A stretch of 39,699 bases of DNA from Lentisphaeria bacterium. Lineage in GTDB: Bacteria > Verrucomicrobiota > Lentisphaeria > Victivallales > Victivallaceae. A program made the translations under genes and the position numbers. The stretch lies in NCBI GenBank assembly GCA_017414565.1, contig JAFQLP010000033.1, positions 1 to 39,699 on the forward strand. The letters are read 5' to 3'. The notes beneath the pieces are model-generated. The model made no database searches. It was not told where the DNA came from and saw only the letters and a list, made by a program, of their open reading frames with translations. Position 1 is the first letter of the stretch, and the number at the start of each line of letters is the position of its first letter. Below are positions 1 through 39,699 of this stretch, in pieces.

Positions 1-225
1 GGTGCCTGGGAACGCCGGCCGGGTTCGATCGGCTGCCGTGAATGGCCGGGCAATGTGATCAAGGGCAAGAAGATGCCGGGTCACATGGGCAATGTCCGTC
101 GCACCGTTCAGAATCTGAAGGTCGTGCGTGTGATGGCTGATGACAATGTGCTGCTGGTCCGCGGTGCGATTCCCGGTCCGAATGGCGGCATGGTCATCAT
201 CAAGAAGGCGATCAAGAAAGGGTGA
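1..225 (+). CDS. rplC: 50S ribosomal protein L3, C-terminal part
   Basis: The first base is in frame and the reading frame runs to a TGA at 223-225, giving the last 74 residues of L3. The tail carries the family's features: a glycine- and lysine-rich loop ([10 protein letters not shown]), then NLKVVRV and the GAIPGPNGG stretch close to the C-terminus. L3 is an early-assembly 23S rRNA-binding protein near the peptidyl-transferase centre. The 5' part lies outside the window. It is followed at once by rplD, as in the usual S10 operon order. Confidence 0.95.
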
Positions 226-230
226 AGCAA

Positions 231-860
231 ATGTCTAAAGTTTTGGATATACTTGATTGCCAGGGTGCCCGTATCGGCAGCTATGAATTGCCGGATGCGG
301 TACTGGAACTCGAAAAAGGCGAACAGGCTGTGCATGATGCCGTAGTCGCTTTCCTTGCCGGTATGCGTGCCGGCACTGCCAAGACCAAGACCCGCGGTGA
401 AGTGCGTGGTACCGGTGCCAAACCCTTCCGTCAGAAGGGCAATGGCCGCGCCCGTGCCGGCAGCCGCCGCAATCCGGTCTGGACTGGTGGCGGTGTCGCT
501 TTTGGTCCGGTTCCGCGGAGCTTTGCCAAGAAAGTCAACAAGAAAGTTCTGCAGCTTGCGCTGAAGCGCGCTTTCAGCGAACGGGTTGTTGATGGCGATG
601 TGATCGTGGTTGACAAGTTCGCTCTGGCGGATCACAAGACCAAGAGCGCGGTTGCGATTTTCAAGGGCCTGAATGTTGCCGATGGTACCATTTTGCTGAA
701 TATTGCCGAGTACGACGAAGCGATTTTCTGCGCTACCGGCAATCTGCCGAATGTTGCGCTGCGCGGTGCGGACAATGTCAACACCTATGACATGTTGCTC
801 TGCAACAAAGTGGTCTTCACCAAAGACGCGCTCGACACCTTTGTCGGTCGTCTGGCCTGA
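231..860 (+). CDS. rplD: 50S ribosomal protein L4
   Basis: 209 residues, the normal L4 length. The long basic loop that reaches into the exit tunnel is visible (TKTRGEVRGTGAKPFRQKGN, then GRARAGSRRNP and GGGVAFGP around residues 47-95). I chose the ATG at 231, with an AAAGGG at 217-222 as ribosome binding site. A GTG at 222 overlapping the rplC stop would add three residues (MKQ) and cannot be excluded. In many bacteria L4 also represses its own operon; the leader that would show this is outside the window. Confidence 0.96.
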   Translation: MSKVLDILDCQGARIGSYELPDAVLELEKGEQAVHDAVVAFLAGMRAGTAKTKTRGEVRGTGAKPFRQKGNGRARAGSRRNPVWTGGGVAFGPVPRSFAKKVNKKVLQLALKRAFSERVVDGDVIVVDKFALADHKTKSAVAIFKGLNVADGTILLNIAEYDEAIFCATGNLPNVALRGADNVNTYDMLLCNKVVFTKDALDTFVGRLA

Positions 861-872
861 GGGAGGTAGAAA

Positions 873-1154
873 ATGAATAATCCGTACCAATACATCATTG
901 CGCCGCTCGTCACCGAGAAGAGCAACGCCATGGCCGCTGAAAACAAGTATGCTTTCAAGGTCAAGGTCGATGCCGGCAAAATCGAAATCGCCCGCGCCAT
1001 CGAAGAGATCTTCAAGGTCAAGGTCGGTGCGGTCAATGTGATGAATTACACCGGTAAGCCCAAACGGGCGGGCCGTTCCCTGATCACCGGCAAACGCGCT
1101 GACTGGAAGAAAGCCGTTGTCACGCTGGTCGAGGGCAGCATTGAAATCGTTTAA
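873..1154 (+). CDS. rplW: 50S ribosomal protein L23
   Basis: 93 residues, typical for L23. It starts NPYQYIIAPLVTEKS, the conserved opening of the family, and has the beta-hairpin segment VMNYTGKPKRAGRSLITGKR. L23 sits at the polypeptide exit and is the docking site for trigger factor and SRP. A GGGAGG at 861-866 precedes the ATG at 873. It lies 12 bases after rplD and 18 before rplB, clearly in the same operon. Confidence 0.96.
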   Translation: MNNPYQYIIAPLVTEKSNAMAAENKYAFKVKVDAGKIEIARAIEEIFKVKVGAVNVMNYTGKPKRAGRSLITGKRADWKKAVVTLVEGSIEIV

Positions 1155-1172
1155 CATGAGAGGCTGGATAAA

Positions 1173-2003
1173 ATGGCTGTAAAAACGTTTAATCCCACCA
1201 CTCCCTCGCTGCGCTCGATGCAGATTTTGGTCCACAAGGCCGAAATCACCACGGACAAGCCGGAGCGGAGTCTGGTCAAAGGCAAAAAATCCACTGGCGG
1301 CCGTAACAATTATGGCCGTATCACCACCCGTTTCCGCGGCGCGGGCAACAAGCGTCGTTACCGGGTGATCGACTTCCTGCGCAACGTCGAAGGCGTGCCG
1401 GCGAAGGTCGTCAGCATCGAGTACGATCCGAACCGCAGCTCCAACATTGCGTTGCTGGTCTATGAAGGTGGTGTCAAGAAGTACATCCCCGCGCCGAAAG
1501 GTCTGAAAGTCGGCGATGTGGTTATGAATGGTCCGAAAGCGGAACTTACCGTTGGTAATGCTCTGGCTCTGAAGGATATTCCGGTTGGTATCGACATCCA
1601 CTGCATCGAGCTTCAGCCCGGCGGTGGTGCCAAGTTGGTCCGCGGTGCCGGTCAGGTGGCTGTGCTCCGTGGTAAGGACGAATCCTACGCGCAGATCAAA
1701 CTGCCGTCGGGTGAAGTCCGCATGATCAACGTGAACTGCCGTGCCACCATCGGTCAGGTTGGTAACCTGGACCACATGAATGTCAAGATGGGTAAAGCCG
1801 GTAAGAAGCGTTATCTCGGTTTCCGTCCGCATGTCCGCGGCGTTGTGATGAACCCGGTCGATCACCCGATGGGCGGCGGCGAAGGCCGTACCTCCGGCGG
1901 CGGTCATCCGGTTTCTCCGTGGGGTCAGCTGGCCAAGGGCAAGAAGACCCGTCATCCGAAGAAGACCAGCAGCAGATTCATTGTTGAACGGAGGAAGAAG
2001 TAA
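1173..2003 (+). CDS. rplB: 50S ribosomal protein L2
   Basis: 276 residues, the normal length. Conserved pieces include [17 protein letters not shown] near residue 43, [13 protein letters not shown], and the C-terminal loop [20 protein letters not shown]. That loop holds the histidine of the family near the peptidyl-transferase centre. L2 is needed for subunit joining. Its TAA stop (2001-2003) overlaps the ATG of rpsS (TAATG), so the two are probably translationally coupled. Codons here favour CGT and GGT, unlike the CGG-rich usage of many genes further along, as expected for a highly expressed gene. Confidence 0.97.
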
Positions 2004-2266
2004 TGCCCAGATCGATCAAAAAAGGACCTTTTGTCGACCAGTATCTGATCGACAAGGTGGAAGCTCTCAAAGGCGAAAAGAAGCCGATCAAAACCTGGTC
2101 GCGCCGTTCCATGATCATTCCGGATTTCGTGGGTCACACCTTCGAAGTTCACAATGGCAAGAGCTTCGTGACGGTGTTTGTCACCGAAAACATGGTCGGA
2201 CACAAGCTTGGCGAATTCGCTGCCACGCGTACTTTCCGCGTGCACGGCGTTGTTTCCGGCAAATAA
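2003..2266 (+). CDS. rpsS: 30S ribosomal protein S19
   Basis: 87 residues. It begins [15 protein letters not shown] and carries [24 protein letters not shown] in two conserved blocks diagnostic of S19, a protein of the 30S head that contacts 16S rRNA with S13. The start overlaps the rplB stop by one base. In most bacteria rplV and rpsC follow. Here the gene is followed 17 bases later by a strong terminator and then a gene on the other strand, so this is the last cistron of the operon. Confidence 0.97.
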
Positions 2267-2283
2267 GCGCGTTGGCGTTTGCA

Positions 2284-2311
2284 GGGCGATGGGAAACCAT
2301 CGCCCTTTTTT
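2284..2311 (+). terminator. Intrinsic terminator after rpsS
   Basis: A perfect 9-bp stem GGGCGATGG (2284-2292) and CCATCGCCC (2297-2305) with a GAAA tetraloop is followed by six T (2306-2311). This is a textbook Rho-independent terminator on the plus strand. There is no T-run for the opposite direction. It closes the ribosomal operon after S19. Confidence 0.93.
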
Positions 2312-2326
2312 CGTTTTAAAGGTTGA

Positions 2327-2662
2327 TTATTTGGCCAGGGCCGGTTCGTTGACGGCGGCCAGCAGGGTTTCCGCGCCCTGAATACCGGTAAAGCGTTTGG
2401 TCATTTTACCGTTGCGGAAAACCAGGATGGTCGGGATCGTGTCGATATTGAACCGGGTCACCAGTTTGGGATTTTCATCCACATTTACTTTGGCCACGAG
2501 GACGCCGGCGGAAAGCAGATGGTCTTCCTGGACGGATTCGATGATGGCCAGTTGGCTCCGGCACGGGACGCACCATTTGGCCCAGAATTGGATCAGGACT
2601 GTTTGATGGGCGACAAGCCGGTTGAATTGAGTTTCGTTGCGGACATTGATGATTTCTTCCAT
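2327..2662 (-). CDS. Thioredoxin family protein (WCVPC active site)
   Basis: 111 residues, the length of a bare thioredoxin domain with no signal peptide, so it is probably cytoplasmic. The active site is FWAKWCVPCRS near residue 31, with a valine where classical thioredoxins have glycine (WCGPC). The cis-proline segment is DTIPTILVF and the end has the usual GKMTKRFTG turn. It is expected to reduce disulfides using thioredoxin reductase. The altered CxxC dipeptide could shift its redox potential. It is convergent with rpsS and divergent from alaS; a run of G directly before the start may serve as ribosome binding site. Confidence 0.88.
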   Translation of the reverse strand: MEEIINVRNETQFNRLVAHQTVLIQFWAKWCVPCRSQLAIIESVQEDHLLSAGVLVAKVNVDENPKLVTRFNIDTIPTILVFRNGKMTKRFTGIQGAETLLAAVNEPALAK

Positions 2663-2719
2663 AAATCCCCCCTTTTTTTTTATGGTGTGAGGACCATACC
2701 GCAGATGGTTCTGCCTTTT

Positions 2720-2748
2720 AGCATAGCACGGGGGGGACCGATTGCCAG
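2720..2748 (-). promoter_or_regulatory. Candidate promoter of the thioredoxin gene
   Basis: Read on the minus strand, CTGGCA (2748-2743) and TATGCT (2725-2720) are separated by 17 bases, close to the sigma-70 pattern, about 58 bases before the thioredoxin start. Found by eye, without a background model. Confidence 0.35.
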
Positions 2749-2800
2749 CGCGGGTCCGCGGATAGTTGAAAAATCGGAATGGGATGGGTTCTCAATTTGG

Positions 2801-2828
2801 TTGAATATTACCAAAAATGTGGTATTTT
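2801..2828 (+). promoter_or_regulatory. Candidate promoter of alaS
   Basis: TTGAAT (2801-2806) and TATTTT (2823-2828) are 16 bases apart, about 55 bases upstream of alaS, in an AT-rich patch that stands out from the GC-rich surroundings. Confidence 0.35.
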
Positions 2829-2882
2829 ATTAACAGTGGATAAGATCGTTTTTTTTATTGTTTTACTGATAACAAAGGAAGT

Positions 2883-4661
2883 ATGATGAGAGCCGAAGAA
2901 CTGCGTCGGAAATACATTGAGTTTTTTGTCAGCAAAGGGCATGTGCAGATCAAGAGTTCGTCGCTGATCCCGGACAATGACCCCACCTGTCTTTTCACCA
3001 CCGCCGGGATGCACCCGCTGGTGCCGTATCTGCAGGGGGCACCGCATCCGGCCGGGACCCGGTTGACCGACTATCAGAAGTGTGTCCGTACCGGCGATAT
3101 CGACGAAGTCGGCGATCCGGTGCATCTGACCTTTTTTGAAATGCTCGGCAACTGGTCGCTGGGGGATTATTTCAAAGAAGATGCGATCAAGTTCAGTTTT
3201 GAATTTCTGACCTCGCCGGAACAGTTGGGGATCCCGCTGGAAATGCTGGCGGTCACGGTCTTTGCCGGTGATGCCGATGTGCCGTTTGATGAATTTTCCT
3301 ACAATCTCTGGCAGGAACTGGGCATCCCCGCCGCCCGCATCGCCAAACTGGGCCGTAAAGACAACTGGTGGGGTCCCGCCGGTATCACCGGCCCCTGCGG
3401 TCCGGATACCGAAATGTTCTACTGGACCGGTGACGGTGCCGCTCCGGAGGTCTTTGATCCCGCCGACAAGCGTTGGGTCGAGATTTGGAACGATGTTTTC
3501 ATGGAATACAACAAGAATGCCGACGGGCAGTACGAAAAACTGGCCCGCCGCAATGTCGATACCGGTATGGGGCTGGAACGGGTCACGGCGGTGCTGCAGG
3601 GCCGCAAGAGTTGCTACGAAACCGAGATCTTTGCGCCGATCTTTGCCGCGCTTGATGAAGTGCGCCAGTTGGCCGCTGCTCCGGCGGAACGGGTGGCTTC
3701 GGAACGGATCATTGCCGATCATCTCCGCACGGCCACGTTCATCATCGGCGACGGTGTGACCCCGGGCAAAGTCGATCAGCCGTATGTGTTGCGGCGGTTG
3801 ATCCGGCGGGCCATCCGCGAAGGACGCAAACTGGGCATCCAGGGCTATTTCACCGCCCGGATCGCGACGGCGATCATTGATGAATTCGGGCCGGTCTATC
3901 CCGAACTGGAACAGCGGCGGCAGGTGATCCTGGAAGAACTGGACCGCGAAGAACGGCAGTTTGAACAGACCCTCGAAAAAGGTACGCGGGAATTTGAGAA
4001 ATTCATTGCCCGGGTGCCGGAACACATCACCCGCAAGGTCATCAGCGGCAAAAATGCGTTTTATCTGTACGAAACCTACGGCTTCCCGATCGAATTGACG
4101 GTCGAAATGGCCGCTGAACGCAATTTCGTTGTCGATATGGAAGGCTTCAAGGCCGCATTCGAGAAGCATCAGGAAATGTCCCGGCAGGGGGCCGAACAGA
4201 AGTTCAAAGGCGGTCTGGCGGATGATTCCGTGGCCACGGCCCGGCTGCATACAGCGACCCATCTGCTTCATGCCGCGCTCCGCAAAGTCTTGGGTGAGCA
4301 TGTGGAACAGCGCGGTTCCAATATCACGGCGGAACGGCTCCGTTTCGACTTCTGCCACGGCGAAAAGATGACGCCGGAACAGTTGAAAGAGGTGGAAAAA
4401 CTGGTCAATGAGTCCATTCAGGCCGACGCGCCGGTGGAATGCACCGAAACTACGGTGGAAGAAGCGAAAGCCGCCGGTGCCATCGGGTTGTTCGAAAACA
4501 AGTATGGTGAACGGGTCAAGATGTACCGCATGGGTGCATTCAGCTGCGAGATCTGCGGTGGCCCCCATGCCAACCGTACCGGTGAACTGGGCAGCTTCCG
4601 CATCCTCAAAGAGGAAAGTTCCAGCCGCGGTGTCCGCCGTATCAAAGCCGTGCTGGGGTGA
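2883..4661 (+). CDS. alaS: Alanine--tRNA ligase, short form without C-Ala domain
   Basis: 592 residues (591 if the second ATG at 2886 is used); AAGGAAG lies just upstream. The aminoacylation core is complete: SSSLIPDNDPTCLFTTAGM in motif 1, then NWWGPAGITGPCGPDTE and NVDTGMGLERV. The tRNA-recognition helices (YVLRRLIRRAIREG) follow. The editing domain keeps its zinc ligands: HTATH at 456-460 and CGGPH at 558-562. The protein ends there (GVRRIKAVLG), so the C-terminal oligomerisation and tRNA-elbow-binding domain of the usual ~875-residue enzyme is absent. The stop is a normal TGA with the next gene three bases on, so this looks like a native short form, not a truncation. Confidence 0.95.
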   Translation: MMRAEELRRKYIEFFVSKGHVQIKSSSLIPDNDPTCLFTTAGMHPLVPYLQGAPHPAGTRLTDYQKCVRTGDIDEVGDPVHLTFFEMLGNWSLGDYFKEDAIKFSFEFLTSPEQLGIPLEMLAVTVFAGDADVPFDEFSYNLWQELGIPAARIAKLGRKDNWWGPAGITGPCGPDTEMFYWTGDGAAPEVFDPADKRWVEIWNDVFMEYNKNADGQYEKLARRNVDTGMGLERVTAVLQGRKSCYETEIFAPIFAALDEVRQLAAAPAERVASERIIADHLRTATFIIGDGVTPGKVDQPYVLRRLIRRAIREGRKLGIQGYFTARIATAIIDEFGPVYPELEQRRQVILEELDREERQFEQTLEKGTREFEKFIARVPEHITRKVISGKNAFYLYETYGFPIELTVEMAAERNFVVDMEGFKAAFEKHQEMSRQGAEQKFKGGLADDSVATARLHTATHLLHAALRKVLGEHVEQRGSNITAERLRFDFCHGEKMTPEQLKEVEKLVNESIQADAPVECTETTVEEAKAAGAIGLFENKYGERVKMYRMGAFSCEICGGPHANRTGELGSFRILKEESSSRGVRRIKAVLG

Positions 4662-4664
4662 GCG

Positions 4665-5159
4665 ATGACGTGCGGAACCATTTCGGTGCGTGAAATTGAC
4701 GGCGGTACGCTGATCAAGGTGAACGGCCGGGCCAATTTTGAGAGCGCGGTCCCGCTGCGCGAGGTCGCCAGCGGCATGGACAGCAGCGGCCTGGTTTGCT
4801 TTGACATGAGCGATTGCACCGCCATGGACAGCACATTCATGGGCGTGATGACGATGATCGCCCTGAAAAAGGTGCGCGGCGGCCGCAAAGCCGGTCTGGC
4901 CGCGGCATCGGAGAAGATCCAGGGCCTGCTGCGCGGACTGGGCGTGCTGAAGCTGTTTGATGCGGCAATGGAGGTCCCCGAATCTGCGGCTGACAGCAGC
5001 GATGGCGACCGTGCATCGGTGGATGCGGCGGCGACTGCCCGGACCGTGCTGGAAGCGCATCAGACGCTGGTCGAAGCCGATTCCGCCAATGCGGAGCAGT
5101 TTCGCGATGTCATTGCTTTTGCCGAAGAAGATGTCCGGCGGCTCGATGAAAAAAAGTGA
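4665..5159 (+). CDS. STAS domain protein (anti-sigma factor antagonist-like)
   Basis: 164 residues. The first ~100 form a STAS domain: a beta strand with LIKVNGRANFES, then CFDMSDCTAMDSTFMGVM. That last block is the conserved helix start where SpoIIAA-type proteins are phosphorylated on serine (the S of MDST). The C-terminal ~60 residues are acidic and helical (ARTVLEAHQTLVEADSANAE), a tail also seen in stand-alone STAS proteins. Such proteins relieve anti-sigma kinases in partner-switching pathways; no kinase or phosphatase partner is in the window. It starts 3 bases after alaS, so it is likely cotranscribed. Confidence 0.82.
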   Translation: MTCGTISVREIDGGTLIKVNGRANFESAVPLREVASGMDSSGLVCFDMSDCTAMDSTFMGVMTMIALKKVRGGRKAGLAAASEKIQGLLRGLGVLKLFDAAMEVPESAADSSDGDRASVDAAATARTVLEAHQTLVEADSANAEQFRDVIAFAEEDVRRLDEKK

Positions 5160-5191
5160 TTCTTTACCAATAGGGAAAAGGATATGACAGT

Positions 5192-6187
5192 ATGGGCGGT
5201 GTAGCTTTGTTGGGATGGGCGCATATCCATACGCCCGGTTTCGCCAGAATGCTGAAAGCGCATCAGGATATCGCTGTTACAGGGGTGTATGATCACGATC
5301 GTGAACGGGCTGCCAAAGCGGCCGCCGAATTCGGTGTGCCGGTCTTTGAGTCGCCCGAAGCGGCGTTGGCGGACTCCCGTACCGATGCGGTGGTGATCGC
5401 CTCGGAAACGGATCGTCATGGTGATCTGGTCTTTGCCGCGGCCGCCGCCGGCAAGGCGATGTTTGTGGAAAAACCGCTTGGTTTTTCGGCGGATTCGGCT
5501 TTGCAGATGGCGGATGCGGTGGAAAAAGCCGGGGTGATCTTTCAGACCGGTTATTTCAGCCGCGGCCGGGGGATTTTCCGTTTCCTGCGCGATGAATTGC
5601 AAGCCGGTGCATTCGGCACTGTCACCAGGGTCCGGTTCGCCAACTGTCACGACGGGCTTTATCGCGGATTTTTCGATCAGGAATGGCGTTGGATGGCCGA
5701 TCCCGCGGTCGCCGGTTGCGGTGCTTTCGGGGATCTCGGGACCCACGCGCTGGATATTCTGATGTGGTATTTCGGGATTCCGGAAAGCGGCACGGCATCG
5801 CTTTTTACGGCAGATGGCCGTTTCGGTTCCGACTGCGATGAGGGCGGCGAGGCTCTGCTCCGTTTCCCCGGCAATGTGACGGCTACGCTGGCGGCAAGCT
5901 GGCTCGATGGCGATGTGCCGTGTACCTTTGAGATCGCCGGTACCCGTGCCTGCGCCTCCATCATCCGCAATGAATTGTATTACTGGAATCCGGATCGTGA
6001 TCTCGACGGCCGGACGCCGTATCCCGCGCTTCCGGCAGATCTGCCGCACGCTTTTGAACTCTTTTGCCAGGCCATTACCGGCGGCAATCCGCCGCTGGTC
6101 CCGGTCCGCGAAGCGGCCATGCGCTCGGTGGTCATGGAGCAGCTTTACACGGCGGCCCGCACCGGTACGATCGTCAAATTGGGCTGA
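5192..6187 (+). CDS. Gfo/Idh/MocA family oxidoreductase
   Basis: 331 residues. An N-terminal NAD(P)-binding fold contains TDAVVIASETDRHGDLV and the family motif VEKPLGF (EKP) near residue 92. The C-terminal alpha/beta domain has GCGAFGDLGTHALDIL, where the DLGTHALD block supplies the catalytic-site aspartate and histidine of the family. The first strand reads VALLGWAHIHTPGF, not the usual GxGxxG, so cofactor binding may differ from the mainstream. The substrate is probably a sugar or sugar-derived alcohol; it cannot be named from sequence. It ends 43 bases before a bidirectional terminator and is likely the last gene of the alaS unit. Confidence 0.86.
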   Translation: MGGVALLGWAHIHTPGFARMLKAHQDIAVTGVYDHDRERAAKAAAEFGVPVFESPEAALADSRTDAVVIASETDRHGDLVFAAAAAGKAMFVEKPLGFSADSALQMADAVEKAGVIFQTGYFSRGRGIFRFLRDELQAGAFGTVTRVRFANCHDGLYRGFFDQEWRWMADPAVAGCGAFGDLGTHALDILMWYFGIPESGTASLFTADGRFGSDCDEGGEALLRFPGNVTATLAASWLDGDVPCTFEIAGTRACASIIRNELYYWNPDRDLDGRTPYPALPADLPHAFELFCQAITGGNPPLVPVREAAMRSVVMEQLYTAARTGTIVKLG

Positions 6188-6230
6188 TTGCAGCCGGCCG
6201 GGCTCCATCGGGGACCGGTTGAAACAAAAA

Positions 6231-6262
6231 AAACTCCGGGAAATGTTTCCCGGAGTTTTTTT
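6231..6262. terminator. Bidirectional intrinsic terminator
   Basis: A 13-bp perfect inverted repeat (AAACTCCGGGAAA at 6231-6243, TTTCCCGGAGTTT at 6246-6258) has a T-run to 6262 on the plus strand and an A-run from 6225 that gives a T-run on the minus strand. It separates the convergent oxidoreductase gene and purC and can stop transcription from both sides. Confidence 0.92.
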
Positions 6263-6277
6263 ATGCGGTGCGGAACC

Positions 6278-7168
6278 TTATTTGGTCAGCACGGCCAACG
6301 CTTCGCGGTATTTTGCCGCCGTCTTGTTGACGACATCATCCGGCAGGGCCGGACCGGGAGCGGTCTTGTTCCAATCGAGGGTTTCGAGGTAATCGCGCAC
6401 AAACTGTTTGTCCAGACTGACCGGGCTTTCGCCGACCTGATAGGATTCTTTGGGCCAGAAACGGCTGGAATCCGGCGTCAGAACTTCATCGACCAGGATC
6501 AACTTGCCGTCGATCTCGCCGAATTCAAGTTTGGTATCGGCTACGATGATGCCGCGTTTTTCCGCATAATCGCTGGCGGTACGGTAAACCGTCAGGGCGT
6601 AATCGCGGATCCTGTCTGCCCGGGCCGGGCCGACGATCTTTTCCATCTCTTCGTAACTGATCGCTTCGTCGTGATCGCCGATCGCCGCCTTGGTGGAGGG
6701 GGTGAAGATCGGCAGATCGAGTTTTTCCGCCTGCCGGTAGCCTTCCCGCAGATGCAGACCCGAAACACAGCCGGTTTTGCAGTAATCCTTCCAACCACTG
6801 CCGACCAGGTAGCCGCGGACGATACATTCGACCGGCAGTACCTGCGCTTTGCGGACGATCATCGCCCGGCCCTGAAGCACATCGGCGTAAGGCCGCAGTG
6901 CCGGAACCGAAGCGATGTCCGCAGTGAGCAGATGATTCGGCATCCATTCGCTCATCAGGTCGAACCAGAAGAGCGAGATCTGGGTCAGCACTTCGCCTTT
7001 GCCGGGGATGCCGTCGGGCAGAACCACGTCAAAAGCACTCAGGCGGTCGGTCGCCACAAAAAGAAGGGAGTCGCCAAGGTCGAAAATATCGCGGACCTTG
7101 CCCCGGCTGATCATGGGAATGCCGGGGAGCTCGCATTCAAGCAAAGCACCACGGGAATCGTACCGCAT
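6278..7168 (-). CDS. purC: Phosphoribosylaminoimidazole-succinocarboxamide synthase
   Basis: 296 residues, matching the longer PurC subtype (~300 residues, as in yeast Ade1). SAICAR synthase joins aspartate to CAIR in de novo purine synthesis, using ATP. Visible motifs are [13 protein letters not shown] (nucleotide site), [22 protein letters not shown] in two parts, [24 protein letters not shown] and [13 protein letters not shown]. It starts 5 bases after the rplU stop, so the two form an operon led by rplU. Confidence 0.96.
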
Positions 7169-7173
7169 GGAGG

Positions 7174-7488
7174 TCAGCCCTGGATATTGGTGATTTCGAC
7201 GCGGGTCAGGCTCTGACGGTGGCCCTTGGTGCGGCGATAGCCCTTGCGGCGATGCATGTGGAAAGCCCAGACTTTCTTGCCGCGATACTGATCGACGATC
7301 TTGGCCGCCACGGAGGCACCTTCGAGGATCGGGGTGCCGACCTTCAGTTCGCCGCCTTCTTCGCCAATGGCGAGGACATCGGCAAAAGTGACTTCGGTAC
7401 CGATTTCCTGTTCGATCTTTTCCAGCTCGACGAGATCGCCGGCTTTGACTTTGTACTGCTTACCGCCGTTTTTGATAATCGCAAACAT
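7174..7488 (-). CDS. rplU: 50S ribosomal protein L21
   Basis: 104 residues, the usual length. It begins [18 protein letters not shown] and ends with the basic block [14 protein letters not shown], the L21 signature that contacts 23S rRNA. The start at 7488 is set by an AGGAG (7497-7501 on the complement) eight bases upstream; an in-frame ATG 42 bases further up has no such site. L21 is normally followed by rpmA (L27), which is missing here; purC takes its place. Confidence 0.96.
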
Positions 7489-7544
7489 CGTTTTTTCTCC
7501 TGCTATTAAAAATGAATCAAAGGTCAACACTTCCTGAATTACAT

Positions 7545-7573
7545 AATTTACACCGGAACCATGTGAAAATCAA
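7545..7573 (-). promoter_or_regulatory. Candidate promoter of rplU-purC
   Basis: On the minus strand TTGATT (7573-7568) and TAAATT (7550-7545) are 17 bases apart, about 57 bases before the rplU start. The region is clearly AT-rich. Confidence 0.5.
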
Positions 7574-7593
7574 GTATTTTTTTAAATGTTTTC

Positions 7594-7622
7594 TTGACTT
7601 CATGGATTTCCGGTACTAATGT
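7594..7622 (+). promoter_or_regulatory. Candidate promoter of the glycosyltransferase gene
   Basis: TTGACT (7594-7599) and TAATGT (7617-7622) are 17 bases apart, about 47 bases upstream of the chosen start at 7669. This promoter would leave out in-frame start codons further upstream and so supports the shorter protein. Confidence 0.5.
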
Positions 7623-7668
7623 TAAGAGAAAGAATCAGTATCGAACAGGAGGATTCCGGATACAGAGT

Positions 7669-8616
7669 ATGAAGATTTCGGTGGCAATGGCATTGTATCG
7701 GCCGGGAGATTTTCTGGAACCGCAACTGCGGAGCATCCTGACCCAGACCCGGCCGCCGGATGAGATCGTGCTGGGAGATGACGCCCCGGATGCGGTCAAT
7801 GCCGCACTGATCGATACATTGCAACGGGAATTCCCCGGCACCGAACTGCGTTACACCGCCAATCCGCGGACACTGGGGGTGTCGCTCAATTTCGCCTCTG
7901 TCATCGAACGGACCACCGGTGAACTTATTTTCCTCTCCGATCAGGATGATGTGTGGCTGCCGGAAAAAATCGAACTGCTCGCCGGTGCCGCCGGAGATGG
8001 TGGGGCTTTCTGCAACAGTACCGCGGTGGATGCCGGTTTGCGGCCGTTGGGTTATACCCACTGGAACACCCGGCAGTATGCGCCCATTCCCGATCCGGAG
8101 CATCAGTTTATTTCCTTTCTGCGGCGGGTGCCGGCGGCCGGGCACAATATGGTTTTCCATGCCCGCTGGAAGGAATTGCTGCTGCCGTTTCCCGGTTTGC
8201 GCGCCTGTCACGATTCGTGGATCGGTCTGATGATCGCCACCATCGCGGAATGGCACGCCGTGGACCGGGAACTGACCCTTTACCGGGTGCATGACAACAA
8301 TTTGTCCCATCCCCGGCGGCCGGGGGTGTCCGCCCAGCTGGCGGCACTGGCCGAATCCCGTTACAACAATTCGATCGAATGGACGATAGAACTGCTGTAT
8401 GCGGCACTTTTGCGCTGCGATGAACAGCGGATCACCGTTGATCCGCACCGGCGGGCCCTGCTGTTGGAACGGCTCCGGCACGCCCGTATCCGGGAATCTC
8501 TGCCGGATGCCGTATTGCCGAAGATCCTGACCATATCGCGGGAGCTTTTTTCCGGCCGTTACTCCCGGTGGGGACACGGTTGGCGCAATGCGGTCCAGGA
8601 CCTCCTGTTCCGCTGA
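7669..8616 (+). CDS. Glycosyltransferase family 2 protein
   Basis: 315 residues. The GT-A fold is plain: KISVAMALYRPGDFLEPQL at the start, QTRPPDEIVLGDDAPD (nucleotide-binding aspartate), GVSLNFASVIERTTGE and the metal-binding block FLSDQDDVWLPEKIEL near residue 90. This variant resembles RfbN/rhamnosyltransferase-type enzymes that build O-antigen or other surface glycans. There is no membrane segment, so it acts at the cytoplasmic face. The ATG at 7669 follows AGGAGG at 7647-7652, a rather long 16-base spacing. The 3' end is next to the tandem repeat at 8627-8749. Donor and acceptor are unknown. Confidence 0.88.
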   Translation: MKISVAMALYRPGDFLEPQLRSILTQTRPPDEIVLGDDAPDAVNAALIDTLQREFPGTELRYTANPRTLGVSLNFASVIERTTGELIFLSDQDDVWLPEKIELLAGAAGDGGAFCNSTAVDAGLRPLGYTHWNTRQYAPIPDPEHQFISFLRRVPAAGHNMVFHARWKELLLPFPGLRACHDSWIGLMIATIAEWHAVDRELTLYRVHDNNLSHPRRPGVSAQLAALAESRYNNSIEWTIELLYAALLRCDEQRITVDPHRRALLLERLRHARIRESLPDAVLPKILTISRELFSGRYSRWGHGWRNAVQDLLFR

Positions 8617-8626
8617 CCCGGGCTCG

Positions 8627-8749
8627 CTTTGACAGGGGCAGCCGGTTCAGGCCACCCTGTTCCGGTCCCGGTTTACTTTGACAGGGGCAGCCGGTTCAGG
8701 CCACCCTGTTCCGGTCCCGGTTTACTTTGACAGAGGCAGCCAGTTCAGG
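8627..8749. repeat. 49-bp tandem repeat, two perfect copies plus a partial third
   Basis: Copies start at 8627, 8676 and 8725 (period 49). The first two, 8627-8675 and 8676-8724, are identical. The third matches for about 25 bases with two changes and is the 3' end of the esterase gene (its NWLPLSK tail on the minus strand). A degenerate version of the other half of the unit (CCTGTTCCG) lies at the end of the glycosyltransferase gene around 8600-8620. The unit therefore looks like a copy of the junction between the two convergent genes. Each full copy holds the inverted repeat ACAGGG/CCCTGT but no T-run. Confidence 0.95.
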
Positions 8750-9504
8750 ATCTCCTGGATGTAGTGATCCCAGAATGCCCAGGAGTGACTGCCGGGACTT
8801 TCAACATAGGTGTAGTCGCAGACACCCAGTTTCTGCATGTGATCCCGGAATGCCGTGTTGGTGGTATAAAGGAAATCTTCGGTCCCGCAGGCGTGGAAGA
8901 TCCGCGGGCGTTCCGCCGCTGGACGCGCGGTCATGGCGGTGGCCAGGCGGAACAGATCGTCGTTTTCCGGGACCTCCCAGCCGCCGAAGAAACCGAGGGC
9001 CTCTTTTTCATTGCCCGCGTCCTTCATGCGCTGCAGAAAATCCCCGATATCCGTGACCGCCGACATGGCTCCGGCCGCGGCAAAAAGATCGGGACGGCGG
9101 AGTGCCAGCTTCAATGCCCCGTAACCGCCCATGGACAGACCGGCGGCAAAGGTGTCGGCACGGTCGGGGCTGGCCGGCAATGTGGCGTTGACGATGGCGG
9201 GCAGTTCTTCGCTGAGGAATGTCCAGTAACGGCCGCCGTGGCACATGTCGCAATAGAACGAGCGGTCGCCGTTAGGCATGATGATGATGACCTGTTTTTC
9301 CGCCGCGTAGCGTTCGATGGAGGTACGGCGGAGCCAGATCGTGTGGTCATCGCTGAGCCCGTGGAGAAGATACAGGACCGGGTACCGGGTTTTGCCGCCG
9401 GTGGAGCCGATGCCGATCTGATTCTGCACCCGCTGGGGAACAATGGCGTAAAACGCGCAGTTTTTGCCGAGGGCATCGGAAAAAAAGTGACAGTCGAGAA
9501 ACAT
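8722..9504 (-). CDS. Alpha/beta-hydrolase esterase (esterase D / FrmB-like)
   Basis: 260 residues. Features of the esterase D family are visible: YPVLYLLHGLSDDHTIW (oxyanion region), the nucleophile elbow GLSMGGYGAL, then ACGTEDFLY and PGSHSWAFWDHYI, which supply Asp and His of the triad. There is no signal peptide, so it is probably cytoplasmic. The substrate could be S-formylglutathione-like esters or acylated sugars; the sequence does not decide. The ATG at 9504 has GGAGG four bases upstream. It is the last gene of the grpE operon and its stop codon lies within the 49-bp repeat array. Confidence 0.88.
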   Translation of the reverse strand: MFLDCHFFSDALGKNCAFYAIVPQRVQNQIGIGSTGGKTRYPVLYLLHGLSDDHTIWLRRTSIERYAAEKQVIIIMPNGDRSFYCDMCHGGRYWTFLSEELPAIVNATLPASPDRADTFAAGLSMGGYGALKLALRRPDLFAAAGAMSAVTDIGDFLQRMKDAGNEKEALGFFGGWEVPENDDLFRLATAMTARPAAERPRIFHACGTEDFLYTTNTAFRDHMQKLGVCDYTYVESPGSHSWAFWDHYIQEILNWLPLSK

Positions 9505-9527
9505 ATTTACCTCCGTATTGGGTTGAT

Positions 9528-10229
9528 CTATGGAATCAGGTGCTGGCCGCAGTCCACCGGCAGGATCGCTCCGGTGATCGATGGATTCACCGTCATAAAA
9601 AAGACTGCTTCCGCCAATTCTTCCAGTCCGACGGGTCTCCGGAGCGGCAGCGTTGCAGTGGTTTTGGCCATAGTCCCGCCGGGGAGCCACGCCGGGGGCA
9701 GTACCGGGCCGGGAGCCACGCCGTTGATCCGGGTGGCCGGGGCGAATTCCAACGCCAGCGAAACGGTGGCCGCCGCCAGTTCCCGGCGGCTTTGCAGATA
9801 AAATGTTTCGTTCGCCGCGACCGGCCGGAGGACCGCCTGATCCAGCAGATTGACGGCCGCCATGCCGCCGGATGCCGCAAAATCCCGGATCAGACGGATC
9901 GGGGAATGGACATTGACCTGCTGACAGTACGCCTGAAAATCCGGGGTTTCTTCGCGGACATAACAGGAGGCGTTGTTGATCAGGTAATCCGGCTGCTCCG
10001 GCAGACCCGCCAGCAGCGCGGCGGCGGCTCCGGGATCGGCCAGATCCGCGGAGATCACCCGGTGTCCGGTGCCCGGCAGTTCCGCCGCCAGGGCTTCGGC
10101 TTCGGCCCGGGAGCGGTGGCAATGGATGATGAGCGCGGCCCCCGCCGCTGCGAAACGGCGGCAGATCGCCGCTCCGACCCGGCGCGCTCCGCCGGTCACC
10201 AATACCCGTTTGTCGGCAACTGTATCCAT
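9528..10229 (-). CDS. SDR-family reductase, FolM/pteridine reductase-like
   Basis: 233 residues. The Rossmann start is RVLVTGGARRVGAAICRRF, and the segment DYLINNASCYV matches the NNAS motif of pteridine reductases and FolM. The expected catalytic aspartate is in NLLDQAVLRPV and the tyrosine in ETFYLQSRREL. Four residues after the tyrosine there is arginine in place of the conserved lysine (YxxxK becomes YxxxR). The C-terminus has GVAPGPVLPP and ITGAILPVDCGQ, typical of the family. A role in reducing dihydropterin or dihydrofolate is possible but unproven. It ends in TAG and lies 23 bases upstream of the esterase. Confidence 0.78.
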   Translation of the reverse strand: MDTVADKRVLVTGGARRVGAAICRRFAAAGAALIIHCHRSRAEAEALAAELPGTGHRVISADLADPGAAAALLAGLPEQPDYLINNASCYVREETPDFQAYCQQVNVHSPIRLIRDFAASGGMAAVNLLDQAVLRPVAANETFYLQSRRELAAATVSLALEFAPATRINGVAPGPVLPPAWLPGGTMAKTTATLPLRRPVGLEELAEAVFFMTVNPSITGAILPVDCGQHLIP

Positions 10230-10236
10230 AACCGGA

Positions 10237-10701
10237 TCAGCCGCGGCGCATGGCGCGGCGGGTTTCGAGTTCATCCTGACGGGCGCGCATGGCTTCGCGT
10301 TTGTCACCGTGCGTTTTGCCGTGACAATAGGCGATCTCGACTTTGACCAGACCATTTTTGAAATACATCTGGAGCGGAACCACGGTGCCGCCTTTTTCCT
10401 TGACGGTCTGGGCCAGTTTCCGGATCTCGGCGGCATGAAGCAACAGTTTGCGCTGCTGTTTGGGATTGTGGTTGTAGATGTTGCCGAAAGCGTAGGTGGC
10501 GATGTGGACATTCTGGAGCCAGGCTTCGCCATTTTCCAGCCGCACATAAGAGTCGGTCAGGGTGACGGCCCGTTCCCGGCAGCTTTTGACCTCGGTCCCC
10601 ACCAGTTTGATACCGGCCTCATAACGGTCGTGTACCAGGTAGTCGTGAAAGGCTTTTTTATTGGTGGCGATCACCGGATTGTTGGGGGCTTTGCGCGGCA
10701 C
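10237..10701 (-). CDS. smpB: SsrA-binding protein SmpB
   Basis: 154 residues, typical for SmpB, which binds tmRNA and brings it to stalled ribosomes. Diagnostic parts are KKAFHDYLVHDRYEAGIKL, GTEVKSCRERAVTLTDSYV, YNHNPKQQRKLLLH and the C-terminal GKTHGDKREAMRAR tail that fills the empty mRNA channel. The start is a GTG at 10701 preceded by AGGTGA. The ssrA gene itself is not in the window. It sits 7 bases after dnaJ and 7 before the reductase gene, all on the minus strand. Confidence 0.96.
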   Translation of the reverse strand: MPRKAPNNPVIATNKKAFHDYLVHDRYEAGIKLVGTEVKSCRERAVTLTDSYVRLENGEAWLQNVHIATYAFGNIYNHNPKQQRKLLLHAAEIRKLAQTVKEKGGTVVPLQMYFKNGLVKVEIAYCHGKTHGDKREAMRARQDELETRRAMRRG

Positions 10702-10708
10702 ACTTCAC

Positions 10709-11860
10709 CTACTCTTCCCGCAGGAATTTTTTGGCGCGCTGTTCAAATTCAGCACGGCGGGGGGTGTTCTTTTCCGACATCGAGGCCGCCAGTTCCTCCA
10801 GCAGTTTTTTCTGTGCCGCATTGAGGTTGCGCGGGGTTTCGACCACGGTGATGATGTAAAGATCACCGCGCTGGCCGCCCTGGAGCGAGGGAACACCTTT
10901 GCCCTTCAAACGGAGCCGGTCGCCACTCTGGGTACCTTCCGGAATTTTCATTTTGGCTGCCCCGGAAACCGTTGGTGCCAGCACGACCCCGCCCAGTGCC
11001 GCCACCGTGAAGGGGACCGGCAGTTCGCAGATCAGATCGCTGCCGCGCCGGGTGAATACCTGGTGCGGACGGACATGGATGATAACATAGAGATCCCCGG
11101 CCGGGCCGCCATGCTGACCGGCTTCGCCTTCGCCGGTGACCCGGAGTTTGGAGCCGGTATCCACACCCGGACGGATGTGCAGCTGCAGCGTGCGGGTGAC
11201 TTGCACCCGGCCGGTCCCCTGACAGCTCAAACACGGTTTGTCGATGGTTTCGCCCGCCCCGTGGCAGACCGGACACGGCTGCCGCACCGAGAAAAATCCG
11301 GCCGAAGCCGTCACCTGACCGGCACCGCCGCAGCGGGCACAGCGTTTTTTGCCGGAACCGGGGGCCGCCCCGGAACCGTGACAGTGCTGACAGGTATCGA
11401 GTTTGGGAATGGTGATCTTGCGGTCGGCACCGAACACGGCTTCTTCCAGTTCGATCTCCAGATCGTAACGCAGATCGGACCCGGCCTGGGCACCGCCCGC
11501 GCCGCCGCCGCGGCCGCCGCCGAAGAATTCTTCAAAAATACTGCCGCCGCCGCGGTCGCCGCCGAAAATCTGGCTGAAAAGATCCATCGGGTCCTGGAAT
11601 CCGGCCCCGCCGCCGAAGGGATTGCGTCCCGCGGCACCGGAGAACGCATCCGGCCCGAACTGGTCGTAACGGGCGCGCTTTTCCGGATCGCTCAAGACCT
11701 CGTAGGCCTGGGAGATCGACTTGAATTTTTCTTCGGCTTCTTTGTTTCCCGGATTTTTGTCCGGATGATACTTGATCGCCAGTTTGCGGTAGGCTTTTTT
11801 CAGTTCTTCCGGCGTAGCAGTGCGGGAAACACCGAGCAGTTCGTAGTAATCGGTTGCCAT
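10709..11860 (-). CDS. dnaJ: Chaperone protein DnaJ
   Basis: 383 residues, a full type I DnaJ. The J domain ([19 protein letters not shown]) has the HPD motif in [11 protein letters not shown] glycine-rich linker follows ([14 protein letters not shown], then [10 protein letters not shown]). Four zinc-binding CxxCxGxG repeats come next ([32 protein letters not shown]). The substrate-binding domains end the protein. The start at 11860 is set by the family N-terminus; in-frame codons further up are inside grpE. It overlaps nothing and is separated from grpE by 2 bases. The stop is TAG. dnaK is not adjacent. Confidence 0.97.
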
Positions 11861-11862
11861 AA

Positions 11863-12498
11863 TTATTGATCCGCCTTCTGTTCTTCCGCCGCCGGAGCAC
11901 CGGTGGAAACGACCACCTTGGCGGCCCGGAGCCATGTTTCACCCATCCGGTAGGCGGGGCTCCATTCCCGGATCACGGAACCTTCGGGAATGGTTTCCGA
12001 GGCTTCCTGCGCCACGGCTTCCTGCCAGGTGGGGTCAAAGGGTTTGCCGACGCTTTCGACCGGGCTCACACCGAGGTCGTCGAATGCCTTGCGGTATTCG
12101 CCGATGATCATGGTGATGCCCTGACGGATCGCTTCGATGTTGTCCGACTGATGGGCCGCGGTATCCGCCATGTTCAGGAAATCGAAGACCCGCAGAAACG
12201 GGTCGAGCGTGGTGGTGATACCCAGTTTCCGGGCATCCGCCAGTTCGCGGACCGTACGTTTGCGGTAATTCTGGTAATCGGCCTGGAGGTACAGCAGTTT
12301 TTCTTTGGTTTCGGCCAGTTCCTGCTCCAGCTGCTCCTGCGGCGAAAGCGAGGGATTTTCCGGCTGGGGGGCGACGGCGGCGGGATCGGCTTCGGTGGCG
12401 TTTTCCCACTGGGTTTCGGCCGTTTCCTGAACCGGGGCGGTATTTTCCTGCGGCATGGTTTCCGCGGATTCGTTATCGTTATGTTTTTTCTTTTTCAT
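11863..12498 (-). CDS. grpE: Nucleotide exchange factor GrpE
   Basis: 211 residues. A disordered acidic N-terminus (residues 1-60) precedes the long coiled-coil helix ([23 protein letters not shown] in part, then [15 protein letters not shown]). The beta-wing domain ends the protein ([35 protein letters not shown]). GrpE releases ADP from DnaK and senses heat. The ATG at 12498 has AGGAG 8 bases upstream; a TTG directly before it is less likely. It heads the operon grpE-dnaJ-smpB-reductase-esterase. Confidence 0.95.
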
Positions 12499-12610
12499 CA
12501 ATCCATCTCCTGATTCCTGCCCGGCAGTTGTCCCGCGCGGCCGGAAATTGCCTTTTTCCGGCTTTCCGGGGGGTGGAAAACAAAATGCGGGGTCTCTGCG
12601 GGGTATTTAT

Positions 12611-12639
12611 AATATAACACAGTTCGGTCCGAATGCCAA
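12611..12639 (-). promoter_or_regulatory. Promoter of the grpE-dnaJ operon
   Basis: On the minus strand TTGGCA (12639-12634) and TATATT (12616-12611) are 17 bases apart, a near-consensus sigma-70 site, roughly 105 bases upstream of grpE. I see no CIRCE inverted repeat (TTAGCACTC-N9-GAGTGCTAA) in this gap, so HrcA control is not evident. Confidence 0.65.
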
Positions 12640-12645
12640 CCGGAT

Positions 12646-12674
12646 TTGACAAAATATGTCTGTCATGGTATCTT
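12646..12674 (+). promoter_or_regulatory. Promoter of the barrel-protein gene
   Basis: A consensus TTGACA (12646-12651) and TATCTT (12669-12674) are 17 bases apart, about 45 bases before the ATG at 12726. It is back to back with the grpE promoter, with only 6 bases between the two -35 boxes, so a factor binding here could affect both. Confidence 0.65.
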
Positions 12675-12725
12675 GTGGAGATGGATGGGGACAACCGGAA
12701 AATTTTGACACAGGAGTCGGGTATC

Positions 12726-13550
12726 ATGAAAGAAGAGGTCTTTGGTCGGAGTCCGCTGCAATGGGGATTTTCCACGCTGGGCTGTCCGGAACGGTCATTG
12801 CCGGAAGCCGTTTCGCTGGCGGATGAATTCGGTATCCGCTTTGTGGAGATCCGCGCGCTTTCCGGGTCGGTGAAATTACAGGAAACACTGGTGGCACCGG
12901 AAAACCGGGCGGCTCTGGAACGATTGACCGCCGCGGGCCGGGTGCTGGTGGTGGGCAGTTCGTTCCGGCTGGCGGCGGATCAGACGGATGTGCGCGAAGA
13001 AATGAGCCGGCAGGCCAGGATCGCGGATTCATTCGGGATCGACTACATCCGGGTCTTCGGCGGCTGTTCGATCGACGATCCGGTGGAAAAAATCTTGCCG
13101 GTGGTGCGGGACAATCTGCAGTGGTTCCAATCGCTCGGACTCAAGAAAACACGGATCGCGCTGGAGACCCACGACGGGCTGGCATCGGCGGCACGGTGTG
13201 CCGGGCTTTTTGATGCGCTGGGCGAAGCGGTCCCGGTGATCTGGGATGCGCATCACACCTGGCGGTTCGCCCATGAATCCATGAAAGACGCCTGTTCCCT
13301 GCTGAAAGATGCCATGGTCGATGTGCATTTCAAAGACAGCGTTTTCCCGGCCGGAGCGGAAAAGATCCGCAGCGAATCACCGGGTGACGGGGATGTGCCG
13401 CTGGAGGAATTGTTCCGGCTGTTGGCCGAGGTGAAATTCACCGGTCCGGTAACACTGGAACACGAAAAAATGTGGCACCCGTATCTGCCGGAACTGCCGG
13501 TGGCACTGGAGGCGACTGCGGCGATCGTGCGGCGCACATTCGGCCTGTAA
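12726..13550 (+). CDS. Sugar phosphate isomerase/epimerase-like TIM-barrel protein
   Basis: 274 residues. It is of the xylose-isomerase-like (AP endonuclease family 2) barrel type: WGFSTLGCPERSLPEAVSLA at the start, FGIRFVEIRAL, FGIDYIRVFGG, the metal-ligand strands IALETHDGLAS and VIWDAHHTW, then VDVHFKDSVF and VTLEHEKMWHP. The Glu/Asp/His ligands at strand ends suggest a divalent-metal isomerase or epimerase acting on a sugar. The start at 12726 has AGGAG nine bases upstream and lies downstream of the promoter at 12646-12674. The exact substrate is unknown. Confidence 0.8.
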   Translation: MKEEVFGRSPLQWGFSTLGCPERSLPEAVSLADEFGIRFVEIRALSGSVKLQETLVAPENRAALERLTAAGRVLVVGSSFRLAADQTDVREEMSRQARIADSFGIDYIRVFGGCSIDDPVEKILPVVRDNLQWFQSLGLKKTRIALETHDGLASAARCAGLFDALGEAVPVIWDAHHTWRFAHESMKDACSLLKDAMVDVHFKDSVFPAGAEKIRSESPGDGDVPLEELFRLLAEVKFTGPVTLEHEKMWHPYLPELPVALEATAAIVRRTFGL

Positions 13551-13558
13551 AACGCGGG

Positions 13559-13867
13559 TCAGTCCAGCAGCGCGCCCTGCAGGTAACGGGCAATGGCGTT
13601 TTCGGCATTGCCCCTGACATTGCCCAGAAAATTGACACCGCAATCGAAGAGCGCGCGTTTTTCGCTGATATCGAGCCGCCCGCAGAGCAGCATTTCCACC
13701 CCGATATCGTAGAGATGGCGGGCCCGGGTGCGGTCCTGACGGTCGGCGGCCGGAGCCAGCGCGCGGGAAACGACCCGTCCGGATCTGACGTCAAAAAGCG
13801 CGTATTCTTCCGCGTGGACAAATTCGCCGGCGATCTCGCCGCCGGTACAGGCAACAGCGATCAGCAT
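13559..13867 (-). CDS. NifX/NifB-like (FeMo-cofactor-binding domain) protein
   Basis: 102 residues, a single domain. It opens MLIAVACTGGEIAGEF and continues VHAEEYALFDVRSGRV, the pattern of the NifX/NafY domain. Later GVEMLLCGRLDISEKRALFD corresponds to the glycine-rich strand-helix of that fold. Stand-alone members occur widely in anaerobes that do not fix nitrogen, with unknown function, possibly iron-sulfur or metal-cluster handling. The start at 13867 follows a GGAAAGG. It is convergent with the barrel gene, with 8 bases between the stops and no terminator visible. Confidence 0.75.
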   Translation of the reverse strand: MLIAVACTGGEIAGEFVHAEEYALFDVRSGRVVSRALAPAADRQDRTRARHLYDIGVEMLLCGRLDISEKRALFDCGVNFLGNVRGNAENAIARYLQGALLD

Positions 13868-13911
13868 GATTTCATTCCTTTCCGGTGCCGATTGAGTGAT
13901 TGCGACCGCAA

Positions 13912-13941
13912 AATATAGCCTGAAAGCCGGTTTTTTGCCAG
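13912..13941 (-). promoter_or_regulatory. Possible promoter of the NifX-like gene
   Basis: On the minus strand there is a good -10, TATATT (13917-13912), about 44 bases from the start. A weak -35-like CTGGCA is about 18 bases further up. Weak evidence. Confidence 0.3.
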
Positions 13942-14043
13942 TTGCCGGATGACAGAATGCAAAAAAAAGCACAATCCGGTTCGACAGCCGCTTGAATCGG
14001 TGCTATGGTATGATGGTGGGACCTGAACAGGGATGAAACAGAA

Positions 14044-14841
14044 ATGAACGAAATTTTTCTTGACCGGGGATTTGCGGCGGCATGGCAGGGGCGTGACCCT
14101 TTTGAGGCCGCCTTCGCGCTTTCCGGCGAGGAATTCCGGCATGTCAAAAGCCGCCGGACTTTCCGCGTGGAAATGGATGGGCAGGGATGCTTTGTCAAAC
14201 TGCACCGGGGGATCGGCTGGCGCGAAATATTCAAAGACCTGCTGCAGGGCAAACGCCCGGTCCTGGGGGCTTCCAACGAATACCGGGCCATCCGCCGGCT
14301 GGATGAATTGAATGTGCCGACCATGTTGCCGCGGGCATACGGCAGCCGGGGGTGGAATCCCGCCCGGATCCAGTCATTTCTGGTCACGGCGGAACTGGCC
14401 GGTATGGTCAGTCTGGAGGATCATTGCCGGGATTGGCGGACCGCGCCGCCGCCGGTGACGGAGCGCGTGGCCCTGACCTGCCGGTTGGCCCGGATGTTGC
14501 GGCGGATGCACCGCGGCGGCGTCAATCACCGGGATTGTTATCTCTGTCATTTTCTGCTCCGGCAGGGCGAAAAACCGGAATTGCATGTGATCGATCTTCA
14601 CCGGGCGCAGATCCGGCGGCGGACACCCCGGCGTTATCTGATCAAGGACCTGGCGGGGATCTGGTTTTCCGCCATGGATACCGGGATGACACGGCGGGAT
14701 CAACTACGGTTCATCCGGGTTTATGAAGCGAAAAAATTTTCGCAATTGTCGCCGGAACGGCAATATTTCTGGCAATGTGTTGACCGGACCGCCCGCAAGT
14801 TGTACCGGCGCGTCCACGGGCGGCAGCCGGAGTTCGTATGA
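14044..14841 (+). CDS. WaaP/RfaP-like lipopolysaccharide kinase
   Basis: 265 residues. Members phosphorylate a heptose or Kdo of the LPS inner core in the cytoplasm with ATP. The kinase-like motifs are GGVNHRDCYLCHFLL near residue 160 (catalytic aspartate and the HRDCYLCH signature of WaaP) and HVIDLHRAQIRRR near residue 185 (metal-binding aspartate). The ATP lysine is in GQGCFVKLHRG. The ATG at 14044 follows CAGGGATG. It overlaps the cls start by four bases (ATGA), so both envelope genes form one unit. Exact acceptor unknown. Confidence 0.87.
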   Translation: MNEIFLDRGFAAAWQGRDPFEAAFALSGEEFRHVKSRRTFRVEMDGQGCFVKLHRGIGWREIFKDLLQGKRPVLGASNEYRAIRRLDELNVPTMLPRAYGSRGWNPARIQSFLVTAELAGMVSLEDHCRDWRTAPPPVTERVALTCRLARMLRRMHRGGVNHRDCYLCHFLLRQGEKPELHVIDLHRAQIRRRTPRRYLIKDLAGIWFSAMDTGMTRRDQLRFIRVYEAKKFSQLSPERQYFWQCVDRTARKLYRRVHGRQPEFV

Positions 14842-16343
14842 GCGATTGGATCGTTCATCTGTGGTGGTTTTTTCCCACCTGCTGGGTGATGCTCCATGTA
14901 ACGGTACTGCTTTATATCCTCTACCGCGACAGCGATGATGTTTCCGAACGCACCTTCTGGCTGCTGGTGGTGGCACTGCTGCCGGTGGCGGGGCTGGTGC
15001 TTTTTCTTTTTTTCGGTATCACCCGGGTGAAGGCCTCCGGGCGTTGGATGAACCGTCAGCAGCGGGCTTTGGCACTGGTGCGGCAGCGGCGGGTGTGGCT
15101 GGGCGACACCATTGACCGGATCGACCGGGAACTGCGGTGTTTTCTGGCTCCGGAAGCGGTCCGGCGGCAGGAGCCGCACCGGATCTTTGAAGAAATGTTC
15201 GCCTCCTCCATGCTGTTGGAGGGCAACGACGGGGAGATCCTGCAGAACGGGACCCAGGCGTATCCCCGGATGCTGGCGGATATCCGGCAGGCCAGACATG
15301 CGATCCGGATGCAGTCGTTTATCCTGATGAGCGACCGGGCGGGACAGCGCATCCTGCGGGCGTTGGAAAAAAAAGCGGCCGAGGGGGTGGATGTCAAGAT
15401 CCTGTACGATGGATTCGGCAGTTTTTATTCCTATTTTTCGCGTTACTTCATCCGGCTGCTGTTCAAACCGCCGCCGCATTTTGAAATGCGGGCATTTTCT
15501 CCGCTGCATCTGCTGACACCCTGGCAGTTCCAACAGCGGAACCACCGCAAACTGCTGGTGATCGACGGCCGGATCGCGTATTCCGGCGGCATGAATATTT
15601 CCGAGGGCAATGAACTGACGGATAAAGCCCCGCCGAGCCGGCGGATCCACGACCTGCACTGCCGGTTGACCGGACCGGCGGTGATGGCATTTCTGTTTTC
15701 TTTTTTTCAGGACTGGGCGTACACCATCCGGCGCAAAGGTATCCACAATATGACGGTACCGGATGAATTCCCGGAGTCGCTTGACGGCAGCGGCAGAAGC
15801 CGCATCCGGGTGCTTTCCAGTGGTACGAGCGGGCGATATCTCGGTACCCGTGACATGTTTTTTACGGCGGTGACGGCGGCCCGGAGATCGCTGGTCATTT
15901 TGACGCCGTATTTTGTGCCGGGGGCTTCGTTTGAAGAATTGCTGCTGTTGGCGGTGGCGCGCGGGGTGGAGGTGAAACTGGTGGTGCCGCGCAACAACAA
16001 TCACTGGTTCGTCGATTTTGCTTCGCGGAGTTGTTACCGGCGGCTGATTGCCGGCGGCGTACAGATCTGGGAACGGCGCGGGGTGTTTTCGCATATCAAA
16101 GCCATGGTGGTGGATGATGCCTGGGGGATCATGGGATCGAGTAATTGCGACAACCGCAGTTTCCGGCTGAATTATGAACTGGATTTCTGGTTTGAAGGCG
16201 GCAGTCTGATGGAACAGATGCGGCAGATCGTGCGGAACGAGATGGCGGCATCGGAAGAATTGTCGCTGGAAAAAATGGAAGCCGTATCACCGCTGCGTCG
16301 GCTGGCGGAGAATTTCTGTTCCCTGTTGTCGCCGATTTTGTAA
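14838..16343 (+). CDS. cls: Cardiolipin synthase (phospholipase D family)
   Basis: 501 residues, typical of ClsA. Two N-terminal membrane helices (about residues 8-27 and 40-60) are followed by two HKD catalytic motifs: RNHRKLLVIDGRIAYSGGMN and FSHIKAMVVDDAWGIMGSSN, each the HxKxxxxD pattern. ClsA-type enzymes condense two phosphatidylglycerol molecules to cardiolipin and glycerol at the inner membrane. CCGGAG lies before the ATG, which overlaps the end of the waaP-like gene. Confidence 0.94.
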   Translation: MSDWIVHLWWFFPTCWVMLHVTVLLYILYRDSDDVSERTFWLLVVALLPVAGLVLFLFFGITRVKASGRWMNRQQRALALVRQRRVWLGDTIDRIDRELRCFLAPEAVRRQEPHRIFEEMFASSMLLEGNDGEILQNGTQAYPRMLADIRQARHAIRMQSFILMSDRAGQRILRALEKKAAEGVDVKILYDGFGSFYSYFSRYFIRLLFKPPPHFEMRAFSPLHLLTPWQFQQRNHRKLLVIDGRIAYSGGMNISEGNELTDKAPPSRRIHDLHCRLTGPAVMAFLFSFFQDWAYTIRRKGIHNMTVPDEFPESLDGSGRSRIRVLSSGTSGRYLGTRDMFFTAVTAARRSLVILTPYFVPGASFEELLLLAVARGVEVKLVVPRNNNHWFVDFASRSCYRRLIAGGVQIWERRGVFSHIKAMVVDDAWGIMGSSNCDNRSFRLNYELDFWFEGGSLMEQMRQIVRNEMAASEELSLEKMEAVSPLRRLAENFCSLLSPIL

Positions 16344-16369
16344 GGCGGCGGTTTTTTGCCGCTTTGTCC

Positions 16370-16409
16370 GGTAATGAACTTGAAAAAAGCGGTTTTGACA
16401 TTACCTTTT
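16370..16409 (+). terminator. Possible terminator after cls
   Basis: GGTAATG (16370-16376) and CATTACC (16399-16405) form an inverted repeat followed by TTTT (16406-16409). The loop is long (22 bases) but has A- and T-runs that could extend pairing. A shorter GCGGC/GCCGC hairpin at 16345-16362 precedes it. If functional, the next gene has its own promoter, which I could not place. Confidence 0.4.
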
Positions 16410-16444
16410 ATGGACGGCGGAAGAGCAGGAGTGGAGGGTTTTTC

Positions 16445-17266
16445 ATGCAGCTTGATGTTCAGTGGTTTATTTATGCTTTGGCAGATAATGATATCGTATC
16501 TGCGGAGGATGCTGTCATGTTCAATGATGAGCTTGGCGGCGATCCCACTTTGGAGGTTTTTTCCCAGGAATTGTTTCAGGCCATTTCGGCGGAATTGACG
16601 GTGGTGGAAAAAGCCGAGATCCAGATGAAATTTCAGAAAATCACCCGGTTCGCCATCAGTCAGGCGTCTGCGGGGACTTCGCCCAGTATTTTTGAGGTCG
16701 TGGAGGAACCGGTGCCGCCGGTCACGGCCGATGCAGACAACAACGGCGTGCTGACCCGGGCGGCCGGGGTGGTGTCGTCCGGCGGTCTGATGATCTGCTG
16801 CGGCGATGATGCCGCCGGGCGGCTCCGGCTGATGGGGCAGTTGGTCCGGCGGCTGGAGGGATCTTTTGCCGGACGGGTCGTTGCCGACGAAGCGGCGGCC
16901 GCGGCTTTCCCGGCGGGACTCCGGTCGCAGATCACGGTCCGGACGGCGGATGCCGGTATGATCCCGGCGGCTCTGGAGGCCCATGCCGATGTGCTGTGTC
17001 TGGAGGAATGGTCCGATCCGGAAATCATCGCACCGCTGCTGGAGTGTGCGGCCGGCGGCATGGCGGTACTGTTGGGAATGCCGGGCGACGGTTCCGGCGC
17101 GGTGCTGGCACAGTTGATCCGGACAGCTCCGGCGGGACGGCAGCATTGGGTCCGGTTGCTGCTGGCGGAGGCGTGGCGCGGCACGGTAACGCCGCAGCAG
17201 GTGATGCTCCGCAGCATGGAACGGGTTTGCGCCATGGTGGAAAACCGTTTGGAAGAAATGGTGTAA
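16445..17266 (+). CDS. Degenerate PilT/GspE-like ATPase without P-loop (putative)
   Basis: 273 residues. I first read it as unknown. Residues 114-250 align by eye with the ATPase core of PilT/GspE secretion ATPases. A hydrophobic strand leads into GDDAAGRL (120-127), where PilT has a GxxGxGKS/T P-loop: the glycine spacing is kept, the lysine is arginine and the S/T is lost. ADVLCLEEWSDPEI (181-194) matches the Walker B segment (PDVILVGEMRDLETI in PilT). WVRLLLAEAWRGTV (235-248) matches the segment after the His box. The His box itself (GTLHT) is GMPGD here. Residues 1-75 are helical. The protein probably cannot hydrolyse ATP. Start at 16445 from GGAGGG at 16433-16438. Confidence 0.5.
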   Translation: MQLDVQWFIYALADNDIVSAEDAVMFNDELGGDPTLEVFSQELFQAISAELTVVEKAEIQMKFQKITRFAISQASAGTSPSIFEVVEEPVPPVTADADNNGVLTRAAGVVSSGGLMICCGDDAAGRLRLMGQLVRRLEGSFAGRVVADEAAAAAFPAGLRSQITVRTADAGMIPAALEAHADVLCLEEWSDPEIIAPLLECAAGGMAVLLGMPGDGSGAVLAQLIRTAPAGRQHWVRLLLAEAWRGTVTPQQVMLRSMERVCAMVENRLEEMV

Positions 17267-17345
17267 CAGGGGGCGGATCATGTGGCGGAAGGTGGTATCG
17301 GCTTGGGAGCGGATCTGTGCCTGTCACCGGTCGGAGGATCAGACC

Positions 17346-17837
17346 ATGGACGGGATCGTCCGGAATTTTTTTGCTCCGCGGCTGACCACCGGATTTTTTC
17401 TGCGCCTCGGTACCGTGGCCGTGCTGTCGGTGATCGTTTTCGGCTGGGTGCTGCGCCCCTGCGTGATCCGGGGTGCCAGCATGGAGCCGACGGTCCACCG
17501 GACCGGCTTCACCTTTTGCTGGCGGTGGAAATATTTTTTCCGGGACCCCGCCCGGGGCGATATCGTCATCATCCGGTATTCCGACAAAGTCTGTTATCTC
17601 AAACGGATCGTCGGGATGCCCGGCGAGGAGGTCGCGTTTTTGAACGGTCAGCTTTTTATCAACGGCAAACCGCATTATGAGCCGTATGTGAAATTCGTCT
17701 GCAACTGGAATCTGATGCCCCGCAAGATCGAGCCGGGGCATTATTATGTGATCGGAGACAACCGGAGTATGCCGATACGGGAGCATCTGTTCGGCTCGGT
17801 TTCCCGGCGGCGTATAGAAGGGGTGCCGACATGGTGA
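17346..17837 (+). CDS. lepB: Signal peptidase I
   Basis: 163 residues from the ATG at 17346, which has GGAGG (17334-17338) seven bases upstream. An in-frame ATG at 17280 would give 185 residues with a weaker ribosome site. One membrane helix (LGTVAVLSVIVFGWVL) is followed by the catalytic serine in RGASMEPTV and the general-base lysine in YLKRIVGMPGEEV. The box near the end is YVIGDNRSMPIREHLFGSV, close to the family GDNR...FG.V pattern. The enzyme cleaves signal peptides at the outer face of the inner membrane. It is short for a Gram-negative LepB and may be an accessory copy. It overlaps the next gene by 7 bases. Confidence 0.88.
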   Translation: MDGIVRNFFAPRLTTGFFLRLGTVAVLSVIVFGWVLRPCVIRGASMEPTVHRTGFTFCWRWKYFFRDPARGDIVIIRYSDKVCYLKRIVGMPGEEVAFLNGQLFINGKPHYEPYVKFVCNWNLMPRKIEPGHYYVIGDNRSMPIREHLFGSVSRRRIEGVPTW

Positions 17838-18346
17838 TAACAGGTCGATCGTTGACCGGGTTGCTGGTGGTGACCGTGGCCGCGGTATTGTTGGGCAGCT
17901 GGCTGTTGTGGAACCGGGAGACCCCCGAGGCCAAAGTGAAGGCGGTGATTCGGGAAATGGCCGCCTGCGTGAACAAACCGGCCGGTATGAAAACCTCCAC
18001 GGAATTGCTGAAAATGCGGGCTTTTTCCGGGCTGTTTACCGATCCGTGCCGGTTGGAATTGTCCCATACGATCGTCAACGGCGATTATTCCCCGACCCAG
18101 ATGGGGGCCAATCTGGCGCGTTTTTTCAGTATGCTGAACCAGGCGCGCGGTGAAGTCGAAGATCTGGTCGTGGAGATCCATTCCCCGGATCAGGCGGAAG
18201 CCGAATTCACCGGGATATTGCGCGGCGAAGACCGCTCCGGCAGGAGTTTTGAGGAACGCCGCGAACTCCGGACCCGGCTGGTCTGCGGTGAAGACGGCGT
18301 CTGGCGCGTGTCTTCGGTGGTGGTCCGGGGCGTGCTTGAGCGTTGA
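17831..18346 (+). CDS. Small membrane-anchored protein of unknown function
   Basis: 171 residues. I do not recognise the family. It has one N-terminal hydrophobic helix (SLTGLLVVTVAAVLLGSWLL, residues 7-26) and then a soluble domain, presumably periplasmic. The domain has a helical first half (TPEAKVKAVIREMAAC) and a strand-rich second half (VEDLVVEIHS, AEAEFTGIL, VCGEDGVWRVSSVVVRG). This helix-then-sheet pattern, with a terminal strand reading GVWRVSSV, resembles SnoaL/NTF2-like domains, but this is only a guess. It is translationally coupled to lepB by a 7-base overlap. Confidence 0.7.
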   Translation: MVITGRSLTGLLVVTVAAVLLGSWLLWNRETPEAKVKAVIREMAACVNKPAGMKTSTELLKMRAFSGLFTDPCRLELSHTIVNGDYSPTQMGANLARFFSMLNQARGEVEDLVVEIHSPDQAEAEFTGILRGEDRSGRSFEERRELRTRLVCGEDGVWRVSSVVVRGVLER

Positions 18347-18350
18347 TCCC

Positions 18351-18369
18351 GGCCGGGCGTGACCCGGCC
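18351..18369. other. GC-rich hairpin between convergent genes
   Basis: A perfect 7-bp inverted repeat, GGCCGGG (18351-18357) and CCCGGCC (18363-18369), with a 5-base loop, lies in the 35-base gap between the lepB-linked gene and marC. There is no T-run on either side, so it may block exonucleases or weakly pause RNA polymerase. Confidence 0.5.
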
Positions 18370-18381
18370 GCAGGCGGGCGT

Positions 18382-19002
18382 TCAGAGGTGACGGATGAAC
18401 TGGTGGATGCCGTCGGCGATCATTTGGACCGCCACTGCCGCAATGATCAGACCGGTCAGCCGGATCAGCGGCCCCTGCAGATGCGTGCGCACCAGCAGAC
18501 GGTTGATCGGACCGGCGAAACACATCAGCAGAAAATTGATGCCGATGGCGCAGACCAGCGACAGGGAGGTGGAAATCAATCCCGACTGGGCCGTGCAGGT
18601 GATCGCGGCGGTGATGGTCCCCGGTCCGGCGATCAGCGGGGCGGCCAGCGGAACCAGTGAAATGTCGGTGAAATTCTGCTGCTGTTGCTGCTGATCGGTG
18701 TTGCGGACAAAATGGCCCTCCTGTACCGCCAGCAAGCCGATCAGAAACACGATGACCCCGCCCGTGATCCGCAGGGAATACAATTCCACCCGGAAGATCT
18801 GATGCAGGATCCAGTCCCCCGCTGCCGCCAGCAGCAGCAGGATCAACAGGGCCGCCAGCGAGGATTTCCATGACAGTTCAAAAATCCGCCGGAACGAAAG
18901 CGGCGGATCGTAGGCGGCAAGAAACATCACTTTGCTGGCAGGGTTCAGCAGTGCCAGCAGATAAAGCGCGTTTTTCAGAACATCCGACACATCCAGCAGC
19001 AT
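18382..19002 (-). CDS. MarC family integral membrane protein
   Basis: 206 residues with six predicted membrane helices, the size and layout of MarC/UPF0056 proteins. The opening (ALYLLALLNPASKVMFL) matches the conserved NP motif of the first helix, and VPLAAPLIAGPGTITAAI is the family's second signature. Between the third and fourth helices is a run of six glutamines coded by CAG/CAA (18676-18693), unusual for this family. The function of MarC is unknown; the historical link to multiple antibiotic resistance was not upheld. AAGGAGG precedes the ATG. It is 21 bases downstream of dus. Confidence 0.88.
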   Translation of the reverse strand: MLLDVSDVLKNALYLLALLNPASKVMFLAAYDPPLSFRRIFELSWKSSLAALLILLLLAAAGDWILHQIFRVELYSLRITGGVIVFLIGLLAVQEGHFVRNTDQQQQQQNFTDISLVPLAAPLIAGPGTITAAITCTAQSGLISTSLSLVCAIGINFLLMCFAGPINRLLVRTHLQGPLIRLTGLIIAAVAVQMIADGIHQFIRHL

Positions 19003-19023
19003 ACATCCTCCTTTTTGACCGCA

Positions 19024-20064
19024 TCATTCCCGGGGCGGCAGCACCACCTGACGGGCTTCTGTCAGAAGTTTTTGCAATTCCTCGACCGTACTGATCCGGG
19101 AGGCCTGCAGACGGAGCGCACCGCCGAACCCCCGGTGTTTGAAATAATCATGCAGCATTTTCCGGGCGATCCGGAGGGCCGGGGTTTCGCCGTATAATGC
19201 GACCATTTCCATGATGTGACGGCCGGCTTCATCGCAGACGGCCGCGGCATCCGGCGGGACAAAGGCGTCGCCGAGCATGAATTCCTCGAAAAGCCACGGA
19301 TTCCCCATGGCCCCCCGGGCCGCCATGACACCGGTACAACCGGCGGCAAAATGCGGTTCCGCCGTCTGGCGCGACCGGACACTGCCGTTGCCGATGACGG
19401 GGATCCCCGGCAGGGTTTTGACCACTTCGGCGATGATGTCGTAGTAAACCGGGCCGGAATAAATCGCATCTTTGATCCGGCCGTGTACGGTAATGGCACA
19501 GGCCCCCAATTCCGCCAGACCGCGCGCCAGTGTCAGAGTCGGCTCCGGATCGGTTTCCGACAGAATGCGGATCTTGGCACTGAGGCGGTGGCGGGACCGC
19601 TGCGGAAAGAGCGCGAAACAGGCCAACGCCTCCTCCACATGCCGCCCCAATTCCGCACCCGCGCATTTTTTGGTGACTTTGGGGACCGGACAGCCGAGGT
19701 TGAAATCAAGAACATCAAAATCGTATTCGTTCAGAATATCGAGGGCGGCTTTCAGAAATTCATGACAGCCGCCGAGCAGCTGCACCCCGAGGAAATCTTC
19801 ATCTTCACCGCGCACCAGCATGTGGGCCGCCCGTTCCCGGGCATAATAAAGGGAGGCCGCGTCCACCATTTCCGTAAACGCATAACGGCAGCCGTGACGG
19901 CGCATCGACCGCCGGTAGGGCAGATCGGTGTAACCGGACAGCGGGGCCATCAGTACCGCCCCCGGCGGATAAAGCGGGGCGGTCGCCGGTGTATCTGCTG
20001 ATTCTGCGCCCGTCATCCGGGATTTCATTTCCGGTGTGCCGCTTTGTTCAAATCGATTTTCCAT
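19024..20064 (-). CDS. dus: tRNA-dihydrouridine synthase
   Basis: 346 residues. It reduces specific uridines in tRNA using FMN and NADPH. The FMN-binding barrel is seen in VLMAPLSGYTDLPYRRSMRR, FLGVQLLGG and the catalytic-cysteine motif LDFNLGCPVPKVTKKCAGAE. Later parts are AITVHGR, IPVIGNGSV and GVMAARGAMGNPWLF (phosphate binding), with a helical C-terminal domain for tRNA. The chosen ATG at 20064 has GGAG 11 bases upstream; Met codons at 20028 and 20016 are alternatives. The subtype (A, B or C) is not clear. It leads a two-gene unit with marC. Confidence 0.92.
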   Translation of the reverse strand: MENRFEQSGTPEMKSRMTGAESADTPATAPLYPPGAVLMAPLSGYTDLPYRRSMRRHGCRYAFTEMVDAASLYYARERAAHMLVRGEDEDFLGVQLLGGCHEFLKAALDILNEYDFDVLDFNLGCPVPKVTKKCAGAELGRHVEEALACFALFPQRSRHRLSAKIRILSETDPEPTLTLARGLAELGACAITVHGRIKDAIYSGPVYYDIIAEVVKTLPGIPVIGNGSVRSRQTAEPHFAAGCTGVMAARGAMGNPWLFEEFMLGDAFVPPDAAAVCDEAGRHIMEMVALYGETPALRIARKMLHDYFKHRGFGGALRLQASRISTVEELQKLLTEARQVVLPPRE

Positions 20065-20174
20065 ACAATTGTTTTCTCCGTCCGGGCGGAATGCCGGCAG
20101 CAAAGCGGCCTTTTATGGCATACCATCCGGACATGTCAGAGACACCATTCCACACCGTTGCATACTGAATCCTA

Positions 20175-20203
20175 AACATAAACCGGGATGCCGTACAATG
20201 CAA
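20175..20203 (-). promoter_or_regulatory. Candidate promoter of dus-marC
   Basis: On the minus strand TTGCAT (20203-20198) and TATGTT (20180-20175) are 17 bases apart, giving a leader of about 105 bases before dus. Confidence 0.45.
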
Positions 20204-20224
20204 GCAGCAAATGATTTTTTTTAT

Positions 20225-20284
20225 AAAAAACGGCCGCCGCGGAAAACCGGCGCGGACAGTCGGGCCGGGACCGCGTGCGGCGGC
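20225..20284 (-). terminator. Large hairpin with T-run in the dus/dprA gap
   Basis: The 337-base gap between dus and dprA (20065-20401) holds no gene that I can see. It contains an 8-bp perfect stem, GCCGCCGC (20233-20240) and GCGGCGGC (20277-20284), with an inner 5-bp stem, CGCGG (20251-20255) and CCGCG (20271-20275). On the minus strand it is followed by CG and six T (20230-20225), like an intrinsic terminator. It directly abuts the dprA -35 box. It could stop antisense transcription coming out of dprA or end an unknown small RNA. Confidence 0.5.
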
Positions 20285-20312
20285 TTGAAAACCACGCCGG
20301 ATGCGGTATAAT
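20285..20312 (+). promoter_or_regulatory. Promoter of dprA-ispD
   Basis: TTGAAA (20285-20290) and a consensus TATAAT (20307-20312) are 16 bases apart. The start of dprA at 20402 would then have a leader of about 80 bases. Confidence 0.65.
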
Positions 20313-20389
20313 ATTAGACATGAGAAGATTCATCTGCATTCCCGTTTACCGGGAGCAGCAGGAGGGTGAAAAAAAGTGCCGGCTGGGGT

Positions 20390-20394
20390 GGAGG
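20390..20394 (+). promoter_or_regulatory. Ribosome binding site that sets the dprA start
   Basis: GGAGG (20390-20394) lies seven bases before the GTG at 20402. The alternative in-frame GTG at 20366 directly touches another GGAGG and lacks any spacing, so 20402 is preferred. Confidence 0.65.
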
Positions 20395-20401
20395 CAGTAT
20401 T

Positions 20402-21502
20402 GTGACAGAACGCGAGGCTTGCATCATTTTCAATATGATTTCCGGAGTCGGGTATGGCACCTACCGGAAACTGGAAGCACATTTCGGGTCGCCGTTGGCA
20501 GCGTTGACGGCAACCCCGCAGGAATTGCAGGAGGTGCCGGGGATCGGCGAGGCTCTGGCCGCCCGGATCGCCGGATGGCGGGGACTGGTGGATTTTGAAG
20601 GCGAGATGGCGTTTGCCGATGCCAACGGGGTACGGATCCTGACGCTCCGGGACGAAGCCTATCCGGAGATTTTGCGGCAGCTTTATGATCCGCCGCTGGT
20701 GCTGTACATCCGCGGAGCTCTGCCGGAATTCGGCAACGGCAATGCGCTGACGGTGGTTGGGTCGCGGCGGATCTCCCGTTACGGCGAGGAGATCACCGCG
20801 CGGCTGACGGCCGATGCGGTCGCCGCGGGCATGGTGATCGTGTCCGGGCTTGCCATGGGGGCGGATACGGTCGCCCACCGGACGGCAGTGGACAATGGCG
20901 GTATCACGGTGGCGGTGCTGGGCAGCGGCCTGGCCCGGCTGCATCCGGCGGAGAATGTGCCGCTGGCCCGCCGGATCATTGAAACCGGCGGCGCGGTCAT
21001 CAGCGAATTTCCCCTGCATTTCCCGGCCAGCCGGTCATCGTTCCCGCGGCGGAACCGGATCGTGGCCCGGTTGGGCGACGGCGTGCTGGTAACGGAGTGC
21101 GGGATCGAATCCGGAGCCATGATCACCGCCGGTCTGGCAGCGGAATACGGCGTGGTGATGGCGGTCCCCGGCCGGGTGGACAATCCCCAGTCCCGCGGCT
21201 GTCACAAATTGATCAAAAGCGGGGCGGCTCTGATCGAGGATTTTGCCGATATCGCCGAGGCCATGGGATTCGGCAATCTGCCGTTGTCCGACCAACCGGA
21301 GCCGGATGGGCTGGACCCCCGGAACGGGTTGCCGGAGGATGCCGCCGGACTGCTGGCTCTGCTGCAGGAGGGGGAGAAAAGTTTTGACGATCTGGCCGCG
21401 GCCACCGGATACGATTCCGGGCGGCTGATTTCGCTGCTGACATTGCTGGAACTGCAGTTGCTGGTGCGTCATTCGGCCGATCAGGTTTATGCGTTGAGGT
21501 AG
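20402..21502 (+). CDS. dprA: DNA-processing protein DprA
   Basis: 366 residues. DprA loads RecA on incoming single-stranded DNA in natural transformation. A helix-hairpin-helix region (LQEVPGIGEALAARIAGWRG) is followed by the Rossmann-like domain: LTVVGSRRISRYGEEI, SGLAMGADTVAHRTAV, VAVLGSGLARLHPAEN, FPRRNRIVARLGDGVLVTE in part, and VPGRVDNPQSRGCHKLI. A C-terminal winged helix (SFDDLAAATGYDSGRLISLL) ends the protein. Start GTG. The stop is TAG, with ispD starting 6 bases later. No other competence gene is nearby. Confidence 0.94.
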   Translation: MTEREACIIFNMISGVGYGTYRKLEAHFGSPLAALTATPQELQEVPGIGEALAARIAGWRGLVDFEGEMAFADANGVRILTLRDEAYPEILRQLYDPPLVLYIRGALPEFGNGNALTVVGSRRISRYGEEITARLTADAVAAGMVIVSGLAMGADTVAHRTAVDNGGITVAVLGSGLARLHPAENVPLARRIIETGGAVISEFPLHFPASRSSFPRRNRIVARLGDGVLVTECGIESGAMITAGLAAEYGVVMAVPGRVDNPQSRGCHKLIKSGAALIEDFADIAEAMGFGNLPLSDQPEPDGLDPRNGLPEDAAGLLALLQEGEKSFDDLAAATGYDSGRLISLLTLLELQLLVRHSADQVYALR

Positions 21503-21508
21503 GCGGTG

Positions 21509-22231
21509 ATGGAACTCCATGATGATATCGGTCTGGTGATCGTGGGCGGCGGCAGCGGGACCCGGTTCGGCGGCGATAAACTGTTGGCGGAGTTGGACGG
21601 GATGCCATTGTTTTGTGTCACCCTGCGGCGGTTGGCTCCGGTTTTTCCGGCGGATTGCCGGGTGATGGCCGTTCCGGCCGGTAAAATCGCGCTGTACGAA
21701 GAGATCGCGGCGCGTTTCCTGCCGTCGGTGTCGTGCCGGTTCGTTGCTGCCGGAGCAGTCCGGAGCGGATCGGTGCAGTGCGGGCTGGCGGCATTGCCGG
21801 ACCGGTGCCGGTATGTGGCGGTACACGATGCGGCCCGGCCGCTGGCCGACGGGGAATTGGTGCGGACCGTACTGGCGGCGGCCCGCCGTACCGGCGGTGC
21901 CGTACCGGCGGCTCCGGTGGTGGATACGCTCAAACAGGAGCAGGACGGCATGATCGCCGCCACCGTTGACCGGGATCGCCTCCGGGCGGTATCCACGCCG
22001 CAGTGTTTTGATCTGGCCAAACTCCGGGAGGCGTACCGGCGGGCCGGCGATGCCGCGGCCACCGATGATGCCGCGATCATGGAACGGGCCGGATTTCCGG
22101 TGGCACTGGTGCCGTGGTTCCGGCCGAATCCCAAAGTGACCTACGCCGGGGATCTGCCGCTGGCGGCGTTTTATTTGCAGGAAGAGAGCCGTTCAGCCGA
22201 AAAGGGAGCCGTCGTCGAGTCGGCGGATTGA
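21509..22231 (+). CDS. ispD: 2-C-methyl-D-erythritol 4-phosphate cytidylyltransferase
   Basis: 240 residues. It makes CDP-ME from MEP and CTP in the non-mevalonate isoprenoid pathway. The CTP loop is VIVGGGSGTRFGGDKLLAEL, the next signatures are RSGSVQCGL, YVAVHDAARPL, APVVDTLK and STPQCF, and ATDDAAIMERAG matches the C-terminal metal region. The ATG at 21509 was preferred over a GTG directly before it. ispF is not adjacent. The last 39 bases overlap, antisense, the end of the yfcE-like gene. Confidence 0.93.
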   Translation: MELHDDIGLVIVGGGSGTRFGGDKLLAELDGMPLFCVTLRRLAPVFPADCRVMAVPAGKIALYEEIAARFLPSVSCRFVAAGAVRSGSVQCGLAALPDRCRYVAVHDAARPLADGELVRTVLAAARRTGGAVPAAPVVDTLKQEQDGMIAATVDRDRLRAVSTPQCFDLAKLREAYRRAGDAAATDDAAIMERAGFPVALVPWFRPNPKVTYAGDLPLAAFYLQEESRSAEKGAVVESAD

Positions 22232-22729
22232 CAGCGTATTTCCGTCAAAGAACCCGAAGGTGGGCGGATTGCCGCCCTTGGGCAGTGAAATGGAGCCGGG
22301 GTTGAAGATCCTGATCCCATCGTCTGTGAGCCGGTTTTCCGGCAGATGGGTGTGACCGTGGGCCAGGACCGTACCGCGGACAAGCGGCGGCAGATGGGCC
22401 GCATTCCAGTGATGTCCGTGGGTCAGGAAAAAGCGGCCGCCATCGGTCAGGACTTCGGCAAAATCCGCCAGGATCGGAAATGTCAGCATCATCTGATCCA
22501 CCTCGGAATCGCAGTTGCCGCGCACCGCCAGCAGCATATCGGCCCGTTCATTCAGCAGGGCGGCCGTCCGGGAGGTGTCGTAATCTACCGGCACGCCGTT
22601 GCGGGGGCCGTGATACAGAGCATCGCCCAGCAGAAGCAATTTGTCCGGGGCCAGCCGGTCAGCGTGATCCAGCAATTTTTCCAGCGCGGCCGGGACACCG
22701 TGGATGTCAGAAAAAAAGAGCAGTTTCAT
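22193..22729 (-). CDS. yfcE: YfcE-type metallophosphodiesterase
   Basis: 178 residues, close to E. coli YfcE (184). All metal-binding motifs are present: FSDIHG (DxH), LLGDALYHGPRN (GD), VRGNCDSEVD (GNxD), LTHGHHW (GHxx) and LAHGHTHLP (GHTH). Such enzymes hydrolyse phosphodiesters in vitro with manganese; the natural substrate is unclear. The closing NPGSISLPKGG is a family hallmark. Its final 39 bases overlap the end of ispD on the other strand. A promoter lies at 22754-22782. Confidence 0.92.
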   Translation of the reverse strand: MKLLFFSDIHGVPAALEKLLDHADRLAPDKLLLLGDALYHGPRNGVPVDYDTSRTAALLNERADMLLAVRGNCDSEVDQMMLTFPILADFAEVLTDGGRFFLTHGHHWNAAHLPPLVRGTVLAHGHTHLPENRLTDDGIRIFNPGSISLPKGGNPPTFGFFDGNTLSIRRLDDGSLFG

Positions 22730-22753
22730 GAATGTGTCATCCTTTCATGCTTC

Positions 22754-22782
22754 AATATATCACCGATGCCGGAGGGATGCAA
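22754..22782 (-). promoter_or_regulatory. Promoter of the yfcE-like gene
   Basis: On the minus strand TTGCAT (22782-22777) and TATATT (22759-22754) are 17 bases apart, about 25 bases from the ATG. It is divergent from the feoAB promoter. Confidence 0.6.
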
Positions 22783-22802
22783 GTTGCGGAAAACGGCAAA
22801 AA

Positions 22803-22820
22803 AATTAGCCTTGTCTAATT
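22803..22820 (+). promoter_or_regulatory. Palindrome at the feoAB promoter, candidate metal-regulator operator
   Basis: AATTAG (22803-22808) and CTAATT (22815-22820) are perfect inverted arms separated by CCTTGT. The right arm runs into the -35 box of the feoAB promoter. The TTAG...CTAA form resembles operators of DtxR/IdeR/MntR-type repressors. A DtxR-family gene lies directly after feoB, so it is the natural candidate. Binding has not been shown. Confidence 0.6.
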
Positions 22821-22846
22821 GACAAATCCGGCGGCCGTGTTATAGT
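22819..22846 (+). promoter_or_regulatory. Promoter of feoAB
   Basis: TTGACA (22819-22824) and TATAGT (22841-22846) are 16 bases apart, a near-consensus site. The -35 overlaps the palindrome at 22803-22820, an arrangement suited to repression. The leader to feoA is about 105 bases. Confidence 0.7.
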
Positions 22847-22956
22847 AGTTCCGGGAAAAAGAAAAAGAGACGGCTGCGGTACCGGATCGCCCGGTTGGGA
22901 ATGGGCGGTACAACGGGGCGCGGCCGGCAGGATCGCGGTACTGGCGGAGAGGAAAA

Positions 22957-23247
22957 ATGAGCGGGAAGAAAGGTTCGTGCGGGGATGCGGAACAGCAGTG
23001 TCCGGCGGGGCGGAACGAAATGACTCTGGATGAATTGCCGGTGGGGGCGACCGCCACCATCGTAAAGGTGCTGTCAAAGACCCGCGGGCGCAAAAAATTT
23101 GCCGATGTCGGACTGGTCCCCGGTCAGGAATTGCTGATGGAGGCCCATGCTCCATTCGGCGGTCTGCTCCGGGTGAAAGTGATGGAGACCAGCATGGCAC
23201 TGCACCGGGACGATGCGGCCAATATCGTGCTGAAAACCGGGGAATGA
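22957..23247 (+). CDS. feoA: Ferrous iron transport protein A
   Basis: 96 residues. After a variable, cysteine-containing N-terminus (about 20 residues with three Cys) comes the SH3-like FeoA domain: MTLDELPVGATATIVKV, KKFADVGLVPGQELLM, APFGGLLRVKV and MALHRDDAANIVLK. FeoA is a small cytoplasmic partner of FeoB. GGAGAGGAAAA precedes the ATG. It lies 3 bases before feoB. Confidence 0.94.
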   Translation: MSGKKGSCGDAEQQCPAGRNEMTLDELPVGATATIVKVLSKTRGRKKFADVGLVPGQELLMEAHAPFGGLLRVKVMETSMALHRDDAANIVLKTGE

Positions 23248-23250
23248 CGG

Positions 23251-25422
23251 ATGGCAAAACGCTTTAAAATCGCGTTGGCCGGTAATCCGAATTGCGGAAA
23301 AACCTGTATTTTCAATGCTCTGACCGGGGCCCGGCAGCATGTGGGGAATTATCCCGGCGTGACTGTGGAAAGCAAATCCGGGCGTTTTGAACTGGACGGG
23401 ATGGAGATCGATCTCGTCGATCTGCCGGGGGTGTATTCGCTGTCGTCGTCATCGCCGGAAGAAGAGGTGGTGTTTGATGAATTGACCAAGCCGGGGATCG
23501 ATCTGATCCTCAATGTCGTCGATTCCACGATCCCCCGCCGGAGCCTGTATCTGACGACCCAGTTGGCTGAACTGCACATTCCCATGATGCTGGTATTCAA
23601 CATGTCCGACGATGCCGACCGGAAAGGGTTGAAATTTGATATCCCGAAACTCGAAAAATATTTCGGTTCCCCGATTGTCCGCACCGTGGGGTGCCGTTCC
23701 GACGGTATCCGGCCGCTGTTGAAAAAATTGGCGCAGACCCTGACCGAACTGGAGGATCACGGGGTGCCGATGCTGTCCTACGGCGCGGATATCGACGACG
23801 CCATTGCGGCAGTCGCCGGGCGGATCGACGCGCTGGGGACCACGGCGTATTCCCATGTGCCGTCGCGTTTTTTTGCCATCAAACTGCTGGAACATGATAC
23901 CGCAGCCATGCGGTTGACGGTGTTTCATCCGGTCGCCGGAGCCGTGGAGGAACAGATCCGGCATTTGCGGGAAAAACACGCGATCGAAGCCGATACCTTT
24001 ATGGCGGACCGGCGTTACGCCATGCTGGCGGGCGCGTGCCGGGATACGATTTCCATGTCACAGGCCAAACGGCGCGAGATCTCGGACCGGATTGATATGG
24101 TGATGACCAACAAGATCCTCGGACTGCCGCTGTTTTTTCTGATCATTTACTGCACCTTCTGGTTCACCTTTGTCTGTGCCGAACCGGTGATGGATTGGAT
24201 CGAGGTGTTTTTCGGCTGGCTGGGGGAAGGCGTGAAAGAACTCTGGGACCCGGCGGTGCTGCCCTATCTGCGCGCCATGGTGACTGACGGCATCATCGGC
24301 GGGGTCGGCGGCGTGCTGGTATTTCTGCCCAACATCCTGTTTCTCTTTTTTGCCATTGCCATTCTGGAGGATTCCGGCTACATGAGCCGGGCGGCGTTTG
24401 TGATGGACGGTGTGATGCGCCGTTTCGGTCTGCAGGGGCGGTCATTTGTGCCGCTGGTGCTGGGATTCGGCTGCAATGTCCCGGCGATCATGGCGACCCG
24501 CACCATCGAATCCACGCGGGACCGCACGGTTACGATCATGGTACTGCCGCTGATGAGCTGCAGTGCCCGGCTGCCGATCTACGCTTTGCTGATACCGGCC
24601 TTTTTTGCCGTGAAATATCACGCCCTGATGATGTGGCTGATGTATGTGATCGGGGTGGTGATCGCGCTGGTGGCGGCCCGGCTTATGAAAGCAACGCTTT
24701 TTAAAGGGGATGGCGAGGTCTATCTGATGGAACTGCCGCCCTACCGGATGCCCACCTTCAAAAGTCTGATGCTCCACATGTGGGACCGCGGACGGATGTA
24801 TCTGCAGAAAGCCGGTACGATCATTCTGGCGACCAGCATCATCCTTTATATCTGCAATACCTACCCGGAAAAGCAGGAGTTTCAGCAGGATTACGATGCG
24901 GCGATCGCGGCGGTCCAGGAACGGCAGACCGGCGTGGAGCCCGGCAGTGACATCGCAAAACAGTTGGAGGAACAGATCATCCGGCTGGAGAATGCCCGGC
25001 AGGCGGAATTGATGGCCTATACCATTTCCGGCCGGATCGGGCAGGCGTTGGAACCGGTGTTCCGGCCGATCGGATTCGACTGGATGCTGACGACCGCCTC
25101 CATTGGCGCGCTGGCCGCCAAAGAAGTGTTTGTTTCCCAGTTGGGGATCCTTTACGCCGAGGGCGAGACCGATTCCGGATCGGTTCCGCTGCGGGTCCGG
25201 CTGGCGCGGAATTACACGCCTCTGCAGGGGTTCTGTGTCATGCTTTTCTGTCTGCTTTCGATCCCCTGTCTGGCAACGCTGGCGATCATCCGGCGCGAAC
25301 TGAATTCATGGAAGATGACCGGGGTGGAAGCAGTCGGATTGTTCGCACTGGCCTACATTTTAACGCTGATCGTTTATCAGACCGGGCTGTTGTTCCATAT
25401 CGGCGTCGGGATTACCGGGTGA
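23251..25422 (+). CDS. feoB: Ferrous iron transport protein B
   Basis: 723 residues, normal for FeoB. The N-terminal G domain has G1 AGNPNCGKT (residues 10-18), G2 GNYPGVTVE, G3 DLPGVYSL (57-64) and G4 NMSD. A helical linker leads to the membrane core with two Gate motifs (LVFLPNILFLFFAIAILEDS near residue 350; a second near 600-680) and conserved cysteines in GFGCNVPAIMATRTI and LPLMSCSARLPIYA. A soluble, coiled segment (KQEFQQDYDAAIAAVQERQ) sits between. It imports Fe(II). The last 63 bases overlap the DtxR-like gene. No feoC is present. Confidence 0.97.
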   Translation: MAKRFKIALAGNPNCGKTCIFNALTGARQHVGNYPGVTVESKSGRFELDGMEIDLVDLPGVYSLSSSSPEEEVVFDELTKPGIDLILNVVDSTIPRRSLYLTTQLAELHIPMMLVFNMSDDADRKGLKFDIPKLEKYFGSPIVRTVGCRSDGIRPLLKKLAQTLTELEDHGVPMLSYGADIDDAIAAVAGRIDALGTTAYSHVPSRFFAIKLLEHDTAAMRLTVFHPVAGAVEEQIRHLREKHAIEADTFMADRRYAMLAGACRDTISMSQAKRREISDRIDMVMTNKILGLPLFFLIIYCTFWFTFVCAEPVMDWIEVFFGWLGEGVKELWDPAVLPYLRAMVTDGIIGGVGGVLVFLPNILFLFFAIAILEDSGYMSRAAFVMDGVMRRFGLQGRSFVPLVLGFGCNVPAIMATRTIESTRDRTVTIMVLPLMSCSARLPIYALLIPAFFAVKYHALMMWLMYVIGVVIALVAARLMKATLFKGDGEVYLMELPPYRMPTFKSLMLHMWDRGRMYLQKAGTIILATSIILYICNTYPEKQEFQQDYDAAIAAVQERQTGVEPGSDIAKQLEEQIIRLENARQAELMAYTISGRIGQALEPVFRPIGFDWMLTTASIGALAAKEVFVSQLGILYAEGETDSGSVPLRVRLARNYTPLQGFCVMLFCLLSIPCLATLAIIRRELNSWKMTGVEAVGLFALAYILTLIVYQTGLLFHIGVGITG

Positions 25423-26088
25423 GCCGGGGCCGCGGACCCAGATGTTTTCGGCCGCCGTCAGCGGCAGTTCACCATCGGTGCCGTTTTTGCTGAACCGGAA
25501 AATCTGCCGGTCAGCGTCCGGTCCGCCGGGGATCACCACATCGCCCTCCGCCAGCGGCAGGGCGGCGGGATCGTTCAGATTGCGGCCCAGCCGGACGATC
25601 GTGACCGGGGTGCCGGGAGCAGCATTCCGCAACAGTTGCAGTGCGGGATCGGAATCAAGCAGTTCCATGGCTTCCGCCAGATAGATCTGGAGGGATTTGG
25701 CATCGCAACGCTTTTCGATCGCTTCGGAAAAAAGCACAAAGCGGCGGATGGTGTCGGCATCGATCACATGCTCCAGGTGACAGGCGGCGGTAGTGGCTTT
25801 GTCCGGCGGAATGCCGAGGATGCCGGAAAAGAACGCCTTCAACACTTTGTGACGGTGCATGACTTCGTGGGCGACCATTTCGCCCGCTGGCGTGAGCTGC
25901 ACCGGGTAATGGGTGTTGTAAATGATCAGGCTCAATTTTTCCAACTGCCGGAGTGCCCCGGTGACAGAGGGCATTTTGACATGCAGTTTTTCGGCGATCT
26001 CCTTGGTATGGGCATGACCGTTGATGGCGATCAATTCCGCGATCGCTTCAAGATAGTCCTCCAGACTCGCTGTCAGAAAATGTGCCAT
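25360..26088 (-). CDS. DtxR/MntR-family metal-dependent regulator with FeoA-like domain
   Basis: 242 residues from the ATG at 26088. The N-terminal winged helix has ASLEDYLEAIAELIA, HTKEIAEKLHVKMPSVTGAL (recognition helix region) and LTPAGEMVAHEVMHRHKVL, as in DtxR-family proteins. The dimerisation and metal-binding domain contains HRHKVLKAFFS and ACHLEHVIDADTIRRF. The C-terminus (TPVTIVRLGRN onward to ENIWVRGP) resembles an SH3-like FeoA domain, then a short tail. It likely represses feoAB or related metal genes when iron or manganese is bound. Its 3' end overlaps feoB by 63 bases on the opposite strand. Ribosome binding site weak. Confidence 0.88.
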   Translation of the reverse strand: MAHFLTASLEDYLEAIAELIAINGHAHTKEIAEKLHVKMPSVTGALRQLEKLSLIIYNTHYPVQLTPAGEMVAHEVMHRHKVLKAFFSGILGIPPDKATTAACHLEHVIDADTIRRFVLFSEAIEKRCDAKSLQIYLAEAMELLDSDPALQLLRNAAPGTPVTIVRLGRNLNDPAALPLAEGDVVIPGGPDADRQIFRFSKNGTDGELPLTAAENIWVRGPGSPGNPDADMEQQPGLINDQR

Positions 26089-26120
26089 AAAAACCGTTGC
26101 CCCCGATCCTTTGTTTCCGG

Positions 26121-26150
26121 ACAATATCTCACGGATGGGCAGAAAAACAA
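26121..26150 (-). promoter_or_regulatory. Possible promoter of the DtxR-like gene
   Basis: On the minus strand TTGTTT (26150-26145) and TATTGT (26126-26121) are 18 bases apart, about 33 bases before the ATG. The -35 overlaps the terminator of the upstream gene. Confidence 0.35.
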
Positions 26151-26176
26151 CCGCATTCGTCAGATTTTGCGGTTGT
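26143..26176 (-). terminator. Terminator overlapping the 3' end of the YfhO-like gene
   Basis: On the minus strand ACAACCGCA (26176-26168) and TGCGGTTGT (26155-26147) form a 9-bp perfect stem with a 12-base loop, followed by T's (26147-26143). The first arm lies in the last codons and the stop codon (26162-26160) is in the loop. Confidence 0.65.
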
Positions 26177-27875
26177 ACCGCCAGAGAACGGCCGTGGCGC
26201 ACCAGGCCGCCAGTGTCAGCAGGAGGGCGGTTTCGTGCCGGGGCGGCCGGAGCGTCAGCACATGATCCCCCGGCGGACAGGCAAAGATCAGCAGCCGGTC
26301 TTCTTCAAAATCCCGCTGTTCCGGAAACAGCGGCCTGCCGTTGAGCCGCCACCAGCTGCCCGGATTCTGGCTGATGTAGATGCGGTCGGAGGCCGTGGCG
26401 GAAAAACGGATCTCATTGGGACTCCAGAAGGTTTGGCGCGAAGTTCCGTTTTCTGAAAGAAATTCCCCCGCATAGCCCGGATGGCCCGCCGGCCGCCGGG
26501 GCGATACACACCAGTGATCGTAGCCCAGCAGCGGTTCGTAGGAGTCCAGCCGGGAAAGATTGCGGACCACTGAGGCGTAAACATCGTTGGTCCCGTTGTA
26601 ATGGACCGTCAGGATCGGACCGTGAGGCGGTTCCGCGGCGCGTTCAAAAAGGGCCGATTCCGGCTGCCGCGGCAGATCGTACAGCCAGGTGTACCAGTTG
26701 TTGCAGAGCAGGCCGGTCAGCGACAGTCCGGCGAGCAGATACCAGAGCCGGACCGGCCGGGGATAACGCTGTTTCCATTCCGCAAAAGCCGGTGCCGCCG
26801 TGAGGACGAAAAAGAAGAGAAAGGGGATTTTCCAACGGGCAATGGCAAAGAAACTGGTGAATGGCGGAATGTGCCGCAGCCACCAGCCGGGGAGCCACGG
26901 CCGGGTGGCATCGAGCAGCAGCAAAAGGCAGATCAATGCCCCGAAATGCCGCCAGTTCGGGCGGCGGAGCGAAAGCAGAAAGAATCCCGCCGCAATGATG
27001 CCGGTGTAACATCCGATTTCGTGCCATTCCCAGCACAGTTGGCCGCCGACCGCCGCGACCGTGTGGATGGGAATGCCGGGAACCAGCAGGGAACGGAGAA
27101 ATCGCCCGACCGGTATCTGCATCAGAAGATCCATCCGGCGCGGGAAATTCCCCAGCAGTTCCAGGGTCGTCACCAGCCGGTATCCGGCCATTGCCAGCAT
27201 CGCGGCCGCCGCCAGCGCGGCCCGGCGGTAAAAGCACAGATCCCGGCGGTGGCGGTACCAGAGCGGGAGAAAAAATGCCAGGGCGACTGCGGTGTTCATC
27301 AGCGTGAAGTAATGCAGCGAGTGATTCAGCATCAGCCCGGCCGTGAGGCCGCCGGCAAGTGCGTATCCCCGGCTGTCAGGCAGATGCCGGATCAGCCAGA
27401 CCAGCCAGGGCAGAAAAATCACCCCCGCCACGATCCAGTGCCCCTGGTACAGATGCAGATGGATCCCGCCGCTGGCGGCAAACAACATGGCCCCCCAACT
27501 GCGCGGCAGCCGGTCCTGCACATAATCCCCCAGGCAGAAGTACATGCCGACCGCCCCTGTCAGCAGATACAGCACCATGGCCACCCGCCATCCGTACCAG
27601 GTACCGAAAAGAAGGATGCAGGGCAACTCCAGCCCGGTCAGCGCGACCTGCGGATTCGCCGCCAGCGGGGTGCCGCCGTGGAGCCAGGGGGCCCAGAACG
27701 GGAATTGGGCGTATTCGAGGATCGTTTTGCGGACCGATTCGTAGAACGCAAGGAAGAGATCCAGATCGTCCAGAATGGGAAATGTCCCCGGTTGGAGCAG
27801 AAACGGCAGATAGACCAGAAGCGTGAAGCCGGGAACGGCCACCGCCGGTATCAGCCATCTGCCGGGGCATTTCAT
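26160..27875 (-). CDS. YfhO-like polytopic membrane protein (GT-C type)
   Basis: 571 residues with about a dozen hydrophobic helices. After the first helix (IPAVAVPGFTLLVYLPFLL) is a periplasmic loop with DDLDLFLAFYESV and FPFWAPWLHGGTPLAANPQ. The acidic pair and the FW-P-GG-P-NPQ pattern are typical of YfhO and related GT-C glycosyltransferases that use polyprenyl-phosphate sugars. The C-terminal ~150 residues form a soluble domain with a last helix. A role in glycosylating surface polymers is likely but the substrate is unknown. It starts at 27875 with ATGA overlap with the helicase gene. Confidence 0.72.
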   Translation of the reverse strand: MKCPGRWLIPAVAVPGFTLLVYLPFLLQPGTFPILDDLDLFLAFYESVRKTILEYAQFPFWAPWLHGGTPLAANPQVALTGLELPCILLFGTWYGWRVAMVLYLLTGAVGMYFCLGDYVQDRLPRSWGAMLFAASGGIHLHLYQGHWIVAGVIFLPWLVWLIRHLPDSRGYALAGGLTAGLMLNHSLHYFTLMNTAVALAFFLPLWYRHRRDLCFYRRAALAAAAMLAMAGYRLVTTLELLGNFPRRMDLLMQIPVGRFLRSLLVPGIPIHTVAAVGGQLCWEWHEIGCYTGIIAAGFFLLSLRRPNWRHFGALICLLLLLDATRPWLPGWWLRHIPPFTSFFAIARWKIPFLFFFVLTAAPAFAEWKQRYPRPVRLWYLLAGLSLTGLLCNNWYTWLYDLPRQPESALFERAAEPPHGPILTVHYNGTNDVYASVVRNLSRLDSYEPLLGYDHWCVSPRRPAGHPGYAGEFLSENGTSRQTFWSPNEIRFSATASDRIYISQNPGSWWRLNGRPLFPEQRDFEEDRLLIFACPPGDHVLTLRPPRHETALLLTLAAWCATAVLWRYNRKI

Positions 27876-29977
27876 ACCGGAAACTCCAGCGGATACGGGA
27901 GGGCATCGAGAAAGGCCCGGCCGTAACTTTTGGTCAGCACGCGGCGGTCGAGGATGCAGATGATGCCGCGGTCGTTGCGGCTGCGGATCAGCCGTCCGGC
28001 CCCCTGACGGAACCGGAGCAGGGCCGCCGGCAGGGTGTAATCCCGGAAAGCATTGCCGCCATCGGCCGTGATCTGTTCGCACCGGCCCTCGACCAGCGGA
28101 TTGCCGGGGGAGGGAAAGGGCAGTTTGGTGATGATAACATTGCTGAGCGATTCGCCGGGAACATCGACCCCGGTCCAGAAACTGTCGGTCCCGAAAAGCA
28201 CCGAATTGACATCATCGCGGAAGGTGTCAAGCAGTTGGGAGCGGGTCATTTCTTCGCCCTGGATCAGCAGCCGGTAGCGTTTGTCCCGGCAGTGATCCCG
28301 GAGTTCGGCGGCGCAATAGCGCAGATTGCCGTAACTGGTGAACAGGACAAAGGCTTTGCCGCCGGTAAGATCAAGACAGCCGGGCAATTCTCCGGCCAGT
28401 GCCGGCAGATAATCCCGGTCGGTCGGTTCCGGAATGGTGCGGCTGACCCGGATGGTGGCCTGATCGCGGGAAAACGGCGAATCAAGCAGCAGGGTGTCGC
28501 CATTGTCAAACCCGATTCGGCGGCAGAAAAAGTCAAAATTACCGCGGACCGTCAGCGTGGCACTGCTGAGGATCACCGGAAAATCCTGATGGAACAGCAC
28601 CCGGTTCAGGATCTCCGCCACATTGAGCGGAGCCGCCTGGAGCGATACGCCGCCGCGCTCGTACTGCACATAGTAAACCGTTTTGGCCTGTTTCATGGCC
28701 ATGAAGATTTCAAGCCCGTTGATGAAATCCCCGATCCGGTTGAGTTTGGATTCCAGTTCGGTGCGGTAATCGGCCTGATCCTGGGCGGTGGTGTAGTCGA
28801 AAAGCAGCCGGTGCAGGACCTTCAGAGGGGCACTGAGATTGTCTTCAAAGCCGGACATGGAGCGGATCCGGCGGGCGGAACCGTCGCATTCATTCCGGGC
28901 TTCGTGGAGAAATTCCTCAAACTGACGGTAGAAGATCGCCGCTTCGTCCCGTACCGAGGCAATGGTTTGACGCAGAGCCAGTTCCTCCGCCCCCGGCCGG
29001 ATCAGCAGACCGCGGGCGTTGTCCGGATTGAACAGCCGGTTCAATGTGGCAAAGAGCGCGGCCCGGGAAAGATGCAGTCCCAGATGTTCGGCGGCGTTGT
29101 CCTCCAGCGAATGGGCTTCGTCAATGACCACGGTCCCGTAATTGGGCAGCAGGGCACCGGGACTGCCTTCGTTCCGCATGGCCAGATCGGTGAAGAAAAG
29201 CGCGTGGTTGGCGACCACGATATCGGCTTCGGCCCAGCATTGCCGGGCTTTGAAGTAAAAACAGCGGTGAAAATCCCGGCATGCCCCGCCGGGACAATTC
29301 CCCGATTCACAGCAGATTTGCTGCCAGAGCAGCGGATCGGGGCGGAACGGCAGCTCATCGCGTTCCCCGGAAAGCGAGCGTTCCGCCCAGTCAACGATGC
29401 GCGACAATTCCCCGGCAAGCGAGGCCGCCGGAAGCATCATGCCATTTTTCTCCGCTGCCAGCATGGTCAGCCGCCGGAGACACAGGAAATGGCTTTTGCC
29501 TTTGGCCAGCGCGGCTTTGAACGGGACCCCGGTGAGCTGCCGCAGCAGCGGCAGGTCGCGCCGGACCAGTTGTTCCTGCAGATGGATCGTTTCGGTCGTG
29601 ACCACGGTGGGCAGTCCGGGACGGCGCGCCGCCCGGTAGATCAGCGGGATCAGATAGGCGAAACTTTTGCCGACTCCGGTAGGGGCTTCCACCACCAGAT
29701 TGGCCCCGTTGCACAGCGATACCGCGATCTCCCGGGCCATGGCCAACTGCTGGGGACGGAATTCGCATTTGCGCTGTTCCAGCCGGGCGGTCTGCATCAG
29801 AATGCCGCCGGGGGAGAAAAAATGTTCGGATTCCGCGATCAGACCGTCATCGGGCGGGGGCGGCGGAGCCTCGATTTCGTAGGCATCGACATCGAAGGAG
29901 AGATCATCGAGCAATGACTCAACGCTCTCCGGCAGATTGTCTGAAGGTTCCGGTATGCGGTCTGGGATCTGGATCAA
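27872..29977 (-). CDS. dinG: ATP-dependent DNA helicase, DinG/XPD-like
   Basis: 701 residues. Superfamily 2 motifs are present: RPQQLAMAREI (Q motif), VVEAPTGVGKSFAYLIP (Walker A), VIDEAHSLED (DEAH), ILSSATL, FGTDSFWTGVDVPG and RQGAGRLIRS. Four cysteines in CCESGNCPGGACRDFHRCFY and the following KARQCW are placed like the 4Fe-4S cluster of XPD/DinG. It probably unwinds 5'-to-3' on DNA forks, R-loops or damage. There is no nuclease domain. The start is inferred: a TTG at 29977 with GGAG (29984-29987) 6 bases upstream; the only in-frame ATG upstream lies before the promoter. Confidence 0.92.
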   Translation of the reverse strand: MIQIPDRIPEPSDNLPESVESLLDDLSFDVDAYEIEAPPPPPDDGLIAESEHFFSPGGILMQTARLEQRKCEFRPQQLAMAREIAVSLCNGANLVVEAPTGVGKSFAYLIPLIYRAARRPGLPTVVTTETIHLQEQLVRRDLPLLRQLTGVPFKAALAKGKSHFLCLRRLTMLAAEKNGMMLPAASLAGELSRIVDWAERSLSGERDELPFRPDPLLWQQICCESGNCPGGACRDFHRCFYFKARQCWAEADIVVANHALFFTDLAMRNEGSPGALLPNYGTVVIDEAHSLEDNAAEHLGLHLSRAALFATLNRLFNPDNARGLLIRPGAEELALRQTIASVRDEAAIFYRQFEEFLHEARNECDGSARRIRSMSGFEDNLSAPLKVLHRLLFDYTTAQDQADYRTELESKLNRIGDFINGLEIFMAMKQAKTVYYVQYERGGVSLQAAPLNVAEILNRVLFHQDFPVILSSATLTVRGNFDFFCRRIGFDNGDTLLLDSPFSRDQATIRVSRTIPEPTDRDYLPALAGELPGCLDLTGGKAFVLFTSYGNLRYCAAELRDHCRDKRYRLLIQGEEMTRSQLLDTFRDDVNSVLFGTDSFWTGVDVPGESLSNVIITKLPFPSPGNPLVEGRCEQITADGGNAFRDYTLPAALLRFRQGAGRLIRSRNDRGIICILDRRVLTKSYGRAFLDALPYPLEFPV

Positions 29978-29983
29978 GGTTGG

Positions 29984-29987
29984 CTCC
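29984..29987 (-). promoter_or_regulatory. Ribosome binding site that sets a TTG start for the helicase
   Basis: GGAG on the minus strand is 6 bases from TTG at 29977-29975. The promoter at 30006-30033 would start RNA near 29999, which rules out the ATG at 30154 as start. The next internal ATG would remove the conserved N-terminal segment FFSPGGIL. Confidence 0.55.
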
Positions 29988-30005
29988 ACTGTTTGAAATG
30001 ATGGG

Positions 30006-30033
30006 AAAATACACCGGGAGTGTTTTTTTTCAA
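30006..30033 (-). promoter_or_regulatory. Candidate promoter of the helicase-YfhO unit
   Basis: On the minus strand TTGAAA (30033-30028) and TATTTT (30011-30006) are 16 bases apart, in an AT-rich gap shared with lptF. Confidence 0.5.
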
Positions 30034-30051
30034 GCAAAAAAGCATTGGAAA

Positions 30052-30079
30052 TTTGCGAAAATCTGAAAGCAGTGTATTT
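30052..30079 (+). promoter_or_regulatory. Possible promoter of the lptF operon
   Basis: TTGCGA (near 30053) followed after about 16 bases by TATTTTTTATAAAA (near 30075) could drive lptF. The exact -10 is uncertain. A GCCGG/CCGGC hairpin at 30116-30131 sits between it and the start codon. Confidence 0.35.
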
Positions 30080-30144
30080 TTTATAAAAAAGAAGTAAAGA
30101 CAAAACAGGCAGACAGCCGGGTCCGGCCGGCGATCGATAAAAAA

Positions 30145-31230
30145 ATGCGTACACTCAATTGGTATGTCACCCGCGGTTTTCTGTTGTCGTTCTGCATGGC
30201 GATCGTGGTGCTGACATTTGTTATGACCGGTGCGAACCTGGTGCAGGCGATGGATTTTCTTTCCCGCGGGGTGCCGTTTTCGCTGTTTCTGGAGTTCACC
30301 CTCAGTCTGATGCCGCGGGTGCTGACCTTTACGATCCCCTGGGCGGTGCTGGTGGGGGTGATGCTGGTTTTCGGGCGGCTTTCGGCGGATTCGGAGATCA
30401 CTGCCATGCGGGCCTGCGGGGTTTCGCTGCTGCAGATCATGTCGCCGATCCTGATCATTACTTTTGCCCTGACCTGTTTGTGTCTGTATCTGCAGGTCGA
30501 GGTCGGGCCGCCGCTGTTGGGACATTCCCGGGAATTGGCCACCGAAACCATGCTGGATACCCCGGAGGCATTGTTTGAGCCGGGAAGACCGCTGATGTAC
30601 GACAACGCGGCGATCAGCATCATGGACAAAACCGAAGACGGTACGCTGATCGGCGTGCAGATCTATCAGATGGACAAACGCGGTGCCATGGCACTGGATA
30701 TTTCCGCGGCCACCGCCAAATTGCGGGTCGATCATGAACAGCGGCGGCTGATGATCCGGTTGTACGATTGTCTGCTGGTGGACAAAAAATCCAAGCCGGA
30801 ACTGCGTAACGCCCACGCCGAAATGGAATTCGGGTTCGATTACGGCAAAGAACTGAACCGGATCCGGTTGGGGGTCCGTCCCAAGTACATGCGTTTGAAA
30901 GATTTGATGGCGTATATCAAACTGGAACGGATGATGAATCACTCCACGATCAAGGAGGAGATCGAACTGAACCAGCGGATCGCATTTGCGCTGGCACCGA
31001 TGGCGTTTCTGCTGCTGGGGATGCCGCTGGCGATCCGGGCTTCGCGCAAAGAAACTTCGGTCGGGCTGTTTTTGAGTGTGCTGCTGGCGGGTGGATTCTG
31101 TCAGACGATCATCATCTGCAAATCGCTGGAAAACATCCCGCAGATCTATCCGCAATATTTGCTGTGGCTGCCGAACATTCTGTTTCAGGTGGGCGGTGCC
31201 ATCATGATTTACCGGATCAGTCAGAAATGA
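30145..31230 (+). CDS. LptF/LptG family LPS export permease (YjgP/YjgQ)
   Basis: 361 residues. The layout is that of LptF/G: three N-terminal helices (FLLSFCMAIVVLTFVMTGAN, a second with LMPRVLTFTIPWAVLVGVML, a third at IMSPILIITFALTCLC), a periplasmic beta-jellyroll (residues 130-270), and three C-terminal helices (IAFALAPMAFLLLGMPLAI onward). SADSEITAMRACGVSL is the coupling-helix motif that meets the LptB ATPase. The protein moves LPS out of the inner membrane. The ATG follows A7 without any visible Shine-Dalgarno. LptF versus LptG cannot be settled. It overlaps the next gene by ATGA. Confidence 0.9.
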   Translation: MRTLNWYVTRGFLLSFCMAIVVLTFVMTGANLVQAMDFLSRGVPFSLFLEFTLSLMPRVLTFTIPWAVLVGVMLVFGRLSADSEITAMRACGVSLLQIMSPILIITFALTCLCLYLQVEVGPPLLGHSRELATETMLDTPEALFEPGRPLMYDNAAISIMDKTEDGTLIGVQIYQMDKRGAMALDISAATAKLRVDHEQRRLMIRLYDCLLVDKKSKPELRNAHAEMEFGFDYGKELNRIRLGVRPKYMRLKDLMAYIKLERMMNHSTIKEEIELNQRIAFALAPMAFLLLGMPLAIRASRKETSVGLFLSVLLAGGFCQTIIICKSLENIPQIYPQYLLWLPNILFQVGGAIMIYRISQK

Positions 31231-33065
31231 ACCGCAACGGATGGCTGATATTCTGGTTGATACTGCTGTTTGCGGCGGTCTGTTTTTTCGGAATATTGAC
31301 GATCAATGCCATCGACCGGTTGAATGCTTCGGTCCGGGAATGGAAGGCCGGAGCGGAGCGTGCCGGGGCAATGCCGGCGGCCGCCGCACCGGCAGCGGTG
31401 CCGGTCGTTGCCGCGGGTGCGGAACCGGTTGCCAACCGGGCGTACTTCGATCCGGCGGCCGTTGATGGCGGCCGTCTGGTGGCGGCGATCCAGGCCGATC
31501 CGCAGAATCTCAATTATCTGATCAACAACGATGCCGCGACGGCGGAATTTCACGCGCTGGTGAATGCTTCGCTGGCGGCCACCGATTATGCCAATCCCGA
31601 TATCTGGCGGCCGATGATGGCGGAATCGTGGGAGATCTCGGAGGACCGTTTGAGCTACCATATCCGGTTGCGGCGGGGCATCCTGTGGCAGGATTTCACC
31701 GATCCGGTGACCGGGCGGCGGTGGGAAAACCGCGAGGTGACGGCGCATGACTTCAAATTTTTCATTGATGTCATCCGGAATCCGCAGGTGAATTGCGAGC
31801 CGTTGCGGGTCTATTATCAGGATCTGGATGGGATCGAGATCCTCAATGATTACGAATTCGTGGTCCGGTGGAAACGGAAATTTTACGGATCGCTCCGGTG
31901 TACCCTGGGGATGTCGCCGCTGGCCCGGCATCTGTATGCCGATTACCCGGAACCCTTCGACGGAGCCCGGTTCAATGAAGACAATGCCCGCAACCGGATG
32001 ATCGTGGGGTGCGGACCGTACCGGTTCGATCGCTGGGAAAAAGATGTGCGGGTGGTTTTTGTCCGCAATGAACAGTATTTCGGCAAACAGCTGGGGATCG
32101 CCCCGGCTTTGAAATACCGGGTCTTTGAGATGATCAAACTGCCGAATACCCGTTTTCAGGCATTGCTGGCCGGGCGGTTGGATCTGCTGGGGCTGACGCC
32201 GGAGCAGTGGGAACGGCGCACGGATATTCCGGAATTCGCCGATGGAAAATTGAAAAAATTCCAGTATCCGGGCCATGTTTACACCTACATCGGATACAAT
32301 CTCAAACTGCCGCTGTTTCAGGATTGCCGGGTGCGTCAGGCACTGACGATGCTGGTGGATCGGGAAAAGATCCTGCGGGATATTTACTGCGGGCTCGGAT
32401 TGGTTGCCACCGGACCGTTTTTCCCGGGCAGTCCCTATGCCGATCCGGCGATCAAACCGTGGCCGTTTGATGTGGCGGCGGCCCGGAAACTGCTGGCGGA
32501 AGCCGGTTGGCGCGATACCGATCAGGATGGTATTCTGGACCGGAACGGCGAAAAATTCAGTTTCACGATCATGCAGGTGGCATCGCATCCCCTGTAGCAG
32601 CGGATGCTGCCGATGATCAAGGAGACCATGGCTCTGGCGGGGGTGGAAATGAAGATCCAGCCGCTGGAGTGGTCGGTTTGTCTGCAACGGCTTCAGGAGC
32701 GAACCTTTGAAGCCTGCACGCTGGGGTGGACCTTGCCATCGGACCCGGACCCCTATCAGGTCTGGCATTCCTCCATGGCGGATGTGCCCGGTTCCAGCAA
32801 CCATATCGGGTACAGCAATCCGCAGCTCGACCGGTTGATCGAGGAATTGCGCGGTACCTTCGAGCGTGACCGCCGGGTGGAATTGTGCCGCGAGATCGGG
32901 GCGATCCTGCACGAGGACCAACCCTATACATTTCTGTTTGTTCCGATGACACTGACGGCCCTGTCGGGGCGTTACCGCAATGTGCGGGTGTTTCCGGATA
33001 CAGGGCTTGCCGTTGAAATTTTCTGGGTGCCTGCCGCTGAACAGCGGGCCGTGCCCGGTTTGTAA
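31227..33065 (+). pseudogene. Family 5 solute-binding protein interrupted by an in-frame TAG
   Basis: One continuous frame of 613 codons, starting in the ATGA overlap with lptF, is split by a TAG at codon 457 (32595-32597). The N-terminus has a membrane anchor (WLIFWLILLFAAVCFFGIL) and an Ala/Pro linker. The binding-protein body follows: PMMAESWEISEDRLSYHIRL, NRMIVGCGPYRFDRWEK, IGYNLKLPLFQDCRVRQAL. After the TAG the family sequence continues without loss (MLPMIKETMALAG, then GYSNPQLDRLIEELR to AVEIFWVP). It should bind peptides or similar ligands in the periplasm. Without readthrough the product lacks its last ~155 residues and is probably inactive. No permease genes are adjacent. Confidence 0.85.
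32595..32597 (+). other. In-frame amber codon in the solute-binding protein gene
   Basis: The context is CTG TAG CAG CGG. Coding character and family similarity continue in the same frame directly after it. A single C-to-T change in a CAG (Gln) codon would explain it. Other genes here (dprA, dnaJ, the FolM-like reductase) end in TAG, so TAG is a normal stop in this organism. Confidence 0.9.
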
Positions 33066-33081
33066 AGACCAAGGAGGAAAA

Positions 33082-33885
33082 ATGAGTATCAAAGTTACGG
33101 TGATCGGTGCTGCAGGGCGTATGGGACGCCGGTTGGTGGCCCATATTCTCGAAGCCTCTGATATGCAGTTGGCCGGGGCCATCGAATACGCGGGATCCCC
33201 GTTTATCGGACAGGATGCCGGGGTGTTGGCCGGGGTGCAGCCGGCGGGCGTTGCCATATCGTCCGATCTGGCGGCGGTGCTGGATGTGAGCGATGCGGTC
33301 ATTGATTTTGCCACCGGGCATGTGATCGAGGATGTGACCGCGGCGGTCAAGGCCGGTTGCAGTGCCGTGGTCGGCACAACGGCATTGACGGCGGAAATGA
33401 AGTCGCAATTGGCCGGATTGAGTGCCGATGGCGGCCGTCTGGTGGTGGCTTCCAATATGAGTGTCGGGGTCAATCTGCTGTTCAAACTGGCGGCGGAAGC
33501 GGCCCGGCTGCTGGACGGGTACGATATTGAGATCGTGGAAATGCACCACAACCAGAAAAAAGATGCCCCCTCCGGTACGGCGGTGCGGCTGGCCGAGATC
33601 ATCTGCGAAAGCACCGGGCGCGATTACGATACCGATGTCCGGCACGGCCGGGAAGGCATGGTCGGCGCGCGGACGGCGCGGGAGATCGGGATGCACGCTC
33701 TCCGCGGCGGTGATGTAGTCGGCGATCACACCGTGGTCTTTGCCGTCGGCGGGGAACGGGTGGAATTGACCCACAAGGCATCCAGCCGTGATACCTTTGT
33801 CATGGGGGCGTTGCGGGCGGTCCGTTTTCTGGCGGCGGCGAAGCCGGGGTTGTATGATATGCAGGATGTGCTCGGACTCAAATGA
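33082..33885 (+). CDS. dapB: 4-hydroxy-tetrahydrodipicolinate reductase
   Basis: 267 residues, normal length. It reduces HTPA to tetrahydrodipicolinate in the lysine and diaminopimelate pathway with NAD(P)H. The nucleotide loop is VIGAAGRMGRRLV, the central signature is VEMHHNQKKDAPSGTAVRLA, which holds the catalytic His and the substrate Lys, and ASNMSVGVNLLFKL precedes it. AGGAGG lies 4 bases before the ATG at 33082. The stop overlaps the lpxB start (ATGA). Confidence 0.96.
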   Translation: MSIKVTVIGAAGRMGRRLVAHILEASDMQLAGAIEYAGSPFIGQDAGVLAGVQPAGVAISSDLAAVLDVSDAVIDFATGHVIEDVTAAVKAGCSAVVGTTALTAEMKSQLAGLSADGGRLVVASNMSVGVNLLFKLAAEAARLLDGYDIEIVEMHHNQKKDAPSGTAVRLAEIICESTGRDYDTDVRHGREGMVGARTAREIGMHALRGGDVVGDHTVVFAVGGERVELTHKASSRDTFVMGALRAVRFLAAAKPGLYDMQDVLGLK

Positions 33886-35054
33886 TCATGCGTCATTACT
33901 GGATCATAGCCGGAGAGACCTCCGGGGATATTTACGGGGCCCGGCTCGGTCGGGAATTGATCGAACTGGGGCGTCAGCACGGCGAAGAGGTCCGTATTTC
34001 CGGCATGGGCGGTGCCGCCATGCGGAAGGCGGGCTTCGATCTGAAGGTTGACTCCACGGAACTCGGGGTGGTCGGGATCTTTGAAGTGCTCGGCCTGATC
34101 GGGACGTTCATCCGGATTTTTTTCCGGCTGCTCAAAGAGGTGGAGCAGGAACGGCCGTCGGCGGTGATCCTGATCGATTATCCGGGATTCAACCTGCGTT
34201 TTGCCAAGCGTTTGCACCGGATGGGCATTCCGGTGATCTGGTATGTGTCGCCCCAGGTGTGGGTGTGGGGCAAAAAACGGCTGCCGGTATTGGCGGAGGT
34301 CTGCTCCAAAATGCTGGTGATTTTCCCTTTCGAGGTCGATGTTTACCGGCCGACCGGACTGGAGGCGGAATTTGTGGGGCATCCTTTAATCGACCTTTAC
34401 CGGGAACGGTGTGATCTTTCGATCGTCCGTGATCCCAATCTTTTTCTGCTGCTGCCCGGCAGCCGGAAACTGGAGGTCGCCCGGCTGCTGCCGCGGATGC
34501 TGGCAACCATTACCGGGGTGGCCAAAAAACATCCGGAGATGCGGTTCGTGCTGACATCGCCGCGGGAACGGGTGACGCAGCAGTGCCGCGAGATCGATGC
34601 GGCATTCCGGAAACGGCACCCGGATACGCCGCCGGTGGAATTCATCACCGGCCGCTCGGCGGAATTCCAGCAGCGGGCCGGGACCGGATTGGCGGCCAGC
34701 GGGACGGTGACGGTGGAAGCTGCGATCGCCGGCTTGCCGCTGGTGGTGGTTTACCGCATGAGTCTGCCGACACTCCTGATCGGTCTGGTGCTGGTGAAAT
34801 TGTACCGCGGATTCTTTACCATGACCAATATCATTGCCGGTTGGCGGGTGTACGAAGAATTCCTGCAGTGGCGGGTGCATCCCCGGCGGCTGATCCCGGC
34901 GGTGGAGCGGATCCTGCCCGGCGGTTCCCGGCGGCAGGAGGTGGAACGCGGGATGGCGGAAGTCCGGCATTTGCTTGAGCCGTCGCGGGACAGTGCCCTG
35001 CAACAGGCGGCCGAGTCCTGCTGGATGTTGCCGGTCGATAAAAAGGAGCTGTAA
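33882..35054 (+). CDS. lpxB: Lipid-A-disaccharide synthase
   Basis: 390 residues. It joins UDP-2,3-diacylglucosamine and lipid X to form the lipid A disaccharide at the inner membrane (GT19 family). Motifs are YWIIAGETSGDIYGARL (usually GEASGD), ILIDYPGFNLRFAKRL, WYVSPQVWVWGKKR, VGHPLID, LLLPGSRKLEVARLLP and AASGTVTVEAAIAGLP. The ATG overlaps the dapB stop. The LPS theme fits lptF upstream in the same unit; the first lpx genes are not in the window. Confidence 0.95.
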   Translation: MIMRHYWIIAGETSGDIYGARLGRELIELGRQHGEEVRISGMGGAAMRKAGFDLKVDSTELGVVGIFEVLGLIGTFIRIFFRLLKEVEQERPSAVILIDYPGFNLRFAKRLHRMGIPVIWYVSPQVWVWGKKRLPVLAEVCSKMLVIFPFEVDVYRPTGLEAEFVGHPLIDLYRERCDLSIVRDPNLFLLLPGSRKLEVARLLPRMLATITGVAKKHPEMRFVLTSPRERVTQQCREIDAAFRKRHPDTPPVEFITGRSAEFQQRAGTGLAASGTVTVEAAIAGLPLVVVYRMSLPTLLIGLVLVKLYRGFFTMTNIIAGWRVYEEFLQWRVHPRRLIPAVERILPGGSRRQEVERGMAEVRHLLEPSRDSALQQAAESCWMLPVDKKEL

Positions 35055-35055
35055 A

Positions 35056-35087
35056 AAACGCCGGATTCCGGTTGCGTTGCGGCGTTT
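35056..35087. other. Hairpin overlapping the carB promoter
   Basis: AAACGCCG (35056-35063) and CGGCGTTT (35080-35087) form an 8-bp stem with a 16-base loop right after lpxB. There is no T-run on the plus strand apart from the stem's own TTT; the A-run before it would give a T-run on the minus strand. It may end the lpxB operon weakly. The carB -35 box lies in the loop. Confidence 0.4.
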
Positions 35088-35099
35088 GTCGTGTATATT
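35072..35099 (+). promoter_or_regulatory. Candidate promoter of carB
   Basis: TTGCGT (35072-35077) and TATATT (35094-35099) are 16 bases apart, leaving a leader of about 60 bases before the carB ATG. Confidence 0.45.
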
Positions 35100-35165
35100 A
35101 AAGGTCGGGCTTTTTTCTGAGTTGTTTCGATAAAGAATGAACATATTTGCGAAAGGAAGTGTCTT

Positions 35166-38381
<3,216 letters not shown>

Positions 38382-38391
38382 TGCCGGGGCG

Positions 38392-38414
38392 GCGGCGGGC
38401 GTGATTCCCGCCGC
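38392..38414. other. GC-rich hairpin between carB and the RdgC-like gene
   Basis: GCGGCGGG (38392-38399) and CCCGCCGC (38407-38414) form an 8-bp perfect stem with a 7-base loop and no T-run. It lies 12 bases before the next start codon, directly upstream of its AAAGGA. It may protect or pause RNA between the two genes. Confidence 0.5.
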
Positions 38415-38426
38415 GGAAAGGATACG

Positions 38427-39530
38427 ATGGGATTTGACAACGGAAGTGTGACTTTTTCGATCTTTGAACTCAATGGTGAACTGCCGGCGGATGCGGTCGA
38501 ACTCTTTGCCGCCCGGAAAGCCGGTACGCTGGACAGCGTCAGCAGCGATCCCGAAGCGGAACCCCAGGTCGGCTGGGTGACCGGCCGGCATCTGCTCGAC
38601 AACGTGATCGACGATGTTTCGATCCATTGCGGCACCTGGCTGCATGTGGCCATGCGGACCGCCTGCCGGAAGTTGCCGGCATCGCTGCTGCAGGCGTTCT
38701 GCCGCCGCGAGGAGCAGGCGTATCTGGAGGTCAACCATGCGGATTTTGTGCCGGGTAAGAAACGGCGGGAGATCCGCGAAAGCGTGATCGCCCGTTATCT
38801 GCCGATGATGACACCGTCGCTGTCGGCATTGCCGGTTCTGATCGATCCGGCGGCGGGGGAGATGTATCTGGGAACGGGGTCTCCGGCCAAGATCGAAAGT
38901 TTTACCGATTTCTTTTATTCGACGCTCGGCGTTGATTTTGTGCAGTGGACTCCGGCGACGATGCTGGACCGGTTTTTCCAGACCACCGAGGCGGCGTTTC
39001 CGGCGATCCGTTTTGCCGATGTGCCGGGTGACGGCGAACCGGTGATCGGGCGCGATTTCCTGACCTGGCTCTGGTATTACAGCGAAACGACCGGCAAGAT
39101 CACCACCGAAGACGGGGAATTCGATCTGCTGATCGAGGGGCCGCTGACACTGGTGGATGCCTCCGAAGCCAATGGGGCCGAGGAAACGGTGATCCGCAAA
39201 GGCAACAGCCCCCAGCGCAGTGCCGAAGCAAAATCGGCTCTGGCGACCGGGAAAAAACTCAAAAAAGCGAAATTTTCGCTGACCCGCGATCCCGAGATCT
39301 GGAGCGGCACATTCGATGCTGACACATTCTCCTTCAGTTCGGTAAAATTGCCGGAAGGAGAGGCCATGGAGTCATTTGACCGGTTCCGGGAACGGCAGGA
39401 ATTCCTGCAGATCTTCAAGGGTGCCATGGAGGCATATTTTAAGGTTTTTGCCGGGACATTTCTGAAAGGCGATGCCGATAAGGCCATGAAACAGCTTCAG
39501 GAATGGGCCGCCGGACGGGATGCCATCTGA
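38427..39530 (+). CDS. RdgC-like recombination-associated protein
   Basis: 367 residues. Similarity to RdgC is judged by eye. A short N-terminal strand pattern is followed by VGWVTGRHLLD (RdgC: GWVPP), a basic region KKRREIRESVIARYLPMM (RdgC: LLPRAF), a strand VLIDPAAGEMYLGTGSPAKIE like the RdgC segment with VDCAS, and a C-terminal block SAEAKSALATGKKLKKAKFSL that resembles the GK-containing end of the ring-forming domain. E. coli RdgC binds DNA as a ring and limits RecA. This is a divergent homologue at best. AAAGGA precedes the ATG. It may be cotranscribed with carB and is closed by a terminator. Confidence 0.6.
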   Translation: MGFDNGSVTFSIFELNGELPADAVELFAARKAGTLDSVSSDPEAEPQVGWVTGRHLLDNVIDDVSIHCGTWLHVAMRTACRKLPASLLQAFCRREEQAYLEVNHADFVPGKKRREIRESVIARYLPMMTPSLSALPVLIDPAAGEMYLGTGSPAKIESFTDFFYSTLGVDFVQWTPATMLDRFFQTTEAAFPAIRFADVPGDGEPVIGRDFLTWLWYYSETTGKITTEDGEFDLLIEGPLTLVDASEANGAEETVIRKGNSPQRSAEAKSALATGKKLKKAKFSLTRDPEIWSGTFDADTFSFSSVKLPEGEAMESFDRFRERQEFLQIFKGAMEAYFKVFAGTFLKGDADKAMKQLQEWAAGRDAI

Positions 39531-39553
39531 TCCGGGTGTGAATGCCGGAATGT

Positions 39554-39599
39554 TCCTGCTGCCGCCGCGATAAAACCGGGTGACAGCAGGATTTTTTTT
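39554..39599 (+). terminator. Intrinsic terminator after the RdgC-like gene
   Basis: TCCTGCTG (39554-39561) and CAGCAGGA (39584-39591) form an 8-bp stem with a 22-base loop, followed by eight T (39592-39599). Confidence 0.8.
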
Positions 39600-39615
39600 G
39601 CATGGGAGGGCAATG

Positions 39616-39699
39616 ATGATGCAGGAATTTTATGTGGCATGCGGTGCGGATACGCCGGATGGCGGGATCTATCGCTGCCGGATCGGGGCGGACGGGAAA
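39616..39699 (+). CDS. N-terminus of a lactonase-family (beta-propeller) protein, partial
   Basis: Only the first 28 residues are in the window. They read MMQEFYVACGADTP then DGGIYRCRIGADGK, which fits the first blade of 6-phosphogluconolactonase-type seven-bladed propellers (YVGTY...GIY...D..G). Three ATGs stand in a row (39613, 39616, 39619). GGGAGGG at 39604-39610 best suits the second or third. The assignment rests on little sequence. Confidence 0.55.
   Translation, partial: MMQEFYVACGADTPDGGIYRCRIGADGK

Follow-up and report, generated by a model that had tools for sequence, protein, structure and literature searches.

The window, the whole stretch of 39,699 nucleotides that was analysed, comes from a gut-type bacterial genome and contains a gene for a membrane-anchored family 5 solute-binding protein (SBP_bac_5) whose single reading frame is interrupted by one TAG. 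In other respects the gene is normal, and the interruption is probably a nonsense substitution of glutamine codon 457 that is either very recent or still polymorphic.

Results

Homology of the SBP_bac_5 frame is continuous across the TAG

The interrupted gene, its parts and its neighbors are positioned as follows, with the basis of each assignment in parentheses.

30145–31230, plus strand: LptF/LptG permease gene, upstream, intact, the same neighbor in relatives (profile search, locus comparison)
31227–33065, plus strand: SBP_bac_5 gene, membrane-anchored family 5 solute-binding protein with one internal TAG (translation, PF00496 match, orthologues; N-terminal hydrophobic stretch by eye)
32595–32597, plus strand: in-frame TAG, codon 457; 33 of the 36 relatives aligned have a glutamine codon here (translation, alignment)
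32598–33062, plus strand: undecayed 155 codons 3′ of the TAG (alignment, neutral simulation)
32604–33065, plus strand: open reading frame from the conserved Met 460, where reinitiation is possible but unlikely (ORF list, profile search, by eye)
33082–33885, plus strand: dapB, downstream, intact, the same neighbor in two of three relatives compared (profile search, locus comparison)
33882–35054, plus strand: lpxB, intact (profile search, locus comparison)

In translation the frame at 31227–33065 is composed of 612 residues with one internal stop, at codon 457. With the TAG set to X, the match to PF00496 spans residues 128–513 and scores 237.8 bits against a gathering score of 32.4, which places the protein in the SBP_bac_5 family; the part before the stop scores 202.5 bits by itself. 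The alignment with AppA (1xoc) covers residues 80–600 and is gap-free at the TAG site. A chance join was rejected, given one internal stop in the coding frame versus 23 and 12 stops in the other two plus-strand frames across the gene, and 55 relatives that encode the protein across the site. The frame is a single SBP_bac_5 gene with one internal stop, as the sequence-only reading had described it.

The order of permease and binding protein is the same in all three relatives compared, with dapB and lpxB next in two of them and no dapB or lpxB match in the third (L183). On the minus strand, a 797-codon open frame (31221–33614) lies antisense to the whole binding-protein gene and runs into dapB; other genes here also face long antisense frames of this kind, and base composition is probably the cause. 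Elsewhere in the window, positions 38427–39530 encode a protein with a weak RdgC match confined to its first part (30.7 bits, cut-off 25), and a 441-codon open frame at 26601–27926 with no Pfam match may be a real gene or a chance frame.

Most aligned relatives carry a glutamine codon at the site of the TAG

Orthologues were searched for in 60 relatives and in the window's own genome, the only one of its genus in the comparison. An orthologue spanning residue 457 was found in 55 of the 60; in G002 the orthologue comprises the first 240 residues only, and the remaining four relatives gave no match or weak paralogues. None of the 55 orthologues spanning the site contains an internal stop. A TGA in G016, considered as a second in-frame stop, was rejected because it is the normal terminator of that gene, at codon 607 of the sequence examined. 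The fetched stretch of L039 has two stops, at its residues 588 and 590, close to the C-terminal end.

The codon alignment comprises 36 relatives; L032, L033, L034 and L041 were left out as lying on the same contigs as L003, L004, L005 and L008, and also outside it are the more distant loci L042–L069 and L071–L111 and 26 further orthologues for which no locus was returned (G016 among them, read singly). Aligned codon 457 encodes glutamine in 33 of the 36, as CAG in 26 and CAA in seven, with leucine, isoleucine and alanine in one relative each and a stop in none. CAG, which had been expected here, is one transition away from TAG. On the sequences compared, the TAG is a singleton, confined to the window genome among the relatives examined. 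The disabling change is absent from relatives (0 of 55 orthologues, 0 of 36 aligned), as in a recent pseudogene; related species would be expected to share a programmed readthrough stop at this position, and none of these sequences has it. Viral contigs searched for the same DNA stretch gave no match.

The part after the stop is undecayed

The sequence-only reading also held that family-like sequence resumes in the same frame with no loss, and conservation on both sides of the stop bears this out. Where at least 90% of the 36 relatives agree on a residue, the window protein has kept it at 91 of 94 positions before the stop (residues 70–456) and at 37 of 37 after it (residues 458–600); for invariant positions in the same two ranges the counts are 29 of 30 and 16 of 16. 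The eight closest relatives compared share 59–66% identity with the window protein before the stop and 62–72% after it. In a neutral simulation the 155 post-stop codons were mutated, and the outcome scored was no new stop together with no loss among the 37 conserved positions; divergences of 1%, 3% and 5% gave this outcome a chance of 0.40, 0.06 and 0.008, respectively. More than about 3–4% neutral divergence since the stop arose is unlikely according to this simulation. An undecayed remainder combined with such low simulated survival indicates that the TAG is recent, is not real, or is read through.

The genome reads TAG as a stop

The window is one contig of a 2.01 Mb draft genome in 183 contigs, 96% complete. 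Release factor 1 (RF1) is present (472.6 bits against a cut-off of 423), dprA ends in TAG directly after its winged-helix domain, and a dnaJ-like frame, its J-domain recognized by eye, also ends in TAG. No CUA anticodon occurs among the 39 tRNA genes, all of them typed; His and Ile tRNAs are absent from this set, so the draft is incomplete and leaves some room for a suppressor tRNA on a missing piece. Both glutamine tRNAs, CUG and UUG, are present. No PylS scored above the cut-off of 178 bits, the best match reaching 24.5. Among 45 matches to three transport families in the genome (33, 3 and 9), the TAG in the window is the sole internal stop; a TGA in a permease on C85, considered as a second one, was rejected as a natural terminator. 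A codon-usage scan of the window and 17 genome stretches for further stops within coding frames did not discriminate, with antisense frames scoring like genes and the known TAG missed, and its 43 hits carry no weight.

TAG is thus an ordinary stop in the window genome. A TAG-recoded genome would be marked by a suppressor tRNA, loss of RF1 and TAG no longer serving as a terminator, and none of these was found in the draft. Reassignment of TAG to glutamine or pyrrolysine has in its favor the glutamine at the aligned site in relatives, but is contradicted by RF1, by the ends of dprA and dnaJ and by the tRNA and PylS searches, and can be given next to no credence. The earlier judgment that general TAG recoding is unlikely is therefore supported, and the search for tRNA-CUA or pyl genes that it had proposed was negative within the 39 tRNAs and for PylS.

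Discussion

Alternative explanations for the TAG

Two of the rival explanations are a split gene and functional readthrough. In the first, each half would be translated on its own, with ribosomes restarting for the second half at the in-frame ATG at 32604, six bases after the stop. The location of this ATG just 3′ of the stop fits such an arrangement, but the methionine belongs to ordinary sequence in most intact relatives, no Shine–Dalgarno-like sequence is visible by eye in the 25 bases before it, and the second half would start inside the domain, without the hydrophobic stretch of the N-terminus, and gives no Pfam match by itself; we regard a split gene as very improbable. In the other, UAG would be decoded as glutamine often enough to give a selected full-length protein, perhaps lowering expression. 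UAG-CA, cited in the sequence-only reading as a leaky context in other systems, is a plant-virus and eukaryote rule. The base following the TAG is C, and PMC5289835 reports for yeast that C at +4 increases readthrough at each of the three stop codons. The same paper reports that tRNA-Gln misreads UAA and UAG in E. coli, and both glutamine tRNAs are available here; such misreading would restore the family residue, which makes some full-length protein plausible. Low-level glutamine readthrough of this kind is possible and would be ordinary. The undecayed remainder also favors functional readthrough, as does the argument of Belinky et al. (2021, PMC7918605) that bacteria commonly carry in-frame stops under purifying selection. 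Against it stand the absence of the TAG from every relative compared, the presence of RF1 and, less clearly, the RNA 3′ of the stop: it is mildly more stable than shuffled sequences (z −2.0, 5 of 200), but its folding is equalled by 28 of 193 windows within this gene and by 135 of 660 over the whole window. Functional readthrough is accordingly unlikely, and it is more doubtful still that tRNA-Gln reads a real stop at a useful rate and that the lineage holds down expression of a transporter gene by means of this UAG.

A consensus or assembly error, in which the draft carries a wrong base and the gene of the organism is intact, is a more serious alternative, although it too is on the unlikely side. 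A draft in 183 contigs, a single substitution with no decay, and one internal stop among 45 family matches, as a rare random error would give, all agree with it; the neighboring permease, dapB and lpxB, which show no stop or break relative to relatives, argue against it. A base error would look identical to a real recent mutation. Of the three options offered by the sequence-only reading, recent nonsense mutation and assembly error both stand, whereas readthrough finds no positive support beyond the undecayed remainder. Recent mutation or polymorphism is the most likely explanation and base error the next, and both are ordinary.

Predicted consequences of a recent nonsense change

A recent nonsense change would have converted glutamine codon 457 to TAG by one substitution, very recent or still polymorphic, and translation would stop after 456 residues to give a product without its last 155. 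Absent readthrough, residues 457–612 are lost. They comprise the end of the PF00496 match, which extends to residue 513, and a C-terminal segment whose alignment with AppA continues almost to its end; we infer from this that the truncated protein would not bind substrate and is most likely non-working. A trace of full-length protein might still be made where a glutamine tRNA misreads UAG. The TAG, its absence from relatives, the undecayed remainder and a normal termination machinery are observed, and it is our inference that the organism truly has this base, that the change is recent and that the product is inactive. Two other PF00496 proteins are encoded in the genome, on C7 and C10, which suggests that the loss could be tolerated; that on C10 adjoins two permease and two ATPase matches. 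This locus (L187, G000:C10:4000-12000) is a peptide-type ABC cluster with a family 5 binding protein, two permeases and two ATPases, and it could provide transporter components that are absent next to the window gene. Against a recent loss, the gene spans the site in 55 of 60 relatives, so losing it would be unusual.

The TAG is most simply attributed to a recent mutation or a base error, not to a novel decoding of the genetic code, and it matters little beyond annotation, where gene callers will split or truncate the gene. If readthrough were true, the gene would add to the cases behind the contention that bacterial in-frame stops often spare genes.

Comparison with known systems

The window gene shares with AppA (1xoc), DppA (1dpp) and the PF00496 family 5 solute-binding proteins a homology that crosses the TAG; unlike AppA and DppA, its frame is interrupted, it has an N-terminal hydrophobic anchor (by eye) and it sits between an LptF/LptG-type gene and dapB. 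With the in-frame stops of Belinky et al. (2021, PMC7918605) it has in common an in-frame stop followed by an undecayed remainder, but the stop here is present in one genome only. Recent bacterial pseudogenes and nonsense polymorphisms likewise consist of a conserved gene, complete in all else, in which a single base change has created a stop, and no difference from them was observed.
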